NCBI RefSeq assembly: GCF_000176035.2
Contig: NC_015675.1
Location: 1,488,001-1,552,000 of the forward strand
Direction of reading: 5' to 3'
Length of the DNA: 64,000 nt
Source of the DNA: Mesorhizobium opportunistum WSM2075
GTDB taxonomy: Bacteria > Pseudomonadota > Alphaproteobacteria > Rhizobiales > Rhizobiaceae
The notes below the pieces were generated by a model, which did not search any database, was not told the origin of the DNA, and saw only the letters and a list, made by a program, of their open reading frames with translations. Position numbers and translations under genes: made by a program. Shown piece after piece: positions 1 through 64,000 of the stretch; positions within the stretch are counted from its first letter, which is position 1, and each line of letters begins with the position of its first letter.

Positions 1-1
1 C

Positions 2-229
2 CGGCTCGGGCCGACCGAGTTCCGCCTGCTCGAATTCATGATGCGCCATCCCGGCCGGGTGTTCTCGCGCAGCCAGCTGCTCGACAATGTCTGGGGCGAG
101 ACGATCTACATCGACGAGCGCACGGTCGACGTGCATGTCGGGCGGCTGCGCAAGGCGGTCAACAATGGCCGCATGCCCGATGTCATTAGAACCATTCGTG
201 GGGCGGGCTACGCGATCCGGGAAGATTAG
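2..229 (+). CDS. phoB: Phosphate regulon response regulator PhoB, C-terminal part (partial)
   Basis: The gene is cut by the window start, so only the last 75 residues are visible. They form the winged-helix DNA-binding domain of an OmpR/PhoB response regulator: LGPTEFRLLEF, then the recognition-helix region DERTVDVHVGRLRKAV, then the wing IRTIRGAGYAI. The DERTVDVH stretch closely resembles PhoB of enteric bacteria and rhizobia, so PhoB is more likely than another OmpR-family member. PhoB activates phosphate-starvation genes. A PiT transporter lies far downstream in this window, but nothing here shows it is a target. The receiver domain lies outside the window. Confidence 0.85.
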   Translation, partial: RLGPTEFRLLEFMMRHPGRVFSRSQLLDNVWGETIYIDERTVDVHVGRLRKAVNNGRMPDVIRTIRGAGYAIRED

Positions 230-313
230 GTTCTTCGGCGCGGAAGGTTAGACAGTCGGATTTCGTGCTTAAGCCGGATCGCTTTACCTTGGCGATCAGC
301 GAAAACGTCCATT

Positions 314-505
314 GCTTCGTCATCCACGGGCGGAGCAAGGAGCGAAGCGACGCGGCGTAGACCCGAGGATCCACGCCGCGACTTTGAAGCGTTGCCTCGG
401 TGCGGAATTCTGCTCCGCTGCACTCCGTGGCCAAGGTCGCGGCATGGATCCCAGGGTCTCCGCGACGGAGCTTCGCTCCTGCTCCGCCCAGGGATGACGA
501 AGTCG
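314..505. repeat. Intergenic palindromic repeat element (RIME/REP-like)
   Basis: This fills the 318-base gap between phoB and the convergent ROK regulator. The outer arms are an imperfect inverted repeat: GCTTCGTCATCC followed by GGGCGGAGCAAGGAGCGAAGC on the left (314-349), answered by GCTTCGCTCCTGCTCCGCCC and GGGATGACGAAG on the right (470-504). The inside holds further GC-rich mirrored pieces. No convincing gene lies here; the short ORFs on both strands are by-products of the palindrome. The structure fits mobile intergenic repeats common in rhizobia. It may also work as a transcription stop between the convergent genes. Confidence 0.6.
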
Positions 506-547
506 TGAGGCTTTGTCCAACCCACGGATGTTACGATGGCTTCGATT

Positions 548-1792
548 TCACGCCACGTTCTTCCCAGCCGCGCCTGCTCTCGCCTGCACGCCCGGCGCGA
601 ATATTTCCTGATCGACGAAGGTCAGAGCGCGCATGGCGCAGCCTTCGCGGATCAGCGGCAGTTCGTTAGGCTCGGTGTCGAAGGAGATCGATTTCGAGTG
701 CTGGCCGCCGGCGGTCTGTGCAATCGCCTCGCGCAAGGCCGGCTCGATCAGGTCGAAGGCGGCGGCGCTGACGCCGACCATGGCGACCGGGGCGGGATCG
801 ATCAGCGCGAACAGGCTGCCGAGGCCATAGCCGAGCGCCTCGCCGGCCTTGCGATAGGCCTGGCGCTCCGGCCCGTCCTTCTCGCGCGCCGAGGCCGCCA
901 GTGCCCGCATGTCGGCGTCGCTGACGTCGACCGGTTCGGTGTCCTCGCCAAGCTGTCTCGCGCTTCGCCAGATGGCGTAGTTGCCGGCATAGGCCTCGAC
1001 GCAGCCGCGCCGTCCGCAGCGGCAGAGCGCGCCGCCCGGCCGGTGGATCATGTGGCCGAACTCGCCGCCCGAGGAATGGGTACCGGTGAACAGTTCGCCC
1101 TTCAGCACCAGGCCCATGCCGATGCCGTGAGACAGCAGAATGGCGATGAAGTCGTCGCGGTAGCGCTCGGGATCGCGCCAGCGCAGCGCCACCGCCATCA
1201 TGTTGCAGTCGTTTTCCATGGTGGCGGGGATGCCGAACTCGGCTTCGAATATGTCGGCGAAGGCGATGTCGGTCTGCGGCGTGATCGGCGACCACAGCAT
1301 GGCGCGCGCCTCGGTGTCGGTGATGCCCTGGATGGCCAGTGCGATGCGGGCGACGCTGCGGACATCGATGTCGGGATCGTCTATGCGGCGCCGCACGATG
1401 GCGACGCATTCGCCGATCAGCGCCTCGCGCGACATGGTCAGCGTGTCCAGCCGGCGCTGTTCCTCCGATATCACCTGGCCGGCATAGTCGATGACGGCGA
1501 CCGACAGGAAATTCAGCGACAGCACCACGGTCATCACCGCCGCCGCCTCCGGGTTGAGTGTGAGGCCGACCTGCGGCCTGCCGCGTTTCAGCGCCCCGGC
1601 CTCGCTCGGCTTGCCCTCGGTCAGGACGCCTTCGCCGATCAGGTCGGAGGAGATCGCCGAGATGGTCGAGTGGCTGAGGCCGGTGGTGGCGGCGATCTCG
1701 GTGCGCGAAGGCTGACCGGCACGGCGCACGGCCGAGATCACCATGGCGCGGTTGCGCCGGCGCAGATCGTCGTGGCGGATTCCGACCGACAT
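548..1792 (-). CDS. ROK-family transcriptional regulator (XylR/NagC type)
   Basis: A 414-residue repressor-type protein. The N-terminus is a winged helix-turn-helix (GQPSRTEIAATTGLSHSTIS). A ROK sugar-kinase-like domain follows, with a metal-binding cluster ALCRCGRRGCVEAY and the GGEFGHM segment. The start at 1792 (MSVGIRHDDL) is preferred over 1888 because a GGAGG lies about 11 bases upstream and ROK regulators are near 400 residues. It is divergent from the xylF-xylH-xylG importer and faces a palindromic operator, so it probably represses that operon and responds to xylose or a related sugar. The effector is inferred, not shown. Confidence 0.85.
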   Translation of the reverse strand: MSVGIRHDDLRRRNRAMVISAVRRAGQPSRTEIAATTGLSHSTISAISSDLIGEGVLTEGKPSEAGALKRGRPQVGLTLNPEAAAVMTVVLSLNFLSVAVIDYAGQVISEEQRRLDTLTMSREALIGECVAIVRRRIDDPDIDVRSVARIALAIQGITDTEARAMLWSPITPQTDIAFADIFEAEFGIPATMENDCNMMAVALRWRDPERYRDDFIAILLSHGIGMGLVLKGELFTGTHSSGGEFGHMIHRPGGALCRCGRRGCVEAYAGNYAIWRSARQLGEDTEPVDVSDADMRALAASAREKDGPERQAYRKAGEALGYGLGSLFALIDPAPVAMVGVSAAAFDLIEPALREAIAQTAGGQHSKSISFDTEPNELPLIREGCAMRALTFVDQEIFAPGVQARAGAAGKNVA

Positions 1793-1975
1793 GTTTCCCG
1801 CATCCTCCCAGTCGCCGCGGCCTTTCGTGCCTCCCGAAGGCCGCCAGCGAAGCCACCAAATACTGGCAGAAGCGCCCCACGCTGTCATTATTTATTCCGG
1901 AGCTCGAAAAAAAGTTCACGGCACCTCAAAATCCATCAGAATCATTGTTGACAGTGTTCCGGTGATGGACCAGTG

Positions 1976-1996
1976 TTTTTTCGAGGCTCGAAAAAA
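1976..1996. promoter_or_regulatory. Palindromic operator for the ROK regulator, with second half-site
   Basis: TTTTTTCGAG-g-CTCGAAAAAA is a perfect 10-bp inverted repeat upstream of xylF. A second copy of the right half, CTCGAAAAAAA, sits at 1903-1913, nearer the divergent ROK gene. A TTGACA at 1948-1953 is a possible -35 box for xylF. The AT-rich palindrome stands out in GC-rich DNA and suits ROK repressor operators; two sites about 80 bp apart could allow looping. Function is inferred. Confidence 0.6.
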
Positions 1997-2061
1997 TAGG
2001 GCCTTTGTGCCGGCCTTAGGGCCAGTTTGGTCGCGCCATACGCGGCGCAGGGAGGAATATC

Positions 2062-3102
2062 ATGAAGAAATTCACAGCCGCCATCCTGGCGGGTGTCGCC
2101 ATGTCGCTGACGCTTGCGTCGGTCGCGCAGGCGAAGGACAAGGTCATCGGCGTTTCCTGGTCCAATTTCCAGGAAGAGCGCTGGAAGACCGACGAGGCCG
2201 CGATGAAAAAAGCGATCGAGGCCGCCGGCGACAAGTACATCTCCGCCGACGCGCAGTCCAATCCCGGCAAGCAGCTCACCGATGTCGAAAGCCTGATCTC
2301 GCAAGGCGCCAATTCGCTGATCATCCTGGCGCAGGATGCCTCGGCCATCGGCCCGGCGGTGCAGAAGGCGCTGGACGAAGGCATTCCGGTCGTCGGTTAT
2401 GACCGCCTGATCGAGAACAAGGACGTCTTCTACCTGACCTTCGACAACAAGGAAGTCGGTCGCTTGCAGGCCAGCGCGGTGTTCAAGGCCAAGCCGGAAG
2501 GCAACTACGTCTTCATCAAGGGCTCGGGTGCCGATCCGAATGCCGACTTCCTGTTCTCGGGCTCGATGGAAGTGCTCAAGGAAGCCATCGACAGCGGCAA
2601 GATCAAGAATGTCGGCGAAGCCTATACGGACGGCTGGCTGCCCGCCAACGCCCAGAAGAACATGGAACAGTTCCTGACCGCCAACGACAACAAGGTCGAC
2701 GCGGTGGTCGCGGCCAATGACGGCACCGCAGGCGGCGTCGTCGCGGCGCTGACGGCGCAAGGCCTTGCCGGCACCGTGCCGGTGTCCGGCCAGGACGGCG
2801 ACCATGCGGCACTCAACCGCATCGCGCTCGGCACCCAGACCGTGTCGGTGTGGAAGGACGCGCGCGAACTCGGCAAGAATGCCGCCGAGATCGCCTCGCA
2901 GCTGGCCGACGGCAAGAAGATGGCAGACATCGCCGGTGCGAAGGACTTCACGACGCCTGGCGGCAACACCGTCAAGTCGCTGTTCCTGACACCGGTTGCG
3001 ATCACCAAGGACAATCTCAACGTGGTCATCGACGCCGGCTGGATCAAGAAGGACGAGGTCTGTGCAGGCGTCGCCGCCGGCAGCGTCGCGGCCTGCAACT
3101 GA
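2062..3102 (+). CDS. xylF: Xylose-type ABC transporter substrate-binding protein
   Basis: A 346-residue periplasmic sugar-binding protein of the type I fold (ribose/xylose family). A signal peptide ([20 protein letters not shown], cleavage after AQA) is followed by the mature start KDKVIGVSW, the [17 protein letters not shown] segment, [11 protein letters not shown] and the hinge/ligand segment [15 protein letters not shown] and QDGD are typical of XylF. It starts the xylF-xylH-xylG operon behind GGAGG. It should deliver a pentose, probably D-xylose, to XylH. A hairpin terminator directly after it would make this gene more abundant than the permease. Confidence 0.85.
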
Positions 3103-3126
3103 TCTCGAAGACGTCAGACAATGAAA

Positions 3127-3156
3127 CGCCGCGGCTGTCAGGCCGCGGCGTTTTTT
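3127..3156 (+). terminator. Rho-independent terminator/attenuator after xylF
   Basis: CGCCGCGGC-tgtcag-GCCGCGGCG followed by TTTTTT. It lies between xylF and xylH, where sugar importer operons often carry a partial terminator or stabilising hairpin that raises binding-protein expression over permease expression. Confidence 0.8.
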
Positions 3157-3245
3157 CAGGAAGATTTGTGTTTCCGCCGCGGGCGGGTAACTTCTAGGCT
3201 CTATTCCGGCATCCGCGTCAGACGGCAAGCCGGCGGGAGGATTTC

Positions 3246-4562
3246 ATGACCGACACGACCTCAAATGCACCGGCCGACACCGCGCGGGCATCGGAACTTG
3301 GCGCGGTCGCCCGGTTTCTGAAGGCAACCGAACTCGACACACGCATGCTTGGCATGGTCGGTGCGCTGCTGGTCATCTGGATCGGCATTCACATCCTGTC
3401 GGGCGGACTTTTCCTGACGCCGCGCAATCTCTGGAACCTGTCGGTGCAGACGTCCTCGGTCGCGATCATGGCGACCGGCATGGTGCTGGTCATCGTCATG
3501 CGTAACATCGACCTTTCGGTTGGCTCCGTCGAAGGTGTGATCGGCATGATCATGGGCGTGGCGCAAGCCGAATTCCTCATTCGCGTCATCGGCTTCCAGC
3601 TTGGAAACCCCTGGCTCTGGATCATTGCACTGGCCGCCGGCGTGGTGCTCGGTCTCCTGATCGGTGCGTTCCAGGGCTTCATCATCGCCTACCTCGAAGT
3701 TCCGGCCTTTATCGTGACATTGGGCGGCCTGCTGGTCTGGCGCGGCATGGCATGGCTTATCACCAACGGGCGCACGGTCGCGCCGCTCGACGCCACATTC
3801 CAGCTGATGGGGGGCGGACCGAGGGGCTCGATCGGCGCCACCGCCAGCTGGATCATCGGCGCCGTTGCTTGCGCGGCTGTCGCTTTCGCGCTGCTCAACG
3901 GTCGATCGCAGCGCAAACGGTTCAACTTTCCGCTACGTCCGGTCTGGGCGGAAACCTTTCTCGGCGTAGTCGCCTGCGCTGCCATCCTTGGCGCGGTGTG
4001 GATCGCCAATTCCTATCCGTGGCCAATCGGCATCGTACGCCAGTACGCTCAGCAGAACGGCATCGCCATTCCCGAAAATGGACTGTTCATCGCCCACGGC
4101 ATTGCCATACCGGTGCTGATGGCGGTCGCGGTTGGCATCGTCATGACGTTCATCACCAAGCGCACCCGTTTCGGCCGCTACGTCTTTGCCATCGGCGGCA
4201 ATCCGGAGGCTGCCAATCTCGCCGGCATCAACACCCGCTGGGTGACGATGAAGGTGTTCATGATCATGGGTGTGCTGGCTGCGATCAGCGCGGCGATCTC
4301 GTCGGCCCGTCTTAACGCGTCGACCAATGCGCTGGGCACGCTGGACGAGCTTTTGGTGATTGCCGCCGCCGTTATCGGCGGCACTTCGCTTGCCGGCGGC
4401 TCCGGAACGGTGCTCGGCGCCATGCTCGGCGCGCTGCTGATGCAGTCGTTGCAGTCCGGCATGGTGCTGCTCGGCATCGATTCACCGCTGCAGAGCATCG
4501 TCGTCGGCGCCGTGCTCGTTGTCGCGGTCTGGCTCGATACCGTCTACCGCAAGCGGGTCTAG
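3246..4562 (+). CDS. xylH: Xylose-type ABC transporter permease
   Basis: A 438-residue inner-membrane protein with about ten hydrophobic segments, matching the usual XylH length. Family landmarks are MVLVIVMRNIDLSVGSVEG near the N-terminus, PAFIVTLGGLLVWRG in the middle, and the C-terminal FGRYVFAIGGNPEAANLAGI plus ELLVIAAAVIGGTSLAGGSG. The long central part between these, with WPIGIVRQYAQQNGI, is characteristic of XylH compared with the shorter RbsC. The start has GGGAGG upstream. It forms the membrane channel with XylG and takes sugar from XylF. Confidence 0.87.
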   Translation: MTDTTSNAPADTARASELGAVARFLKATELDTRMLGMVGALLVIWIGIHILSGGLFLTPRNLWNLSVQTSSVAIMATGMVLVIVMRNIDLSVGSVEGVIGMIMGVAQAEFLIRVIGFQLGNPWLWIIALAAGVVLGLLIGAFQGFIIAYLEVPAFIVTLGGLLVWRGMAWLITNGRTVAPLDATFQLMGGGPRGSIGATASWIIGAVACAAVAFALLNGRSQRKRFNFPLRPVWAETFLGVVACAAILGAVWIANSYPWPIGIVRQYAQQNGIAIPENGLFIAHGIAIPVLMAVAVGIVMTFITKRTRFGRYVFAIGGNPEAANLAGINTRWVTMKVFMIMGVLAAISAAISSARLNASTNALGTLDELLVIAAAVIGGTSLAGGSGTVLGAMLGALLMQSLQSGMVLLGIDSPLQSIVVGAVLVVAVWLDTVYRKRV

Positions 4563-4577
4563 GGAAGGAGAACCATC

Positions 4578-5390
4578 ATGGCCGACAACACCGCTCCCGC
4601 ATCTGCTCCCGCCGGCACGTCGCTGGTCGACATGCGCAACATCTCGATCGCCTTTGGCGGCATCCGTGCCGTCGACGACGCCTCGATCGATCTTTTCCCC
4701 GGCGAGGTCGTGGCGCTGCTCGGCCACAATGGCGCGGGCAAGTCGACGCTGATCAAGATCCTGTCCGGCGCCTACAAGCGCGATGCCGGCCAGATCTTCG
4801 TCAATGGCGAGGAAGCGGCGATCTCCAACCCGCGCGACGCCAAGAAATACGGTATCGAGACGATCTACCAGACGCTGGCGCTGGCCGACAATGTCGACGC
4901 CGCCGCCAACCTGTTCCTCGGCCGCGAGCTGATGACCGCCTGGGGCACGCTCGACGACGTCGCCATGGAGGCCGAGGCGCGCAAGGTGATGGGGCGGCTC
5001 AATCCCCGCTTCCAGCGCTTCAAGGAGCCGGTGATCAAGCTGTCTGGCGGACAGCGGCAGTCGGTGGCGATCGCGCGCGCGATCCTGTTCAACGCCCGCA
5101 TCCTGATCATGGACGAGCCGACCGCCGCACTCGGTCCACAGGAAACGGCGCAGGTCGGCGAACTGGTCAGGCAGCTCAAGTCGGATGGCATCGGCATCTT
5201 CCTGATCAGCCACGACATCCATGATGTGTTCGAACTGGCCGACCGGGTCTGCGTGATGAAGAACGGCCAGGTCGTCGGCACCGCGCGCACCACCGACGTG
5301 ACGCAGGACGAGGTGCTCGGCATGATCATCCTGGGTAAATGTCCTCCGGGCGCCATTCCGGGGCCGGGCGCGCTGAAGATCGCCGCCTGA
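4578..5390 (+). CDS. xylG: Sugar ABC transporter ATP-binding protein, single-domain
   Basis: A 270-residue ABC ATPase: Walker [10 protein letters not shown], signature LSGGQRQ, Walker B ILIMDEP and switch ISHD are all present. It follows xylH by 15 bases with a strong AAGGAG. The enteric XylG/RbsA proteins have two ABC domains (about 500 residues); this one has a single domain, like the FrcA-type ATPases of rhizobia, so two copies would be needed per transporter. The gene name follows operon position rather than full-length similarity. No xylose catabolic genes (xylA, xylB) are in the window. Confidence 0.8.
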
Positions 5391-5498
5391 GGCGTTTTGT
5401 CGGTCCGGCATCGGCCGATCGGGCACGGCCGGTTGCCGTTCACGTGATGTACCAGCGATCACGATGGCTTGGCCTTGCCATTGTGTTGACCCGGCGAC

Positions 5499-7181
5499 TT
5501 GCCCATAAAGGTCCGATATCGCTCATGGATCGCATCACCATTGAAGAAACTTTTTCCAATCGTCGCGTTCGTCGCCGTCGCGCTGATCAGCATGACCATG
5601 GCGGGGTTCGCCTATTTCGCGACGCAGGAAGCCGCCCGCATCAAGTTCGAAGGGGCGGCCGACGATGCGCTCAACCGGATCGAGAGCCGTATCGACCTGC
5701 ATCTGTCGCTGCTGCGCTCCACGCAGGCTCTGTTCGACGCCCGTAACGGCGACATATCGCAGAATGAGTTCAAGGCATTCTTCAACGCGCTGGATATCAA
5801 GGACAATTTCGCCGGCCTGCGCGGGATCGGGTTCCTCCAACTCGTCAAGACGGGCGACGAGGCGGCGGTCGAACGCGATATCCTCCACGATTTCGGTGCC
5901 AGCCATCCGGTCTATCCGGATACGACGCAGCCCTGGCGCGCGCCTATCACTCTGTTCGAGCCGCTGGATCCGTCCAACCAGGCGAGCATCGGCTACGACA
6001 TGTTCAGCGAGCCGGTGCGGCGCGCGGCGATCGAAAAGGCAATGGCGGACGACCAGCAGCACGCGAGCGGGCTGGTGCAACTCGGCCAAGGCACCGGCGC
6101 CGCGCAGACCTTCACCGGCTTCCTGGTCTTCGTGCGGCTCAACGTCGAAACCGCGCCCGAGGTCATCAACGCATCGCGATCCTCGACCGCGGGCTTTCTC
6201 TACGCAGCCTTCCGGGCCCGCGACCTGTTCCAGATTGCGCTCAGCCGCACGCCGCTGCTGCCGGTCAACACCGAGATCTATGACGGCACAGTGAACGGCG
6301 ACAATCTGTTGTTTCGGTCGGAGACGCCACCGGCTTCGTCGTTTGGCGACCGGCTGCTGGTCACCCGCAAGATCATGGTGGCTGGCCGTCCATGGACCAT
6401 ATTGTTCAGGCCGACCAGCGCCTTTTTGCAACCGTCGTCGCGCGCCATCCCGGTGATGCTGGGGCTGTTCGGTTTGCTCGCGGCAGGCGCCATCGCGCTG
6501 GTGGCGCGCTATCAGGAACGGGCCTACGAGGCGGCATCGCGTCTGCACGAGACGACCGAAAAGAGCCTGCTCGAAAAGGACCTGATGCTGCAGGAGATGA
6601 AGCATCGTATCAAGAATTCGATCACCAGGGTGCTGGCGATCGCGCGACAGACGGCGTCGCGGGCGACCGACGTCAACGAGTTTTCCGCATCCTTCTCGGC
6701 CAGGCTGCAGGCGATGGCGGCTTCCCAGGACATGCTGACGCGCTCGCGCTGGCAGAAGGCCGATCTCGCCGATCTGCTGCGCATCGAGCTTGGCCAGGTG
6801 TTCGGCAAGGAACTGCCCGAGGGGCTGCTGTCGGGGCCGGAGGTACTGCTCGACGAGACGACGACGCAGTCGCTTGGCCTGACCTTCCATGAACTGGCGA
6901 CCAACGCGCTGAAATATGGCGAAGCCGGCAATTCCGCCAATTCGCTTGGGAGTGACTGGGCGCTCAAGGTGGACTGGTCGCTGGAAGGGCGTGGGCGCGA
7001 GCGGACGCTGGCGCTGAACTGGCGGGAGGCCGGGAAAAAGAAAGTCGAGGCGCCGTCCGAAACCGGATTCGGCACCAAGCTGATCGACCTCAACGTCACC
7101 CGCGAACTGCGTGGCACGATCAAACGCGATTTTCAGGCCGATGGTCTGAAGGTGGAGATCAGAATTCCGTTGGTCGGCTGA
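5499..7181 (+). CDS. CHASE-domain sensor histidine kinase, HWE family
   Basis: A membrane sensor kinase of up to 560 residues. A transmembrane helix (PIVAFVAVALISMTMAGFAY) leads to a periplasmic CHASE domain (RGIGFLQLV, YPDTTQPWRAPITLFEPLD). A second helix lies near residues 310-330, then the cytoplasmic HWE kinase: phospho-acceptor EMKHRIKN (His near 369), the N-box HELATNALKYG and the WxE motif LNWREAG. It stands alone without a partner regulator gene; HWE kinases commonly phosphorylate PhyR or single-domain regulators, both encoded downstream. The start is uncertain: TTG at 5499, or TTG at 5541 giving MKKLFPIV. No EcfG-type promoter was seen before it. Confidence 0.82.
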   Translation: MPIKVRYRSWIASPLKKLFPIVAFVAVALISMTMAGFAYFATQEAARIKFEGAADDALNRIESRIDLHLSLLRSTQALFDARNGDISQNEFKAFFNALDIKDNFAGLRGIGFLQLVKTGDEAAVERDILHDFGASHPVYPDTTQPWRAPITLFEPLDPSNQASIGYDMFSEPVRRAAIEKAMADDQQHASGLVQLGQGTGAAQTFTGFLVFVRLNVETAPEVINASRSSTAGFLYAAFRARDLFQIALSRTPLLPVNTEIYDGTVNGDNLLFRSETPPASSFGDRLLVTRKIMVAGRPWTILFRPTSAFLQPSSRAIPVMLGLFGLLAAGAIALVARYQERAYEAASRLHETTEKSLLEKDLMLQEMKHRIKNSITRVLAIARQTASRATDVNEFSASFSARLQAMAASQDMLTRSRWQKADLADLLRIELGQVFGKELPEGLLSGPEVLLDETTTQSLGLTFHELATNALKYGEAGNSANSLGSDWALKVDWSLEGRGRERTLALNWREAGKKKVEAPSETGFGTKLIDLNVTRELRGTIKRDFQADGLKVEIRIPLVG

Positions 7182-7224
7182 GGTTCAGCCTGTCAGCAGG
7201 GATAGCCACAGATTGCCGGGTCAT

Positions 7225-7258
7225 AAAAAAAGTCCGGAGGCCGGATCCGGCCTCCGGA
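7225..7258 (-). terminator. Rho-independent terminator for the lipoprotein gene
   Basis: A perfect 26-base palindrome (TCCGGAGGCCGG meeting CCGGCCTCCGGA) at 7233-7258, with a run of A at 7225-7231 that becomes U-rich RNA on the minus strand. It ends the minus-strand gene just to its right and may also stop the kinase transcript from the left. Confidence 0.8.
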
Positions 7259-7279
7259 TTTGCATTCCATTATCGCGGA

Positions 7280-7525
7280 TTAGTTGCAGCGTGCCGTGTA
7301 GATGCGGCCATGGCGGTCGCGATACTGGCAGTAGCCGTTCTGCAGCTTGCGCACCAGCAGGCCGGAACCGGCGCCGACGGCCGCACCAATCAGCGCGCCC
7401 TTGCCACCGCCGACCAAGCCGCCGATACCGGCGCCGATCAAGCCGCCGCCAACCACGTCCTGCTCGGTGGAGGTGCAGCCGCTTAGAGCAGCCACCGCAA
7501 TCATGGCAATAATCATCTTCCGCAT
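7280..7525 (-). CDS. Small glycine-zipper outer-membrane lipoprotein
   Basis: An 81-residue lipoprotein: signal MRKMIIAMIAVAALSGC with lipobox LSGC, then a glycine-zipper stretch (VGGGLIGAGIGGLVGGGKG, ALIGAAVGAGSG) and a Cys-containing tail NGYCQYRDRHGRIYTARC. The start at 7525 is chosen for its AGGAG seven bases upstream and the proper signal peptide; the longer reading from 7582 adds an unlikely hydrophilic leader. Glycine-zipper 2TM lipoproteins (SlyB/Rick_17kDa-like) sit in the outer membrane and are often linked to envelope stress. The precise role is unknown. Confidence 0.8.
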   Translation of the reverse strand: MRKMIIAMIAVAALSGCTSTEQDVVGGGLIGAGIGGLVGGGKGALIGAAVGAGSGLLVRKLQNGYCQYRDRHGRIYTARCN

Positions 7526-7608
7526 TGAGTCACTCCTCACTTTGTGTCCACACTTTGGTAAGCACCAGCAGCCATTTAGCATGAAACAACGGGCTTTGCT
7601 GCTCCAAT

Positions 7609-7932
7609 TTATTGTTGGCTAAGGTCGCCTTTTTCTGGGCGCGTCGCGTTCGATGCCACGACGAGGCTGGATATCGCCAGCGAGGCGTCGAGACTGCCAT
7701 CGGTATGCACATTCCAGACGATCCGATCATAGTCATCCTCGAGCGCGGGATCGACCGCGAGGCACTTGGCGACGACGTGTTGCGCCTGCTCCCGCACATC
7801 GCCCACGACGAAGGGACGCTCGGCGGTGCATTCGTCGGCGGTCGCAAAGACGCTGACTGGAACCTGGAGCTCATGACAATCGGCCATCGAGTTGGTGCAA
7901 CCGACCAGCAACAGTGCAGCGATATGTTCCAT
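7609..7932 (-). CDS. Putative small lipoprotein of unknown function
   Basis: A 107-residue product starting MEHIAALLLVGCTNSMADCHELQV. The LLLVGC sequence resembles a very short lipoprotein signal. The rest holds several Cys residues (ADCHEL, DECTAERP, VAKCLAV) and DDYDRIVWNVHTDGS. I do not recognise a family. The start at 7932 has GAGGGG upstream and lies 22 bases after a GGAAC-N17-CGTT motif (7954-7979), which argues for it over the longer ORF beginning at 8292. It is probably a general-stress-induced envelope protein, but this rests on promoter and signal only. Confidence 0.5.
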   Translation of the reverse strand: MEHIAALLLVGCTNSMADCHELQVPVSVFATADECTAERPFVVGDVREQAQHVVAKCLAVDPALEDDYDRIVWNVHTDGSLDASLAISSLVVASNATRPEKGDLSQQ

Positions 7933-7953
7933 GGCGAGCCCCCTCGCCACAAT

Positions 7954-7979
7954 AACGGTCCGGATGAGCCAAAAGTTCC
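7954..7979 (-). promoter_or_regulatory. EcfG-type promoter (GGAAC-N17-CGTT) before the putative lipoprotein
   Basis: On the minus strand GGAAC (7979-7975) and CGTT (7957-7954) are 17 bases apart, the longer of the two spacings accepted by EcfG sigma factors. It ends 22 bases before the ATG at 7932. It is the only one of the ten sites here with spacing 17, so it is somewhat less certain. Confidence 0.55.
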
Positions 7980-8051
7980 TGGTTCCGGGATGACAAGCGA
8001 ATAATGCCTGTCGCGAGCGGCTAAACACTAGGCGGGCAGGACGGATCGCAG

Positions 8052-8228
8052 TCAGGTCAGCCTGAACACGGTGACCAGGAGAATTGTCGCGGCCGCGGCC
8101 AGGACCACACCCCAAAGCAGACCGTGATGAGGCGGGGAAAGCGGTTCCGCGGATGCTTCGGGATCCTGGAATTCGCCCATCGAAACACGGGCGGCCTGTT
8201 CCAGTCTGTTCATGTCGGAGACGGTCAA
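8052..8228 (-). CDS. Small single-pass membrane protein (too short for routine calling)
   Basis: A 58-residue reading from a TTG start at 8228, with GGGAGG five to six bases upstream (or 53 residues from ATG 8213, which has no good ribosome site). The N-terminal half is hydrophilic (MNRLEQAARVSMGEFQDPE), and the C-terminal half is one hydrophobic helix (GLLWGVVLAAAATILLVTVF) ending in RLT. It lies on the same strand as, and downstream of, the PAS-HWE kinase. An 9-bp inverted repeat (TGCTGCAAC/GTTGCAGCA, 8247-8272) sits just upstream. Function unknown. Confidence 0.5.
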   Translation of the reverse strand: MTVSDMNRLEQAARVSMGEFQDPEASAEPLSPPHHGLLWGVVLAAAATILLVTVFRLT

Positions 8229-8360
8229 GCATTCCTCCCAATACCTTGCTGCAACCCAAGCAAGTTGCAGCAGTATCTGGGTAAAACAGCATCCGCCCTT
8301 ATGGTGAACAGCCGGTTAAGGATCTCCGGCCGCCGCAGGCGTTCCCGGCCACCGCGCTCG

Positions 8361-9392
8361 TCATGTCTCGAAATTGCTGTGCGGAACGACAAGGCGGTAT
8401 TCGAGGTGGCCATCCACGATATCGAGGCTCGCGGTTCCATTCAGGGACGCGGGCACCACCCGCTCCAGCGCGACGCTGCCGAAACGCTTTTGACTGCCTC
8501 GGCCGCCATTGGTTCCAATGGCTTCGGCCCATGTCAGCGACAGGACGACCTCACCGGCGGCTGCGGTGTTGAGATCGGCGCTCACCTCGACGAAACCATC
8601 CGGCCGGGACAGGGCGCCATAGCTGACCGAGTTGACGGCGAGTTCATGCATCGCGAGGCCAATATGCAGTGCGGCGTTGGGATTGAGGTAGGGATTGGCG
8701 CCCCGGAAGCGAAGGCTGTGCGATGTGCTCGTGCCATAGCGGCCGACCTGGCTTGCCACCAGGTCATGGAGGGCCGCACCGCGCCAGTTGGAAGAAGTCA
8801 CCAGGTCCTGGGAGGACGCCAGCGACTGCAGCCGGCCACGAAAACGGGTCAGGAAATCGCCGATGCTGTCGGAATAGCGGCCGGTCTGGGTCGCTATGCT
8901 CTGGATGATCGCCAGCAGGTTCTTCGAGCGGTGGCTGACTTCGCGCAACAGCGTCGTCAATGTCTGTTCGCGGCGCTTCTGCTCGGTCGTCTCGACCATT
9001 GTGGTGACCACGCCTTGCACATCGCCGCCGTCGCCATGGTCGGCATCGACCCATACCTGGAACCAGCGGATGCCATCTTCGCCCGGGACACTGATCTCAA
9101 GCCGCTCCGGATTGCCGGTCGCGACCACATCGCCCTTTGCGGTGCGGATGCGGTCGGCCTGCGCTGTAGGCAAGATGCCATTGCCGTCGGTATTGTCAGA
9201 GACCCAGGGCGCACGCATGTTGCGGGCCCATACGGTCTTCATCTCTCGATCCTGATAGAGGACGGAAATGCCGGCATTGTGCAGGGCGTGGAGAAGCGCC
9301 CGGCCAAGCTGCATGCCGCTTTCCGCCGGATGCAGCGCGATGACTTCGTCACTCCCCGCGCCTTCCGTCCTATCTGAAGTCTTGGAGCGCAT
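8361..9392 (-). CDS. PAS-domain sensor histidine kinase, HWE family (soluble)
   Basis: A 343-residue kinase without membrane segments. An N-terminal PAS-like domain (about residues 30-140, with NAGISVLYQDREMKTVWARN and GIRWFQVWVDA) is followed by the HWE core: EVSHRSKNLLAIIQSIA (His154), N-box MHELAVNSVSYGAL and the WxE motif LTWAEA. It stands directly behind an EcfG-type promoter (9422-9446), so it is probably part of the general stress response and may feed back on PhyR. Its signal is unknown; no flavin-binding LOV signature (NCRFLQ) is visible. Confidence 0.85.
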   Translation of the reverse strand: MRSKTSDRTEGAGSDEVIALHPAESGMQLGRALLHALHNAGISVLYQDREMKTVWARNMRAPWVSDNTDGNGILPTAQADRIRTAKGDVVATGNPERLEISVPGEDGIRWFQVWVDADHGDGGDVQGVVTTMVETTEQKRREQTLTTLLREVSHRSKNLLAIIQSIATQTGRYSDSIGDFLTRFRGRLQSLASSQDLVTSSNWRGAALHDLVASQVGRYGTSTSHSLRFRGANPYLNPNAALHIGLAMHELAVNSVSYGALSRPDGFVEVSADLNTAAAGEVVLSLTWAEAIGTNGGRGSQKRFGSVALERVVPASLNGTASLDIVDGHLEYRLVVPHSNFET

Positions 9393-9421
9393 CGGTCAAT
9401 CTGTCCACCCCTGCTAGGCTG

Positions 9422-9446
9422 AACGGTTCCCCGGCAAATGGGTTCC
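9422..9446 (-). promoter_or_regulatory. EcfG-type promoter for the PAS-HWE kinase
   Basis: Minus strand GGAAC (9446-9442), 16-base spacer, CGTT (9425-9422), ending 30 bases before the kinase ATG at 9392. The spacing and sequence match the general-stress sigma factor consensus exactly. Confidence 0.75.
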
Positions 9447-9571
9447 CAAGGAAAAACCAGCTTCCAAATAGCGGTCCGCCGGACGGCGTCCGTTTGAGGG
9501 ACACCGCCCGGCGGTGGCTGGAAACCGTTTGAGGGGTGCGGCTTCCAGTGTTCGCCTGAATGAAGGTCGCC

Positions 9572-9736
9572 TCATGCTCGCCTGAACAAACCGGCAAGAA
9601 GCGAGATGATCAGGAAGGCGAGAAAGACGAAGAACAATATCTGCGCGATGCCTGCAGACGTGCCGGCGATGCCGCCGAAACCAAGCGCGCCGGCTATGAT
9701 GGCCACGACGAGAAATACGAGCGCCCAGTAAAGCAT
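9572..9736 (-). CDS. DUF1328/UPF0391 small membrane protein (YtjA-like)
   Basis: A 54-residue protein with two hydrophobic helices. The N-terminus [20 protein letters not shown] followed by [16 protein letters not shown] is a near-textbook match to the DUF1328 family (E. coli YtjA is 53 residues). GGAGATGAACC supplies the ribosome site. Members are inner-membrane proteins without assigned function. An EcfG-type promoter at 9767-9791 lies 31 bases upstream, so it is probably stress-induced here. Confidence 0.85.
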
Positions 9737-9766
9737 GGTTCATCTCCTTCCGAATGGTGCGATGAA

Positions 9767-9791
9767 AACGTGGGTGGTTGCGGTTTGTTCC
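9767..9791 (-). promoter_or_regulatory. EcfG-type promoter for the DUF1328 gene
   Basis: Minus strand GGAAC (9791-9787), spacer of 16, CGTT (9770-9767), 31 bases before the ATG at 9736. Confidence 0.75.
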
Positions 9792-9861
9792 ACCATTTGC
9801 TGAAAAAGACGACGCTTGCAAACGGTTCGGGGGAAATCGCTGATGAGGGAACCCCGGCTTT

Positions 9862-9900
9862 GCAAAAGGGCCGCCAGATGCGTCGCATCTGGCGGCCCTT
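9862..9900 (-). terminator. Strong hairpin terminator after phyR
   Basis: A 17-bp stem (AAGGGCCGCCAGATGCG / CGCATCTGGCGGCCCTT) around one unpaired base, followed on the minus strand by TTTTGCA. It sits 49 bases after the phyR stop and separates phyR from the downstream stress genes. Confidence 0.8.
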
Positions 9901-9948
9901 GCCGTGAAATCCTGCTATCGGTCGGATCTTGCGGCCAGACGGCCGGGC

Positions 9949-10743
9949 CTATGCGGCGGCCTTGGCCTGACGGTCGAAGAACAGCGCCTGGCTGATCAGC
10001 GCCTTGACCATGTCGGGGTTGAACGGTTTGGTCACCAGGAAAGCTGGCTCGGGGCGCTCGCCGGTCAGGAGGCGCTCGGGAAAGGCAGTGATGAAGATGA
10101 CCGGCACCGACGTTGATGACAGGATCTCGTTGACCGCTTCGATACCCGAACTGCCGTCGGCGAGCTGAATGTCGGCCAGCACCATCTTCGGCCGTGTCTT
10201 GCCGAACATCGTCACCGCTTCGGCATGGGTGCGCGCCGTTCCCACGACGCGGTGGCCGAGGCTCTCGACCATCTCCTCTATGTCCATTGCGATCAACGGT
10301 TCGTCCTCGATGATCAGCACGTCGGTTGCCACCTGGCGAGAGATTTCATTGCTCGCCTGGGCAAGCAGCTCGGAGAATTCCTGGTCGCCGACGTCGAGGA
10401 TCTCGGCCGCCTCGTCCTCGCTGAAGCCTTCGACGGCGACCAGCAGGAAGGCCTGCCGGGGAAGCGGAGCGATCGCATTGAGATTGGCGGCTGCGCGCTG
10501 CTCCCATGCCGATTGTGCCTGCTCCTGCGGAACACGGATGGCGACCGACGTGAACAGTTTGGCGAACACCTTGTAGAGGGCGATACGGTCGCTCGATGCT
10601 TCGGGAAAAATATCGACATCGGCAATGATGGCCTCGAGCATCGCGGCGACCAGCGCATCTCCGCTCTCCTGGGACCCGGAAACGGCGCGCGAGAAGCGGC
10701 GCAGGAACGGCAGGTGCGGGGCGATGGTGGCGGATAAACTCAT
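9949..10743 (-). CDS. phyR: General stress response regulator PhyR (anti-anti-sigma factor)
   Basis: A 264-residue protein with the diagnostic PhyR architecture. Residues 1 to about 135 are an EcfG-like sigma mimic (region-2-like SSDRIALYKVFAKLF, region-4-like GFSEDEAAEILDV). Residues 140-264 are a receiver with acidic pocket IIEDEP, phospho-acceptor Asp191 (VLADIQL), ITAFPERL and Lys239 (LVTKPF). When phosphorylated, PhyR opens and binds NepR, freeing EcfG. It is divergent from nepR-ecfG and has its own EcfG-type promoter, which gives positive autoregulation. Domain order and context make the call firm. Confidence 0.96.
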   Translation of the reverse strand: MSLSATIAPHLPFLRRFSRAVSGSQESGDALVAAMLEAIIADVDIFPEASSDRIALYKVFAKLFTSVAIRVPQEQAQSAWEQRAAANLNAIAPLPRQAFLLVAVEGFSEDEAAEILDVGDQEFSELLAQASNEISRQVATDVLIIEDEPLIAMDIEEMVESLGHRVVGTARTHAEAVTMFGKTRPKMVLADIQLADGSSGIEAVNEILSSTSVPVIFITAFPERLLTGERPEPAFLVTKPFNPDMVKALISQALFFDRQAKAAA

Positions 10744-10817
10744 GGTAGGACGTCTCCCTCAGAATGACGCGATTGCCTGGATTTGCAGGTCGAGCTGATT
10801 GCAGGCCCAGCTAACAT

Positions 10818-10842
10818 AACGCGGGCTCTCCGAAAAAGTTCC
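10818..10842 (-). promoter_or_regulatory. EcfG-type promoter for phyR
   Basis: Minus strand GGAAC (10842-10838), 16-base spacer, CGTT (10821-10818). It is back to back with the nepR-ecfG promoter; the two GGAAC elements are only nine bases apart. Confidence 0.8.
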
Positions 10843-10851
10843 GGCGCAAAT

Positions 10852-10876
10852 GGAACGAATGGGCGCGAACGGCGTT
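10852..10876 (+). promoter_or_regulatory. EcfG-type promoter for nepR-ecfG
   Basis: GGAAC at 10852-10856, 16-base spacer, CGTT at 10873-10876, about 90 bases before the nepR start. The position fits autoregulation of the sigma factor operon, as established for alphaproteobacterial general stress loci. Confidence 0.8.
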
Positions 10877-10967
10877 TGGGGTTGGGATGGGCGACCAGAC
10901 GAGGATGCCGCTTGCCTTGTGTCGAGTTGAATTCAAGCGGCTTTCGTGCTGGGAATATAAGGGCGAA

Positions 10968-11171
10968 ATGAAGGATATGACCAAAGAAATTTTGACTGGC
11001 GCCGCGGGCAGGCGCCGGAACGGTTCGGGCGACCCGCTCGGGCCTAACTCCGAAATCGGACGCAAACTCAAGCAGTATTACGACGAGCTGGTCTCCGACG
11101 ATGTGCCGGATCGCTTTGCCCAGTTGCTCAGGCAACTGGAACGGACCGAACCCGCGCAGAAGAAGGACTGA
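10968..11171 (+). CDS. nepR: Anti-sigma factor NepR
   Basis: A 67-residue protein with the conserved NepR core LGPNSEIGRKLKQYYDELV followed by VPDRFAQLLRQLE. NepR binds EcfG and holds it inactive until phospho-PhyR takes NepR away. The start at 10968 (MKDMTKEIL) has AAGGGCG nearby; the longer ORF from 10887 would overlap the promoter region and is less likely. The gene is three bases from ecfG, so the two are co-transcribed and probably translated together. Confidence 0.95.
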   Translation: MKDMTKEILTGAAGRRRNGSGDPLGPNSEIGRKLKQYYDELVSDDVPDRFAQLLRQLERTEPAQKKD

Positions 11172-11174
11172 GGC

Positions 11175-11726
11175 ATGGCAGCGGTCTCCCAAGGCTTCAA
11201 GACCGATCTGCTTGGGGCGATCCCAAGCTTGCGGGCCTTTGCCGTGTCGTTGACGCAGAATGCCGACAAGGCCGACGACCTCGTTCAGGAGACGCTGGTC
11301 AAGGCGTGGGACAAGCATGAGAGCTTCCAGCCCGGCACCAATCTCAAGGCATGGCTTTTCACTATCCTGCGCAATGAGTTCTATTCGCAAATGCGCAAGC
11401 GGGGCCGCGAGGTGCAGGACAGCGACGGCATCATGACGGCCAGGCTTGCGGTGCATCCGGCCCAGCACGGCCAACTCGACCTCAAGGATTTTCGTGGCGC
11501 TCTCGAGCAATTGCCGGAAGACCAGCGTGAGGCCATCATCCTCATCGGTGCTTCGGGCTTCTCCTACGAGGAGGCCGCCGAAATCTGCGGTTGCGCGGTC
11601 GGAACGATCAAGAGCCGGGTCAGCAGGGCCCGCACGCGCCTGCAGGAAATCTTGAAGATCTCCGGTGAAGACGAATATGGTCCCGATGCGATCTCGACCC
11701 AGGTCACAGGGACGGCAGCACATTGA
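11175..11726 (+). CDS. ecfG: General stress ECF sigma factor EcfG
   Basis: A 183-residue ECF sigma factor. Region 2 includes NADKADDLVQETLVKAWDKH and the -10 recognition segment KAWLFTILRNEFYSQMRK. Region 4 includes LPEDQREAIILIGA, SYEEAAEICGCAVGTIKSRVSRAR. It directs RNA polymerase to GGAAC-N16/17-CGTT promoters, of which this window has ten. NepR antagonises it. The short Gly/Asp-rich C-terminal tail after residue 165 is not part of the core. Often annotated rpoE in rhizobia. Confidence 0.95.
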   Translation: MAAVSQGFKTDLLGAIPSLRAFAVSLTQNADKADDLVQETLVKAWDKHESFQPGTNLKAWLFTILRNEFYSQMRKRGREVQDSDGIMTARLAVHPAQHGQLDLKDFRGALEQLPEDQREAIILIGASGFSYEEAAEICGCAVGTIKSRVSRARTRLQEILKISGEDEYGPDAISTQVTGTAAH

Positions 11727-11768
11727 AGCATGCCTAGTAGCAGGAACCCGGATGCTGCCGCGTCGGTC

Positions 11769-12218
11769 TCAATCAGGCGAGGCACGTCCGTAGGCCAGCG
11801 CCACCGCTTCGACCAGATCTTCGCCTGAATAGGGTTTGGTGACCAGCCTCACCCCTGGAAACGTTGCCTTGATCTCGTCCGCATCCGAATAGCCGGAGGC
11901 AAACACGAAGGGGACGCCTGTTTCACGCAGGCCCGCGGCGAATTCGAGCGTCGAAGTGCCGCCCAGCATCAGATCGACGATGGCCGCGTCGAATTGCGTT
12001 GCGACCTTTCGGCCATCGACCTCGGTCAGGTCGCGGGCAATCACCACCTCGCCTGCACCGTGGTCACGGCAAAGCTGCTCGACATCCATGGCTATGAGGA
12101 ACTCGTCCTCCAAGACAAGAATGCGCAATCCATCAAGTAACGGGGGCACGGGCAATGGCTCCTTGAAACGGTGGGAGTCATGATGGTTATTTGGGCCGTT
12201 GTCATTTAAAAAAGACAT
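11769..12218 (-). CDS. Single-domain response regulator (receiver only)
   Basis: A 149-residue receiver with a flexible 25-residue leader. The acidic pocket is LVLEDE, the phospho-acceptor is Asp82 (AAIVDLML), the Thr/Ser site is FASGYSD and the Lys is in LVTKPYSG. The FASGYSD segment marks the FAT GUY class of receivers that partner HWE kinases in general stress signalling. It is convergent with ecfG (42-base gap). It has no output domain, so it probably acts as a phosphate relay or sink between HWE kinases and PhyR. No EcfG-type promoter was seen upstream. Confidence 0.85.
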   Translation of the reverse strand: MSFLNDNGPNNHHDSHRFKEPLPVPPLLDGLRILVLEDEFLIAMDVEQLCRDHGAGEVVIARDLTEVDGRKVATQFDAAIVDLMLGGTSTLEFAAGLRETGVPFVFASGYSDADEIKATFPGVRLVTKPYSGEDLVEAVALAYGRASPD

Positions 12219-12256
12219 GCCGCCGCTCGTCTAACAGAGACATCCCGCCGCTCGTC

Positions 12257-12281
12257 GGAACTTCGATCCCGGCAAAGCGTT
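12257..12281 (+). promoter_or_regulatory. EcfG-type promoter without an assigned gene
   Basis: GGAAC at 12257-12261, spacer of 16, CGTT at 12278-12281. Transcription would begin near 12288. Downstream there is a strong GAGGAGGGGG before ATG 12328, but that frame is unconvincing. A 31-residue frame from ATG 12341 to 12436 (ending GCEALKQLGRAAEF) is an alternative. It may also simply extend into the DUF883-like gene at 12555. Confidence 0.65.
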
Positions 12282-12499
12282 TCAAATCCTGCCTGCCGCC
12301 CGGCGGGCGCTCGAGGAGGGGGTCGAAATGCCAAGCCAGAATGGGCGCTTTTCAGCTGATGGATCGCAAGCTGGTCGTCTGGCGCGACGGCGGTTGCGAG
12401 GCGCTAAAGCAGCTCGGGAGGGCCGCCGAGTTCTGACGCAATGCATCTTGCCAGATCGGGTGCGCGCGGGCAGCTTTCCAGGTAGTTTGGACCGATGCC

Positions 12500-12524
12500 G
12501 GAACGTTAAGCCGCACGGCGCGTT
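12500..12524 (+). promoter_or_regulatory. EcfG-type promoter for the DUF883-like gene
   Basis: GGAAC at 12500-12504, spacer of 16, CGTT at 12521-12524, 30 bases before the ATG at 12555. Confidence 0.78.
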
Positions 12525-12554
12525 TGAAATCGAGCAATCACAAGGAGTTAAGCA

Positions 12555-12881
12555 ATGGCAGCTGCCGCAGGAAAGACCGCCAACGAGGCGCGGGCGAATT
12601 CGGACCTCGAGGCCGATATCAGGCAGTTGAAGGCCGATATCGACAAGCTTACCAAACAGTTGGCCAAGACCGGTGAACACGGCTACGGCACCGCGCGTCG
12701 TGCGGCGGCCGAAGGTGTCGAGCAGTTGCGGGCCCAGGGTGAAGCGGCTTTCGATAACCTGCGCGGCAACGCCAGGGATATCGAGGCGCAGATGGTGGCG
12801 AGCGTACGCGAAAAGCCTGTGACGTCACTGGCAATCGCCGCCGGTGTCGGCTTCCTCTTCGCGCTGCTCGCGCGTCGCTAG
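12555..12881 (+). CDS. DUF883-family membrane-anchored protein (ElaB/YqjD-like)
   Basis: A 108-residue protein. Residues 15-85 are an amphipathic, heptad-rich helical region (DIRQLKADIDKLTKQLAK, GVEQLRAQGEAAFDNLRG). The C-terminus VREKPVTSLAIAAGVGFLFALLARR is the single membrane anchor typical of DUF883. E. coli relatives ElaB and YqjD are stationary-phase inner-membrane proteins, YqjD binding ribosomes. CACAAGGAG gives the ribosome site, and an EcfG-type promoter is directly upstream. It is 11 bases from the next membrane gene, as in the yqjD-yqjE pair. Confidence 0.82.
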   Translation: MAAAAGKTANEARANSDLEADIRQLKADIDKLTKQLAKTGEHGYGTARRAAAEGVEQLRAQGEAAFDNLRGNARDIEAQMVASVREKPVTSLAIAAGVGFLFALLARR

Positions 12882-12892
12882 TCACGCCGCAG

Positions 12893-13378
12893 ATGGGACT
12901 GCTGGCATCGCTGCTTTCGGGTTTCGCCTCGGGTGAAACTTTGGCCGCCGTGCGCCGCGCGCGCACGGCGGCCATCGTCTATGCGCTCGCCGCTCTGGCG
13001 GCATTGTGCGGTCTCGGCTTTCTGGTGGGGGCCGCCTATATCTGGGCGGCGGCCCGCTATGGATCGCTGGCGGCGGCGCTCGGTTTCGGTGTCGGCTTTC
13101 TGGTGGTCGCGGGCCTCGTTCTCCTGATCCATCGGTTGATGTCCGGCGCTCGCGCTCGCCGCGAGGCAAAGCGGCGCAAAACCGACATGAAGGCGATCGG
13201 CGTCACGGCCGCACTGGCCCTGCTGCCGACGTTGCTCAAGGGGACAGGGGGACTCAAGGGGAAAGGCGGCCTCGGGATCATTCTGGGCCCGGCCGTGGCG
13301 CTCGCGGCCTATGCCATTTACCGCGAGAACTCCAAACCCGGCGCTGACCATCCGGATGATGCCGGCGAGGGGAAATAA
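12893..13378 (+). CDS. Membrane protein, probably YqjE/holin-superfamily-like
   Basis: A 161-residue protein. Two hydrophobic helices (about residues 25-50 and 57-82, AIVYALAALAALCGLGFLVGAAYIW... and ALGFGVGFLVVAGLVLLI) precede a basic cytoplasmic stretch ARARREAKRRK and a C-terminal hydrophobic region ending AVALAAYAIYRE. The pairing behind a DUF883 protein matches yqjD-yqjE, but I see no sequence motif that proves YqjE. It is co-transcribed with the upstream gene and so very likely belongs to the EcfG regulon. Confidence 0.65.
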   Translation: MGLLASLLSGFASGETLAAVRRARTAAIVYALAALAALCGLGFLVGAAYIWAAARYGSLAAALGFGVGFLVVAGLVLLIHRLMSGARARREAKRRKTDMKAIGVTAALALLPTLLKGTGGLKGKGGLGIILGPAVALAAYAIYRENSKPGADHPDDAGEGK

Positions 13379-13406
13379 CGTCGCCGCTTCGGCCCGGATG
13401 GGTCCG

Positions 13407-14951
13407 TCATTTCGACAGGTCTTCCAGGGGCATCGATATTTCGGCGAATACGCCCTCCTGACGGAATTCATGGGTCACTTCGCTTGAAAGGACCTTGGCT
13501 AGGCTGCGCCGGATGAGGATCGAGCCGAACCCGTGGCGCTGGGGCGGGGTAACCTGCGGGCCGCCGCTTTCGCGCCAGGTCAGCACCAGGCGACGGTCGC
13601 TCTTCCTGCCTTGCGCCTTCCAGCCGAGATCGACCTTGCCCGACGCAACCGACAGCGATCCATATTGCAATGCGTTGCTGGCCAACTCGTGCAGGATAAG
13701 GCCAAGGCCGACGGCCTGATCGGGCGACAGCAGCAGGTCGGCCCCGGAAATCGTCATACGCGGCTGGCCGGCTGTGTCAAAGGGTCCGGTCTCGATCTGG
13801 ACGAGTTCGCGGATACCGATGCCGCGCCACTCTCGGTCGGACAAAAGATTGTGCGCGACGCCCAGGGCCTGAAGCCGGGCACCGAAGGCTTCCAGGAATT
13901 CGCTCGGCTGGCGGGCATGACGCACGGTCTGCGTCGCCAGCGCCTGGACGGTCGCCAGCGTGTTCTTGACGCGATGGTTGAGTTCGCGCAGCAACAGCCG
14001 CTGCCGCTCGTCGCCGAGCTTGCGTTCGGAGATGTCGTAGTTGACGCCGAAGATGAGCGTCGGCTTGCCCTCGCCGTCGCGTTCGATGACACGGCCACGC
14101 GTCGCGACCCAACGCGGCGGATGGAAGCCCTTTACGCGATATTCACCGAAGTAGTCGTCACTGCCGGTCAAGGCGTCGCGAAAGCGGGTCTCGGTCTGGT
14201 AGACGTCGCGCGGATCGATGGCGGTGAGGATGTCGCGTGCCCGCAGCCGGGTCGAGCGTGGCAGGTTGAACAGTTCCGACAGCCGGACATCGCATTCGAT
14301 GATGTCGGTGCGGATGTCCCATGCCCAGCTGGCAAGCGAGGCCGCGTCGAGCGCGATGGCGCGGCGTTTTTCCTCGCGCGCCAGTGCGGCCTCGGCGATA
14401 GCGCCGCTGCGGGTTGCGTCCTTCAGGGTGAACAGGCTGGCGGCGAGGCCGGCGAGCCTCTTCAACTGGTCGAGCGTGGCGGGGGACGGATAGGCATGCG
14501 GCTTGCGGTCGAGGACGCATAGCGTGCCGATCCTTGCGCCGGCCACCAGCATCGGCGCGCCGGCATAGAAGCGCACATGGTGCTTGCCGGTGACCAGCGG
14601 GTTGGTTTTGAAGCGTGGATCCGTCGTTGCGTCCGTCACCACCATGGGTTCGTCGCCGGCGGCGATGGCGTGGGCGCAGAAGGAGATGTCGGTCGTCGTT
14701 TCGGTCTCGTCCAGGCCAAAGCAGGACTTGAACCATTGCCGCTCGATATCGACGAGCGTGACCAGGGCGATCGGCGCTCGCATGACGGTCGCGGCAAGGC
14801 TGCTGATGCGGTCGAAGTCCAGGTCCGCGGCCGTATCCAGCATCTCCAGCCCGTGCAGCACGGCCAGACGGCTTTCGTCCTTCACCGCGCCCGCAACCGC
14901 GGCCGGCAGAGCCGGCACTGTTTCCACCTTGCTATTCACCCAAGTCCCCAA
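13407..14951 (-). CDS. GAF-PAS sensor histidine kinase, HWE family (soluble)
   Basis: Up to 514 residues. An N-terminal GAF domain (about 30-180; FDRISSLAATVMRAPIALV, ISFCAHAI, FYAGAPMLVAGARIGTLCVLD) is followed by a PAS domain (about 195-310; ASWAWDIRTDIIECD, with PAC segment LIFGVNYDISERK) and then the HWE core: LRELNHRVKN (His326), N-box LHELASNALQYGSL and WxE motif LTWRESGGP. GAF-PAS-HWE kinases of this design act upstream of PhyR in several alphaproteobacteria. The start may be TTG 14951 or GTG 14939, the latter with GGGGA five bases before it. Confidence 0.85.
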   Translation of the reverse strand: MGTWVNSKVETVPALPAAVAGAVKDESRLAVLHGLEMLDTAADLDFDRISSLAATVMRAPIALVTLVDIERQWFKSCFGLDETETTTDISFCAHAIAAGDEPMVVTDATTDPRFKTNPLVTGKHHVRFYAGAPMLVAGARIGTLCVLDRKPHAYPSPATLDQLKRLAGLAASLFTLKDATRSGAIAEAALAREEKRRAIALDAASLASWAWDIRTDIIECDVRLSELFNLPRSTRLRARDILTAIDPRDVYQTETRFRDALTGSDDYFGEYRVKGFHPPRWVATRGRVIERDGEGKPTLIFGVNYDISERKLGDERQRLLLRELNHRVKNTLATVQALATQTVRHARQPSEFLEAFGARLQALGVAHNLLSDREWRGIGIRELVQIETGPFDTAGQPRMTISGADLLLSPDQAVGLGLILHELASNALQYGSLSVASGKVDLGWKAQGRKSDRRLVLTWRESGGPQVTPPQRHGFGSILIRRSLAKVLSSEVTHEFRQEGVFAEISMPLEDLSK

Positions 14952-15005
14952 AGCCCAGCCCCGGTCTTTGCCGCTTCGCCGGCCTGCGGCCGATCGGCTC
15001 GTCTC

Positions 15006-15030
15006 GGAACCATCCTAGCAAGGAACCGTT
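15006..15030 (+). promoter_or_regulatory. EcfG-type promoter for a small membrane protein gene
   Basis: GGAAC at 15006-15010, spacer of 16, CGTT at 15027-15030, 42 bases before the ATG at 15073. Two more GGAAC copies nearby (15022 and 15052) lack a correctly spaced CGTT. Confidence 0.78.
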
Positions 15031-15072
15031 ACCGAGAACGTCAACAGGCGCGGAACGAAACAAGGACCGGCC

Positions 15073-15246
15073 ATGATCAAGATCATTCCCGAAAACAAAG
15101 CGCGTCAGGGGCGATGGGGCAGGCATGGCTTGCGTATCCTGATCGCCGCACTGCTTCTCGCCTTCGCGGCCTGGGGCATCGCCGAAATCTATGGCGAGGT
15201 CGCCAAGACGCCGGCGACAGAGCAAGGAAGCGCGCCGAGCAACTAG
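15073..15246 (+). CDS. Small single-pass membrane protein, EcfG-controlled
   Basis: A 57-residue product. A basic N-terminus (MIKIIPENKARQGRWGRHG) precedes one transmembrane helix (LRILIAALLLAFAAWGIAEIYG) and a polar tail ending QGSAPSN. I do not recognise a family. The reading frame is supported by the well-placed EcfG-type promoter and AAGGACCGG before the ATG. It lies between a GAF-PAS-HWE kinase (divergent) and a lipid kinase gene (convergent). Probably a stress-induced inner-membrane peptide. Confidence 0.6.
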   Translation: MIKIIPENKARQGRWGRHGLRILIAALLLAFAAWGIAEIYGEVAKTPATEQGSAPSN

Positions 15247-15275
15247 AGCCTTGACCGTCATCGTCCGAGATCGCA

Positions 15276-16196
15276 TCAGGCGGCCTTTGCCTCGGCAATG
15301 CTGGCCGGCACCAGGACATTGAGCGCGCCAGGCCGGATTTCGAGCGTCGTGTCGCGGTCGAGCCTGACCAGTTCGCCATCCATCACAGCGTGGAACTTCT
15401 TACTGCCCGAGTGGATTTTCAGAACCGCCCGGTCGGCTTGGTGGATTTCGACATGCTCGTTGTCGCGCCATTTGCCACGCGCCACGTCGAAGAAGAATTT
15501 GACCAGTTCTGCACGCTGCTGCGCCACCGTGACGTAGATACCGAGCACGCCGCCAGCAGGGTTGTCGGCATAGGGCAGGTGGCCTTCGCCAAACAAATTG
15601 TTGGTAATACCGATGCCGGTGATGCGCGCCGCGATCTCGGTTTCGCCGATATTTAACGTGACGTTCATCGCCGGCGGATTCTTGATCGTCGCCCACGCCG
15701 CCTTAGCCGAAGCCCCGATCTTTCCCAGGCGCGAACCGAATTCCATCCTTTGGCGCAACTGAACCATCCTCGCATGCATGCCGATGGAGAACTGATGGAT
15801 GAAGGGCTGGCCGTTGGCCGTGGCCATGTCGACGGCGATGATTTCGCCGTCGGCGAAGGATTTCAGCGCGGCATCGAGCGACTGTGGAATGCCCAGGCCG
15901 CGTGCGAACAGGTTCATGGTGCCAGCCGGCAATATGGCAAGCGCTTTGTTCTTGCCCATCAGCCTGGCGGCCGCGGCGGAAATGGTTCCGTCGCCGCCAC
16001 CGGCCAGCACGACATCGACGGCACGGCGCGAAGCGACGCTGTCGAGGGTCTCGACCACGTCCTTGCCGGCAACGACATCGATGCTGAGAGAATGGCCAGC
16101 ACTTTCCAGGGTCCGACGCATCCTGTCGGAAAAAGCCGCGAGGTCGGTGGTGCGCATGGTGCCACCGTCCCGGTTCAGCACCGCCGCAAATTTCAT
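15276..16196 (-). CDS. Diacylglycerol kinase-family lipid kinase (YegS/DagK-like)
   Basis: A 306-residue protein of the DAGK catalytic family. The nucleotide-binding motif GGGDGTISAAA is near residue 67, LAILPAGTMNLFARGLGIP follows, and the second lobe carries GITNNLFGEGHLPYADNPAGGVLGI. It should phosphorylate a lipid such as diacylglycerol, phosphatidylglycerol or sphingosine-like bases at the inner membrane. It has its own EcfG-type promoter (16254-16278), suggesting envelope lipid adjustment under general stress. The substrate cannot be read from the sequence. Confidence 0.82.
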   Translation of the reverse strand: MKFAAVLNRDGGTMRTTDLAAFSDRMRRTLESAGHSLSIDVVAGKDVVETLDSVASRRAVDVVLAGGGDGTISAAAARLMGKNKALAILPAGTMNLFARGLGIPQSLDAALKSFADGEIIAVDMATANGQPFIHQFSIGMHARMVQLRQRMEFGSRLGKIGASAKAAWATIKNPPAMNVTLNIGETEIAARITGIGITNNLFGEGHLPYADNPAGGVLGIYVTVAQQRAELVKFFFDVARGKWRDNEHVEIHQADRAVLKIHSGSKKFHAVMDGELVRLDRDTTLEIRPGALNVLVPASIAEAKAA

Positions 16197-16253
16197 GCCC
16201 CGCTCCGCTGCCTAAGACACAGTCCGGCCGGCATGCGCCCAGCCGAAGGCTGA

Positions 16254-16278
16254 AACGCAGCGAAGCGGAAAAGGTTCC
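16254..16278 (-). promoter_or_regulatory. EcfG-type promoter for the lipid kinase gene
   Basis: Minus strand GGAAC (16278-16274), spacer of 16, CGTT (16257-16254), 58 bases before the start at 16196. Confidence 0.75.
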
Positions 16279-16366
16279 GGCGGCACCGGGATCCGCGGTT
16301 GCATCCAGTGGGCCTGCCCCGCATTTCGCTTCAGGTTTCATCACCAATGCCACGCGGCTTTTTGTC

Positions 16367-16391
16367 GGAACAACAGCATGGTCACGACGTT
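16367..16391 (+). promoter_or_regulatory. EcfG-type promoter for the PRC-barrel protein gene
   Basis: GGAAC at 16367-16371, spacer of 16, CGTT at 16388-16391, about 94 bases before the start at 16485. It is divergent from the lipid kinase promoter within one 288-base gap. Confidence 0.75.
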
Positions 16392-16484
16392 GTGAACTTG
16401 TAGAAATGCCGCGCTCGATCTCACCGGCGACGGTCAAAACCGGGCGCGGCGTGCACGCAACTCAGGCACGCAGGAGAGATGATC

Positions 16485-17792
16485 ATGATCCGCACCCTTT
16501 TAGCTTCGACCGCACTCGCAGCCCTGGTCGCGACCGGCGCCTTTGCGCAGACCGAGGCAAGCCCGGGACCGGCCACACCTTCCGTCCAGCAGCCCGCCGC
16601 TGGTTCGGCGATACACGCCGAAGGTAGCATCGTCACCAACATCATCGGCGAATCCGTCTATAACGGCCCCGGTGACGACGCCGAAAATATCGGCAAGGTC
16701 ACCGATGTCGTCTTCGACAAGGATGGCATGACGAAATCCGTCGTCATCGGCGTCGGCGGCTTTCTCGGTGTCGGAACGAAGGATGTCGCCTTCGACTACG
16801 ACAAGCTGCAATGGGCCGAGAAGAATGGCGACCGGTGGCTGATTGCCAAGACAACCAAGGACGAGTTGAAGGCCCAACCTGAATTCGACAGCAAGCCTTA
16901 TGAACCCGCGTCAGCGCCTGCGGCTTCCAACGCGGCAGCACCCGCGGCAACGGATACGGCACAGGCACCTGCCGCCGCACCGGCCGAGCCGGTAAAGCGC
17001 GCCGATGGCAATCTTGCCACCAACATCATCGGTGAGACCGTCTACAACGGCACCGGCGACGACGCACAGAACATCGGCAGCGTCAACGACATCGTGCTGA
17101 GCAAGGAGGGCAAGGCCCAGTCACTGGTGATCGGCGTGGGCGGGTTCCTTGGCCTCGGGGCCAAGAACGTGACCTATGACTTCAACAAGGCACAGTGGGC
17201 CGAGAAGAACGGCGACCGCTGGCTGGTGGCGCAGACCACCAAGGAAGAGCTGCAGGCGCAACCGGATTTCAACCGCAAGGCCTATGACCCGGTGCCGGCA
17301 ACGACGGCGTCCAATGCGCCGGCGGCAACCACTCCGGCCGCCGCGCCCTCCGGCACGACGGCCCCCGCCGCTCCGGCAAACAAGACGGCGCAGGCGCCGG
17401 CATCCCCAGATGCCTCGGCTCCCGACCAGACGCAGACCGCGGCCATCGACAAGTCGGCGCTGACGGAAATGCCGATTGGCGAAATCCGTGGCGAGGACCT
17501 GAAAGGCACGACCGTCTATGGCGCCAATGATGCCAAGGTCGGCGAGATCGGCGATGTCGTGCTGACGCCCGACAACAAGCCCGACGCCGTGATCGTCGAC
17601 GTCGGCGGCTTCCTCGGCATAGGCTCGAAGGAAGTGGCTGTCGGCATGGATAATTTGAAGTTCATGACCGACAAGAACGGCAAGAAGTACCTGTACACGA
17701 CCTTCACCAAGGAACAGCTCCAGGCCCAGACCGCCTATGACAAGGGCAGCTATGCCGAGAAGCGGGACCAGCAGCGGATGATTGTGAGGTAA
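16485..17792 (+). CDS. Exported protein with three PRC-barrel domains
   Basis: 435 residues from the ATG at 16485, which has GGAGAG eight bases upstream; the ATG at 16479 is too close to it. A signal peptide (MIRTLLASTALAALVATGAFAQ) is followed by three PRC-barrel repeats near residues 45-125, 170-260 and 325-420. Each has the pattern VYN or VYG, GDV/GSVNDIV, VIGVGGFLG(V/L)G and KNGDRW or KNGKKY. Ala/Pro/Thr-rich linkers (AAPAATDTAQAP, AAPSGTTAPAAP) join them. The first two repeats are closer to each other than to the third. PRC barrels bind RNA or membrane-associated partners; the periplasmic role is unknown. EcfG-type promoter upstream. Confidence 0.82.
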   Translation: MIRTLLASTALAALVATGAFAQTEASPGPATPSVQQPAAGSAIHAEGSIVTNIIGESVYNGPGDDAENIGKVTDVVFDKDGMTKSVVIGVGGFLGVGTKDVAFDYDKLQWAEKNGDRWLIAKTTKDELKAQPEFDSKPYEPASAPAASNAAAPAATDTAQAPAAAPAEPVKRADGNLATNIIGETVYNGTGDDAQNIGSVNDIVLSKEGKAQSLVIGVGGFLGLGAKNVTYDFNKAQWAEKNGDRWLVAQTTKEELQAQPDFNRKAYDPVPATTASNAPAATTPAAAPSGTTAPAAPANKTAQAPASPDASAPDQTQTAAIDKSALTEMPIGEIRGEDLKGTTVYGANDAKVGEIGDVVLTPDNKPDAVIVDVGGFLGIGSKEVAVGMDNLKFMTDKNGKKYLYTTFTKEQLQAQTAYDKGSYAEKRDQQRMIVR

Positions 17793-17810
17793 GGGAATAG
17801 GGAATAGGGA

Positions 17811-17897
17811 TAGGCAGTAGGCAGTAGGGAATAGGGAAGAATAGAGCTGGCCAACATCAGGCCGCCGCGGATGCTACTGCCTACTGCCTACTGCCTA
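17811..17897. repeat. Inverted array of TAGGCAG/CTGCCTA repeats between convergent genes
   Basis: The left side has GGGAATA copies and TAGGCAGTAGGCAGTAGG (17811-17828). The right side has CTACTGCCTACTGCCTACTG (17874-17893) and TGCCTA. The arms can pair over about 18 bp around a 45-base loop. The right arm overlaps the end of the minus-strand hydrolase gene (from 17881), supplying its last codons and stop. It probably serves as a bidirectional terminator; the 7-base unit GTAGGCA could vary by slippage. Confidence 0.6.
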
Positions 17898-19434
17898 CAT
17901 ACCCAGCCACACCATTGTCCGTCAGTTCCGCCAGCGCCAGTGACTGGTCGAGATGTTCGGCACGCCAGGCGAGAAGCCGCTCGGCGAATTCCAGACGGGT
18001 GGACAGATGCGCAGGGCTGGTGGCGAGGTTGGTCAGTTCGCCAGGGTCTGCCTCGACGTCGAAAAGCAAGGGTGGCAAGCCGCCGCCGAAATGTACGTAT
18101 TTGAATTTTTTGGTGCGGATGACGGCCAAATTGCACTGGCGCGAGGCAATGCCGAAATGCCGCTCGGCCTCGCCGTCCGCGATCGAGCGGAAATCGAACT
18201 CCCAATGAGCGGCGTCGCGCCAGACAGCGGGCGTTCCGCCGCTCAGGAACGGTTTCAGCGAGCATCCGTCGAGATGCGGCTCGGGGGCCCCACCAAGCAG
18301 ATCCATAAGCGTGGGTAAGATGTCGACCGCTTCGGTGAAGCGATCGACCGTGCTGCCGGCGGCTTTGCGATGTCGCGGATCGCGAATGACCAGCGGGATG
18401 TGGTAGCTGCCGTCGAAGTAGCCGCCCTTGCCCAGCATGAAATGGTCGCCCATCATCTCGGCGTGGTCCGACGTCAGCACGATGAGGGTGTCGTTCCACG
18501 CACCCGCGGCCTTGACTGCTTGCCAGATGCGGCCGAGTTGCGCGTCCATCTCCGCGATCATGCCGTAATAGATCGCGCGGATCTGGCGGAAATCATCCTC
18601 GCTCCAGTCGTGCACTTTGCCCACAGCGCCGGATCGGAACTTCGCGCGTTTCTGCCGGCCAAGATCATAGGCGAGATAGGGATGGCTCTGCGCTTCGGCC
18701 CGCCAGCTCTCCGCGCGGTGAAAGACCGGGCCGTCGGCCGGATCGTACAGCGTGTTGTAGGGCTCCGGCACGATGAAGGGTGGGTGCGGGCTGATGAAGG
18801 AGAGATGCGCGAACCAGGGCGTGGCCTGCTCCTGCTCGCCCAGCCAGCGGATGAACTCACCGGCAAGGAAAGCGGTCGGCGTATGGTCTTTCGAATAGGC
18901 TGGCGGCGCCTCTGTCACTGCGTCGGCATGATCTTCCAGGGGACGATGGATGCCGGGCGATCCGGCGCTGACATCGATGCCTTGCTGCTTCAGCCAGGAA
19001 AGCCATTGCTTCTGATGCTCGGGCAGCAGCTGGCGCACCGTGAAACCCGGCAGCACGCCTTCGTAGCTTTGCAGCCTTGGGTCGCCTGGCGCCAGCAAGC
19101 GCGGATCGAGCGACACATCGGTGTAGCCGAACAGCGTCGGGTCGTAGCCCAGACTGCGCGCATGCAGCGCAATGTTGCCGTGGCGAGCGTCGAGTGGCGT
19201 GCCGTTGCGGCAGACGCGATTGTTCATCTGGTAGAGGCCGGTGTAGAGGCAGGCGCGAGCCGGCGAGCAAGGTGCGGCGCCGCCATAGTGGCGCTTGAAC
19301 AGCACGCCTTCGGCGGCCAGCGCATCGGCATTCGGTGTCCTCACCACGGGATGGCCGGCGGCCGAGAGGCTATCGCCGCGCCACTGGTCGCAGGTAATCA
19401 GGAGAACGTTGGGGCGCCTGCCTGTTCCAGCCAC
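17881..19434 (-). CDS. Alkaline phosphatase-superfamily hydrolase, phosphonate monoester hydrolase type
   Basis: A 517-residue sulfatase-fold enzyme. The N-terminal metal site is NVLLITCDQWRGD. Cys56 lies in APCSPARACLYTG, the CxPxR signature that is matured to formylglycine. YQMNNRVCRNGTPLDARH and the C-terminal metal site LTSDHAEMMGDH with GKGGYFDGSYHIPL follow. These segments match the Rhizobium phosphonate monoester hydrolase (about 514 residues) better than classical arylsulfatases. It should hydrolyse phosphonate monoesters and phosphodiesters, possibly sulfate esters. It needs a formylglycine-generating system not present here. GTG start with AAGG eight bases upstream. The last residues fall in a repeat array. 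Confidence 0.8.
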   Translation of the reverse strand: MAGTGRRPNVLLITCDQWRGDSLSAAGHPVVRTPNADALAAEGVLFKRHYGGAAPCSPARACLYTGLYQMNNRVCRNGTPLDARHGNIALHARSLGYDPTLFGYTDVSLDPRLLAPGDPRLQSYEGVLPGFTVRQLLPEHQKQWLSWLKQQGIDVSAGSPGIHRPLEDHADAVTEAPPAYSKDHTPTAFLAGEFIRWLGEQEQATPWFAHLSFISPHPPFIVPEPYNTLYDPADGPVFHRAESWRAEAQSHPYLAYDLGRQKRAKFRSGAVGKVHDWSEDDFRQIRAIYYGMIAEMDAQLGRIWQAVKAAGAWNDTLIVLTSDHAEMMGDHFMLGKGGYFDGSYHIPLVIRDPRHRKAAGSTVDRFTEAVDILPTLMDLLGGAPEPHLDGCSLKPFLSGGTPAVWRDAAHWEFDFRSIADGEAERHFGIASRQCNLAVIRTKKFKYVHFGGGLPPLLFDVEADPGELTNLATSPAHLSTRLEFAERLLAWRAEHLDQSLALAELTDNGVAGYVGSRQ

Positions 19435-19661
19435 GTGTTATACCTTTCGCTGCATTGTTCGAACGCCGCTCATGGAACCGATTTCCGGCAATGGCGCAAG
19501 ACCGCTTCTGTGAGTCGATTGGTGAACAAATAGCTTTCGATTGTTCACTTTTGCAGCACAGTCCATTCTGTGTTTGCCGCCTTTGCCGCAAACGGTGGTG
19601 TCCTCATATTGGGGTGGACAGCGGCGAGGGCCGCACAGACACCAAGGGAAGGAGCAAGACA

Positions 19662-20594
19662 ATGCTCGACCAGATCAAGGGGCTGCATCACGTCACCTCG
19701 ATGGCCAAGGATGCAAGGCAGAACAATGATTTCTTCACCCACAAGCTCGGCCTGCGCCGGGTCAAGAAAACCGTCAATTTCGACGCGCCCGACATCTACC
19801 ATCTCTATTATGGCGACGAGGTCGGCACGCCCGGTTCGGTGATGACTTATTTCCCGTTTCCCAATATCGGCAAGGGCCGTCGCGGGGTCGGCGAAGTCGG
19901 CACCACGGTTTATTCCGTGCCGCAGGGCACGCTCGCCTATTGGGAAAAGCGCTTTGCCGATGAAGGCGTGACCGGCGTCTCGCGCGGGGAGAGCTTCGGT
20001 GAGAAGCGGATCAGGTTTGATGGCCCCGACGGCGACGGTTTCGCGCTGGTCGAGGACAAGGCCGACAGCCGTGCGCCCTGGGCCAAGGGCGGCATTCCCG
20101 CCGACGAGGCGATCCGTGGCTTTCACTCGGTTGCGCTCAGGCTGAAGGATGGCGGCGCCACCGAGGAGCTCTTGAAGTTCATGGGCTACGAGGAAGTCGA
20201 GAAATCGGGCACGGTCAGGCGGCTGGCGCTGAAGAACGGCAACGGCGCTGATGTCGTCGACATCGAATCGCTGCCGACGGCGGCCTTCGCCGATCTCGGC
20301 GCCGGCTCCGTCCACCATGTCGCCTTTGCCGTCGAGAACCGCGCCAAGCAGCTCGAAGTGCGCAAGGCTCTGACCGACACCGGCTATGGGGTGACGCCGG
20401 TGATCGACCGTGACTATTTCTGGGCGATCTATTTCCGCACGCCGGGCGGTGTGCTGTTCGAAGTCGCCACCAACGAACCGGGTTTCGACAGGGATGAAGA
20501 TACCGCTCATCTCGGTGAGGCGCTGAAGCTGCCGACGCAGCACCAGCACCTCAGACCCTATCTCGAACAGCATCTGCAGAAACTGGAAGGCTGA
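19662..20594 (+). CDS. Ring-cleaving dioxygenase of the VOC family (MhqO-like)
   Basis: A 310-residue protein with two glyoxalase/VOC modules. Metal-ligand segments are IKGLHHVTSMAKDA at the start of module one and GSVHHVAFAVEN at the start of module two, ending FRTPGGVLFEVATNEPGF with the C-terminal Glu ligand. Length and layout match the MhqO/YkcA group implicated in quinone and hydroquinone detoxification. The start at 19662 has AAGGAGCAAGACA before it. It is followed after four bases by an MhqD-like hydrolase, the same pairing as in Bacillus mhq operons. Confidence 0.82.
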   Translation: MLDQIKGLHHVTSMAKDARQNNDFFTHKLGLRRVKKTVNFDAPDIYHLYYGDEVGTPGSVMTYFPFPNIGKGRRGVGEVGTTVYSVPQGTLAYWEKRFADEGVTGVSRGESFGEKRIRFDGPDGDGFALVEDKADSRAPWAKGGIPADEAIRGFHSVALRLKDGGATEELLKFMGYEEVEKSGTVRRLALKNGNGADVVDIESLPTAAFADLGAGSVHHVAFAVENRAKQLEVRKALTDTGYGVTPVIDRDYFWAIYFRTPGGVLFEVATNEPGFDRDEDTAHLGEALKLPTQHQHLRPYLEQHLQKLEG

Positions 20595-20598
20595 AGCC

Positions 20599-21219
20599 AT
20601 GAGCAAGGACGCCTACATCCACAAGGTGCTGCCCGGTTCGCCCGGCGGTCCGCTGCTCTTCGTCTTCCATGGCACGGGAGGCGACGAGAGCCAGCTTGTC
20701 TCACTGGGGCGCGATCTCGCGCCCCAGGCCACCATCATCTCGCCGCGTGGCGATGTGTCCGAACAAGGCGCGGCGCGCTTCTTCCGCCGTACCGGCGAGG
20801 GCGTCTATGACATGGACGATTTGGCGCGGGCGACGGGCAAGATGGCAGGGTTCGTCAAGGCGCATGTTGAGGCTGCGAAGCCATCGGCGGTGCTTGGCCT
20901 CGGCTATTCCAACGGCGCCAACATCCTGGCCTCGGTGGTGTTCGGGGCACCGGCACTGTTCGACGCTTCGGTGCTGATGCATCCGCTGATCCCGTTCGAA
21001 CCAAAGGTCAACGGCAGCCTCGCCGGCCGTCACATCTTGGTGAGCGCCGGCAAGCGCGATCCGATCTGCCCGCCGAACCTGACGACACGGCTCGAAGCCT
21101 ATTTGCGTGCCGACGGCGCCGATGTCACAGTGGAGTGGCACGATGGCGGGCACGAGGTGCGGCCGAATGAGATCGAGGCGGCCCGGCTTTTTTTTGCCGG
21201 TGCCGCGCAAGGAGTCTAG
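20599..21219 (+). CDS. Alpha/beta hydrolase (carboxylesterase, MhqD-like)
   Basis: A 206-residue serine hydrolase: oxyanion segment FVFHGTGGDE, nucleophile elbow GLGYSNGANI, Asp in SAGKRDPICP and His in WHDGGHEV. This is the phospholipase/carboxylesterase family, and the gene sits four bases after the MhqO-like dioxygenase. Such pairs are linked to resistance to quinone-type electrophiles, the hydrolase perhaps cleaving the ring-fission product. The substrate is not known from sequence. Confidence 0.82.
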   Translation: MSKDAYIHKVLPGSPGGPLLFVFHGTGGDESQLVSLGRDLAPQATIISPRGDVSEQGAARFFRRTGEGVYDMDDLARATGKMAGFVKAHVEAAKPSAVLGLGYSNGANILASVVFGAPALFDASVLMHPLIPFEPKVNGSLAGRHILVSAGKRDPICPPNLTTRLEAYLRADGADVTVEWHDGGHEVRPNEIEAARLFFAGAAQGV

Positions 21220-21222
21220 CAG

Positions 21223-21522
21223 ATGCCCGACCAACTGCCTGAAATCGAACTGGAGGATCGCGGCTCGAAGGGCCGCTATGTCTTGCGCGGCCCCGGTGGC
21301 GCCGAGGCCGAGATGACCTTCACCAAGATCGGCGAGCACCAGATCATCATCGATCACACAGAAGTGCCGGACGTCTTTCGCGGCCAGGGTGCCGGGCTTC
21401 GGCTCGTGACCCGCGCCGTCGAGGATGCGCGTGCGGCGGGCAAGAAGATCATCCCGCTTTGTCCGTTCGCCAACGCCCAGTTCCGCCGGCATAAGGAATG
21501 GGCCGACGTGCTGAAGCAATAG
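21223..21522 (+). CDS. Small GNAT-type N-acetyltransferase (YidJ/NATD1-like)
   Basis: A 99-residue single-domain acetyltransferase-like protein: EAEMTFTKIGEHQIIIDHTEVPDV, then the acetyl-CoA loop FRGQGAGLRLV, and CPFANAQFRRHKEW near the end. The CPF...RRH ending is typical of this short GNAT group. It follows the hydrolase by three bases and is probably part of the same three-gene operon. Target unknown. Confidence 0.78.
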   Translation: MPDQLPEIELEDRGSKGRYVLRGPGGAEAEMTFTKIGEHQIIIDHTEVPDVFRGQGAGLRLVTRAVEDARAAGKKIIPLCPFANAQFRRHKEWADVLKQ

Positions 21523-21664
21523 GATCGTACAGGCGGGTGATCAGCTGCGCGGGGACAAAAGCGCAGCCACTGGCACGGCTTTGTAATTTGCGCGGGTAGC
21601 ACATCGTGCCTAAGTGGGTATGATAATCGCTCCCGCGCCGACAAACGAACCGAATGATCCCCCA

Positions 21665-22723
21665 ATGACCGCATCCGATCTCGTCCCCGTCTTCGACGGC
21701 CATAACGACACGCTGCTCAGGCTGTATCAGTCCAAGGACACGGACGTCGAAAAGCTGTTTATCGAGGGGAAATCGGGCGGCCACATCGATCTGCCGCGCG
21801 CCAAGGCCGGCGGCTTTGCCGGCGGCATGTTCGCCATCTTCCCGCCGCCGGTCGAGAAAGCCAGGCGCAGCGCCGTACCCTCGGCACCGAGCGACAGCGA
21901 GCCTTTGCCTCCCGAAGTCCCGCGCACCGATGCGCTCAACTCTACGATTGCTATGGCCTCGATCCTGTTTCGGCTGGAACGGGCGGGGGCGCTGGCCGTC
22001 TGCCGCAGCGCCGCCGATGTGCGCAACGCCATGGCCAAAGGCACGATCGCGGCCGTGTTCCACATCGAGGGCGTCGAAGCCATCGATCCCGAACTCACCA
22101 TGCTCGACGTGCTGCATGCCGCGGGCCTGCGTTCGCTCGGCATCGTCTGGAGCCGGCCGAATGCCTTTGGCCATGGCGTGCCGTTCCGCTTTCCCTCTTC
22201 GCCCGACACCGGGCCTGGGCTGACCGATGCCGGCAAGGCGCTGGTCAAGGCCTGCAACGAGCTGAAGATCATGATCGACCTCTCGCATCTCAACGAGAAA
22301 GGCTTTCGCGACGTGGTTGCGCTTAGTGATGCACCGCTGGTTGCCACGCACTCCAACGTGCATGCGATCTGCGGTCATTCGCGCAACCTCACCGACTGGC
22401 AACTCGGCGCGATCCGCGAGTCCGGCGGCATGGTCGGGCTGAACTTTGCCACCGGGTTCCTGCGCGAGGACGGCCGCATGAATGCCGACACCAGCCTCGA
22501 CATCATGGTGCGCCATGTCGATTCCCTGCTGCAGGCCTTGGGCGAGGATGGCGTCGGTCTCGGCTCGGATTTCGATGGCGCCATGATCCCGGCAGTCATC
22601 GGAGATGTGGCCGGCCTGCCGAAGCTGATCGATGCGCTGGCCGCGCGCGGCTTCGGGCGGGCGCTGATCGAGAAGATCGCTTACCGCAACTGGCTAAGCA
22701 TGCTGGAAAGAACGATAGGCTGA
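21665..22723 (+). CDS. Membrane dipeptidase (peptidase family M19)
   Basis: A 352-residue renal dipeptidase-like enzyme. The zinc-ligand motifs are DGHNDTLLR near the N-terminus, the Glu in FHIEGVEAID, DLSHLNEKGF, VATHSNVHAICGHSRNLTD and GVGLGSDFDGA. It lacks a signal peptide and is probably cytoplasmic. The start at 21665 (MTASDLVPVFDG) gives a normal length; in-frame GTG 21614 and ATG 21620 would add a short leader, and none has a strong ribosome site. It cleaves dipeptides, including those with D-amino acids, in the known family. Confidence 0.85.
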   Translation: MTASDLVPVFDGHNDTLLRLYQSKDTDVEKLFIEGKSGGHIDLPRAKAGGFAGGMFAIFPPPVEKARRSAVPSAPSDSEPLPPEVPRTDALNSTIAMASILFRLERAGALAVCRSAADVRNAMAKGTIAAVFHIEGVEAIDPELTMLDVLHAAGLRSLGIVWSRPNAFGHGVPFRFPSSPDTGPGLTDAGKALVKACNELKIMIDLSHLNEKGFRDVVALSDAPLVATHSNVHAICGHSRNLTDWQLGAIRESGGMVGLNFATGFLREDGRMNADTSLDIMVRHVDSLLQALGEDGVGLGSDFDGAMIPAVIGDVAGLPKLIDALAARGFGRALIEKIAYRNWLSMLERTIG

Positions 22724-22728
22724 ACCAC

Positions 22729-22980
22729 CTATTCGAAGCCGATGCGCTTCAGCCAGTCCTTGCCGACGCCACGATCCCTGATGATCGGCAGCGGGTTTTC
22801 CGAATCGAGCCTTGCGCAGATGCGATAGACTTCGAGCGTCTCGGCGCTCATCTCGCCGCGTTTGTAGAAGTACATGGCGGCGGCATAGCGCGTGCGTCCC
22901 GACCATTTCTCGCCGAGCGGCGTGTTGACCAGCTCCCACTGCTCGGTGGCTTCCCAATCTTCATCTGTCTCGCCGGCCAT
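22729..22980 (-). CDS. Conserved hypothetical acidic protein linked to the aminomethyltransferase
   Basis: An 83-residue soluble protein, rich in Glu/Trp at the N-terminus (GETDEDWEATEQWELVNTPLGEKW) with AAMYFYKRGEMSAETLEVYRICARLD in the middle and WLKRIGFE at the end. No family is recognised. It starts two bases after the stop of the GcvT-like gene, so it is the last gene of the minus-strand operon and likely translationally coupled. A small partner or accessory subunit of the aminomethyltransferase is possible but unproven. Confidence 0.6.
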   Translation of the reverse strand: MAGETDEDWEATEQWELVNTPLGEKWSGRTRYAAAMYFYKRGEMSAETLEVYRICARLDSENPLPIIRDRGVGKDWLKRIGFE

Positions 22981-22982
22981 GG

Positions 22983-24212
22983 TCAGAAATCCGCCGGCGG
23001 ATTGGCGGTGCGGCGATCGAGCTTTATGAAGGGTCGCGCCACCACCTTGGCCCGCTTCATCAGCTTCTGGTATTGCAGCTCGCGCATGGCGTAGATCTCG
23101 ACCCAGAGGTCCTCCACCACAGTATCACCGTAGGGCCGCGCCAGCGAGGCGATGGCGATGTTGCGCTTGGCCATCGGCGACCACATGGCGGCGCTGACCA
23201 GACCGACCTCCTGGCTTTTCTTGTGGTAGACAATGGCGTGTTCGGCCGGGACGTTGCCTTCGATCTCCAGTCCGACCAGCACATGGCGGAGCCTACGTTT
23301 GGCGCGGGCCTCGAGAATAGCGCGGCGGCCGTTGAAATGGCCTTTTTCGGGATCGATCATGAAGTCGAGCCCGATCTCGTCCGGCATGCGCAAGCGGTCG
23401 GCGCGAATGGCGTGCTCGGCTGTGGTGAAGTCCGCATTGGCGACGATCAGCCCGGCCTCGAGCCGCGCGCGATTGAGTGCGGTGTAGCCGATGGCGCGGA
23501 TGCCGCGCAGCTCGCCCGCCGCCATCAGCCGGTCCCAGAGGCTCAGCGCCTTGTCGGCCGGCACGAACAGTTCGTACCCGAGATCACCGGTGAAGCCGGT
23601 GCGCGAAATGTTGACGGCACCGCCGTCATGGGGAAAATCGGTGAGGTCAAAGACCTTGAGTTTCTCGACGCCGACGAAGCCGGCATCGCGCAGGACGGCG
23701 AAGGAGGTCGGCCCTTGCAGCGCAAGGCCGGCGACGGCCTCGGTTTCTTCCTCGACCGTGACGCTGAAGCCAATGGCGCTGTCGAGAAGCCAAGGCAGAT
23801 GCCGCTCCTGCGAACACAGCCGGAAACGGGTCGGCGACAGCCGGAACAGCGTGCCGTCGTCGAGGACAAAACCTGCGTCGTCGCACCACGCCGTATAGTG
23901 GACGCGGCCGGGCTTGAGCTTCGTCACGTCGCGCAAGGTGACGCGGTCGAGGAAGGCTTCGGCGTCCGGCCCTTCGATCCGGTATTTGGTCATCGGCGAA
24001 ATGTCGAACAGCGCCGCCTGGCTGCGGATGGCAAAATATTCAAGCTCCTCGTCCCACAGCGAATGCGGCGCGCGGTAGCCGGCCCAATTGTACCAGTCCT
24101 GGGTCCTGGCCAGCGCATCGAGGCGCGGCTGGAACGGCGTGCCGAGGCGCAGCGTGCGGAAATGGGATTGCGCGGCGATGCGGGCAGAGTTGATTTCCAC
24201 ATGATGATTCAT
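22983..24212 (-). CDS. GcvT-family aminomethyltransferase (folate-dependent demethylase-like)
   Basis: A 409-residue protein with the glycine-cleavage T-protein fold: WGYN-like segment QDWYNWAGYRAPHSLWDEELEYF, SQAALFDISPMTKYRIEGPDAEAFLDRV, GLALQGPTSFAVL, SRTGFTGDLGYELF and the C-terminal barrel VGLVSAAMWSPMAKRNIAIA. GcvT relatives pass a methyl or methylene group from an amine or sulfonium compound to tetrahydrofolate. With no gcvH or gcvP beside it and oxidoreductase neighbours, it is more likely a demethylase for a particular compound than part of glycine cleavage. A palindromic repeat separates its start from the upstream gene. Confidence 0.8.
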   Translation of the reverse strand: MNHHVEINSARIAAQSHFRTLRLGTPFQPRLDALARTQDWYNWAGYRAPHSLWDEELEYFAIRSQAALFDISPMTKYRIEGPDAEAFLDRVTLRDVTKLKPGRVHYTAWCDDAGFVLDDGTLFRLSPTRFRLCSQERHLPWLLDSAIGFSVTVEEETEAVAGLALQGPTSFAVLRDAGFVGVEKLKVFDLTDFPHDGGAVNISRTGFTGDLGYELFVPADKALSLWDRLMAAGELRGIRAIGYTALNRARLEAGLIVANADFTTAEHAIRADRLRMPDEIGLDFMIDPEKGHFNGRRAILEARAKRRLRHVLVGLEIEGNVPAEHAIVYHKKSQEVGLVSAAMWSPMAKRNIAIASLARPYGDTVVEDLWVEIYAMRELQYQKLMKRAKVVARPFIKLDRRTANPPADF

Positions 24213-24226
24213 GACGGCGTTCCTTT

Positions 24227-24387
24227 GCGCCCCCCTCTGTCCTGCCGGACATCTCCCCCTCTTGGGGGAAGATTGGACGTCGTCGGCGATTTCGCCAATT
24301 CTCGACGTTGCAAGGAAAGCGCCGACCGAACGAACTGCCAATCTTCCCCCAAGAGGGGGAGATGTCCGGCAGGACAGAGGGGGGCGC
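24227..24387. repeat. Long inverted repeat (RIME-like intergenic element)
   Basis: The arms GCGCCCCCCTCTGTCCTGCC ... CATCTCCCCCTCTTGGGGGAAG (from 24227) and the mirror CTTCCCCCAAGAGGGGGAGATG ... GGCAGGACAGAGGGGGGCGC (to 24387) are almost perfectly complementary over about 45 bp, around a 70-base loop. A diverged copy lies at 59649-59806. The element is inserted inside an otherwise tight minus-strand operon, between the FAD oxidoreductase and the aminomethyltransferase, and may lower expression of the downstream gene. Confidence 0.75.
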
Positions 24388-24423
24388 CGTAGAGCTGGAC
24401 TTCCGTGAATAGAAAAACCATGC

Positions 24424-25989
24424 CTATCTCCTCATCGCAATAATACGCCGCGCAGCGTTCAGGCCCGGCGCACCCGAAACACCGCCGCCAGGATGCGAGC
24501 CGGCGCCGGCCAGGAACAGTCCGTCGAGCGGCGTGTCGTAGCCCGACCAGCCGGAGACGGGACGCGAGATCAGCATCTGGTCGGCCTGCAGTTCGCCATG
24601 GTGCCAATGGCCGCCGGGCATGCGGTAGCGCGCCTCGATGTCGGCCGGTGTCAGAAGCTCGGCGTGCACGACGCTCTTGCCGATGCCGGGGGCATAGGTG
24701 TCGAGCTGCGCCATGATAGCCTTGAGGAAGTTCGGCTTGCCGGCAGCCCAGCCCTCTTTCAACCCGTAGGGCGCATATTGCACCACCGCCGACAGCACAC
24801 AGGCCCCATCAGGCGCGAGCGACGGATCGGCAAGGCTGGGCAGTGTGATCTCCATCACCGGCTCTGGCGAGAATTCGCCATATTTGGACGGGTTGAAGGC
24901 GCGCTCGACATGATCGGGCGAGGGAGCGATGACCAGGCGGCCCTTGTGACCGGCGGCATCGACGCCGGCGAATTGCGGCGGCCGGTCGAGCGCCAGATGA
25001 AGCTTGGCCGCATCACCCTTCATGCGGATGTTTTTCACCTTGCGCACGAAGCCGGTGTCGACCTGGCGCGGGCCGACAAGATCGAGGAAGGTGGTCGCCG
25101 GGTCGATGGCGGAGACGATTGTTCTGGCGCGCAGCTCCTCGCCATTGTCGAGCGCGACACCGACGGCGCGGCCGTTCTCGACAATGATTTTTGCGACCGG
25201 AACCGATGTGCGGATTGTCACGCCGGACTTCTCCGCCGAAGCGCGAATGGCGGTGACGACCGCACCCATGCCGCCTTGCGGCAGCATCTGCGCACCAGCC
25301 GCCCCGCCGGTCTCGCCGGCCAAGCGATAGTAGAGGCCAAGCAGCGAAGTCGGCGAGCGTGGACCGAGATGGCTGCCGAGCGTCGCGTCGAAGGCGAGCA
25401 GGCCTTTCAGCCTGATATCGGTAAGCTGTTCGTCGAGCAGGTCGGCCACGTTCATCAAGAGCACGCGCAGGAAATCGCGCACGTCTTCCTTGCCGAGCTT
25501 CTTCAGCGCCAGCGCGGCCTGGCCGAGGGCAGCCGTCTCAAGCAGCGACATACCGGCAAGATCGGGCGGCCGGCGGGAAAGGAACGGTTTCAATATGCCG
25601 GCGTAGCGCAGCAGCTGCGCGCGCAAATCCTTCCAGGCCGATTGTTCGGAGGAACTGGCGCCGGTCAGCACCTCGCCATAGGCGCCATGCAGGACAAGCG
25701 GCGGACCATCCGTGGACAGAGCAACCGACGGCATGAAGTCGGCGCGCAGGATTCTTAGGCCGTGCTTCTCCAGTTCCAGCGTTTTTATCACATCGGGATG
25801 CAGCCGGTTCAGCAGATGAGCGACGGACGAGACGCGAAAGCCGGGCGCGAATTCCTCGGTGCGCGCGGCGCCGCCGATTTCGGTTCCGGCTTCCAGAACC
25901 AGCGCCTTGCGGCCGGCTTTGGCCAGCGTGGCGGCGGCGATCAGGCCGTTGTGGCCGCCGCCGATGACGATTGCATCAAATGACGTCAT
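24424..25989 (-). CDS. FAD/NAD(P)-dependent oxidoreductase, phytoene desaturase-like (COG1233 type), second copy
   Basis: A 521-residue flavoprotein. The N-terminal dinucleotide-binding motif is AIVIGGGHNGLIAAATLAKAG with EAGTEIGGAARTEEF; the middle has GGMGAVVTAIRASAEKSG and the C-terminal FAD site GLFLAGAGSHPGGGVSGAPGLNAARRI. This family includes carotenoid desaturases and many amine or unknown oxidoreductases; no carotenoid genes are nearby. Its start overlaps the end of the related upstream gene by 14 bases. The two are paralogues, possibly forming a heteromer. Confidence 0.82.
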   Translation of the reverse strand: MTSFDAIVIGGGHNGLIAAATLAKAGRKALVLEAGTEIGGAARTEEFAPGFRVSSVAHLLNRLHPDVIKTLELEKHGLRILRADFMPSVALSTDGPPLVLHGAYGEVLTGASSSEQSAWKDLRAQLLRYAGILKPFLSRRPPDLAGMSLLETAALGQAALALKKLGKEDVRDFLRVLLMNVADLLDEQLTDIRLKGLLAFDATLGSHLGPRSPTSLLGLYYRLAGETGGAAGAQMLPQGGMGAVVTAIRASAEKSGVTIRTSVPVAKIIVENGRAVGVALDNGEELRARTIVSAIDPATTFLDLVGPRQVDTGFVRKVKNIRMKGDAAKLHLALDRPPQFAGVDAAGHKGRLVIAPSPDHVERAFNPSKYGEFSPEPVMEITLPSLADPSLAPDGACVLSAVVQYAPYGLKEGWAAGKPNFLKAIMAQLDTYAPGIGKSVVHAELLTPADIEARYRMPGGHWHHGELQADQMLISRPVSGWSGYDTPLDGLFLAGAGSHPGGGVSGAPGLNAARRIIAMRR

Positions 25990-27595
25990 GGGCCGGGCTC
26001 ATATGCGAGGTGGATTTGGCGAGATCGCGCAGGATTTCCGCCGCCGCGTTGCGGCCGGGCGCACCCATGACGCCGCCGCCTGGATGGGTCGAGGAGCCGC
26101 ACATATAGAGGCCACCGAGCGGCGAACGGTATTGCGCGTAGCCGGGCACCGGGCGGTTGAACAGAAGCTGGTCGAAGGTCAGTTCGCCCTGGAAAATGTT
26201 GCCTTCGGTGAGGCCGACCTCGGCCTCGATCTCGCGCGGCGTGCGCACCTCCATATGGATGATGCGGTCGCGGAAACCCGGCGAGTACTCGGCGATCTGC
26301 GCGATCACGCTTTCGGCGAAGCCGTCGCGATCGGCGTCGGTCCAGTCGCGGCCGTTCACCTTGGGCGGCGCATACTGCACGAAGCAGCTCATGAAGTGCT
26401 TGCCCGGCGGCGCCATCGTCGGGTCGAGCGTTGTCGGGATCACCATGTCGAGGAACGGGTCGGCCGACCAGCGACCGGCCTTCCAGTCGTCGTAGGCGCG
26501 CTCCATGCGCTCCATCGAATCGGTGAAATGCATGTCGCCGCGATAGATTGGTGAATCCTTCGGCAGCGCCGGAAATTCCGGCAGCGAATCGAGCGCGATG
26601 TTGACCTTGCCGGAGGAGCCGCGGATCTTGAAGTTCCTGACCCGGCGCAGGAAAATGTCGGGCAGCTCCTTTTCCTCGACCAGCTTGAGGAAAGTGCGCT
26701 TCACATCGGCGTTGGAGACGACGAGCTTGCCGTAAATCTCCTCGCCGCCGGCCAGCACCACGCCCTTGGCCTTGCCTCGGTTCACCAGCACATGGTCGAC
26801 CTCGGCGCCGGTGCGGATGGTGCCGCCCGAGGCCTTGAACGAAGCGGCCAGCGCTTTGGTCACCGCGCCCATGCCGCCGCGCGCATAGCCCCAGGCGCCG
26901 ACCGAGCCGTCGACCTCGCCCATATAGTGGTGCAGCAACACGTAAGCCGTGCCCGGCGACATCGGCCCGAGCGCGGTGCCGATGATACCGGACAAAGCGA
27001 AGTTCGCCTTGATAACATCGGTCTCGAAATATTCGTCGAGGAATTCCGAGATCGACATGGTCCAGAACCGCAGCGTCAGCGCCATCTCCTCGGCGGAGAG
27101 GCCGGCGAATTTCTTGCCGAGATAGAGCAGCTCGCCGAGGTCGCGTGGCTTGAGGCTGGTCGGGTCGGGCGCGGTGCGCATCAACAGCGGCTGGATGAAG
27201 CGGCACTGCCGCGTCACATCGCGGGCGTAGCGGTCGTAGGCTTCGGCGTCGCGCTTGGAGAAGCGGGCGAATTCGCGCCGATGGGCATCGTGGTCGCGGT
27301 AATTGGCGAGATAGTCGCCGTCGCGGGTGAACACCGCGCCGCCTTCGTAGGAGATGACCTGCAGGCCGAAGCGGGGCAATTCCAGGTCGCGCATGATTTC
27401 CGGACGAAACAGCGAGCAGACATAGGAGCAGTTGGAATAGAGGAAGCCCGGGGTCAATTCGCGGCTGGTGGCGGCGCCGCCGACCCAGTCGTTCTTCTCG
27501 ACCACCAGCACGTCGAGGCCGGCGCGCTGCAGATAGCAGGCGTTGACCAGTCCATTGTGTCCGCCGCCGATGATGATCGCATCCCAAGCTTTCAT
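25976..27595 (-). CDS. FAD/NAD(P)-dependent oxidoreductase, phytoene desaturase-like (COG1233 type), first copy
   Basis: A 539-residue paralogue of the following gene: AIIIGGGHNGLVNACYLQRAG at the N-terminus, EKNDWVGGAATSRELTPGF, GGMGAVTKALAASFKASG in the middle, and GLYMCGSSTHPGGGVMGAPGRNAAAEI at the C-terminus. It is the first gene of the minus-strand operon ending with the aminomethyltransferase, and is divergent from the methyltransferase-betI-like pair, with an operator-like palindrome (27697-27710) between them. Reaction unknown; context suggests oxidation of an amine or its aldehyde intermediate. Confidence 0.82.
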   Translation of the reverse strand: MKAWDAIIIGGGHNGLVNACYLQRAGLDVLVVEKNDWVGGAATSRELTPGFLYSNCSYVCSLFRPEIMRDLELPRFGLQVISYEGGAVFTRDGDYLANYRDHDAHRREFARFSKRDAEAYDRYARDVTRQCRFIQPLLMRTAPDPTSLKPRDLGELLYLGKKFAGLSAEEMALTLRFWTMSISEFLDEYFETDVIKANFALSGIIGTALGPMSPGTAYVLLHHYMGEVDGSVGAWGYARGGMGAVTKALAASFKASGGTIRTGAEVDHVLVNRGKAKGVVLAGGEEIYGKLVVSNADVKRTFLKLVEEKELPDIFLRRVRNFKIRGSSGKVNIALDSLPEFPALPKDSPIYRGDMHFTDSMERMERAYDDWKAGRWSADPFLDMVIPTTLDPTMAPPGKHFMSCFVQYAPPKVNGRDWTDADRDGFAESVIAQIAEYSPGFRDRIIHMEVRTPREIEAEVGLTEGNIFQGELTFDQLLFNRPVPGYAQYRSPLGGLYMCGSSTHPGGGVMGAPGRNAAAEILRDLAKSTSHMSPAHDVI

Positions 27596-27695
27596 TTTGG
27601 CTCAATTCTCACGTGCGACCCGCTGTTCATTTTTGCGTGATCTGTTCCCGATTGCGCGGAATTTGGCACGGCATTGGCCATTCTGTCCAGCCATA

Positions 27696-27711
27696 CTGAA
27701 TGAATGTTCAA
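27696..27711. promoter_or_regulatory. Putative BetI-like operator, site 1
   Basis: CTGAATGAATGTTCAA holds the pattern TGAA-N6-TTCA (27697-27710) in the gap between the divergent oxidoreductase operon and the methyltransferase-TetR operon. The same pattern occurs at 35987-36002 and 38927-38942. It is less symmetrical than those two. Regulation by the neighbouring TetR protein is inferred. Confidence 0.5.
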
Positions 27712-27789
27712 CAAATTATGTTGCGTTTTCCTCGACATGCGCTACGCTTTGCCGACGTTCGAAACGGGCATTCATCGATTGGGGATCGA

Positions 27790-28584
27790 ATGATCGAAAC
27801 GGCAGATGCCGAGCCGGAGTATGACGACACCGCCATCCGCTTCCTTGAGGCGCTGTGGGGCGATGGCTACCTGTCGCCGGGTGGACCCGAGGAGGTCGAC
27901 AGGGTGATCGAAGGGCTTTCGCTTGAGGGCAGGACGATCCTCGATATCGGCTGCGGCTCGGGCGGCATCACGCTGCATCTGGTCGAGCGCCACGGCGCCG
28001 CGCACGCCACCGGTTTCGATGTCGAACAGCCGGTGATCGAGGCGGCCCGACGGCGAACTGCCGCGCGCGGGCTCACGGATCGCGCCAGCTTTCTCCAGGC
28101 GCCACCTGGACCGCTGCCTTTCGCCGATCGCTCCTTCGATGTCGTCTTTTCCAAGGACGCGCTGCTGCATGTGGCTGACAAGGACGCCTTGTTCGCCGAG
28201 ATATTCCGCGTGCTGAAGCCCGGCGGTGTCTTCGCGGCCTCCAACTGGATGATTGGGCATGACGGCGAACCGTCACCCGAGATGAAGGCGTATGTCGCCG
28301 CCGAGGGCCTGTCCTTCGCCATGGCATCGCCGGCGCGCTATGCACAGGCGATGCGAGGTGCGGGCTTTGCCGATGTCACCGTCACGGACCGCAATCCCTG
28401 GTATCGCGAGGTGGCGCGCGGCGAGCTGGAAAGGCTGAAAGGACCACTCTATGCGCCGGTCGCAGCCGCGGTCGGCGCGGCCTATGTCGACAAGAATATC
28501 AGGACCTGGGAAGCCATGCAGAAGGCGCTTGACAGTGGCGAGCACCGTCCCACTCATCTGCGCGGTTGGAAGCCGGTTGGATAG
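27790..28584 (+). CDS. SAM-dependent methyltransferase (class I, phosphoethanolamine/glycine N-methyltransferase-like)
   Basis: A 264-residue class I methyltransferase. Motif I is [28 protein letters not shown] is the acidic loop, and [31 protein letters not shown] covers motifs II-III. The general look ([17 protein letters not shown]) is that of small-molecule N-methyltransferases such as phosphoethanolamine or sarcosine methyltransferases. The start at 27790 has GGGGATCGA before it; the longer reading from 27700 would run through the operator site. It is six bases from the TetR gene. Substrate not determinable. Confidence 0.75.
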
Positions 28585-28590
28585 CCGGCA

Positions 28591-29298
28591 ATGCTGGAGA
28601 CCGTCACATCCATGAAGACTTCCGAAGCCAGGGACATTCTCGCTGAAACGGCGCCAAAAGGCGATACCGAAAAGCGCGGCCGCAAGGCCTCGAAGGAGGT
28701 CCGTCGGCTGCAGCTGATCGAGGCGACGATCGATTCGCTGGCCAAGCGTGGCTATGCCGAGACGACGATGGCCGATGTCGCCGATGGCGCGGGTCTCTCG
28801 CGCGGCATCGTCAACTTCCATTTCGAGAGCAAGGAAAAGCTGCTGATCGCGACGTTGCAGCATATGTATGACGAGTATTCGGTGCATTGGCGCGCCTCCC
28901 TGCAGAAGGCAGGCGACGATCCGGCGCGGCAGCTGCAGCAACTGGTGTGGGCCGACTTCGACCGCTCGATCTGCAACAAGCGCAAGCTCGCCGCCTGGCT
29001 GGCCTTTTGGGGCGAGGCCAAGTCGCGGCCGACCTACCAGGCGCTGAGCAGTTCGCGCGACGCTTATTACCAGCAGGTCTTCATCGATCTCTGCACGACG
29101 CTCAAGCAGAGCGGCTCGTATGCCTATGAGCCGCAGGTGATGGCGCTGGCGCTCAGCGCCATGCTGGAGGGGCTGTGGCTGCGGCTGATGATGGGGACCG
29201 AGGACACCACCCGCGAAACCGCCCTGCTGGCGGCCAACGAATTCCTGTCGGCTGCTTTCCCGAAGCACTACCCGCTGAAAGGCGCGACCAAAGCATAA
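28591..29298 (+). CDS. TetR-family transcriptional regulator, BetI-like
   Basis: A 235-residue regulator. After a 30-residue extension comes the TetR helix-turn-helix (RRLQLIEATIDSLAKRGYAETTMADVADGAGLSRGIVNFHFESKEKLL). The ligand domain carries KLAAWLAFWGEAKSRP and MLEGLWLRLMMG, closely resembling the WLAFWA and IDGLWLRAALS segments of the choline repressor BetI (about 195 residues). It therefore probably senses choline or another quaternary or primary amine. Three TTGAA-N6-TTCAA palindromes in the surrounding 11 kb are likely targets. The start could also be ATG 28612, which has a distant GGAG. Confidence 0.82.
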   Translation: MLETVTSMKTSEARDILAETAPKGDTEKRGRKASKEVRRLQLIEATIDSLAKRGYAETTMADVADGAGLSRGIVNFHFESKEKLLIATLQHMYDEYSVHWRASLQKAGDDPARQLQQLVWADFDRSICNKRKLAAWLAFWGEAKSRPTYQALSSSRDAYYQQVFIDLCTTLKQSGSYAYEPQVMALALSAMLEGLWLRLMMGTEDTTRETALLAANEFLSAAFPKHYPLKGATKA

Positions 29299-29323
29299 GA
29301 AAACCACAGAGGATGGAACAGCA

Positions 29324-30406
29324 ATGAAGACATTGACGAGACGCCTGACACTGACGCTCGCGCTGGCGGGAACGCTGGCGGCTTCGGCCGCCGCATTGGC
29401 GATCGCCGCCGACAAGGACCTGGTCGTATTCGACTGGTCCGGCTATGAAGACCCCAGCTTCCACCCGAAATATGTCGAGAAGAACGGCGATTCGCCGACC
29501 TTCGCCTTCTTCGGCGACGAGGACGAAGCCTTCGAGAAGGTGCGCTCCGGCTTCAAGGCCGATCTCGGCCATCCCTGTTCGCAAAGCGTGACGAAATGGC
29601 GCGAGGCCGGCCTGCTGCAGCCGCTCGACACGTCGAAGATCACCGGCTGGAAGGACCTCAATCCCGGCATCATGGGGATGAAGAACCTTGCCACGACTGA
29701 TGACGGCAAGGCTTGGTTCATGCCCTGGGACTGGGGCAACACGCAGCTGACCTACAATTCCTCCAAGATCGACGAGAAGGACGTCCAGTCGCTGAAGGCG
29801 TTTGCCGATCCGAAGTTCAAGGGCCGGGTGTCGATCGGCGACAATGTCGATGACGCCTATGCGCTGGCGAGCCTCGCCATCGGTGTCAAGGACTGGACCA
29901 AGATGACGGACGACCAGTTCAAGCAGGCGTCCGACTTCCTGCGCCAGGTGCACAAGAACGTGCGCTCCTACTGGACCGACACCACCGACGTCGTTCAACT
30001 GCTGAGCGGTGGCGAGGTCGACCTCGCCTGGGCCTGGAACGATGCGACGGTGCAGTCGGTCGCGGCCGGCGTGCCGATCAAGTCGAAGAAGGACACCAAT
30101 GAGGGCATCTCGACCTGGGTCTGCGGCTATGTGCTGTTCAAGGATGCGCCCGGCAACATCGACAAGGCCTATGACTATCTGAACGCCGTCAACGATCCGG
30201 AGACCGCCAAGGTGCTGGTCAAGGACTGGGGTTACGGCCAGGCCAACGCCAAGGGCATGGCCGGCGTCGATCAGGCGATCCTGAAGGAAAAGGGCTATGA
30301 CGACGTGCAGAAATTCGTCGACAAGACCCTGTTCCAGTCGCCGGTTCCCTCGGATCTCAAGCTCAAGATGATCGCTGAGTTCGAGAAGATCAAAGCCGGC
30401 TACTGA
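29324..30406 (+). CDS. PotD/PotF-like ABC transporter substrate-binding protein, first copy
   Basis: A 360-residue periplasmic binding protein with a signal peptide ending ALAIAA. The mature start DKDLVVFDWSGYED, HPCSQSVTKWREAGLLQPLDTSKI, GKAWFMPWDWGNTQLTYN, GDNVDDAYALASLAIG and EGISTWVCGYV fit polyamine-type type II binding proteins. It follows the TetR gene by 25 bases, with GAGGATGGAACAGCA before the ATG. A close paralogue follows. It probably supplies a cationic or amine compound to the PotABC-like transporter encoded on the opposite strand. Confidence 0.85.
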   Translation: MKTLTRRLTLTLALAGTLAASAAALAIAADKDLVVFDWSGYEDPSFHPKYVEKNGDSPTFAFFGDEDEAFEKVRSGFKADLGHPCSQSVTKWREAGLLQPLDTSKITGWKDLNPGIMGMKNLATTDDGKAWFMPWDWGNTQLTYNSSKIDEKDVQSLKAFADPKFKGRVSIGDNVDDAYALASLAIGVKDWTKMTDDQFKQASDFLRQVHKNVRSYWTDTTDVVQLLSGGEVDLAWAWNDATVQSVAAGVPIKSKKDTNEGISTWVCGYVLFKDAPGNIDKAYDYLNAVNDPETAKVLVKDWGYGQANAKGMAGVDQAILKEKGYDDVQKFVDKTLFQSPVPSDLKLKMIAEFEKIKAGY

Positions 30407-30517
30407 GCCGGTTTCGCCTCTCCGTCCACGCGCCGGGATGGCAGGTGGACGGGCTCGCCAAGAGAGCCGAATTCTCCTAACCTCACCGTAGCTTTTTTCG
30501 CGATGGGGGAGTTTGCC

Positions 30518-31594
30518 ATGAAGTCAGTGCTACGCCGCCTTGCCCTTGCCACTGTCTGCATGATCGGTGCCGGTCCGCTCCATGCCTTCGCCGAAGGCGG
30601 TGGCGATCTCGTGGTGTTCGACTGGTCGGGCTATGAGGACCCGCTGCTGCACCCGGCCTACACGACCAAATATGGCGCCGAGCCGACCTTCGCCTTCTTC
30701 GGCGACGAGGACGAAGCCTTCGAGAAGATGCGGGCGGGCTTCAAGGCCGACATCGCCCATCCCTGCTCGCAAAGCGTGGTCAAGTGGCGCGAGGCCGGCA
30801 TGCTGCAGCCGCTCGACACTTCCCGGATCGCGGGCTGGAAAGACCTCAATCCCGGCATCATGGCGATGAAGGATCTAGCCGTCACCGCCGATGGCAAGGC
30901 CTGGTTCATGCCCTTCGACTGGGGCAACACGTCGTTGCTCTACCGCACCGACAAGGTAACGGCCGACGAGGCGCAGTCGCTCAGGATCTTCGCCGACCCG
31001 AAGTATAGAGGCCGTGTCACGATCGGTGACAATGTCGACGACGCCTATGCGCTGGCAAGCCTGGTCATCGGGCTGAAGGACTGGACCAAGATGACCGATG
31101 CGCAGTTCCAGGAGGCGTCGGCCTTCCTGCGCGATGTGCACAAGAACATCCGTTTCTACTGGACCGACGACACCGATCTCAACCAGGCTTTCATCGGCAA
31201 CGAGGTCGATCTCGTCTGGGGCTGGAACGAGACCTATGTGACGCTGAAGGGGCAGGGCCTGCCGATCGCCATGAACCGCGACAGCAAGGAAGGCATTTCG
31301 ACCTGGGTGTGCGGCTATGTGGTGATGAAGGATGCGCCGGGAAAGCTGGATGAAGCCTATGATTTCCTGAACGCGGTCAACGCTCCCGCTGTTTCGGACT
31401 ATCTGGTCAAGACCTTCGGCTATGGCCACGGCAACGGCGCCGGCATGGCCGCGATCGACCACAAGGTGCTGGCCGACCGCGGCTTCGACAATCTCGACAA
31501 GTTTCTCGACAAGACGCTGTTCCAGCAGCCGGTGGCGCCAGAACTGAAGCAGCGCATGGTCGCCGAGTTCGAGAAGATCAAGGCCGGCTATTGA
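30518..31594 (+). CDS. PotD/PotF-like ABC transporter substrate-binding protein, second copy
   Basis: 358 residues from ATG 30518, chosen for the GGGGGAG seven bases upstream and a proper signal peptide (MKSVLRRLALATVCMIGAG). It is a tandem duplicate of the preceding gene, about two thirds identical by eye: FFGDEDEAFEK(M/V)R, HPCSQSV, GDNVDDAYALAS, DWTKMTD and FEKIKAGY are shared. Differences cluster near the ligand-facing YWTDDTDLNQAFIGNEVDLVWGW segment, so the two may bind different ligands. An imperfect hairpin (GTCCAC...GTGGAC, 30424-30450) lies between the copies. Confidence 0.85.
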   Translation: MKSVLRRLALATVCMIGAGPLHAFAEGGGDLVVFDWSGYEDPLLHPAYTTKYGAEPTFAFFGDEDEAFEKMRAGFKADIAHPCSQSVVKWREAGMLQPLDTSRIAGWKDLNPGIMAMKDLAVTADGKAWFMPFDWGNTSLLYRTDKVTADEAQSLRIFADPKYRGRVTIGDNVDDAYALASLVIGLKDWTKMTDAQFQEASAFLRDVHKNIRFYWTDDTDLNQAFIGNEVDLVWGWNETYVTLKGQGLPIAMNRDSKEGISTWVCGYVVMKDAPGKLDEAYDFLNAVNAPAVSDYLVKTFGYGHGNGAGMAAIDHKVLADRGFDNLDKFLDKTLFQQPVAPELKQRMVAEFEKIKAGY

Positions 31595-32901
31595 CGAACG
31601 ATTTGGAAAGCACCGATGTCGTCATCGTCGGCGCCGGTTTCACCGGCCTGTCGGCAGCGCTCGAGCTGAAGAAGGCCGGCATCGATTTCCTGCTGCTGGA
31701 AGCACGCGACCGCGTCGGCGGCAGGGTCGAAGCTGTTGGTAACGGGCTTGGCGAACGGATCGACAGTGGCGGACAGTTTTTCTGCGAAGATATGCCGGAA
31801 GTGACGGCGCTGGCCGCGGCGCGCGGCAAGGTCTTCGTCGAAACCTATGTGAATGGCGATTTCATCAGCCATCCGTCGATGTCGATCGAAGAGGCCGAGC
31901 GAACCTACCATGGTGCGATGGCGATCCGCGAGCGCATGAACAGGATCGATCCCGACGATGCCTCGATTGCCGGACTGACCGTCGCCGACTGGCTTGCCCG
32001 CCAGCACGATCCGGCCGATGCCAGGGTGGCCTTCCGTTCGATGATCGAAGGCCTGTGGTGCCTGGCGCTGGACAAGGTGCCGCTCTGGCATCTGATCGAC
32101 AATGACCGGCGCATCACCAACGAGGTGCCGGAGCTGCAATATTTCCTGCGCGACACCATGCAATCGCTGGCCGACGATCTGGCGGGCGATCTGGGCGGCC
32201 GGGTGCGGCTCGGTGAACCGGTCACGCGCATCGAGCACGGCCCGCAAGGGGTTCGTATCGTCTCGGCCAGCGGCGCCATAGAGGCGCGACAAGTGCTGGT
32301 CGCGCTGCCGCCGGCGACAGCCGCAAAGCTCGACTTCGCGCCTGCCTTGCCGGCGGTCCTCAACAAGGCGCTTGGCGTGTGGGAAAGCGGTGCGGTGATC
32401 AAACTGCTCGTGCGCTATGCCAGGCCGTTCTGGCGTGATCGCGACTTGTGCGGCATGGTGATGTGGCGCGACCTGCCGGGACTGTTTGCCTGCGACGCCA
32501 GCAAGGATGTCGACCACGCCGCGCTCGTCGTGTTCATCGGCGGCCCGCTGGCGCTGCGCTGGCGTGATCTTGGCGAGGCGAGGCTGCGTGCGGAAGTGAC
32601 TGCCCGCCTGGAGGCAGCCCTCGGCCCGGATGCCGGCGCCGTCGTTGATTTCAGTTGGCGAGACTGGACACATGACCGCTGGAGCGGCGGCGCCTATAGC
32701 GATCTCGTCGTCGACGTGACGGCGAGGGACGCCGAGCGAACGATCCTTGCCGGCGCGCCGCCCGTGCATTTCGCCGCGTCGGAACTGTCGCCGTCATTTC
32801 CGGGCTATGTCGAGGGCGCGATCGTGGCGGGGCGCATCGCTGCCAGGAAGATCGCGGCCGCGCTTCAGTCCGACATCGCCACCAAGGCCTCGGGGTCGTA
32901 G
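31591..32901 (+). CDS. Flavin monoamine oxidase-family protein
   Basis: A 436-residue flavoprotein. The dinucleotide-binding start is DVVIVGAGFTGLSAALELKKAGIDFLLLEARDRVGGRVE, a substrate-domain segment KLLVRYARPFWRD lies in the middle, and the C-terminal FAD-binding end is FPGYVEGAIVAGRIAARKIA. It begins at a TTG that overlaps the stop of the binding-protein gene (TTGA), so the two are translationally coupled. Monoamine oxidase relatives oxidise amines to imines, giving aldehydes. Its 3' end overlaps the convergent potA-like gene by 37 bases. Confidence 0.82.
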   Translation: MTNDLESTDVVIVGAGFTGLSAALELKKAGIDFLLLEARDRVGGRVEAVGNGLGERIDSGGQFFCEDMPEVTALAAARGKVFVETYVNGDFISHPSMSIEEAERTYHGAMAIRERMNRIDPDDASIAGLTVADWLARQHDPADARVAFRSMIEGLWCLALDKVPLWHLIDNDRRITNEVPELQYFLRDTMQSLADDLAGDLGGRVRLGEPVTRIEHGPQGVRIVSASGAIEARQVLVALPPATAAKLDFAPALPAVLNKALGVWESGAVIKLLVRYARPFWRDRDLCGMVMWRDLPGLFACDASKDVDHAALVVFIGGPLALRWRDLGEARLRAEVTARLEAALGPDAGAVVDFSWRDWTHDRWSGGAYSDLVVDVTARDAERTILAGAPPVHFAASELSPSFPGYVEGAIVAGRIAARKIAAALQSDIATKASGS

Positions 32902-33962
32902 GCGAGGCGGATCGGGGTGCCGACCGGAATGTCGTCGGCACCGAAATCGTTGGTCTCGGTCACCGACAGCGGCTTTTCCAGGCCCGGTACCTCGACGATC
33001 AGATGGGTGATCTCGCCGAAATAGTGGCGCTCGACCACCTTGCCGGCGACCTCGAATTTCGCGGTTGCATTGTCCCACAGCACGCGCAGGCGCTCCGGCC
33101 TGATACCCAGAGTAGCGCCACCGCCATTGCGCACGAAAGCCTTCGGCTTGTCGGTCTTGACGCGGCCGAAGCCCAGCGTGTCGACGACCAGCGAGGCGCC
33201 GTTCTCCTCGACGATCTCGGCCTTGACGAAGTTCATGCCGCCGAGGAAGTCGGCGACCTGGCGGTTGACCGGCCGCTGATAGATTTCCTTCGGCGAAGCG
33301 ACCTGCGCGATCCTGCCGCCGAACATCACGGCAATGCGGTCGGACATGGCGAGCGCCTCATACTGGTCGTGGGTGACCAGCACGAAGGTGATGCCGACCG
33401 CCTGCTGCAGGCGCCGCAGTTCGACCTGCATCTGCTCGCGCAGTTTCTTGTCGAGCGCCGACAGCGGCTCGTCGAGCAAGAGCACCTTGGGTCGCATCAC
33501 CAGCGCGCGGGCGAGCGCCACGCGCTGCCGCTGGCCGCCGGAGAGTTCGGTCGCAAGCCGCTTGCCGAGCCCGGTCAGCGACACCTGCGCCAGCGCTTCC
33601 TCGACGCGGCGCTTCTCCTCGCCGCCTTGCAGCCTCAGCCGCTTCAGCCCGTAGGCGACGTTCTGCTCGACATTGAGATGCGGGAAGATCGCGTAGCTCT
33701 GGAACACCATGTTGGTCGGCCGGCGGTTGGCTGGGATGCCTTCCATCGGCTGGCCGCCGACCGCGATCGAACCGCTGGTCGGATTGTCGAAGCCGGCGAT
33801 CATGCGCAGCAGCGTGGTCTTGCCGCAGCCGGAAGGGCCGAGCAGCGAGAAGAACTCGCCTTCCCTGATGGTCAGCGAAGCATCGTCCAGCGCCTTGAAC
33901 GCTCCGTAGCTGCGGGTGACGTTGCGGATCTCGATCATGGATCGCTGCGCCTGCTCAGGCAT
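32865..33962 (-). CDS. PotA-like ABC transporter ATP-binding protein
   Basis: A 365-residue ATPase: Walker A GPSGCGKTT, Q-loop VFQSYAIFPHL, signature LSGGQRQRVALARAL, Walker B VLLLDEPLSALD and switch VTHDQYEA, then a TOBE-type C-terminal domain (LGIRPERLRVLW). This matches PotA and related spermidine/putrescine or Fe(III)-type importers. The gene is last in the potB-potC-potA order; its start overlaps the potC end by eight bases. It powers the two permeases, fed by the PotD-like proteins encoded nearby. Confidence 0.86.
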   Translation of the reverse strand: MPEQAQRSMIEIRNVTRSYGAFKALDDASLTIREGEFFSLLGPSGCGKTTLLRMIAGFDNPTSGSIAVGGQPMEGIPANRRPTNMVFQSYAIFPHLNVEQNVAYGLKRLRLQGGEEKRRVEEALAQVSLTGLGKRLATELSGGQRQRVALARALVMRPKVLLLDEPLSALDKKLREQMQVELRRLQQAVGITFVLVTHDQYEALAMSDRIAVMFGGRIAQVASPKEIYQRPVNRQVADFLGGMNFVKAEIVEENGASLVVDTLGFGRVKTDKPKAFVRNGGGATLGIRPERLRVLWDNATAKFEVAGKVVERHYFGEITHLIVEVPGLEKPLSVTETNDFGADDIPVGTPIRLAYDPEALVAMSD

Positions 33963-34779
33963 AGAGGCCTCCCTCGTTCTGGGTGCGTCTGGCCGCTCGG
34001 CGACGCAGGATTTCGGCGATTGTCATCAGCAGGAAGGAGGCAACCAGTAGCAGCGTCCCAAGTGCCAGCACGCCCGGCAGCTTCGCCGCGAAGCGCAACT
34101 GACCCCAGATGTAGATCGGCAGCGTCGCCTCGGTGCCGGTCAGGAAGAAGGCGATGATGAACTCGTCGAGCGAGATGGTGAAGCAGACCAGCAGGCTGGA
34201 GATGATGGCCGGCGCCACCATCGGCAGCGTCACCCGACGGAAGGTGCCGAAGGCGCTTTCGCCGAGATCGGCGGAGGCTTCCTCCAGGCTGCGGTCGAAA
34301 CCTTCGAAGCCGGAGGTCAGCACCGTCATCGAATAGGGAATGCAGATCAGCACGTGGCCGAGCACGACGGTGAACAGCGAGAGGCTCAAACCCAGCTGCA
34401 GCATCACCAGCAGCATCGAGATGGCGACGATCACTTCGGGCAGCACCAGCGGCGCCATGATCAGGCCGTTGATGGTGCGGCGGCCGGGATAGCGGTAGCG
34501 GGTGATCGAGCGGGCGGCGAGAATGCCGAGCACCGTGGCGAGAACCGAGGCGCAGACGCCGACCTTCAGGCTGTTCCAGGCGGCGTCGAGCAGGGCCGGG
34601 GTGTTGGGCAGGTCCTCATACCATTTGAGCGTAAAGCCGGAGAGCGGAAACTTCGGCGTCGCTGCCGTGTTGATCGAGAAGATCGGCAGGAAGATCACGG
34701 GCAGATAGAGGAAGACGACATAGAGGAAGGCATAGGCGGACAGCCAGCCGCTGGACAGGAAGCGCCGCACCGCCGTCAT
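33955..34779 (-). CDS. PotC-like ABC transporter permease
   Basis: A 274-residue inner-membrane protein with six hydrophobic segments. The EAA loop that docks the ATPase is EASADLGESAFGTFRRVTLP, and FTISLDEFIIAFFLTGTEATLPIYIWGQLRF is a typical PotC C-terminal segment. It starts at 34779 with an ATGA overlap to the end of potB. The much longer ORF in the same frame reaching 35940 is a shadow of potB. Confidence 0.86.
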   Translation of the reverse strand: MTAVRRFLSSGWLSAYAFLYVVFLYLPVIFLPIFSINTAATPKFPLSGFTLKWYEDLPNTPALLDAAWNSLKVGVCASVLATVLGILAARSITRYRYPGRRTINGLIMAPLVLPEVIVAISMLLVMLQLGLSLSLFTVVLGHVLICIPYSMTVLTSGFEGFDRSLEEASADLGESAFGTFRRVTLPMVAPAIISSLLVCFTISLDEFIIAFFLTGTEATLPIYIWGQLRFAAKLPGVLALGTLLLVASFLLMTIAEILRRRAARRTQNEGGLYA

Positions 34780-35693
34780 CGCGCCAGCCTCTGCAGCGCG
34801 CGAATGACCAGCACCGTGGCCCCGGCCATCAGCGTCACGATCACCATGGTAGTGACGGAAAGGGCGGCGCCCAGCGGCCAGTTGGAAGCCTTGCCGAACT
34901 GCGCCTGGATGGCGTTGGCGATCATGACGCCGTCCTTGCCGCCGACGAGCTTGGGCGTGACGTAGTCGCCGACGGTCGGGATCATGACGATCAGCGCCGC
35001 CGAGATGACGCCCGGCGCCGACAGCGGCAAGGTCACGCGCAGGAACGAACGCAGCGGCCCGTCGCCAAGGTCGGTTGCCGCCTCGACCAGCGTGCGGTCG
35101 ACCTTTTCCAGCGAGACGAAGATCGGCAGGATGGCGAAGGCCGCCCAGGCATGGGTCAGCGTGATGATGACGGCGCTCGAATTGTAGAGCAGCGCGGTCG
35201 ACGGCTCGTCGATGATGCCGAGGCCCATCAGGCCGGAATTCAAAACGCCGTTGTAGCCGAGGATGACCTTCCACGACATCACGCGCAGGAGAGAGCTGGT
35301 CCAGAACGGGATGGTGATCAGGAACAGCCAGAGGCTCTTGTGACGGCCGCCATGGAAGGAAATGAAATAGGCGATCGGGTAGGCCAGGACGACGGTGAAC
35401 AGGCTGACCGTCAGCGAGATGTAGAGCGAGCGCCACAACAGATCGCGATAGATCGGCTCGGTCAGCGCGACGCGGTAGTTCTCCAGCGTGAAGGTGCGGT
35501 CGATGGTCAGATAGTGCTGCGTCCAGAAGGAGTGGGCGATGACCACCAGGATCGGCAGGACCAGCAGGATGAGCGCGTAGAGAAAGGTCGGGCTGATCAG
35601 CGCAAAGCCCTGTACGGGTTCGGATTGCAGAAGGGCATTTCGTCTGGCCCGCGTCATGCGCAACGGGGGCGACCCTTCCGCGGCCGCCGTCAT
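34776..35693 (-). CDS. PotB-like ABC transporter permease
   Basis: A 305-residue membrane protein with the EAA loop EAATDLGDGPLRSFLRVTLP and PTVGDYVTPKLVGGKDGVMIANAIQAQF, typical of PotB. The start at 35693 (MTAAAEGSPPLR) is chosen because GGAG lies seven bases upstream and the normal length results. The open frame extends another 68 codons upstream to 35897, but there it runs through a DNA tandem repeat (SPALR/SLAPR units) unlike any transporter. Transcription probably starts near the 35987-36002 operator, leaving a long leader that includes the repeats. Confidence 0.82.
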   Translation of the reverse strand: MTAAAEGSPPLRMTRARRNALLQSEPVQGFALISPTFLYALILLVLPILVVIAHSFWTQHYLTIDRTFTLENYRVALTEPIYRDLLWRSLYISLTVSLFTVVLAYPIAYFISFHGGRHKSLWLFLITIPFWTSSLLRVMSWKVILGYNGVLNSGLMGLGIIDEPSTALLYNSSAVIITLTHAWAAFAILPIFVSLEKVDRTLVEAATDLGDGPLRSFLRVTLPLSAPGVISAALIVMIPTVGDYVTPKLVGGKDGVMIANAIQAQFGKASNWPLGAALSVTTMVIVTLMAGATVLVIRALQRLAR

Positions 35694-35695
35694 TG

Positions 35696-35782
35696 CCAGA
35701 CTCCGGGGGCCAGACTCCCGGGGGGCCAGACTCCGGGGGGCCAGACTCCGGAGGGCAGGACTCCGGAGGGCAGGACTCCGGG
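35696..35782. repeat. Six-unit tandem repeat (14-16 bp) in the potB leader
   Basis: Six imperfect copies of CCAGACTCCGGGGGG (last two CAGGACTCCGGAGGG) run head to tail. On the minus strand each unit carries GGAGTCTGG or GGAGTCCTG, so each has a Shine-Dalgarno-like GGAG; the unit nearest the gene supplies the potB ribosome site. Unit number could change by slippage and alter the leader. Confidence 0.75.
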
Positions 35783-35865
35783 TGTGATCTCGGTTGCTGG
35801 CCTGGACTGTCCCGCCATGCGGCATCCCATTGTGCTGGCGCCGGCTGTGTTCCCATTTTGGTTTT

Positions 35866-35915
35866 GGAACGCGATCGGACGCAAAACCGGTGACCACTTT
35901 TGCTGATCGCGTTCC
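35866..35915. repeat. Short inverted repeat, rhizobial intergenic type
   Basis: GGAACGCGATC (35866-35876) and GATCGCGTTCC (35905-35915) are perfectly complementary around a loop containing AAAACCGGTGACCACTTTTGC. The loop resembles an AAAACCGGT...CACTTTTGC repeat I know as widespread in Rhizobiales intergenic DNA. It lies in the potB leader near the operator. Confidence 0.55.
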
Positions 35916-35986
35916 TAGCTTGCCGGCTTTCTTTCATCATGCGCGCATCCGCCGATTGAAATCAAGCGCTATTTCTGAGATATTGA

Positions 35987-36002
35987 TTGAATGGACATTC
36001 AA
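35987..36002. promoter_or_regulatory. Putative BetI-like operator, site 2
   Basis: TTGAATGGACATTCAA is a near-perfect palindrome with TTGAATG/CATTCAA arms, placed between the divergent potBCA operon and the aminotransferase gene. It shares TTGAA-N6-TTCAA with sites at 27696 and 38927. Binding by the TetR protein at 28591 is inferred. Confidence 0.65.
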
Positions 36003-36088
36003 AATAAGGTGAAGAAAGCCGCCATTTCCGGCATTTGCCGCCGAATTTTAAGTCCGAGAAAAGATTGACAGGCGGTATGGAGGCGACA

Positions 36089-37507
36089 ATGGCGGCGGTG
36101 AGAGACCTGAAGGCGACTGAAATGGCAGCGCATGGCGGCGATGATGCGATCGAACTGGGCAAGCGCCACCTTATCCAGCCCTGGCCGTATGCCGGTTCCG
36201 TCGGTGCCGAAGCGCGCGCGCTGATCGGCGAGGGCGACGGGATCTACATTACCGACAACACTGGCAAGCGGCTGATCGATGGGCCTGCCGGCATGTGGTG
36301 CGTCAATGTCGGCCACCGCCGCGAGGAGCTGGCCCGAGTGATGTACGACCAGGCGATGGCGCTGTCCTACAACACGCCGTGGTACACGATGAACGCGCCG
36401 TCGGCGGAACTTGCCATGCGCATTGCCGGCCATGCACCCGGCGATCTCAGCCATGTCTTCTACACCACCGGCGGCTCTTCGGCCGTCGAGACGGCGCTGC
36501 GCTTCATGCAGTTCTGCAACAATGTGCGCGGCCGGCCGGAAAAGAAGCTCATCCTGAGCCGGGGCGGGGCCTATCACGGCTCAACCTATCTGTCGGCCTC
36601 GCTCAACGGCCGCCCGCGCGACCGCGACTGGATGGATGGCGCCGACGAACTGGTGATCAAGCTGTCGTCGCCAGATCCGTTCCGTCGCCCGCACGGCATG
36701 AGCCTTGCCGCCTTCACCGATTTCCTGGTCGACCAGTTCCGCGACACCATCGCCCGCGTCGGCGCCGACAAGATCGGCGCTTTCGTCGGCGAGCCGGTGC
36801 AGGCCTCCGGCGGCGTCGTCGTGCCGCCCGACGGCTATCTCAAGCGCATCCGCGAGATCTGCCGCGACAACGACATCCTCTATGTCTCCGACGAGGTGGT
36901 GACGGGCTTCGGCCGGCTTGGCCATATCTTTGCCTCGGGCGACGTGTTCGGCATCGATCCCGACATGATCACCTTCGCCAAGGGCGTCACCTCGGGATAT
37001 TTCCCGCTCGGCGGCGTCATCATTTCGGAGCGGCTGCTGGAGGAACTGCGCCGTTCGAACCATCCCGACGCCTTGTTCGGCCATGGCTTGACTTACACCA
37101 GCCATCCCGTCGGCTGCGCCGTGGCGCTGAAAAACCTCGACCTGCTGGAACAGGGCGTGCTTGCGCACACGCAGGCGGTCGCGCCCTATTTCCAGGCCCA
37201 ACTGAAGACGCTGGAAGAACTGCCGCTGGTCGGCGAGGTTCGTGGCGTCGGGCTGATGGGCTGCGTCGAATGCGTCGCCGACCGCGAAAGCAAGGACCCG
37301 CTGCAGCTCGACAAGGATGTCGGCAAACGCATCGACGCGCACTGCCACGAGCTCGGCCTCCTGGTGCGGCCGCTGATCAACATGTGCGTGATGTCGCCGC
37401 CGCTGATCATTTCGCGAGAGCAGATCGACGACATGGTCGGCATCCTGCGCGAAGGCATTTCGCGCACCATGGATGATCTCAGGAAAGAGGGCGTGTGGCG
37501 GGGGTGA
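36089..37507 (+). CDS. Class III (omega) aminotransferase, PLP-dependent
   Basis: 472 residues from ATG 36089, which has GGAGG five bases upstream; in-frame TTG 36035 and ATG 36077 lie earlier with weaker sites. Landmarks are the PLP phosphate loop TTGGSSAVETALRF, the AYHGSTYLSAS segment, GAFVGEPVQASGGVVVPP, LYVSDEVVTGFGRLG (cofactor Asp) and the Schiff-base Lys298 in ITFAKGVTSGYFPLGG. It should transfer an amino group from an amine or beta/omega-amino acid to pyruvate or a keto acid. It is divergent from the potBCA operon with a shared operator. Confidence 0.85.
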   Translation: MAAVRDLKATEMAAHGGDDAIELGKRHLIQPWPYAGSVGAEARALIGEGDGIYITDNTGKRLIDGPAGMWCVNVGHRREELARVMYDQAMALSYNTPWYTMNAPSAELAMRIAGHAPGDLSHVFYTTGGSSAVETALRFMQFCNNVRGRPEKKLILSRGGAYHGSTYLSASLNGRPRDRDWMDGADELVIKLSSPDPFRRPHGMSLAAFTDFLVDQFRDTIARVGADKIGAFVGEPVQASGGVVVPPDGYLKRIREICRDNDILYVSDEVVTGFGRLGHIFASGDVFGIDPDMITFAKGVTSGYFPLGGVIISERLLEELRRSNHPDALFGHGLTYTSHPVGCAVALKNLDLLEQGVLAHTQAVAPYFQAQLKTLEELPLVGEVRGVGLMGCVECVADRESKDPLQLDKDVGKRIDAHCHELGLLVRPLINMCVMSPPLIISREQIDDMVGILREGISRTMDDLRKEGVWRG

Positions 37508-37510
37508 GGC

Positions 37511-37680
37511 TTCTCCCTTCTCCCCGTTTCACGGGACGAGGGTGCCGGCAGGCGGATGAGAGGCGGCGCCAGCGTTGGCGATTGTTCGCATTCGCATCTC
37601 GTTGCCTGCCCGATGCAATTCCGCAAGGCTGCCCTTCACCTGCCTGCCGGCATCCCCTTCCCGTAGACCGGGCGAGAGGG
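37511..37680. repeat. RIME-like palindromic repeat between convergent genes
   Basis: This fills the gap between the convergent aminotransferase and Rieske genes. The left arm has CTTCTCCCCGTTTCACGGG and GGGTGCCGGCAGGCGGATGA; the right arm has CACCTGCCTGCCGGCATCCCC and TTCCCGTAGACCGGG. The arms mirror each other imperfectly. Such elements are common between convergent rhizobial genes and may act as terminators. Confidence 0.6.
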
Positions 37681-37703
37681 ACGCTCGCTTCGCGGTCAGC
37701 ATC

Positions 37704-38906
37704 TTACGACCGCGACCTGAGCGCGTCGTTCAAGTTCCACATGTCCTTCTCCTCCGGCGCTGTCTCTAGGCCCAGCACCGGCAGCATCTTGCGCAGGTGG
37801 TCGTGATGGGTGCGCACGCCATATTCGAGGTCGGAGAGGTAAAAACCCTCGAAGGCTTCGGACAGCATGGATTCGTTCGACCACACCGACAACTGCACGT
37901 CTTCCGACATCGTGTCGCGGTCGATGCGGAAGGAGAGGTAGCGGGCGGCGGCCTGCTCGCGGCTCTCGTCGCGGTAGCGGTATATGGCGCCGCGCAGCAG
38001 CGTCTGCCCGGTCGACAGCGGAAACTCCTGGTAGAACTGCACCGATTCCGGCATCACCGAAATGACCGCATTGGGGAAGATGCCGTAATAGACCCAGGCC
38101 TTCTTCAGATAGTCCGGCAGATGCGTGGGCTCGGGCGCGATCTTGACGTAGTTCCGCACGCTCCAGCGGCGGCCCGCATGCGGGTTGTAGGTGGCGAAGG
38201 AGCGCGACACGCCGTTGATGAACGGCTCGTCGAAATAGGTCGCGCCATAAAGATCCTGCAAGGCAGGATGGGCCATGGCGACATGATAGCCTTCATTGTC
38301 GACATCGCGCACCGACTTCCAGTTGACCGGCGTCTTCTGGGTCCAGATGCCCCAGGAGGGCACCATGTCGGCGGCCTTGTAGTGCGCGAATTCGGGCTCG
38401 ATCGGCTTCATCAGTTCGGCGACTGAAGGCTGCGGCCCGCCATTGCGGAAACGGATGAAGATGAAACCCATCCAGATTTCGAGATCGAGCTGCATCAGTC
38501 CGAACTCGGTCTTGTCGAGATCGGGGAAAGATCGCGGGCGCGCGGCGCCGCGCAGCGTGCCGTCGAGATTGTAGACCCAGCCATGGAACGGGCACACCAG
38601 CGCGTTCTTGCAATTGCCCTGGCTGTCGGCGACGACGCGGCTGCCGCGATGGCGGCACATGTTGTTGAAGCCGCGCACCACGCCATCCTTGCCGCGCACG
38701 ATCAAGGCACGCTCGCCGACCACGTCCATGGTCAGATAGTCGCCGGCGTCGGGTACGTCGGAGACATGTCCGACGATCTGCCAGTGGTTGCGAAAGACAT
38801 GCTCCTTCTCAAGCTCGAGAAGGGCATCGGAATGGTAACTCCAGCCCGGTAGCCCCCGCCGGTCCCAATCGTTGGGGATCGCCACGTCACGGAGGTGCGG
38901 GTTCAT
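37704..38906 (-). CDS. Rieske non-heme iron oxygenase, alpha subunit
   Basis: A 400-residue ring-hydroxylating-type oxygenase. The Rieske [2Fe-2S] ligands are Cys84/His86 (MCRHRGSR) and Cys105/His108 (CPFHGW). The mononuclear iron site is EGYHVAMAHP with His208 and His213. The bridging residue before it is Glu205, where aromatic dioxygenases usually have Asp; a Glu here is known from quaternary-amine oxygenases such as carnitine monooxygenase. That favours an N-methyl or trimethylamine-type substrate over an aromatic one. No reductase gene is nearby. The start at 38906 follows an operator palindrome at 38927-38942. Confidence 0.85.
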   Translation of the reverse strand: MNPHLRDVAIPNDWDRRGLPGWSYHSDALLELEKEHVFRNHWQIVGHVSDVPDAGDYLTMDVVGERALIVRGKDGVVRGFNNMCRHRGSRVVADSQGNCKNALVCPFHGWVYNLDGTLRGAARPRSFPDLDKTEFGLMQLDLEIWMGFIFIRFRNGGPQPSVAELMKPIEPEFAHYKAADMVPSWGIWTQKTPVNWKSVRDVDNEGYHVAMAHPALQDLYGATYFDEPFINGVSRSFATYNPHAGRRWSVRNYVKIAPEPTHLPDYLKKAWVYYGIFPNAVISVMPESVQFYQEFPLSTGQTLLRGAIYRYRDESREQAAARYLSFRIDRDTMSEDVQLSVWSNESMLSEAFEGFYLSDLEYGVRTHHDHLRKMLPVLGLETAPEEKDMWNLNDALRSRS

Positions 38907-38926
38907 AAAAAGTCTCTTCTTTTTTG

Positions 38927-38942
38927 TTGAATAATCATTCAA
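38927..38942. promoter_or_regulatory. Putative BetI-like operator, site 3
   Basis: TTGAATAATCATTCAA matches TTGAA-N6-TTCAA and sits 20 bases upstream of the Rieske oxygenase start, where repressor binding would block the promoter. Confidence 0.65.
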
Positions 38943-39405
38943 TAAAAGCATATTTTGCATTGAAATGCAATGGCTTGTGAAAACAATCGTGATTTCTTGA
39001 TGAAATTCGAGCGCCGTTCCCGGTTGATTCTGGCTGGGCTGTCGGCCGGGAAAATCCCGGAGAATCCGGGTGTTAGTCAAGGTTTCCAAGGTGCCGTCCC
39101 TGCTCGATTCCGCATGGCGTGCCGATGGACGGACAAGGCTTGTTGCGAGGGATCAAAATGGCCTCGGCGCTCGCCGGCTCTGTCCGCGCCGCAGCGGCGC
39201 ACTGGAACGGATCGGGTCCGAAACCGGCGGCGCGAACCTTTGTCCGACGAGCGTGCGGGCTGCGTTGTGACCGTTTTTGCCCGATTTTGCCCGGAACCAT
39301 GTTTCGTTTCGGTTACATTGGCAGGCTCGCGTCACCTTTGCGCCGTTACAAAGTGCGGCTAGGTTCGTTTCATCACTAAAAAGAAACTCAGCGAAGGGGA
39401 AGGCA
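38943..39405. other. 463-base intergenic region without a recognised gene
   Basis: The gap lies between the divergent Rieske gene and the small exported protein gene. Short ORFs on both strands have no family features or good ribosome sites. AAAGCATATTTTGCATTGAAATGCAATGGC near the left holds small mirrored pieces (TTGCATTGAAATGCAA). It probably contains the promoters of both genes. I saw no hairpin terminator or EcfG-type promoter in it. Confidence 0.5.
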
Positions 39406-39816
39406 ATGTATGCGAAAGTTGAGACCATCAGCAGCGACCACCGCCTTGAGGCTCCACAGCGCGCTGACCGCCGCCCGAAACTGGCGTTACGCCAACGCGC
39501 CAGCGACCACCCGATGGCCATGTTCATGGGGCTGGCTGCTTGCGCCTTCCTCGGCATGGCGCTTACGCCGACGGTCGGGCCGGCCTTCGCTTCGCTGAAC
39601 CCGCCGGCCAACGCCATCGATGGCGCGCCGACAACCATCAAGACCGCGCGTCTGCCGATGCGCGCAATCGACTTCGCCTGCAAGGGCCAGTCCTGGGGCG
39701 CCGAGAGCGTGGATTGCCTGCGCGCCATTGCCCAGCAGTCCGGTACGCACAAGGCCCGCGCCATCCGCATGATCGCCAACGCCGCACCCTTGACCGACAC
39801 GCCGAACGTTTTCTGA
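39406..39816 (+). CDS. Hypothetical protein with one membrane/export segment
   Basis: A 136-residue protein: a basic N-terminus of about 35 residues, a hydrophobic stretch HPMAMFMGLAACAFLGMALTPTVGPAFA that could be a late signal peptide or anchor, then a small domain with two Cys (DFACKGQSWGAESVDCLRAIAQQSG). GAAGGGGAAGGCA precedes the ATG. The paired Cys suggest a disulfide in the periplasm. No family recognised; it is followed by a hairpin terminator. Confidence 0.65.
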   Translation: MYAKVETISSDHRLEAPQRADRRPKLALRQRASDHPMAMFMGLAACAFLGMALTPTVGPAFASLNPPANAIDGAPTTIKTARLPMRAIDFACKGQSWGAESVDCLRAIAQQSGTHKARAIRMIANAAPLTDTPNVF

Positions 39817-39899
39817 TTTCCGTCGAGGCACAATCCCGAACCGGTTCCCTCTCGGGATCGTGTCCTGACCTCCCCGAGCGCTCCTCCAGCGCTCCATTC

Positions 39900-39936
39900 G
39901 GCTCCCGCGGCGCAATCCGCCGGGGGCCTCTTTTTT
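39900..39936 (+). terminator. Rho-independent terminator
   Basis: GGCTCCCGCGG-cgcaat-CCGCCGGGGGCC followed by TCTTTTTT. It ends the exported-protein transcript just before the convergent kinase gene. Confidence 0.75.
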
Positions 39937-42022
39937 ATCCGTTGACCGCCGCCTGTTCGGCAATGGCGGACAGCACGCTGCGCACATCGAGCGTGCTGAA
40001 CGGCTTTTCCAGGATCTGCGGCCGTTGTTGCTGCGGCAAGGCTTCGATCTCCGCTTTAGCACCGATCAGGTCGCCGGTGACCAGCACGAAACGCCGCGCC
40101 AGGTCAGGCCTTTCGGCCAGCAGTTCGCGATAGATGGCAATGCCGCTGATGCCAGGCATGCGCAGGTCCGAAAACACGATGTCCGGCGGCATGTAGCCGC
40201 TCAAGGTGGCGGCGCCCGATTCCCAGACGAGCGCGACCCGCGACTTGATGCCCATCAATTCGAGGATGTCGGACAGCGAGCCGGCGACGTCAGGCTCGTC
40301 GTCGATGATCAGGGCATGACGCAGGCCACTCGAGCGCGGCTGGTTCTCGCCGGCGGCAGCGATGCCGGCTTCAATGGCCGGCAGCTGGACGACGAAACGC
40401 GCGCCTCTCGGCAACACTTCCTCGAACCAGACATTGCCATTGTGCCGCTCGATGATCGACTTCGAGATCGACAGGCCAATACCGGTGCCGACGCCAACCG
40501 GCTTGGTGGTGAAATAGGATTCGAAGATGCGGGAGCGGATGGCTTCTGGCACACCGGGCCCGTTGTCCTCGACCGAAAAGCCGGGTTTGCCCAGGTCGCC
40601 GCGGAACGTCCGCACCTTGATCAGCCGATCGCCGGCGACGCCGGCCAGCGCATGCTGGCTGTTGATGAGGAAATTCGCCGCCACCTGCGTCACGTGGTCG
40701 GCATCGGCCATGGCCAGCAGCGGGCCGGCGGCGAAATCCGTGTCGATGATGATGCCGCTCGATCGTGCGCCATAGGCGGTGACCTCGAGAGCGGCGCGGA
40801 TCACCTGGTTGAGGTCGGTCTCGGCCTGTGCCGCAGGATGAAGGCGGACCATCGACAGGAAACTCTTGACGATGCGCCCGCAGCGCTCGGCGGCGGCGCG
40901 GACTTTCTCGGCACGAACCTTGGTCTGGGGGTCGGAAGCGAATTCGTGCAGCAGCGTCGACTGCGCGACCACCACCGCCAGCGGGTTGTTGAGCTCGTGC
41001 GAGACGCCGGCCAGCAGCGAGCCCATCGCCGCCATCTTTTCGTTCTGGTGCAGCTTCTCGCGCTGCCGGTTGATTTCCTCCTCGGCGCGCAGCCTGTCGC
41101 GCAGGTCGCGGATCGAGCCGAAGATCAGGCGACGGTCGCCGACGCGCATCTCGGTCGCCGTCAACTCGATCGGAAACACCTCGCCGGCGGCATTCTGCGT
41201 CACCGTCTCCAGCCGCTGGCCGACCATCGGCGCGCCGCGCCCCGACATATAGTCGGCGCCCGAAGTATAGCCCTTGCGGTAGTATTCCGGCACGACGGTG
41301 TCGAGCAGGTCCTTGCCGAGGATGTCGCTGCGCTGGAAACCGAACATCTTTTCGGCGGCCGGATTGAATTCGATGATCGATCCGGCTTCGTCGATGACGA
41401 TGATGGCGTCCAGGGAGGCCTGCAGCATCGTGCGGCGGATGACCTCGCTGGCATGGGCGTCGGAGAGCGAATGTTCGATGGCGTCGCCGATGGCGAGCGC
41501 GATGATATGCAGCGTCGCCTCTTCCTCGTCGGTCCACTCGCGCTCGTCGACGCAGTCATTGACCGCCAGCGTGCCCCACAGATGGCCATGCGCGAAGACG
41601 GACACGGACAGGAACGACTTGATGTTCTGCTTTTCGAAGTCGGTCCTCAGGAAACCCTCGAGATCGCGCGTGTGTCCGGCGAAGATCTTGCCCTGGCGTT
41701 CGTCTTCGGCCACCCGCTCCAGCAGCGGATCCGAATTGACGATCGACTGCATGATGACGGTCGGCGCCGCCAGCTCTCCGCCGAAGTCGGGATCAATCCA
41801 ATAGGCGGCGACCGACTGGGCAAAACCCTGGCCGGGCAGTTCGCGCAAGCGGAACAGGATACCGCGCTGACATTCGATGGCGCGGCACAGCGTTTCCAGT
41901 ATGCCGTCCATTTCGCGCTGCCAGTCGCCGGCCTCGCGCAGCCGGCGAACCACGCGCACGGCCGCCATCGCCGCGCCCTGCCTGAGCCCTTGCATATCCG
42001 TGCTTGCTGTTTCAGCGGTCAT
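39935..42022 (-). CDS. Hybrid sensor histidine kinase (GAF-PAS-HisKA-HATPase-REC)
   Basis: A 695-residue soluble hybrid kinase. A GAF domain (about 40-190, GILFRLRELPGQGF, SFLSVSVFAHGHLWGTLAVND) is followed by PAS (about 200-315, MLQASLDAIIVIDEAGSIIEFNPAAEKMFGF), the HisKA dimer helix GSLLAGVSHELNNPLAVV, and the HATPase with N-box NFLINSQHAL, G1 VEDNGPGVP and G2 GTGIGLSISKSI. A C-terminal receiver (from about 570) has IIDDEPD and VFSDLRMPG. It could phosphorylate its own receiver and pass phosphate to the OmpR-type regulator encoded next, in the same direction. Confidence 0.86.
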   Translation of the reverse strand: MTAETASTDMQGLRQGAAMAAVRVVRRLREAGDWQREMDGILETLCRAIECQRGILFRLRELPGQGFAQSVAAYWIDPDFGGELAAPTVIMQSIVNSDPLLERVAEDERQGKIFAGHTRDLEGFLRTDFEKQNIKSFLSVSVFAHGHLWGTLAVNDCVDEREWTDEEEATLHIIALAIGDAIEHSLSDAHASEVIRRTMLQASLDAIIVIDEAGSIIEFNPAAEKMFGFQRSDILGKDLLDTVVPEYYRKGYTSGADYMSGRGAPMVGQRLETVTQNAAGEVFPIELTATEMRVGDRRLIFGSIRDLRDRLRAEEEINRQREKLHQNEKMAAMGSLLAGVSHELNNPLAVVVAQSTLLHEFASDPQTKVRAEKVRAAAERCGRIVKSFLSMVRLHPAAQAETDLNQVIRAALEVTAYGARSSGIIIDTDFAAGPLLAMADADHVTQVAANFLINSQHALAGVAGDRLIKVRTFRGDLGKPGFSVEDNGPGVPEAIRSRIFESYFTTKPVGVGTGIGLSISKSIIERHNGNVWFEEVLPRGARFVVQLPAIEAGIAAAGENQPRSSGLRHALIIDDEPDVAGSLSDILELMGIKSRVALVWESGAATLSGYMPPDIVFSDLRMPGISGIAIYRELLAERPDLARRFVLVTGDLIGAKAEIEALPQQQRPQILEKPFSTLDVRSVLSAIAEQAAVNG

Positions 42023-42113
42023 CGTCAGCCGTTATTCCCAAGTCCTGCCAATTCGCTCGGCCCAATTCGCTCGGCGAGCCACGGCTGAGAACCTGAAACT
42101 GTAGGCCTGGCTT

Positions 42114-42899
42114 TCAGTTGCCGTCGCCGGTCGGCAGCGAGAAGATATAGCCTTCGCCGCGCACCGTCCGCAGGAATTTCGGGTTGGCAGGGTCGGTCTC
42201 GATCTTCTTGCGCAGGCGCATGATGCGAATGTCGACTGCGCGCGATGATTCCGGATCCTCGGTGAAGCCGATCGCCTCGGAAATCGCGGCGCGGGTCAGC
42301 AGCCGGTTGGCACGCGTCAGGAAAACCTCGAGCACGTCGAATTCGCTCTTTGCCATGTCGATCACCGCGCCGTTGGCACCGGTCACCAGCCTGCCGTCGA
42401 GATCGGCCTGGAAGGGGCCGAAGGCAACGGAGCGGCGATCCGTCCTGGCTTTCCTGTCCAGCAGTTCCGACGGCTGCGGAACACGGCGCAGCACGCTGCG
42501 CACCCGCGCCAGCACTTCGCGCAGCTCGTATGGCTTGACGATATAGTCGTCGGCGCCGAGCTCCAGCCCGACGATGCGGTCGAGCGCGGTGCCGGCGGCG
42601 GTCGCATAGATGATGCCTATCGGCATTCTCGAGCGCAGCCAGCGGCCGAGCGACAGTCCGTCCTCGCCCGGCATGGCGATGTCGAGGATGGCCAGATGGA
42701 AGGGCTGCGTCTCGATCAGGATCCGGGCCGCGGCCGCGGTTTCCGCGGTCGCAACGTCATAGCCGGCGGCGTCGAGATACTCGGCGACCGCCTCCCTCAG
42801 GTCGGGCTCGTCCTCGACGATGACAATTCTTGCCCGCACGATGCTCTCGCTCCCACTTTCAGTGGAAAGTAGATTGGGTATAAACATGATGTCCAGCAC
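42114..42899 (-). CDS. OmpR-family response regulator
   Basis: A 261-residue regulator. The receiver has acidic pocket IVIVEDEPD, phospho-acceptor Asp73 (LAILDIAMPGEDG), YATAAG and GADDYIVKPYEL with the conserved Lys. The winged-helix domain includes LTRAAISEAIG, SRAVDIRIMRLRKKIE and LRTVRGEGYIFSLP. It lies just upstream of the hybrid kinase gene on the same strand, about 90 bases away, so the two likely form a signalling pair. It is divergent from a second OmpR-type gene with a degenerate receiver. Confidence 0.86.
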   Translation of the reverse strand: MLDIMFIPNLLSTESGSESIVRARIVIVEDEPDLREAVAEYLDAAGYDVATAETAAAARILIETQPFHLAILDIAMPGEDGLSLGRWLRSRMPIGIIYATAAGTALDRIVGLELGADDYIVKPYELREVLARVRSVLRRVPQPSELLDRKARTDRRSVAFGPFQADLDGRLVTGANGAVIDMAKSEFDVLEVFLTRANRLLTRAAISEAIGFTEDPESSRAVDIRIMRLRKKIETDPANPKFLRTVRGEGYIFSLPTGDGN

Positions 42900-42932
42900 T
42901 CATATCGGGTTGCCAGGGAACGGTTGGAGAAT

Positions 42933-43634
42933 ATGGCCCCACGAGCCGTCATTGCGCTTGTTTCCGTCGCCGACGTGATTGCGACGGAACTTGCCGATCA
43001 TCTCGAGCGGCGTGGCCATGACGTGCGTCAGGCGCGGCAGCCCTGGGAAGCCGAATCGTTGCTGTCGGGGAAGGGCGTCGATGTCGTGGTCGTCGGCGAC
43101 AGCCTCAGCCAGGCGGATGGCCGGGATCTGCTGCGGCGTTACGGCGGCCAAGGGAGTGGCGGCGAGGACGGACCGGATTTCATCCTGATCTGCCGGCCGG
43201 CCGACCTCGTCGACAAGGTGCTGGCGCTCGAGCTTGGCGCTGCCGATGTCGTCGAAAGCCCGCTCAATGTCAGGGAACTCGCCGCCCGTGTCGGCGGCCT
43301 GCTTTCGCGACGCGGCAGGGGCAACCAGGAACTGATCGTGCTGGAGAACGCGACCGTCGACTTGAGGTCGGCGATGGTCATGCATCGCTCCGGCACCGAA
43401 GAGCAGCTGTCGCCCGGCCAGGTGGCGCTGCTCAGGCTGTTCCTGGCCAGTCCGCGCAAGGTGCTGACGCGCGACGACATCATCGCGGCGGCGCCGGCCG
43501 AAAACGCCGACGCCTTCGACCGTTCGATCGATTCGCGCATCGTGCGGCTGCGCCGCAAGCTCGACACCGAAACCATCACCACCATCCGTGGCGCCGGCTA
43601 CCGGTTCGATCCGCCGCGTCAATTCGCCGACTGA
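42933..43634 (+). CDS. OmpR-like regulator with a degenerate receiver (pseudo-receiver)
   Basis: 233 residues, with TTGGAG directly before ATG 42933. The C-terminal winged helix is normal (LSPGQVALLRLFLASPRKVLTRDDI, DRSIDSRIVRLRRKLD, ITTIRGAGYRF). The N-terminal half keeps receiver-like spacing but not the chemistry. The acidic pair is replaced (IALVSVADV). The phospho-acceptor position holds Gly55 in VVVVGDSLSQADG. The conserved Lys is missing in GAADVVESPLNVREL. It probably binds DNA without phosphorylation control, perhaps by heterodimerising with the neighbouring regulator. Confidence 0.78.
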   Translation: MAPRAVIALVSVADVIATELADHLERRGHDVRQARQPWEAESLLSGKGVDVVVVGDSLSQADGRDLLRRYGGQGSGGEDGPDFILICRPADLVDKVLALELGAADVVESPLNVRELAARVGGLLSRRGRGNQELIVLENATVDLRSAMVMHRSGTEEQLSPGQVALLRLFLASPRKVLTRDDIIAAAPAENADAFDRSIDSRIVRLRRKLDTETITTIRGAGYRFDPPRQFAD

Positions 43635-43702
43635 CTGCTGGGCACTCTCGGTGACGGTTTGGCCGAGCATCGGATTTTCCTGTTCGCCGATGCTCCCGGA
43701 GT

Positions 43703-43870
43703 TCAGCGTGCCACCAGCAGCGACGGACCCGATGGCATGTCATTGCTCATGACGAGTTCGTTTGCCTGGGCGCGCTCCTTGAGGAGCACCGTGGCAAGGG
43801 CGGCAAAGCCAAGCAGGCCCTGCGCATAAAGCAGTGCGGAAAGCACCGAGGCCGCGAATTTCGTTTTCAT
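43703..43870 (-). CDS. Small membrane protein
   Basis: A 55-residue product: MKTKFAASVLSALLYAQGLLGFAALATVLLKERAQ, with one hydrophobic helix, then a polar tail ending PSGPSLLVAR. GGGAG lies seven bases upstream of the ATG. It has no recognised family. It is convergent with the pseudo-receiver regulator gene. A small inverted repeat (TCAATT/AATTGA, 43889-43908) sits just upstream and could be an operator. Confidence 0.55.
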   Translation of the reverse strand: MKTKFAASVLSALLYAQGLLGFAALATVLLKERAQANELVMSNDMPSGPSLLVAR

Positions 43871-44593
43871 CGTCCGACTCCCAGAATGTCAATTCTTCAA
43901 AAAATTGAATGTGTCGCGGGTCGCCTCGGGAAACTCCCGAAGTGCCCGCGCCGCCCACGGAGCCCCCCGCAGCGGCGCGGGCCTTCGGTCCTCTCGGCAG
44001 CAAGTTGCCGGAGGGGCCGCGCAATGCCAGCAGCCGAAGGCCAACCCGCCAGAGGGCCTTCAATCGGGCGATGCGCACGCTGGTGGTAATCCAGACCGAG
44101 GCAGGAAACAGAGCGACGTGCGGGGTAGAGATCTCGCTCGAACTCATCGCCAGCCTTGTCACGGCGGCGCCGGCAAGAATGCCGACACTACCTATGGCCG
44201 CTGCCGTGATGCTGATCCTGAAGACCAGGACCGCGTGTTCGCTTTCGTTCCCGTGGCCGTTGCCGTCTGCTTTCGTTACGTCAACCTTGCCGGCCAGCTG
44301 TATCGGCTTCATGCCGCTCGAAGCCGCGCTTTGTTGCAGATTGGTTTCGAAAACAGGCTCAGTCTTTTCATATAAGGTGACTTCGAACTTTCGTTTCGGA
44401 CTGAATACCTATGTGCTGTATTTGAGTGCCAGTCGGCAGCGGCGATGTCTCCGCCCGACGTCTTGGTTTGTTAACCAGAGGAAACGGATTCGAAACACAA
44501 ACGAGCATTTCGCGAAATCTCACCGAAACATGCCGCGCCGATAAGCCGCCCATCGAATTGGAGCCGGCCGGACCGGCAGAGAGAGGGGACATC
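43871..44593. other. 723-base region with no convincing gene
   Basis: Two long opposed ORFs cross here: 43740-44312 minus (190 residues) and 43909-44544 plus (211 residues). Neither has recognised motifs or a good ribosome site, and they overlap each other and the small membrane gene, so at most one is real. The minus frame starts with a plausible stretch (MKPIQLAGKVDVTKADGNG) and one hydrophobic segment. A 12-base palindrome ATTTCGCGAAAT (44507-44518) lies upstream of the L,D-transpeptidase gene. Confidence 0.4.
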
Positions 44594-45049
44594 ATGCACA
44601 GCACCATCACCGCCAAGCTCATCAACATCACCGCCGCCACGCTCACCGGTGCCGCGCTTCTGTTCGGCGCCAACGCCGCTCACGCCGCCAACAAGATCGT
44701 GGCGCGGGTCTCGCTTTCGCAGCAGGTCATGGAGATATCAGTCGATGGCCGGCCGACCTTCGCCTGGAAGGTCTCCACAGGCGACAGGGCGCATGTGACC
44801 CCGACCGGCTCGTTCAAGCCGACCCGCATGCATGAGATGTGGTATTCGAAGAAATACGACAACGCGCCGATGCCGCATTCGGTCTTCTTCAGCGGCGGCT
44901 ATGCGGTCCACGCCACCTATGCCATCAAGCGTCTCGGCCAACCGGCCTCGCATGGCTGCGTGCGGCTGCACCCGGACAATGCCGCCGACTTCTACCAGCT
45001 GGTGGAGACCTTCGGGGCCGCCAATACCAGCATCGTCATCGTCAAGTAG
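44594..45049 (+). CDS. L,D-transpeptidase (YkuD/ErfK family)
   Basis: A 151-residue exported enzyme. A signal peptide ends at AHAA. The YkuD catalytic domain follows: IVARVSLSQQVMEISVDGRPTFAWKVSTG, TPTGSFKPTRM, YAVHATYAI and the active site SHGCVRLHPDNAADFY with the catalytic Cys. It forms 3-3 peptidoglycan crosslinks or attaches proteins to peptidoglycan in the periplasm. The start at 44594 has GAGAGGGG before it. It is monocistronic and ends at a hairpin terminator. Confidence 0.86.
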   Translation: MHSTITAKLINITAATLTGAALLFGANAAHAANKIVARVSLSQQVMEISVDGRPTFAWKVSTGDRAHVTPTGSFKPTRMHEMWYSKKYDNAPMPHSVFFSGGYAVHATYAIKRLGQPASHGCVRLHPDNAADFYQLVETFGAANTSIVIVK

Positions 45050-45136
45050 CAGGCTGAAGAAGCGGGCCGGTTTACCACCCTGCCCGTGTTCAAGGCTCCC
45101 GCTGGAAATTGTCCGCGGTTTTGAGCACAGCCAAAA

Positions 45137-45165
45137 AAAGAGGCCGGAAAAATCCCGGCCTCTTT
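45137..45165. terminator. Bidirectional hairpin terminator
   Basis: AAAGAGGCCGG-aaaaatc-CCGGCCTCTTT with an A-run to the left and T-run to the right, between the L,D-transpeptidase gene and the convergent RND transporter gene. Confidence 0.85.
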
Positions 45166-45184
45166 TCGTTCTTCGGCTTTTTTA

Positions 45185-48100
45185 TCAGTCCGGCAGGGCC
45201 GGCATCAGCTTCGGATCCGGCTTTTCCGCCAGATGCGGCAGGTCCTTGCTGGCGATGAAGGTGTAGAACATGGGCACGACGAAGAGCGTGAACATGGTGC
45301 CGACGAGGATGCCGGTGAAGATGACGAGGCCCATCGAATAGCGGGCCGCGGCACCGGCACCGCTGGACGTGATCAGCGGCACCACGCCGAGCGCCATCGC
45401 CGCCGTCGTCATCAGGATCGGCCGCAGGCGCACCTTGGCCGAGGCGATGATGGCATCACGCCGTCGCATGCCGTGGATTTCGCGCTGCTGGTTGGCGAAC
45501 TCAACCAGCAGGATGCCGTGCTTGGTGATCAGGCCGATCAGCGTGATCAGGCCGACCTGGGTGTAGATGTTCAGCGTGCCGAGGCCCAGATTGAGCGGCA
45601 CTATGGCGCCGAAGATCGACAGCGGCACCGCCATCATGATGATCAACGGGTCGCGGAAGCTTTCAAACTGCGCCGCCAGCACCAGATAGATGACGATGAC
45701 GGCGGCCCCGAAGGCGATCAGGATCGTGTTGCCCTGCTCCTTCTCCTGCCGGGATTGGCCGGAGTAGTCGATGAAGAAGGTGTCGGGCAGGCTCTCCCTG
45801 GCGATGTCCTCGAGCACTTTCAAACCATCGCCGGTGGTGACGCCGGGCAATGGCAGCGCGGAAATCGTCGATGAATTCAGCTGGTTGAACTGCTCGATCG
45901 CGGCCGGCGAGGCATTGTTCGAAATCTTCACGACGGCCGACAGCGGCACCATCTCGCCCGTCACGCTGCGCACGAAGTATTGGCCGAGTTTTTCGGGGTT
46001 GTCGCGGAACTCCTGCGGCACCTGCGGAATGATGTCGTAGCTGTTGGAGTCGCGGTCGAATTGCGCCACTTCGGCGCCGCCGACCAGCAGCGTCAGCGTC
46101 CGGCCGATATCGGCGATAGGCAGGTTGAGGGCGGCGGCGCGATCGCGGTCGATGGTGACGGTCACCTGCGGCGAATCATAAGACATCGAGTTCTGCACGA
46201 CGATGAAGCGGCCCGAGGCCTGTGCCTTGTTCTTGATCTGCTCGGCTTGCTGGTACACTTCCGAGGAATTGCCGGTCGAGCGCACCACCATGGCAATCGG
46301 CAGGCCGCCGCCGGAGCCCGGCAGCGTCGGCGGGGCGAAGACGAAGGCCTGGACGCCCGCGACCTTGTTGATACGAGCCGTGATGTCGGCCTGCAGCTCC
46401 TTGGAATTGCGCTTGCGGTCAGCCCAATCCTTGAAGGCAAAGCCGACGAAAGCGCTGTTTGTCGTGCCACCGAAGGCCACGGCGGAGAACTGCGCCCGTG
46501 TTTCGGGAATGTCCCTCACCAGGCCGAGAATCTGGTTGACGTAGGTCTCGGTGTAATCGGATGTCGCATAGGTCGGCGCGGTCACGAGCGAGAGCAGGAA
46601 GCCCTGGTCTTCTTCCGGCGCCAGTTCGGTCGAGGTCTTGGTGAACATGAAGCCGGTCACGCCGACAAGCGCCAGCACGATGAGCAGCGTCAGCGGGCGA
46701 TAGTTCAGCGAACCGGTGACGGCGCGCTCGTAGACATGCTCGACCCGCGAGAAAACGCCGTCGACGATGCGCTGGAACCGGCCGGCGTTGCCGGGCTTCA
46801 AGAGGCGCGCCGACATCATCGGGGTGATGGTGATGGCGATGATGCCCGACAGCACCACCGAGCCGGCGAGCGTCACCGCGAATTCGCGGAACAGCGCACC
46901 GGTCAAGCCACCGGTGAAGGCCAGCGGCGCGAACACGGCGGCCAGCGTCATGGTCATGGCGACGATTGCGGAGGCGATTTCGCGCATGCCGCTGAACGCC
47001 GCTTGCATGGGCGTCATGTGGTCTTCTTCCATGTGGCGGTGGATGTTTTCCACCACCACGATGGCGTCGTCCACGACAAGGCCGATTGCCAGCACCATGG
47101 CCAGCAGCGACAGAAGATTGATCGAATAGCCGACCGCGAACAGAAGGAAACAGACGCCGACCAGCGACAGCGGGATGGTGATGATCGGCATCATCACCGA
47201 ACGGAAAGAGCCAAGGAACAGAAGGATGACGACGACCACGATGGCGACCGCCTCGGCGATGGTCTTGAACACCTCGTCGATCGAGGCGCTGATCTGCCCG
47301 GTGGCGTCGTAGACGACCTCGATCGTCATGCCTTTCGGCAGCGTTTCCTGGATCTGCGGCACAAGCTTGGTGAGCGCGGCCGCTGTGGTCAGCGGGTTGG
47401 CCGCCGGGGTCGGGAAGATGGCGAGGAAGGTGCCGGGCTTGCCGTTGAAGGAGACCCTGGTGTCGGTGTTCTCGGCGCCGAGTTCGACGCGGGCCACGTC
47501 ACGCAGCCGCACCACATTGCCGTCGGTCGAGCGCAGCGGTAGTTCGGCGAAGGCTTCCGGCGTCTGCAGCGTCGAACGCACCGTAATGGAGGAAACGACA
47601 TATTCGTTCTGGGTGTTTCCGGGCGCAGACAGGAAGTTGGAGTTGTTGATCGCTGCCAGCACTTCCGCTGCCGTCACCCCGCGCGCGGCAAGCCGGACCG
47701 GGTCGATCCAAACGCGCATCGAATATTCCTGGGCGCCGAAGATCTGCACGTCGGCGACACCTTCGACCGTCGACATGCGGGGCCTGATGACGCGCTCGAT
47801 ATATTCGGTCAGCTGCTCCTTCGTCATGTTCGGATTCTGCATCGAGATGTACATCATCGCGAACTGCTGGCCGGTGCCCTTGACGATGACCGGGTCCTTG
47901 GACGCGTCCGGCAAGGTGCCGCGCACGCCCTGGACCTTGGACAGCACTTCGGTCAGCGCCACGTCGGGGTTGGAGCCGAGCTTCATCTGCACCGTCACGG
48001 TGCTGGACGACGGACGGCTGGACGAGGTGACGTAGTCGATGTTTTCGGTCGAGGCGACGGCGCGTGCGATCGGGGCGGAAATGAAGCCCTGGATCAGGTC

Positions 48101-48268
48101 GGCGCTGGCACCCGGATAGGCGGTCGTGATGGTGATCGCTGTTTCATCAACCTTCGGATACTGCCGGATCGACAGGTTGAAGATGCCCTGGAACCCGAGC
48201 AGCAGGATCATGCAGGCAAGGACCGTCGAAAGGACGGGCCGGCGAATAAAGAGATCGGAAAAGCTCAT
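45185..48268 (-). CDS. RND multidrug efflux transporter (AcrB/MexB/HAE1 type)
   Basis: A 1027-residue inner-membrane pump, normal HAE1 length. The N-terminus MSFSDLFIRRPVLSTVLACMILLLG is typical. The proton-relay Asp pair lies in LAIGLVVDDAIVVVENIHRHM, GGLTGALFREFAVTLAGSVVLSGI is the family segment after it, and GLITKHGILLVEFANQQRE lies in the second half. It forms a tripartite efflux complex with the adaptor encoded upstream (four-base ATGA overlap). No outer-membrane channel gene is present here, so a shared TolC-like protein is likely. Probably repressed by the divergent TetR protein. Confidence 0.92.
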   Translation of the reverse strand: MSFSDLFIRRPVLSTVLACMILLLGFQGIFNLSIRQYPKVDETAITITTAYPGASADLIQGFISAPIARAVASTENIDYVTSSSRPSSSTVTVQMKLGSNPDVALTEVLSKVQGVRGTLPDASKDPVIVKGTGQQFAMMYISMQNPNMTKEQLTEYIERVIRPRMSTVEGVADVQIFGAQEYSMRVWIDPVRLAARGVTAAEVLAAINNSNFLSAPGNTQNEYVVSSITVRSTLQTPEAFAELPLRSTDGNVVRLRDVARVELGAENTDTRVSFNGKPGTFLAIFPTPAANPLTTAAALTKLVPQIQETLPKGMTIEVVYDATGQISASIDEVFKTIAEAVAIVVVVILLFLGSFRSVMMPIITIPLSLVGVCFLLFAVGYSINLLSLLAMVLAIGLVVDDAIVVVENIHRHMEEDHMTPMQAAFSGMREIASAIVAMTMTLAAVFAPLAFTGGLTGALFREFAVTLAGSVVLSGIIAITITPMMSARLLKPGNAGRFQRIVDGVFSRVEHVYERAVTGSLNYRPLTLLIVLALVGVTGFMFTKTSTELAPEEDQGFLLSLVTAPTYATSDYTETYVNQILGLVRDIPETRAQFSAVAFGGTTNSAFVGFAFKDWADRKRNSKELQADITARINKVAGVQAFVFAPPTLPGSGGGLPIAMVVRSTGNSSEVYQQAEQIKNKAQASGRFIVVQNSMSYDSPQVTVTIDRDRAAALNLPIADIGRTLTLLVGGAEVAQFDRDSNSYDIIPQVPQEFRDNPEKLGQYFVRSVTGEMVPLSAVVKISNNASPAAIEQFNQLNSSTISALPLPGVTTGDGLKVLEDIARESLPDTFFIDYSGQSRQEKEQGNTILIAFGAAVIVIYLVLAAQFESFRDPLIIMMAVPLSIFGAIVPLNLGLGTLNIYTQVGLITLIGLITKHGILLVEFANQQREIHGMRRRDAIIASAKVRLRPILMTTAAMALGVVPLITSSGAGAAARYSMGLVIFTGILVGTMFTLFVVPMFYTFIASKDLPHLAEKPDPKLMPALPD

Positions 48269-49629
48269 TGCTGGTCGGCCTGCTTGTTCGCCGATTTGGT
48301 CGGGTCGATGGTGTTGTCGACGTTGACGGACATGCCGTTGAAGAGGCGGTTCTGGCCCGCGGTGACGACCTCGTCGCCTGCCTTCAGCCCTTCGACGATC
48401 TCGACCATGCCCTGGTTGCGGCGACCGGGCTTGACGAAGACCTGTGACAACACCAGCGCGGGCTTGTCGCCTTCCGCCGCCGGCTTGGCCGCATCGGTAG
48501 CGGGCTTGTCGGCAGGTTTAGCCGCATCGGCCGCGGGCTTGGCCGCTTCAGCGGACGGCTTCATGGCATCGGTTGCCGGCTTCATCGCGTCCGCCGGCTT
48601 GGCATCCGCAGGCTTGGCATCCGCTGGCTTGGCATCCGCCGCCTTGTCGGTAGCCGCAGCGGGTTTTTCTTCCGGCTTGGCCGGCGCCGCCGCAGCCGGT
48701 TTGGCCGGTTGCACGACGAAGACGTAGTCGCCGTAGAGGCTGGTGGTCAGCGCCGTCTGTGGCAGTATCAGCACGTTCTGCTCCTCGGGCAGTTCGACAC
48801 GCACCTGCACGAACTGGCCGGGGGTCAGCTTGCCGTCGGGGTTGGCGACCTCCGCCCGGATGTTCACCAGCCGGCTGGACGGGTCGATCTTGGGGTCGAT
48901 GCCGCGAATGGCGCCGGCAAACGGCTTGTCGTCGCCACCAAGTCCCAAGCGAACCGTCTGGCCGATCTTGAGCAGCGGGAGCTCCTGTTCGGGAACCGTG
49001 AAGTCGGCCCGCATCGTGTCGAGATCCTGCAGTGTCACAACGGAAGTGCCGGGCGACAGATACTGGCCGAGGTCGATCTTCGGGATGCCGACCGTACCGG
49101 CGAAGGGAGCCGTCAGCTGCTTCTGCTCGAGCACGGCCTGGAGCCTGGTGACCTGGGACGCCGAAGCGGACGCCGCCGCCCGCGCGCTGTCCAGTGTCGA
49201 GTCGGAGCCGACGCCGCGTTTTGTCAGTTCGAGGGCGCGGTTCAGCGACACCTGATCGAGCGCGGCCTGCGCTTTCTGCGCGTCGAGATCGGCGCGCTCG
49301 ACGGCGTCGTCAAGTTGCAGCAGCACCGCGTTGGCCGCGACTTTCTCGTTGGCGTGGAAGGGGATCTCCTTGACGATGCCGGCGGTCTCGACCGTCAGGT
49401 CGACACCACGCACCGCCCGCACGGTGCCGATCGCCTCGACGCCGGGCGTCCAGCTCGATGGCTTGACGATTGTCGTCGACACGGTCGCCGCGGGCGGCTT
49501 CATGGTGGCGAAATACTGCTTGATGCCGTTGTCGCGCAGGAAGTTGAAGCCGACGATGCCGCCGACCACGATGACGAGCACGGCCAGGACCGCAATGATG
49601 ATAATGATACGGAGTATGCGCTTGAACAA
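48265..49629 (-). CDS. RND efflux periplasmic adaptor (membrane fusion protein)
   Basis: 454 residues from TTG 49629, which has GAGGGG about six bases upstream; ATG 49680 or 49704 are upstream options. An N-terminal anchor (FKRILRIIIIIAVLAVLVIVVGGIVGF) is followed by the lipoyl/hairpin region (VRAVRGVDLTVETAGIVKEI, coiled-coil DLDAQKAQAALDQVSL) and beta-barrel segments (APFAGTVGIPKIDLGQYLSPG). An unusual Ala/Lys/Pro/Asp-rich insertion of about 85 residues (near 305-390, DAKPADAKPADAKP) interrupts the membrane-proximal domain before LVLSQVFVKPG. It couples the RND pump to an outer-membrane channel. Confidence 0.86.
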   Translation of the reverse strand: MFKRILRIIIIIAVLAVLVIVVGGIVGFNFLRDNGIKQYFATMKPPAATVSTTIVKPSSWTPGVEAIGTVRAVRGVDLTVETAGIVKEIPFHANEKVAANAVLLQLDDAVERADLDAQKAQAALDQVSLNRALELTKRGVGSDSTLDSARAAASASASQVTRLQAVLEQKQLTAPFAGTVGIPKIDLGQYLSPGTSVVTLQDLDTMRADFTVPEQELPLLKIGQTVRLGLGGDDKPFAGAIRGIDPKIDPSSRLVNIRAEVANPDGKLTPGQFVQVRVELPEEQNVLILPQTALTTSLYGDYVFVVQPAKPAAAAPAKPEEKPAAATDKAADAKPADAKPADAKPADAMKPATDAMKPSAEAAKPAADAAKPADKPATDAAKPAAEGDKPALVLSQVFVKPGRRNQGMVEIVEGLKAGDEVVTAGQNRLFNGMSVNVDNTIDPTKSANKQADQQ

Positions 49630-49723
49630 GGAAGTCCCCTCAGTCGAAATCCGGCGCAAAGCGCGGACATCGGGACACATATCGACTGCAGGCCCCGATT
49701 TCAAATAGCGGCGGTCTTACTGT

Positions 49724-49737
49724 ACCGTCTGGACGGT
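49724..49737. promoter_or_regulatory. Palindromic operator between the RND operon and its TetR gene
   Basis: ACCGTC-tg-GACGGT is a perfect 6-bp inverted repeat with a two-base spacer, 38 bases before the TetR gene and 95 bases before the adaptor gene. Position and symmetry suit a TetR repressor that controls both directions. Confidence 0.65.
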
Positions 49738-49774
49738 CTTGTCAATTGGGCCTAAGCTTGCCAAGGGAGGCGCC

Positions 49775-50308
49775 ATGAGAGCCCAACGACCGAATTCGCG
49801 CGAGAAGATTCTCGCCGCGGCGGCAGATGTTGCCCGGGAAACCGGACCCGGCAGCCTCTCGCTGGAGGCCGTCGCCAGCCGCGCCGGCGTGTCGAAAGGC
49901 GGGCTGCTCTACAATTTTCCGACCAAGGCAAAGTTGATGCAAGGGCTGGTCGAGGACTATCTGCGCGAATTCGAGCGGGCGTTGGAAGCCGCCAACGGCA
50001 ATGGCGGGGGTAAAAACCCGCTCGCCGTCTACATCAGGCTGTCGGCCAATGACTGCGAGGAAAAGCAGCCCTCGGCGTCCTGGATCTTTTCGGCGATCGC
50101 CGAGGATCCCGATTTCATGACGCCGATCAAGACTTTCAAGCGCCAGCTTTTCGAACGGCTGAAGGGCGAAACATCAGACCTCAAATCGCTGCTGGTCTGC
50201 TATCTCGCCATCGAGGGGCTGCGCAGCATGAACCTCTTCGATTCCGATGTGCTGTCGAAAGACGAGCGGGACCTGCTGGTCTCGTCCCTGCTGGAGATCG
50301 CCAAATAG
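49775..50308 (+). CDS. TetR-family repressor of the RND efflux operon
   Basis: A 177-residue regulator. The N-terminal HTH is NSREKILAAAADVARETGPGSLSLEAVASRAGVSKGGLLYNFPTKAKLM. The ligand-binding half contains SASWIFSAIAEDPDFMTPIK and LLVCYLAIEGLRSMNLF. The start at 49775 has AAGGGAGGCGCC before it. The gene is divergent from the adaptor-pump operon with a palindrome in between, the usual layout for a local efflux repressor. Ligands are probably pump substrates. Confidence 0.85.
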   Translation: MRAQRPNSREKILAAAADVARETGPGSLSLEAVASRAGVSKGGLLYNFPTKAKLMQGLVEDYLREFERALEAANGNGGGKNPLAVYIRLSANDCEEKQPSASWIFSAIAEDPDFMTPIKTFKRQLFERLKGETSDLKSLLVCYLAIEGLRSMNLFDSDVLSKDERDLLVSSLLEIAK

Positions 50309-50354
50309 TCGGGGGCGGTGCGAGCCGACAGCGCTGCCCCGTGCGCGGCTTGTC

Positions 50355-51426
<1,072 letters not shown>

Positions 51427-51440
<14 letters not shown>

Positions 51441-52365
51441 GCATGGGCTCCTCGAGATGCATCGGCCCGCCATAGTTGCGGGGCAGAGTGGAAATGGCGC
51501 GCGAAGCGACATGCGTCGCGGCGCGAAGGCAGGCGGACAGCGGCCGTTCCTGGGCGAGGGCCGCCAGGAAGGCGGCGTTGAAGACATCGCCGGCACCGAT
51601 CGTGTCGACAACGCGGACATCAGGCGCCGTGGCTTCGACGAGGTTCCCGTCCGGATCGATGACGATGGCGCCTTGCGGCCCGCGCTTGACGACGAAGGTC
51701 GCACCCTGCCGCATGCTGGAGCGGATTTCGCGCGCGGCTTCCACCGGGCTTGGGGTTGCCGCCAGCGTCACCGTCTCGACCTCGTTGAAAAGGGCTAGGT
51801 GGCAGCGCGAGAGCCATGCCCTTGTCGCGGCGCAGTTGGCTTCGGTCCAGCCGTCGATCGGCCAGCCGGTGTCGAGCGCGACGGCAATGCCGTGGCGGTC
51901 CGCCCAGTCGAAAAACGCCTCGTAGTCGCGCGTCAGGTCTTCGGTCAGGAAGGAGCCGCAGAGCAGCGCGTAGCCGCCAGAAAGCGAGTTGCCATCCAGA
52001 ACGGACAGGACGTCGGCAAGGCTGAAGCGCGGCAGGTGGCCGCGCGTGGTGAAGAAGGTCCGCTCGCCATCCGGATGGGTCATGCCGACCGACAGCGTCG
52101 TGCCTTCGGGACGCACCGGCCATTTTTCGGCGCGGCTTGCGAAAGCCTCGCGAAGCCAGCGGCCGAACTGGTCGTCGCCGACATTGGCGGCAATAGCGAA
52201 GTCGACGCCCAGCGCCTGCCACGCCAGTGCGCTGTTGCCGGCCTGGCCGCCGACGCGCAATTCGTCATGGTCGACGACGGTCTCGGTTCCCGCCTTCGGC
52301 CACGGCGGGACCGGTCCGACGATCAAATCGACATTGACGTTGCCGATCACCGCAAGCGGTCGCAT
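51427..52365 (-). CDS. PfkB-family sugar kinase
   Basis: A 312-residue kinase. The N-terminal signature is ELRVGGQAGNSALAWQALG. VALDTGWP and FNEVETVTLA lie in the core. The C-terminal ATP/anion-hole motif is VVDTIGAGDVFNAAFLAAL with the catalytic Asp in GAGD. It is encoded between a SIS-domain protein and the ABC ATPase. The order binding protein, two permeases, SIS protein, PfkB kinase recalls frl (fructosamine) operons, where the kinase phosphorylates the imported amino-linked sugar at C6. The substrate here is inferred only. Confidence 0.84.
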
Positions 52366-53381
52366 CACTCGCTCCTGGTGATCTTGGTGGTGCGAACAGG
52401 CGTGCCGGCATTGTCGACACGGGCATCGGCGAAAGCGATCATCAGGCGCTGGGCGACCGGCAGCATGGCAAAGATGGCGGCCATACCGGAAGCCGGTTTG
52501 AACGGAAGCGTGACGGCACCCGCCACGGGCGGTTGCCCTGACGCGTCGAAGATGACGAGGGGCGCGCCGGCCTCGACCACGGAGGTGGCCATGGCGGTCA
52601 CCAGCTCCGCCGTCGGGTCGTTGCCGCGAAACAGGATGACGCCGATCCGCGGGCCGAGCATCTCCATCGGCCCATGCCGCAACTGGCCGCCTTCGAGTGA
52701 AAAGCACGGCAACCGCGACAGTTCGGTGAGGCCGAGCGCCAGGGCCTCCGCGACGCCCTGCAGCCGGCGGCCGGAGGTGACGATGGCCGTCACCTTCTCC
52801 AGTGCCGCGAGCGCCTGCTTGATGTCCGTGTCGTGCGGCTGGTCCAGCGCGCCGAGCGCGGCATCCGGGTCGTCGCCGAGGGCTGCAAGGATGGCCAGGT
52901 GCAAGGCGAAGCTCACGGTCAGGCTGCGGGTCGCGGCAAAGGCCAGTTCGGTGCCGCCGGCGCCGACCAGGCAAGGCACCGTGCGCGCCAGGAAGGAGGT
53001 GCTTTCCAGGGTCAGGCCGAAAACATCGGCGGCACCGCCGGCCTCCGCAAACCACCTGACGACCTCAGCGCTCTCGCCCGATTGCGAGGTGACAAGCACC
53101 GTCCGTCCCGCCAGCGGCAGCGGCTGGCCGAGCTGTTCCGACAGCGGCAGCGCAAGGGTATCGATGCCGAGCGCGCGATAGAGCGGCTCGACGGCACGTC
53201 CGACCGCATGCGAACCACCCATGCCGAGCAGCAGCAGGCGTCCGGTCTTCCCGATCGAGGCGGCGACCTGTTGCGCCACGGCGGCGTTCTGTTCGAACGA
53301 AGTGCGCGCGTCGGCATGCTGTCGCGCCATCTCACGGTCGATCGCGGCCAGTCCGGCCGGCCGGGTTTTTGTCGCAGTCAT
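52365..53381 (-). CDS. SIS-domain sugar isomerase/deglycase (AgaS/GlmS/FrlB-like)
   Basis: A 338-residue protein with two SIS domains. The first has LLLLGMGGSHAVGRAVE and VLVTSQSGESAEVVRW; the second has IVTSGRRLQGVAEALALGLTE and SLEGGQLRHGPMEML, which matches the phosphosugar-binding HGP segment of GlmS and FrlB. There is no glutaminase domain. Such proteins isomerise or deglycate amino sugar phosphates in the cytoplasm. The third of three consecutive ATGs (53381) is best spaced from AAAGG. It overlaps its neighbours by or within a few bases, so the operon is tight. Confidence 0.82.
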   Translation of the reverse strand: MTATKTRPAGLAAIDREMARQHADARTSFEQNAAVAQQVAASIGKTGRLLLLGMGGSHAVGRAVEPLYRALGIDTLALPLSEQLGQPLPLAGRTVLVTSQSGESAEVVRWFAEAGGAADVFGLTLESTSFLARTVPCLVGAGGTELAFAATRSLTVSFALHLAILAALGDDPDAALGALDQPHDTDIKQALAALEKVTAIVTSGRRLQGVAEALALGLTELSRLPCFSLEGGQLRHGPMEMLGPRIGVILFRGNDPTAELVTAMATSVVEAGAPLVIFDASGQPPVAGAVTLPFKPASGMAAIFAMLPVAQRLMIAFADARVDNAGTPVRTTKITRSE

Positions 53382-53383
53382 CA

Positions 53384-54229
53384 TCATCCTTTCACACCGC
53401 CGCTGGTCAGGCCCGAAATCAGCGCCCGCTGCATGACCAGGCCGATCAGCACCGGCGGCAGAGCGGCGAGTACGCCGGCGGTGGCGATCAGCCCATAATC
53501 GGAAACACGGCCGCCGGCCAAATCGGCGATGGCGACGGTCAGGGTCTTGGCGCGCTGGTCGGAGGTGAACAGCAGCGCATAGAAGAATTCATCCCAGGCG
53601 AGCAGCACGGCAAACAGCGCCGATGTCGCCATCACCGGTGCGGCGAGCGGCAGCGTGATGATGCGCAGGGTCTGGAACAGGCCGGCGCCGTCGATCATCG
53701 CCGCCGCCTCGATTTCGCGCGGGATGGAATCGAAGCCCGATTTCATCAGCCAGGTGGTGAAGGGCGCCAGTATGGTCAGGTAAACCAACGCCAGGCCGAA
53801 GACATTGTTGAGCAGGCCGAGATGCGACAGGCCCATATAGAGCGGCACGGCCAACGCCACCGGCGGCAGCATATAGGTGGCGATGACCATCGACAGCGAC
53901 CAGCCGATCGCCGGCGTGCGCGACACCGCCCAGCCGGCGGGGATGGCCAGGGCCAATGCCGCCAGCGTCGCCATGCCGGCGATCTCCAGGCTGTTGCGCA
54001 GCGACGAGGTGAAGGCGGCGCCGGCGCTGTTTTCAGCCGTCGACAGCAATTGCCGGTAGCGCGAGAAGTCGGCCGCCTGCGGCCACCAGCGCAGCGGCTT
54101 GCCGGCAAGATCGGCGGCCGGCGAAATGCTCATGATGAACAGCCAGGCGATAGGCGCCAGGATGATCGCGGCGAGCAGCAATGCGCAGACGTGGATGAAG
54201 ATGGTGAAGCCGAGGCTCTTGCGTTCCAT
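53384..54229 (-). CDS. Carbohydrate ABC transporter permease (MalG type)
   Basis: A 281-residue membrane protein with six hydrophobic segments and the EAA loop EIEAAAMIDGAGLFQTLRIITLP, followed by FAVLLAWDEFFYALLFTSDQ. Its start overlaps the stop of the other permease by one base. With the MalF-type permease it forms the channel for the sugar brought by the binding protein. Confidence 0.88.
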   Translation of the reverse strand: MERKSLGFTIFIHVCALLLAAIILAPIAWLFIMSISPAADLAGKPLRWWPQAADFSRYRQLLSTAENSAGAAFTSSLRNSLEIAGMATLAALALAIPAGWAVSRTPAIGWSLSMVIATYMLPPVALAVPLYMGLSHLGLLNNVFGLALVYLTILAPFTTWLMKSGFDSIPREIEAAAMIDGAGLFQTLRIITLPLAAPVMATSALFAVLLAWDEFFYALLFTSDQRAKTLTVAIADLAGGRVSDYGLIATAGVLAALPPVLIGLVMQRALISGLTSGGVKG

Positions 54230-55113
54230 CAGGCGGCACTCCCGGCGGTCTTCCTGACCAGCGTCGCATAGGCGACGGCGAGCACCGTCACGAGCAGCGT
54301 GACGATCAGCGCCAGCGACGCGCCGGAGCCGGCGCGCTGGAAGGAGAAGGCCTCCTGGTAGACGAGGATCGACAGCGTGCGCGTGCTGTTGGCCGGGCCG
54401 CCGCGGGTCATCACCCAGATAATGTCGAAGACCTTGAACGCCTCGATGGTGCGCAGCACCAGCGCCACCATCAGCGGGCCGGCGAGGTAGGGCAGGATGA
54501 CGAAGCGGAAGCGGTTGAAGGGCCCGGCGCCGTCGACCAGCGAGGCGGCGGTGATGTCGCGCGGCACCGCCTGCAGGGCGGCGAGCGCAATCAGCGCCAC
54601 CAGCGGAAAGTTCTTCCAGCAGTCGGCGACGATCAGGGCCGCCAGCGCCGTGCCGGGTTCACCAAGCCAGGAGCGATAGGCGTCGATCAGATGGAGTTGC
54701 GTGAGAGCCGCGTTCAGCGCGCCATATTCAGGATTGTAGATCAGCCGCCACAGGGTGGCGTTGACCACCGTCGGCAACGCCCAGGGCAGGATCATCAGGG
54801 CACGCAGGATGGCGCGGCCACGAAATTCCTGATTGAGCAAAAGGGCCGCAAGAACGCCGATCACCATCTCGGCGGCAACCGAAATGACCGCGAACAGCGC
54901 CGTGGTGACCAGCGTGCGCGAGAAATTCGTGCTCGACAGCATCTTCGTGTAATTGTCGAAGCCGACGAAATCGCCACCCGTGCCGACCAGCTTGGCATCG
55001 GTGAAGGAAAGGCTGACCGTATCGACCAGCGGCCAGCCGATGACGGCGATCATGACCACGAGCAGCGGCAGCATCAGCAACCACGCACGGGTGGTCATCC
55101 AGGTGCCCGACAT
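54229..55113 (-). CDS. Carbohydrate ABC transporter permease (MalF type)
   Basis: A 294-residue membrane protein with about six helices. The N-terminal WLLMLPLLVVMIAVIGWPLVDTVSLSFTDAKL is characteristic, and the EAA-type loop ITAASLVDGAGPFNRFRFVILP contacts the ATPase. IIWVMTRGGPANSTRTLSILVYQEAF near the end is a common MalF/UgpA segment. It follows the binding-protein gene after a hairpin. Confidence 0.88.
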   Translation of the reverse strand: MSGTWMTTRAWLLMLPLLVVMIAVIGWPLVDTVSLSFTDAKLVGTGGDFVGFDNYTKMLSSTNFSRTLVTTALFAVISVAAEMVIGVLAALLLNQEFRGRAILRALMILPWALPTVVNATLWRLIYNPEYGALNAALTQLHLIDAYRSWLGEPGTALAALIVADCWKNFPLVALIALAALQAVPRDITAASLVDGAGPFNRFRFVILPYLAGPLMVALVLRTIEAFKVFDIIWVMTRGGPANSTRTLSILVYQEAFSFQRAGSGASLALIVTLLVTVLAVAYATLVRKTAGSAA

Positions 55114-55151
55114 CAGAGCAGCCTCTCTTCATTCATCGTGATTTCAGACAT

Positions 55152-55181
55152 AGCACGGGCGGCGCTTAGGCCGCCCGTGCT
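55152..55181. terminator. Stem-loop between binding-protein and permease genes
   Basis: AGCACGGGCGGC-gcttag-GCCGCCCGTGCT is a perfect 12-bp stem without a T-run on the minus strand side (CTATGTCTGA follows). Rather than a full terminator it is likely an mRNA-stabilising or attenuating hairpin that raises binding-protein output over the membrane proteins. Confidence 0.75.
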
Positions 55182-55196
55182 GAGAACAAGACGAGT

Positions 55197-56435
55197 TCAG
55201 AGGCCGCTGTTCTGCGCGGCGGTCTTCAGGGCGTCTTCCGGCGAGGACTGGCCGAGCAGCGATTCCTGGATCGCCTGCTGCAGCGCGGTCGACAGCTCCT
55301 GGTATTTCGGCGTGGTCGGACGCGGATACATGGCGGCCAGGCCGACCTTGGCGGCGGCGATCAGCTCTTCCTGGCCCTTGGTGACGGCCGGGTCGTCATA
55401 GGATGAGGCCCAGATTGGCAGCGAGAGCTTGGCATACTGGTTCTGCGTCGCCTGCGAGGTCATGAACTCGATGTACTTCCAGGCTTCGTCGGGATGCTTC
55501 GAGACAGCCGTGACGCCGAGGCCCATCGAGCCGTTGACGGCCGAAACCTCACTGGTGCCGGCAACGCCCGGCGCCGGCACAACGCCGACCTTGCCGACGA
55601 CCTTCGAGTCCTTCGGATCGTTGGCCATGTTGTACATGTAGGTCCAGTTCAAGGCGAAAGCGGCGTCGCCGTTTTCGAAAACCTTGCGCACGTCCTCCTC
55701 CAGGAACTCCTTGGAGTTCGGGTTGGTGAGGCCGGACTTGTAGCTGTCGACCATGTATCTCAGCGCCTCGAGGCCGCCGCCGTTCTGGAAGTCCGGCTTG
55801 CCGTCCTTGAGGAAGTCGCCGCCATAGGCGCTGACCAGCGTGGTGTAGTCGCAGATCGCGGCCTCGGCCTGCGACCAGCTCCAGGCGATCGGCGTTTTCA
55901 GCAGGCCTTTGTCCTTGATGATCTTGGCCTGAGCGCCGAGCTCTTCCCAGGTCTTCGGCGGTGCCTTGATGCCGGCCTTTTCCAGGATTTCCTTGTTGTA
56001 GAACAGGTATTTGGTGTCGAGGATCCAGGGCATGCCGTAATATTTGCCGTCGTAGCGGACCGTGGTCCAGGCGCCGGGCAGCACACCCTTCTTCATGTCG
56101 TCGGTGATCTTGGACGACACGTCGACCAGCACCTTGTTGGTGGCGTATTCGGCTGGCCAGATGACGTCGAACAGCACGACGTCGTAGCCGCCGCCCGAGC
56201 CCTGGGCGAGCACGGTCTTGTCGTGCAGGCCTTCATAGGGGACGAATTCGAGATTGACCTTGAGGTCCGGATTGGCCTTGGTGAAGGCATCCGTCATGGC
56301 GCGCACATCGGCCTCGCTGTAGGCGGCCTGCGCCATGAAAAGCGCGTTGAGCGTGGTTTCGGCGAAAGCGTGCGGAACGAACAGTCCGCCAGCGAAGACC
56401 GCGCCGACCAGTGTTTTGGTGATTGTCTTAAGCAT
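55197..56435 (-). CDS. Carbohydrate ABC transporter substrate-binding protein (MalE/UgpB family)
   Basis: 412 residues from ATG 56435 with GGGAGAAGAAG before it. A signal peptide (MLKTITKTLVGAVFAGGLFVPHAFA) is followed by typical family-1 segments: FTKANPDLKVNLEFVPYEGLHDKTV, YDVVLFDVIWPAEYA, YYGMPWILDTKYLFYNKEILEKAG, NGDAAFALNWTYMYN and NGSMGLGVTAVSKHPDEAWKYIEFM. It opens the operon, divergent from a ROK regulator with a palindromic operator between them. Its sugar ligand is unknown. Confidence 0.88.
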   Translation of the reverse strand: MLKTITKTLVGAVFAGGLFVPHAFAETTLNALFMAQAAYSEADVRAMTDAFTKANPDLKVNLEFVPYEGLHDKTVLAQGSGGGYDVVLFDVIWPAEYATNKVLVDVSSKITDDMKKGVLPGAWTTVRYDGKYYGMPWILDTKYLFYNKEILEKAGIKAPPKTWEELGAQAKIIKDKGLLKTPIAWSWSQAEAAICDYTTLVSAYGGDFLKDGKPDFQNGGGLEALRYMVDSYKSGLTNPNSKEFLEEDVRKVFENGDAAFALNWTYMYNMANDPKDSKVVGKVGVVPAPGVAGTSEVSAVNGSMGLGVTAVSKHPDEAWKYIEFMTSQATQNQYAKLSLPIWASSYDDPAVTKGQEELIAAAKVGLAAMYPRPTTPKYQELSTALQQAIQESLLGQSSPEDALKTAAQNSGL

Positions 56436-56588
56436 CTTCTTCTCCCATTTCCGGCGTTGATGGGCCGGCGGTGCCGATATTTCGCACCGTCTTCCCGGAT
56501 CCATGTCGCGTGACCTGGTGACTACCGGGCTGCCCAGTGGCGACGGGGCGAGGGCCCTGGCCATCTTGTTTTGCGGCATTCGGTTCGC

Positions 56589-56613
56589 ATTAAGTCAACT
56601 CGCTTGACTTAAT
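56589..56613. promoter_or_regulatory. ROK-type operator between the sugar operon and its regulator
   Basis: ATTAAGTCAA-ctcgc-TTGACTTAAT is a perfect 10-bp inverted repeat around a five-base spacer. It is 42 bases before the ROK gene and 154 bases before the binding-protein gene. The TTGACTTAA arm also looks like part of a -35 region. AT-rich symmetry of this kind is usual for ROK repressors. Confidence 0.72.
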
Positions 56614-56654
56614 TAGTCGATCAATATTCTAATGGAGTCAAGAGGGAAACGCCG

Positions 56655-57869
56655 ATGGATGACATCAGCCCGATCCGCGCCAAAAGCGGCACCAATCAGG
56701 AAGGCACCAGCGCGCACAACCGCCGTGTGATGATCGAGGCATTGCGCCTCAATGGTGCCCTGTCGCGCGCCGACCTGGCGCGGGCGACGCAGCTCACCAA
56801 ACAGGCGGTTTCCAACATCATCGAGGATCTCGAAAGCGACGGCCTTGTCGTGGCGCTCGATGCGGTGCGCAAGGGCAGGGGGCAGCCCTCGACACCCTAC
56901 AGGCTGGTTCCCGAAGGCGCCTTCGCCATCGGCCTGCAGATCGACCGCTACCTGACGCGGGCGGTCGCGGTCGATCTGATGGGCAGCGTACTGGCGCGGG
57001 CGGAAGCCAATTTGCCGTTCGATGAGCCTTCGAAGGGCGTCGAGGTGATCCTCGGCCTGATCGACGGCGTCCGGCGCGACCTGGCCGGGATTTCCTCGCA
57101 GTCGGAGAAACGGCTGGTCGGTCTCGGCGTGGCCATGCCCGGCCCTTTCGGGCTGAAGGATTCGGACGACAAATGGATGATGCCGGCCTGGCAGAAGTTT
57201 CCACTGCTGGAGACGCTGGCCAAAGGCACGGGGCTGAATGTCGGCCTGCAGAACGACGCCGCCGCTTGTGCGACGGCGGAACGCATCGTCGGCGCGGCGC
57301 ATGGCGTCGATCACGCGGTCTGCCTCTATGTCGGCTACGGCATCGGCACCGGACTGATCCTCAATGGCGAACTCTACAGCGGCGGCCACGGCAATGCCGG
57401 CGAAATCGGCATGGCCTTGCTGTCGCCGGCCGGTCCCGGCTCGACACCGCTCGAACATCGCGCATCGCTGGCCTCGCTCTACCAGCATCTCGGCCTCAAC
57501 CCGGCGGACAGCGATATCTACGAGCAGATGAATGCCCTGGTCCTGGCCGGGAATCCTGGGATGATGGCCTGGATCGACGGCGCGGCGCATGATTTGCGCT
57601 GGAGCGTGCATCTGATCGAGACGATCTTCGATCCGCAGACCGTCATCCTGACCAGCGGCGCACCGGAAGCGCTGGCCCGCCGGCTGGTCGAAGCGATGCA
57701 TCCGCTGCTGCCGTCGATCGCCGACCGGCCAGGCCGGACCTTGCCACGCCTGCAGCTCGGCACAACGGACCCTTGGTCGATCGCGCTCGGTGCCGCGGCG
57801 GCGCCGATCAGCCGCGCCTTCGATCCGCTGTTCTCGGCAATCCTGAAGACAAGCTCCGGTCCGGCCTAG
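56655..57869 (+). CDS. ROK-family transcriptional regulator of the sugar operon
   Basis: A 404-residue regulator. The N-terminal helix-turn-helix is ALSRADLARATQLTKQAVSNIIEDLESDGLV. The sugar-binding half has GVAMPGPFG, LQNDAAACATAERIVGAAHG, GYGIGTGLILNGELYSGGHGNAGEIG. The usual Cys-rich zinc cluster seen in the ROK regulator at 548 is not present here (SPAGPGSTPLEHRASL in that place). It is divergent from the binding-protein gene and probably represses the operon, released by the imported sugar or its phosphate. Confidence 0.86.
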   Translation: MDDISPIRAKSGTNQEGTSAHNRRVMIEALRLNGALSRADLARATQLTKQAVSNIIEDLESDGLVVALDAVRKGRGQPSTPYRLVPEGAFAIGLQIDRYLTRAVAVDLMGSVLARAEANLPFDEPSKGVEVILGLIDGVRRDLAGISSQSEKRLVGLGVAMPGPFGLKDSDDKWMMPAWQKFPLLETLAKGTGLNVGLQNDAAACATAERIVGAAHGVDHAVCLYVGYGIGTGLILNGELYSGGHGNAGEIGMALLSPAGPGSTPLEHRASLASLYQHLGLNPADSDIYEQMNALVLAGNPGMMAWIDGAAHDLRWSVHLIETIFDPQTVILTSGAPEALARRLVEAMHPLLPSIADRPGRTLPRLQLGTTDPWSIALGAAAAPISRAFDPLFSAILKTSSGPA

Positions 57870-57962
57870 GAGCTTCAGGGGTCTACCCGGCGTCACACAG
57901 GGTTCATCGTCCGGACATAGCGTCTTTCCCAGTTCTTTGCTGCAATGCAATAGGAGTGGGAC

Positions 57963-59564
57963 ATGGTGGACATAGTTTCTAGCGAGGCGGGCATTCCGAG
58001 ACCGGAGCATCCGCTGGATCATTCAGGTGGCGCGAAGTGGTTCCTGCCGGCCTCCGGTGTGCTGGTGCTGGTTGGCATCGTCTATGTCGCCTACGCGCTC
58101 AGCCAGGATCTGGCGGTGGCCAAGACCGTGCCATGGATCCTGCTCGGCATTGCCTTGCTGATCGCGCTCGGCTTCGAATTCGTCAACGGCTTCCACGACA
58201 CCGCCAATGCGGTGGCGACCGTCATCTACACGCGCTCCCTGCCGGCCGAATTCGCCGTCATGTGGTCGGGCGTCTTCAATTTCCTCGGGGTCCTCACCTC
58301 CAGTGGCGCGGTCGCCTTCGGCATCCTGTCGCTGCTGCCGGTCGAGCTGATCCTGCAGGTCGGCTCCTCCTCGGGCTTTGCCATGGTGTTCGCGCTGCTG
58401 GTTGCCGCCATCCTGTGGAACCTCGGCACCTGGTTCCTTGGCCTGCCGGCCTCGAGTTCGCACACCATGGTCGGTTCGATCATCGGCGTCGGCCTTGCCA
58501 ACCAGTTCATGGCACCGGCCGGCAGCGTCACCAGCGGCGTCGACTGGTCGCAGGCGACCAATGTCGGCACTACCTTGCTGGTATCGCCGATCGTCGGCTT
58601 CTTCGCCGCCGCCATCCTGCTCTATGTGATGAAGCTTCTGGTGCGCAATCCGGCGCTCTACGAGGCGCCGAAGGGCAATGCCCCGCCGCCCTGGTGGATC
58701 CGTGCCCTGCTGATCTTCACCTGCACCGGCGTCAGCTTCGCGCACGGCTCCAATGACGGCCAGAAGGGCATGGGCCTGATCATGCTGATCCTGATCGGCG
58801 TGGTGCCGACGGCCTATGCGCTGAACAGGACGCCCGACATCAACTACCTCGAAGCCTACAAGTCGGCCTCCGTCAATGTCGAGACGGCGCTCGGCAAATA
58901 TGCAAAGCCCGGCATCACCGTCGCCGACGCCAAGGTCGCTGTCCAGGATGCCGTGCGCACCCGGACCTGGAGCGACCAGACCACCGTGGCGCTGCAGACC
59001 TATATCCACAACACGACCGCCGGGCTGCAGCCCTATGCCTCGGTCGACAACGTGCCGACCGATCTCGTCAGCAACGCCCGTAACGACATCTATCTGATCG
59101 GCGAGGCGCTCAAGCTGATCGACAAGAAAAAGCTGTTGCCGATGGAAGCGGCCGATCTCAAGGCGGTCACCGACTACCACAAGGCGGTCGACAACGCGAC
59201 GAAGTTCATCCCGTTGTGGGTGAAGATCGCCGTCGCCCTGGCGCTCGGCCTCGGCACGATGGTCGGCTGGAAACGCATCGTGGTCACCGTCGGCGAGAAG
59301 ATCGGCAAGAGCCATCTGACCTACGGCCAGGGCGCCGCCGCTGAACTGGTGGCGATGGTGACCATCGGCATGGCCGACAGGCTCGGCCTGCCGGTGTCGA
59401 CCACCCACGTCTTGTCGTCGGGCGTCGCCGGAACGATGGCCGCCAACGGTTCGGGCCTGCAGTGGTCGACGGTGCGCAACCTGCTGCTGGCCTGGGTGCT
59501 GACCCTGCCGTGCTCGATCGCGCTCGCCTTCGTGCTGTTCATCGTCTTCCGCCAGGTGTTCTGA
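57963..59564 (+). CDS. pit: Low-affinity inorganic phosphate transporter, PiT family
   Basis: A 533-residue membrane protein. The two duplicated PiT signatures are GFEFVNGFHDTANAVATVIYTRSL near residue 65 and GVSFAHGSNDGQKGMGLI in the middle; GLPASSSHTMVGSIIGVGLANQF and GLPVSTTHVLSSGVAGTM are the paired helical repeats. The large hydrophilic loop (about residues 280-400) is typical of bacterial Pit. It imports metal-phosphate complexes with protons. GGAGTGGGAC lies before the ATG. Ends at a hairpin terminator. Confidence 0.9.
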   Translation: MVDIVSSEAGIPRPEHPLDHSGGAKWFLPASGVLVLVGIVYVAYALSQDLAVAKTVPWILLGIALLIALGFEFVNGFHDTANAVATVIYTRSLPAEFAVMWSGVFNFLGVLTSSGAVAFGILSLLPVELILQVGSSSGFAMVFALLVAAILWNLGTWFLGLPASSSHTMVGSIIGVGLANQFMAPAGSVTSGVDWSQATNVGTTLLVSPIVGFFAAAILLYVMKLLVRNPALYEAPKGNAPPPWWIRALLIFTCTGVSFAHGSNDGQKGMGLIMLILIGVVPTAYALNRTPDINYLEAYKSASVNVETALGKYAKPGITVADAKVAVQDAVRTRTWSDQTTVALQTYIHNTTAGLQPYASVDNVPTDLVSNARNDIYLIGEALKLIDKKKLLPMEAADLKAVTDYHKAVDNATKFIPLWVKIAVALALGLGTMVGWKRIVVTVGEKIGKSHLTYGQGAAAELVAMVTIGMADRLGLPVSTTHVLSSGVAGTMAANGSGLQWSTVRNLLLAWVLTLPCSIALAFVLFIVFRQVF

Positions 59565-59584
59565 GCGGAGCATGTACTTTCAGA

Positions 59585-59618
59585 AAAAAGGCAGCGCCGG
59601 TCGCCGGCGCTGCCTTTT
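59585..59618 (+). terminator. Rho-independent terminator after pit
   Basis: AAAAAGGCAGCGCCGG-tcg-CCGGCGCTGCCTTTT, a 15-bp stem with an A-run on one side and T-run on the other; could work in both directions. Confidence 0.85.
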
Positions 59619-59648
59619 GCTTGTTCATCCCGAAGCGTCGCGGGACAG

Positions 59649-59806
59649 CACCCCCCTCCGGCCTGCCGGCCATCTCCCCCGCAAGGAGGGAGATTGGCAG
59701 TTCATGCGCCCCGCCAGTCTTGAGAGCTATTGGAGATTGGCGAAGGCGCAGCCCTCATTGATCTCCCCCCTTGCGGGGGAGATGTCCGGCAGGACAGAGG
59801 GGGGTG
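59649..59806. repeat. RIME-like inverted repeat, second copy
   Basis: The left arm CACCCCCCTCCGGCCTGCCGG-CCATCTCCCCC-GCAAGGAGGGAGATTGG and right arm GATCTCCCCCC-TTGCGGGGGAGATG-TCCGGCAGGACAGAGGGGGGTG mirror each other. The right arm shares GGGGGAGATG-TCCGGCAGGACAGAGGGGG with the element at 24227-24387, so they belong to the same family. It lies between the convergent pit and patatin genes. Confidence 0.72.
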
Positions 59807-59855
59807 TGAAGGAACTCGACGGCGGGATTGTTGCGGGTACCGCCCTTGCCCGACT

Positions 59856-61016
59856 CTAGGTCGGATCCTCGCGATGCAGATCGTGGATGGCAACGCCATC
59901 GACATTGGTCGGCAGGGTCAGCCATTTGCGATGGCGCAAGGTGCGCTGGGTGTCCTCAAGGCCTGTCTCCCAATGCTCGCGCATCGAGGTGCCGGAGAAC
60001 TCATAGTCCTTGGCGTGACCTTCATAGCCCTTGTGCTGGTAGATCAGGTGCACGATGTTGACGATGCCGGCGTCGGAATAGTCCGCGATCAGCACTTCCT
60101 CATCCGGCGTCAGCTGCTCCTTGGGCACCCGCTTCAGCGCGTCGAGCAGGCGCATCTTCAGGCCATGGATGCGCTTGAAGTTGTCGGTGTTCTGGCGCGT
60201 GCGGCTGGAATACATGATGTCCTTGTGACGCGACAGCACGTCGGGCATGCTGCGCGGCAGGACACCGCGGGCGCTGAACAGGTCGACCTGGAAGACGAGG
60301 GAAGAACGGTCCTCTTCCTGGTCGAGCAGATATTGCAGCGGCGTGTTGGAGACGATGCCGCCATCCCAGTAATACTCGCCCTCGATGCGGATCGCTGGGA
60401 AAGCAGGCGGCAGCGCGCCGCTGGCCATGATGTGCTCCGGTCCGATGCGGACCTTGTCGGTGTCGAAATAGACGAAGTTGCCGGTGCGGACATTGACCGC
60501 GCCGACGCTCAGCCGCTTCTTGCCGTCGTTCAGCACGTCGAAGTCGATCAGGCTTTCCAGCGTGTCCTTCAACTCGGCGGTGTCGTAGAAGCTGGTGGCG
60601 CCCTCGGCGCCCTGCTGCTCGAACCAGGGATTGGGGCTGCGCGGCTTGAAGAAGCCGGGCTGGCCCATGGTCATCGTCATCCACGAGGAGGTGCGGTTGC
60701 GGATATCGCGATAGATATCGCCTTCGGGCGTATAGGACCAGATCTTGCGGCCCGAGATCGTTTGCCAGAACTGCTCAAGACGCTGGAGACGACGGCTTGA
60801 CTCATTGCCGGCGATGATCGCCGCATTGATGGCGCCGATCGACACGCCGGACAGCCATGTCGGCTCGCAGCCGGCGTCGGCCAGCGCCTGGTAGACCCCG
60901 GCCTGGTAGGCGCCGAGCGCGCCGCCACCCTGAAACACCAGCGCGATACGGTCGTATTGCGCCGAGATTTCCTCGATGGTGGCGGTGGCCTCCTTCTTGC
61001 GGTTGCGTTCAAGCAC
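59856..61016 (-). CDS. Patatin-like phospholipase family protein
   Basis: A 386-residue serine hydrolase-like protein. The oxyanion loop is [18 protein letters not shown], the nucleophile Ser is in [13 protein letters not shown] (GxSxG), and the catalytic Asp is in [13 protein letters not shown]. The N-terminus is hydrophilic, so it is cytoplasmic. Its start overlaps the acetoacetate decarboxylase gene by eight bases. Patatin-like proteins here may act as lipases or as polyhydroxybutyrate granule-associated hydrolases; the ketone-body neighbours make the second attractive but unproven. Confidence 0.85.
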
Positions 61017-61791
61017 GGGCTTTCTCCAGCTGGTTGGCGGCGGACAGGCGGTGATCGCCGAGATAGTCGTGGACCACCTCGCCCAGTCCCAGCGTCAGGT
61101 CGGCTTTGAAATGAACGGCGGATACGATGTCGAGCACCGGCAGCTTCGCCACGTCGGCCATGACGTGTGGTCTGAGATCGAGCGCTGCCGGCGCCGTCCA
61201 GGCCTCCTTCAGCGTGATATCGGTGAGGTAGTAGCGCACCAGCTCGCAGATGCGCGGGCTTCCGTCGACATGCGGGATGATCTTGATCAGGAAATTGGGC
61301 GCGGCGAGCGCTGCGAGCACGGAATCGTGGTCGGCCTCGCGGTGCTTGTAGCCCATGGTGCCGGTGGCGCACAGAACGCTGCCATAGTGCAGCGTGCCGA
61401 CGATCACCTCGCCCTCATGGATGATCTTGGGGTTGGCCAGCTTCTTCGGGAAACCCCACAACTCGCGGCCGCCGGCGATCGGCGCGTCGTCGTCGAGGTA
61501 CATCGAATGGACGTAGCCGCCATGCTGGCCCTTGTAGCGCACGGGGATGACCTGACCGGTCTCGGTGTAGTCGCCGAAGCCGGTCGAGTCCGGCATGCGG
61601 ATGAACTCGTACTTGACCAGCGGCTCGTCGATCTCCAGCGGCGCCGGCACGACCGCCTCGAGCGCTTCACGCGTCGTGCGGTAGGTGATGATGATGTATT
61701 CACGGTCGAAGAAACGATAGGGCCCTGGCGGGAAGGACGGGTTGGTCAGCGGCATCGCATAGGCGCGCCTCACGACATCGGCGATTTCCAA
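61009..61791 (-). CDS. adc: Acetoacetate decarboxylase
   Basis: 260 residues from TTG 61791 ([20 protein letters not shown]), which has GGGGG about six bases upstream; ATG 61755 is an alternative. The sequence follows the clostridial enzyme closely: [46 protein letters not shown] with the Schiff-base Lys, TMGYKH and [12 protein letters not shown]. It decarboxylates acetoacetate to acetone and CO2. It is divergent from 3-hydroxybutyrate dehydrogenase, which makes acetoacetate, so the pair forms a short route from 3-hydroxybutyrate to acetone. Confidence 0.9.
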
Positions 61792-62037
61792 GCTGCACCC
61801 CCAAGGTTCTTCGGGCAATATTTTCGTCAGGAATGACCGCGCGAATGCGCAAGCGATTATGTTGCACGGCACCATGACAGGGCCGTGTCAGGCTCACGAC
61901 CATGGTTTCGAAGGGGGCGAGGGGCCGTGCCAGCGGTGTCGTCTGGCTGTAATCGCATCGACACATGGCTCTGCCATTGTCATGTTGCGACGCACAATTA
62001 TATCGTCATGTTCCCTCCCACTTCGCGCGAGATCACC

Positions 62038-62826
62038 ATGGGTTCCCTGTCTTCGAAGAATGCCCTCGTCACCGGCTCGACCAGCGGTATCGGCCTGGCC
62101 ATCGCCCGCGCCTTTGCCGCCGAAGGCGCCAACGTCACCATCAATGGCCTTGGCGATGCCGCCGCGATCGAGCAGGAACGCGCCGGCATCGAGAAGGATT
62201 TCGGCGTCAAGTGCCGCTATTCCGATGCCAACATGATGGATGGGGCTGCGGTGAGCGCCATGGTGCACGACGCCGAGGCCGCGTTCGGCAGTCTCGATAT
62301 CCTGGTCAACAATGCCGGCATCCAGCATGTCGCGCCGATCGAGGACTTTCCCGACGACAAGTGGGAAGCGATCATCCGCATCAATCTTCTGGCAGCCTTC
62401 TATGCCATCAAGGCGGTGGTGCCCGGCATGAAGGCGCGCAAATGGGGCCGCATCATCAACACGGCGTCGGCGCATGCGCTGGTCGCCTCGCCGTTCAAGT
62501 CGGCTTATGTCTCGGCCAAGCACGGCATTGCAGGCCTGACCAAGACGGTGGCGCTGGAAACCGCGCAGGACGGCATCACCGTCAACGCGATCGCGCCGGG
62601 CTATGTCTGGACGCCGCTGGTCGAAAAGCAGATCCCCGACACGATGAAGGCGCGCGGCATGACCGAGGAGCAGGTCAAGCACGACGTGTTGCTCGCCGCA
62701 CAGCCGACGAAGGAATTCGTCACCGTCGAGGAGCTTGCGGCGCTGACGCTGTTCCTGTGCTCGGATTCAGCCAGGCAGATCACCGGGACGACCTTGCCAA
62801 TGGACGGCGGCTGGACGGCACAGTAG
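62038..62826 (+). CDS. bdhA: 3-Hydroxybutyrate dehydrogenase (SDR family)
   Basis: A 262-residue short-chain dehydrogenase. The NAD-binding motif is VTGSTSGIGLAIA; ILVNNAGIQHVAPIEDFPDDKWEAII, the catalytic Ser in NTASAHAL, YVSAKHG (YxxxK) and the C-terminal WTPLVEKQIPDTMKARG and TLPMDGGWTAQ follow. The NAGIQHVAPIE segment and the WTPLVEKQI lid are typical of bacterial D-3-hydroxybutyrate dehydrogenases. It oxidises 3-hydroxybutyrate, for example from polyhydroxybutyrate, to acetoacetate. ATG 62008 would add ten residues. Confidence 0.9.
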   Translation: MGSLSSKNALVTGSTSGIGLAIARAFAAEGANVTINGLGDAAAIEQERAGIEKDFGVKCRYSDANMMDGAAVSAMVHDAEAAFGSLDILVNNAGIQHVAPIEDFPDDKWEAIIRINLLAAFYAIKAVVPGMKARKWGRIINTASAHALVASPFKSAYVSAKHGIAGLTKTVALETAQDGITVNAIAPGYVWTPLVEKQIPDTMKARGMTEEQVKHDVLLAAQPTKEFVTVEELAALTLFLCSDSARQITGTTLPMDGGWTAQ

Positions 62827-62896
62827 AGGGTAGCCAGCGCGTTCCGTTTGCCGGCTGATGCCGACGGCGTCGGCAGGCAAGCCTACGGTCAGGACC

Positions 62897-63661
62897 ATGA
62901 AAGTCATCCAGCTCTCCGATCCGCATCTGATGGCACCTGGTGGTCGCCTTTACGGCAGCGATCCGCTGGCGCGGCTGGATGCCTGCCTTGCCGATATCGT
63001 CAAGAACCACGCCGACGCCGAACTCGTGGTGATTTCGGGCGATCTCACCAATGACGGCGAGCGCGCCGCCTATGCGGCGTTGAAGGAAAGACTGGCGGCA
63101 TTCGCCCCGCCTTGCCGGCTGATGCTCGGCAATCATGACGACCGGGCGCTGTTTTTCGAGATGTTTCCGCAGGCGGCCGCCGAAGGGGGCTTCGTCCAGA
63201 GCGTTTTCGATGGCAGCCAAGGCCGCCTGATCCTGCTCGACACGCTGGACAGCGGACATGTCGAGGGCAGGCTATGTCAAGCGCGTCTCGACTGGCTCGA
63301 CGAACGGCTGCAAGAAGCTCGAGACCGGTCGGTCCTCCTGTTCATGCATCACCCGCCGTTCCGGATACAGATTCCGGTGCTCGACGAGGTCAGGCTCGCC
63401 GGCGCCGATATCTTCCATGACGTCCTGTCGCGCCACGGCAATGTCCGCCACATCTTCGCCGGCCACGTTCACCGGCTGATCGCCGGCAGCTGGCGCGGCA
63501 TCCCGGTCAGCACGCTGCGCAGCACCAACCACCAGACGGCGCTCGATTTTTCGGAAAGCTGGAGCCTGGGTCACGAACCGCCCGCCTATGCCGTGATCCT
63601 CATCGACGCCGATGGGGTGGTCGTGCATTTCCACGATTTTCCCCTTGCCGGCGGCATCTGA
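62897..63661 (+). CDS. Metallophosphoesterase, cyclic nucleotide phosphodiesterase-like (CpdA/Icc family)
   Basis: A 254-residue class III phosphodiesterase-type enzyme. Metal-ligand motifs are QLSDPHL near the start, VVISGDLTNDGE, MLGNHDDR, FMHHPPF and FAGHVHRL. The order and spacing match CpdA-type enzymes and related phosphodiesterases that cleave cAMP or glycerophosphodiesters. The start at 62897 has AGGACC before it. In rhizobia such genes are sometimes next to glycerol-3-phosphate importers; the following gene is cut off, so this cannot be checked. Confidence 0.85.
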   Translation: MKVIQLSDPHLMAPGGRLYGSDPLARLDACLADIVKNHADAELVVISGDLTNDGERAAYAALKERLAAFAPPCRLMLGNHDDRALFFEMFPQAAAEGGFVQSVFDGSQGRLILLDTLDSGHVEGRLCQARLDWLDERLQEARDRSVLLFMHHPPFRIQIPVLDEVRLAGADIFHDVLSRHGNVRHIFAGHVHRLIAGSWRGIPVSTLRSTNHQTALDFSESWSLGHEPPAYAVILIDADGVVVHFHDFPLAGGI

Positions 63662-63869
63662 TCGAACTCCGTAGGGCTCTCCATACTGGAGACGGTCCGC
63701 CATCATGGCGATCGTTACGGCCATGGGGCCGGCCTGCTTGTTCCCTCCGTCGGGAAGCCCCGCCGACGCGCCTGCCTGTCGATATGCACCCGCCGTGCGG
63801 CTGCCGTTGCCTAGGGCGCCGCAGCCTCCGCGAAGGCGCGTCAAAAAGCACCGAATTTGGACATTAGTC

Positions 63870-63914
63870 TTGACAGGAATACAGATGTTCAATACCCGTC
63901 AAGCACTTGAACAT
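63870..63914 (+). promoter_or_regulatory. Promoter region with an inverted repeat before the last gene
   Basis: TTGACA at 63870-63875 is a good -35 box; the matching -10 17 bases later is weak (TACCCG). ATGTTCAA (63885-63892) and TTGAACAT (63907-63914) form an 8-bp inverted repeat with 14 bases between, overlapping the promoter, and could be a repressor site. Confidence 0.45.
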
Positions 63915-63942
63915 GGCCTGCACTACGGGAGGAATGAGCGGT

Positions 63943-64000
63943 ATGGCTTCCAATGTTTCATTGACGGGCCTTGCCCGCGATCTCGAGGAACGCGGCAAGT
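63943..64000 (+). CDS. Unidentified gene, 5' end only
   Basis: The first 19 codons are visible (MASNVSLTGLARDLEERGK) before the window ends. GGGAGGA lies about eight bases upstream of ATG 63943; ATG 63934 is too close to it. The segment is too short to assign a family. Confidence 0.5.
   Translation, partial: MASNVSLTGLARDLEERGK

Follow-up and report, generated by a model that had tools for sequence, protein, structure and literature searches.

The 64-kb stretch of DNA analyzed here (the window) most probably carries, with a probability of about 0.9 as judged from its sequence, the locus at the core of the general stress response of Alphaproteobacteria, closely packed with genes that are themselves targets of that response, with a tenth promoter that would be a relic and further targets scattered elsewhere in the genome. 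The system itself is of a known kind: the PhyR-NepR-EcfG general stress response is known in the Alphaproteobacteria, including Methylobacterium, Bradyrhizobium, Caulobacter, Sinorhizobium (RpoE2) and Brucella. In this system, stress causes PhyR to be phosphorylated by HWE-type kinases; PhyR~P then strips NepR from EcfG, and transcription by the EcfG-RNA polymerase starts at GGAAC-N16/17-CGTT.

Scanning for exact GGAAC-N16/17-CGTT, the EcfG-type promoter pattern, revealed 10 matches in the window, all within 8.4 kb around phyR-nepR-ecfG, while the remaining ~55.5 kb contained 0 exact sites. These are the ten sites listed in the initial annotation, each exact in position and strand; the spacing of 16 claimed for nine of them was confirmed, the tenth (7954-) having N17. 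The annotation let eight directly precede a clear gene, which is an undercount, since nine precede an intact ORF (with the called start 22 to 94 b beyond the CGTT box) and the tenth, 12257+, precedes a gene remnant. The whole genome (one contig, 6,884,444 b) holds 140 exact sites (98 N16 and 42 N17), and the other 130 predict 0.16 sites in 8,438 b, giving a Poisson P(≥10) of 2.5 × 10−15 under the simplification of a uniform rate, promoters being non-uniformly placed. The densest 8,438-b stretch outside the island has 4 sites, and a genomic background equal to the island, which the initial annotation gave as a refuting outcome, is thereby ruled out. A reversed-pattern control gave 192 matches genome-wide versus 140 for the motif, so that the motif is enriched by position only and not by genome-wide count.

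Conservation was assessed in 80 named loci of relatives, 70 of them titled Mesorhizobium (81 loci with the window included). For each gene, n is the number of loci where the gene was found, and only exact sites no more than 150 b from the start were counted; because the 81 loci share ancestry, these counts are not independent. In the 80 named loci, 668 of 708 sites were this close to one of the same ten gene starts; among the 81 loci, sites so placed were present in 57 to 80 loci for the nine intact genes and in 44 for the Crp/Fnr-type gene. The spacing was likewise selective, with 625 sites at N16 and 83 at N17 versus a total of 277 for 16 other spacings (~17 each), of which two were raised (N13, 42; N19, 70). 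Neighboring genes without sites served as inside controls and gave no EcfG-type site in 47 loci for the GAF-PAS-HWE kinase, in 71 for a CHASE-HWE kinase and in 67 for a sulfatase. By these comparisons, the promoter cluster is genuine and has been kept in related species.

At the center of the island, phyR (9949..10743, minus strand) encodes sigma-like domains plus a receiver (PF22029, PF22233 and PF00072, all above cut-off), and diverges from nepR (10968..11171, plus strand; anti-sigma factor, PF18557, 2.7 × 10−16, 59.3 bits versus a cut-off of 25.7) and ecfG (11175..11726, plus strand), which begins 3 b after nepR and encodes an ECF sigma factor with Sigma70_r2 and r4_2 (regions 2 and 4) above their cut-offs. 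An alternative, longer in-frame start for nepR lies at 10887. The phyR promoter (10818..10842, minus strand) and the nepR-ecfG promoter (10852..10876, plus strand) stand back to back with their −35 boxes 9 b apart, and both are exact here; each is exact in 80 of the 81 loci. Three HWE kinases lie in the window, at 5499, 8361 and 13407. The second of these, a PAS-HWE histidine kinase (8361..9392, minus strand; PF07536, 2.3 × 10−23; PAS_4 below cut-off), follows an exact site at 9422..9446 (minus strand) that is exact within 150 b in 57 of the 79 loci having the gene, or in 64 if 7 sites farther upstream are counted. The third is the GAF-PAS-HWE kinase (13407..14951, minus strand; PF07536, 4.1 × 10−26; PF01590, 1.9 × 10−12). 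A single-domain response regulator (11769..12218, minus strand; PF00072, 9 × 10−8) showed no conserved exact EcfG-type site (1/77 loci). Those features of a PhyR-NepR-EcfG stress locus that can be read from sequence were all found, namely the PhyR domains, nepR next to ecfG, sigma regions 2 and 4, both promoters and nearby HWE kinases.

The remaining intact genes are predicted targets, for which the initial assignment of the DUF1328, DUF883, lipid kinase, PRC-barrel and two small genes to the island is borne out by exact sites kept within 150 b of the start in relatives. The DUF1328 small protein gene (9572..9736, minus strand; PF07043, 1.1 × 10−15) is preceded by an exact site at 9767..9791 (minus strand; exact in 80/81 loci). 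The product of 12555..12881 (plus strand; PF19029, 25.1 bits; PRK10132, 3.3 × 10−5) is ElaB-like; since it missed the DUF883 family cut-offs (25.1 versus 27 bits for PF19029, 17.9 versus 25.4 for PF05957, and below cut-off in NCBIfam as well), we named it DUF883-like. Its site (12500..12524, plus strand) is exact, as it is in 78 of 79 loci. A gene for a hydrophobic protein directly downstream (12893..13378, plus strand) has a site within 350 b in just 2 of 79 loci, at 339 and 350 b, and is probably cotranscribed with the DUF883-like gene. The lipid kinase of diacylglycerol-kinase type (15276..16196, minus strand; PF00781, 1.9 × 10−21; PF19279) and the triple PRC-barrel protein (16479..17792, plus strand; PF05239 in 3 stretches, 1 × 10−37) follow exact sites at 16254..16278 (minus strand; exact in 64/67 loci) and 16367..16391 (plus strand; 60/73), respectively; the PRC-barrel and PAS-HWE sites are missing in some lineages.

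The two small proteins matched no Pfam or NCBIfam family. One is a conserved protein of 107 aa (7609..7932, minus strand), whose N17 site (7954..7979, minus strand) is exact in 67 of the 68 loci having the gene. Its AlphaFold model, for which one extra leading residue was included, shows a small alpha/beta domain (pLDDT 75.8, pTM 0.62), so that the hydrophobic N-terminus, instead of being a signal peptide, may form a strand. The other, of 57 aa (15073..15246, plus strand), has one apparent transmembrane helix by eye; its site at 15006..15030 (plus strand) is exact, and is exact in 61 of 68 loci with one mismatch in the other 7.

A motif this short might cluster by chance or through base composition, and a genome count of 140 that does not exceed the reversed-pattern control would fit such an origin. 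However, dinucleotide shuffles of the window (n = 100) gave a mean of 0.77 and a maximum of 4 matches, with 0 of 100 reaching 10, no other stretch of the genome exceeds 4 sites, and in relatives the same genes retain their sites, with the spacing likewise selective; the conservation data refute this origin, which we consider practically negligible. It is also improbable, though less extremely so, that ECF sigma factors other than the EcfG of the island recognize some of these sites or all of them. The genome does encode three ECF paralogues elsewhere (45, 38 and 39% identity to EcfG), but the ~3.5-kb stretches around them hold 0 exact sites, and the island sites flank phyR-nepR-ecfG and are conserved with that locus across families. 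As for the extent of the regulon, the initial annotation read the density as a stress-response gene island rather than scattered targets. The island part stands, this being by far the densest stretch of the genome, while a regulon confined to it is very unlikely: among 129 distinct outside sites, 67 lie between genes and have a same-strand start no more than 250 b away, versus 8 of 60 N18/N19 controls (Fisher, 2 × 10−7), and the families downstream of outside sites include CsbD, Ku, DUF892, DUF3008, Usp, baeRF/Host_attach and another HWE kinase. Since the outside sites are shifted into promoter positions, the phrase excluding scattered targets is wrong, and the island is, by sequence, the densest part of a regulon that has scattered targets too.

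The exact site at 12257..12281 (plus strand) is followed here by a Crp/Fnr-type deletion remnant (12328..12436, plus strand), consisting of the first codons and then a frame-shifted C-terminal piece. An intact relative (L031:7696-8457) shares cNMP_binding and HTH_Crp_2 domains with Crp/Fnr-type regulators (FnrL/FixK-like; best NCBIfam model FnrL, 3.2 × 10−25, far under its cut-off), whereas behind 12257+ in the window no intact cyclic-nucleotide-type domain plus HTH was found. Of 81 loci, 55 carry a nearly full-length copy of the gene, and the equivalent site is exact in front of 44 of these copies. From these comparisons, 12257+ most probably served, ancestrally, a Crp/Fnr-type regulator that this genome has lost by deletion, and it assigns no working gene here. 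It is rather unlikely that the site is no relic but remains active, either driving the DUF883-like gene as an additional promoter or producing a short RNA or peptide. Among at least 14 loci with a decayed gene, 11 keep an exact equivalent of it, and the DUF883-like promoter begins 243 b farther on. Against this, inspection of 14 of the 15 loci initially scored as lacking the gene (L056, at a contig end, being left out) showed the promoter broken as well in at least 3, where remnants were recognized by a blastn match to the gene's 3′ end (L087 and L089) or by eye (L082), and perhaps in L070, where the leader alone was recognized by eye. The decays may also be recent, differences between lineages in the spacer include time preceding gene loss, and the 12257+ region had 0 Rfam matches. 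The idea that the promoter is kept in every gene-losing lineage was dropped on account of the broken promoters beside the remnants in L082, L087 and L089. Gene-state changes on the tree numbered at fewest 20, in a count that omits L056 and L069, both at contig ends, and allows lost genes to be regained; in L069, the DUF883 gene is missing at the contig end, and the promoter is present.

For the favored reading, a core stress locus with its own targets, EcfG recognition, signal flow and gene functions would be as follows. Stress would lead the HWE-type kinases to phosphorylate PhyR, PhyR~P would remove NepR from EcfG, and the EcfG-RNA polymerase would start at GGAAC-N16/17-CGTT sites. The two back-to-back sites would feed back on phyR and nepR-ecfG, one would raise a kinase, and six would raise the genes for the DUF1328, DUF883-like (probably with the next gene), 107-aa, 57-aa, lipid kinase and triple PRC-barrel proteins. 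The arrangement resembles PhyR-NepR-EcfG loci in that phyR is divergent from nepR-ecfG, with HWE kinases nearby and GGAAC-N16/17-CGTT before both, and differs in having ten sites in 8.4 kb and effector genes in the same block. Sites averaged 9.0 per ~20-kb phyR stretch among the 74 named loci that span 20 kb or more; beyond the named set, there were 156 in 30 family loci (best single loci, 11 to 12), 147 in 30 order loci (best, 10) and 38 in 15 class loci. Site clustering around phyR is common to other Alphaproteobacteria at lower density.

The geometry of the back-to-back pair is also widespread. The −35 boxes are 5 to 10 bp apart in 75 of 80 named loci (two of these with one mismatch) and in 52 of 65 phyR-linked pairs from family, order and class genomes outside that set, and the DNA between them varies while the gap is kept; no promoter pair with at most one mismatch in all was found in 19 of 58 family, 23 of 42 order and 8 of 15 class genomes. 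The rarer, larger gaps are mostly about one, two or three helical turns farther (19; 29 to 32; 39 to 40), which suggests that they are mostly in helical phase, with exceptions. For 11 hand-chosen long-gap lineages, one per family or clade, with L106 (22 b) added from the named set and with L403, L408 (79 b) and L232 (88 b) dropped, L403 being the second entry for its family, the Rayleigh test gave R = 0.72 for a period of 10.5 b, with P = 0.0065 when the period was scanned, and the V-test gave P = 0.0006. Searches of 397 genomes for pairs anywhere in the genome gave gaps of 11 to 16 and 23 to 28 among the matches listed; these pairs were kept out of the statistics except one, in G228, which lies just upstream of a second, 40%-identical PhyR and has an off-phase gap of 23 b. 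Adding it changed P to 0.003, and adding the 79- and 88-b gaps as well changed P to 0.023. Conceivably, the pair is a composite element with geometry kept over sequence across the Alphaproteobacteria, in which the two EcfG polymerases, or a partner common to both, would depend on a fixed helix face, coupling anti-anti-sigma to sigma/anti-sigma synthesis. The off-phase cases (the G228 pair, and the 22- and 32-b gaps, ~3 b off phase) lower the odds of this reading, which we regard as doubtful, though by no means remote. If the geometry is functional, the few bases between the two promoters would help set the balance of the response.

Reading this motif thus yields a conserved, testable list of predicted stress-response genes in a genus of nitrogen-fixing symbionts. 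The list includes two nameless small protein families, with an EcfG-type promoter kept in most relatives having them, and points to a predicted EcfG-driven regulator that has been lost repeatedly, while its promoter often remains.

Pattern search of the window recovered exact matches to the EcfG-type promoter (GGAAC as -35 box, N16/17, CGTT as -10 box) at all ten positions proposed in the initial annotation, namely, 7954-, 9422-, 9767-, 10818-, 10852+, 12257+, 12500+, 15006+, 16254- and 16367+, and the spacing was N16 in nine, as proposed, and N17 in 7954-. The sites fall within an 8,438-b island (7954-16391) around phyR-nepR-ecfG, and the rest of the 64-kb window held no exact motif. The genome, a single contig of 6,884,444 b, carries 140 exact sites (98 N16 and 42 N17), along with 33 and 55 matches at the control spacings N18 and N19, respectively. 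The island makes up 0.12% of the genome yet contains 10 of these 140 sites, and the fullest other 8,438-b stretch has 4, a comparison that bore out the density claimed for the region. In sites 9422-9446 and 15006-15030, the terminal sequence is GGAACCGTT, which places a second GGAAC right against the -10 box.

Within the island, Pfam confirmed PhyR, NepR, the ECF sigma factor and a pair of HWE kinases; a CHASE-HWE kinase was confirmed at 5499, just beyond it. The predicted targets include a DUF1328 protein, a lipid kinase and a triple PRC-barrel protein (all by Pfam), a DUF883-like protein scoring under the Pfam cut-offs, and proteins of 107 and 57 aa without known family. While PhyR shares 99% identity with that of M. 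jarvisii, DNA identity over the region reached about 86% at best among 80 named phyR-bearing loci (L031-L110; 70 titled Mesorhizobium), and the window species is therefore distinct from theirs.

The initial annotation had inferred an island rather than scattered targets, and this opposition did not hold. Outside the island, the motif occurs at 130 places, representing 129 distinct sites (two share one sequence). With genes called by a simple codon model trained on the window, 30 of the 129 lay within genes and 67 lay in intergenic DNA no more than 250 b from a start on the same strand, versus 45 and 8, respectively, of 60 controls (the first 30 N18 and first 30 N19 sites; Fisher, 2e-7 for promoter placement). 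Pfam was run on 30 of the 67 downstream genes, hand-picked in most cases because the spacer was A/T-rich or the protein looked familiar, and revealed CsbD (2), Ku, DUF892, DUF3008, DUF3309, Usp, baeRF/Host_attach, BA14K (2), GH16, an HWE kinase and others, plus one DUF1328 match below the cut-off; 10 of the 30 matched no family at E ≤ 1e-4. We take these families to resemble general stress response targets. Elsewhere in this genome (L162:1-1512, from 4506400-4509500), a multi-PAS HWE kinase gene has an exact site 31 b upstream.

The 80 named loci contained 708 motifs (625 at spacing 16 and 83 at 17), versus 277 matches at 16 other spacings together, and the 74 loci of at least 20 kb averaged 9.0 sites (range, 5 to 12). 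Spacings 13 (42) and 19 (70) were commoner than other off spacings; they keep step with codons, and shared coding sequence may be their source. For 668 of the 708 sites, the start of one of ten genes was no more than 150 b away. Among 81 loci including the window, and counting those in which the gene was found, an exact promoter within 150 b preceded the genes for the 107-aa protein (67/68), PAS-HWE kinase (57/79), DUF1328 (80/81), phyR (80/81), nepR (80/81), Crp/Fnr (44/55), DUF883-like (78/79), 57-aa (61/68), lipid kinase (64/67) and PRC (60/73) proteins, counts that are not independent given that the named loci are akin to one another. Sites were absent before the neighboring GAF-HWE (0/47), CHASE-HWE (0/71) and sulfatase (0/67) genes in the same loci, and the response regulator gene had one in 1 of 77. 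The start of that last gene carries a TGTCATTTA element (12200-12222) in 70 of 75 loci and an inverted-repeat form, e.g., TGTCATTTAAAAATGACA, in 4; the element may be a coding start or an operator. The PAS-HWE kinase gene lacks an exact promoter in a nine-row clade (L077-L082, L085, L088 and L090).

In most relatives, the equivalent of 12257+ precedes, and judging from sequence would drive, a gene for a 253-aa Crp/Fnr-type protein that combines a cyclic-nucleotide-type domain with a Crp HTH domain. The window copy has its middle deleted and its C-terminal piece frame-shifted and shortened further. Decayed copies occur in at least 14 loci, interspersed with intact relatives across the tree; the promoter is exact in 11 (the window, L033, L035, L040, L068, L078, L080, L081, L085, L088 and L092) and broken in 3 (L082, L087 and L089). 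The simplest reading is that a dispensable gene was lost repeatedly, with promoter decay following later. The exact motif is also absent before 11 of 55 near-full-length copies (L032, L036, L038, L039, L057, L062, L084, L096, L099, L103 and L108), as if these had been rewired.

The phyR and nepR-ecfG promoters stand back to back, their -35 boxes 9 b apart in the window. Of the 78 exact pairs among the named loci, 73 had a gap of 6 to 10 b and 5 one of 18 to 22 b; the remaining two loci, with one mismatch, had gaps of 7 and 8 b. A further 65 pairs (exact or with one mismatch), drawn from 115 stretches of family, order and class genomes, had gaps of 5 to 10 b in 52, 19 in 4, 29 in 3, 32 in 2, and 39, 40, 79 and 88 b in one each. 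The DNA between the boxes varies, with 87 distinct sequences in 206 matches with a 5- to 10-b gap (counted on both strands, about 103 pairs). Besides these, the named loci contain 69 divergent exact pairs, which lay 5 to 120 b apart (the search extended to 120 b); the gap was at least 33 b in 64. Thus, this one intergene preserves its length but not its sequence. If polymerases did no more than exclude each other, the short gaps would be accounted for but helical phase would be left unexplained: most longer gaps tend to share one phase, a pair beside a second PhyR gene, with a gap of 23 b, is off it, and the test weakened to a P of 0.023 with every exception found included. Polymerase-polymerase contact or a shared partner would account for short gaps and phase alike.

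In the general stress response, the signal passes from kinase to PhyR~P, NepR and EcfG, and the island would follow the same flow, carried over from the known system; the results obtained here concern sequence, position and conservation. Three ECF paralogues (L361, L362 and L363, at 6749380, 4656294 and 5412962; 45, 38 and 39% identity to EcfG) are possible co-readers of the sites, and the stretches of about 3.5 kb around them held no exact site. A second, weak NepR match (L369, 1862544-1862597; 27.3 bits, model positions 17-34) lies far from the island.

In phyR-centered stretches of up to 20 kb, 30 family loci (a few genomes apparently from the same organisms as named loci) had 156 sites, 30 order loci 147 and 15 class loci 38, versus 14, 9 and 4, respectively, expected from other spacings; 6 of these 75 had none. 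DUF1328 near phyR had an exact site in 19 of 21 loci at the family level and 10 of 17 at the order level; for the DUF883-like gene, the corresponding counts were 13 of 23 and 9 of 11. The clustering, which is densest in the named set, is therefore old and shared.
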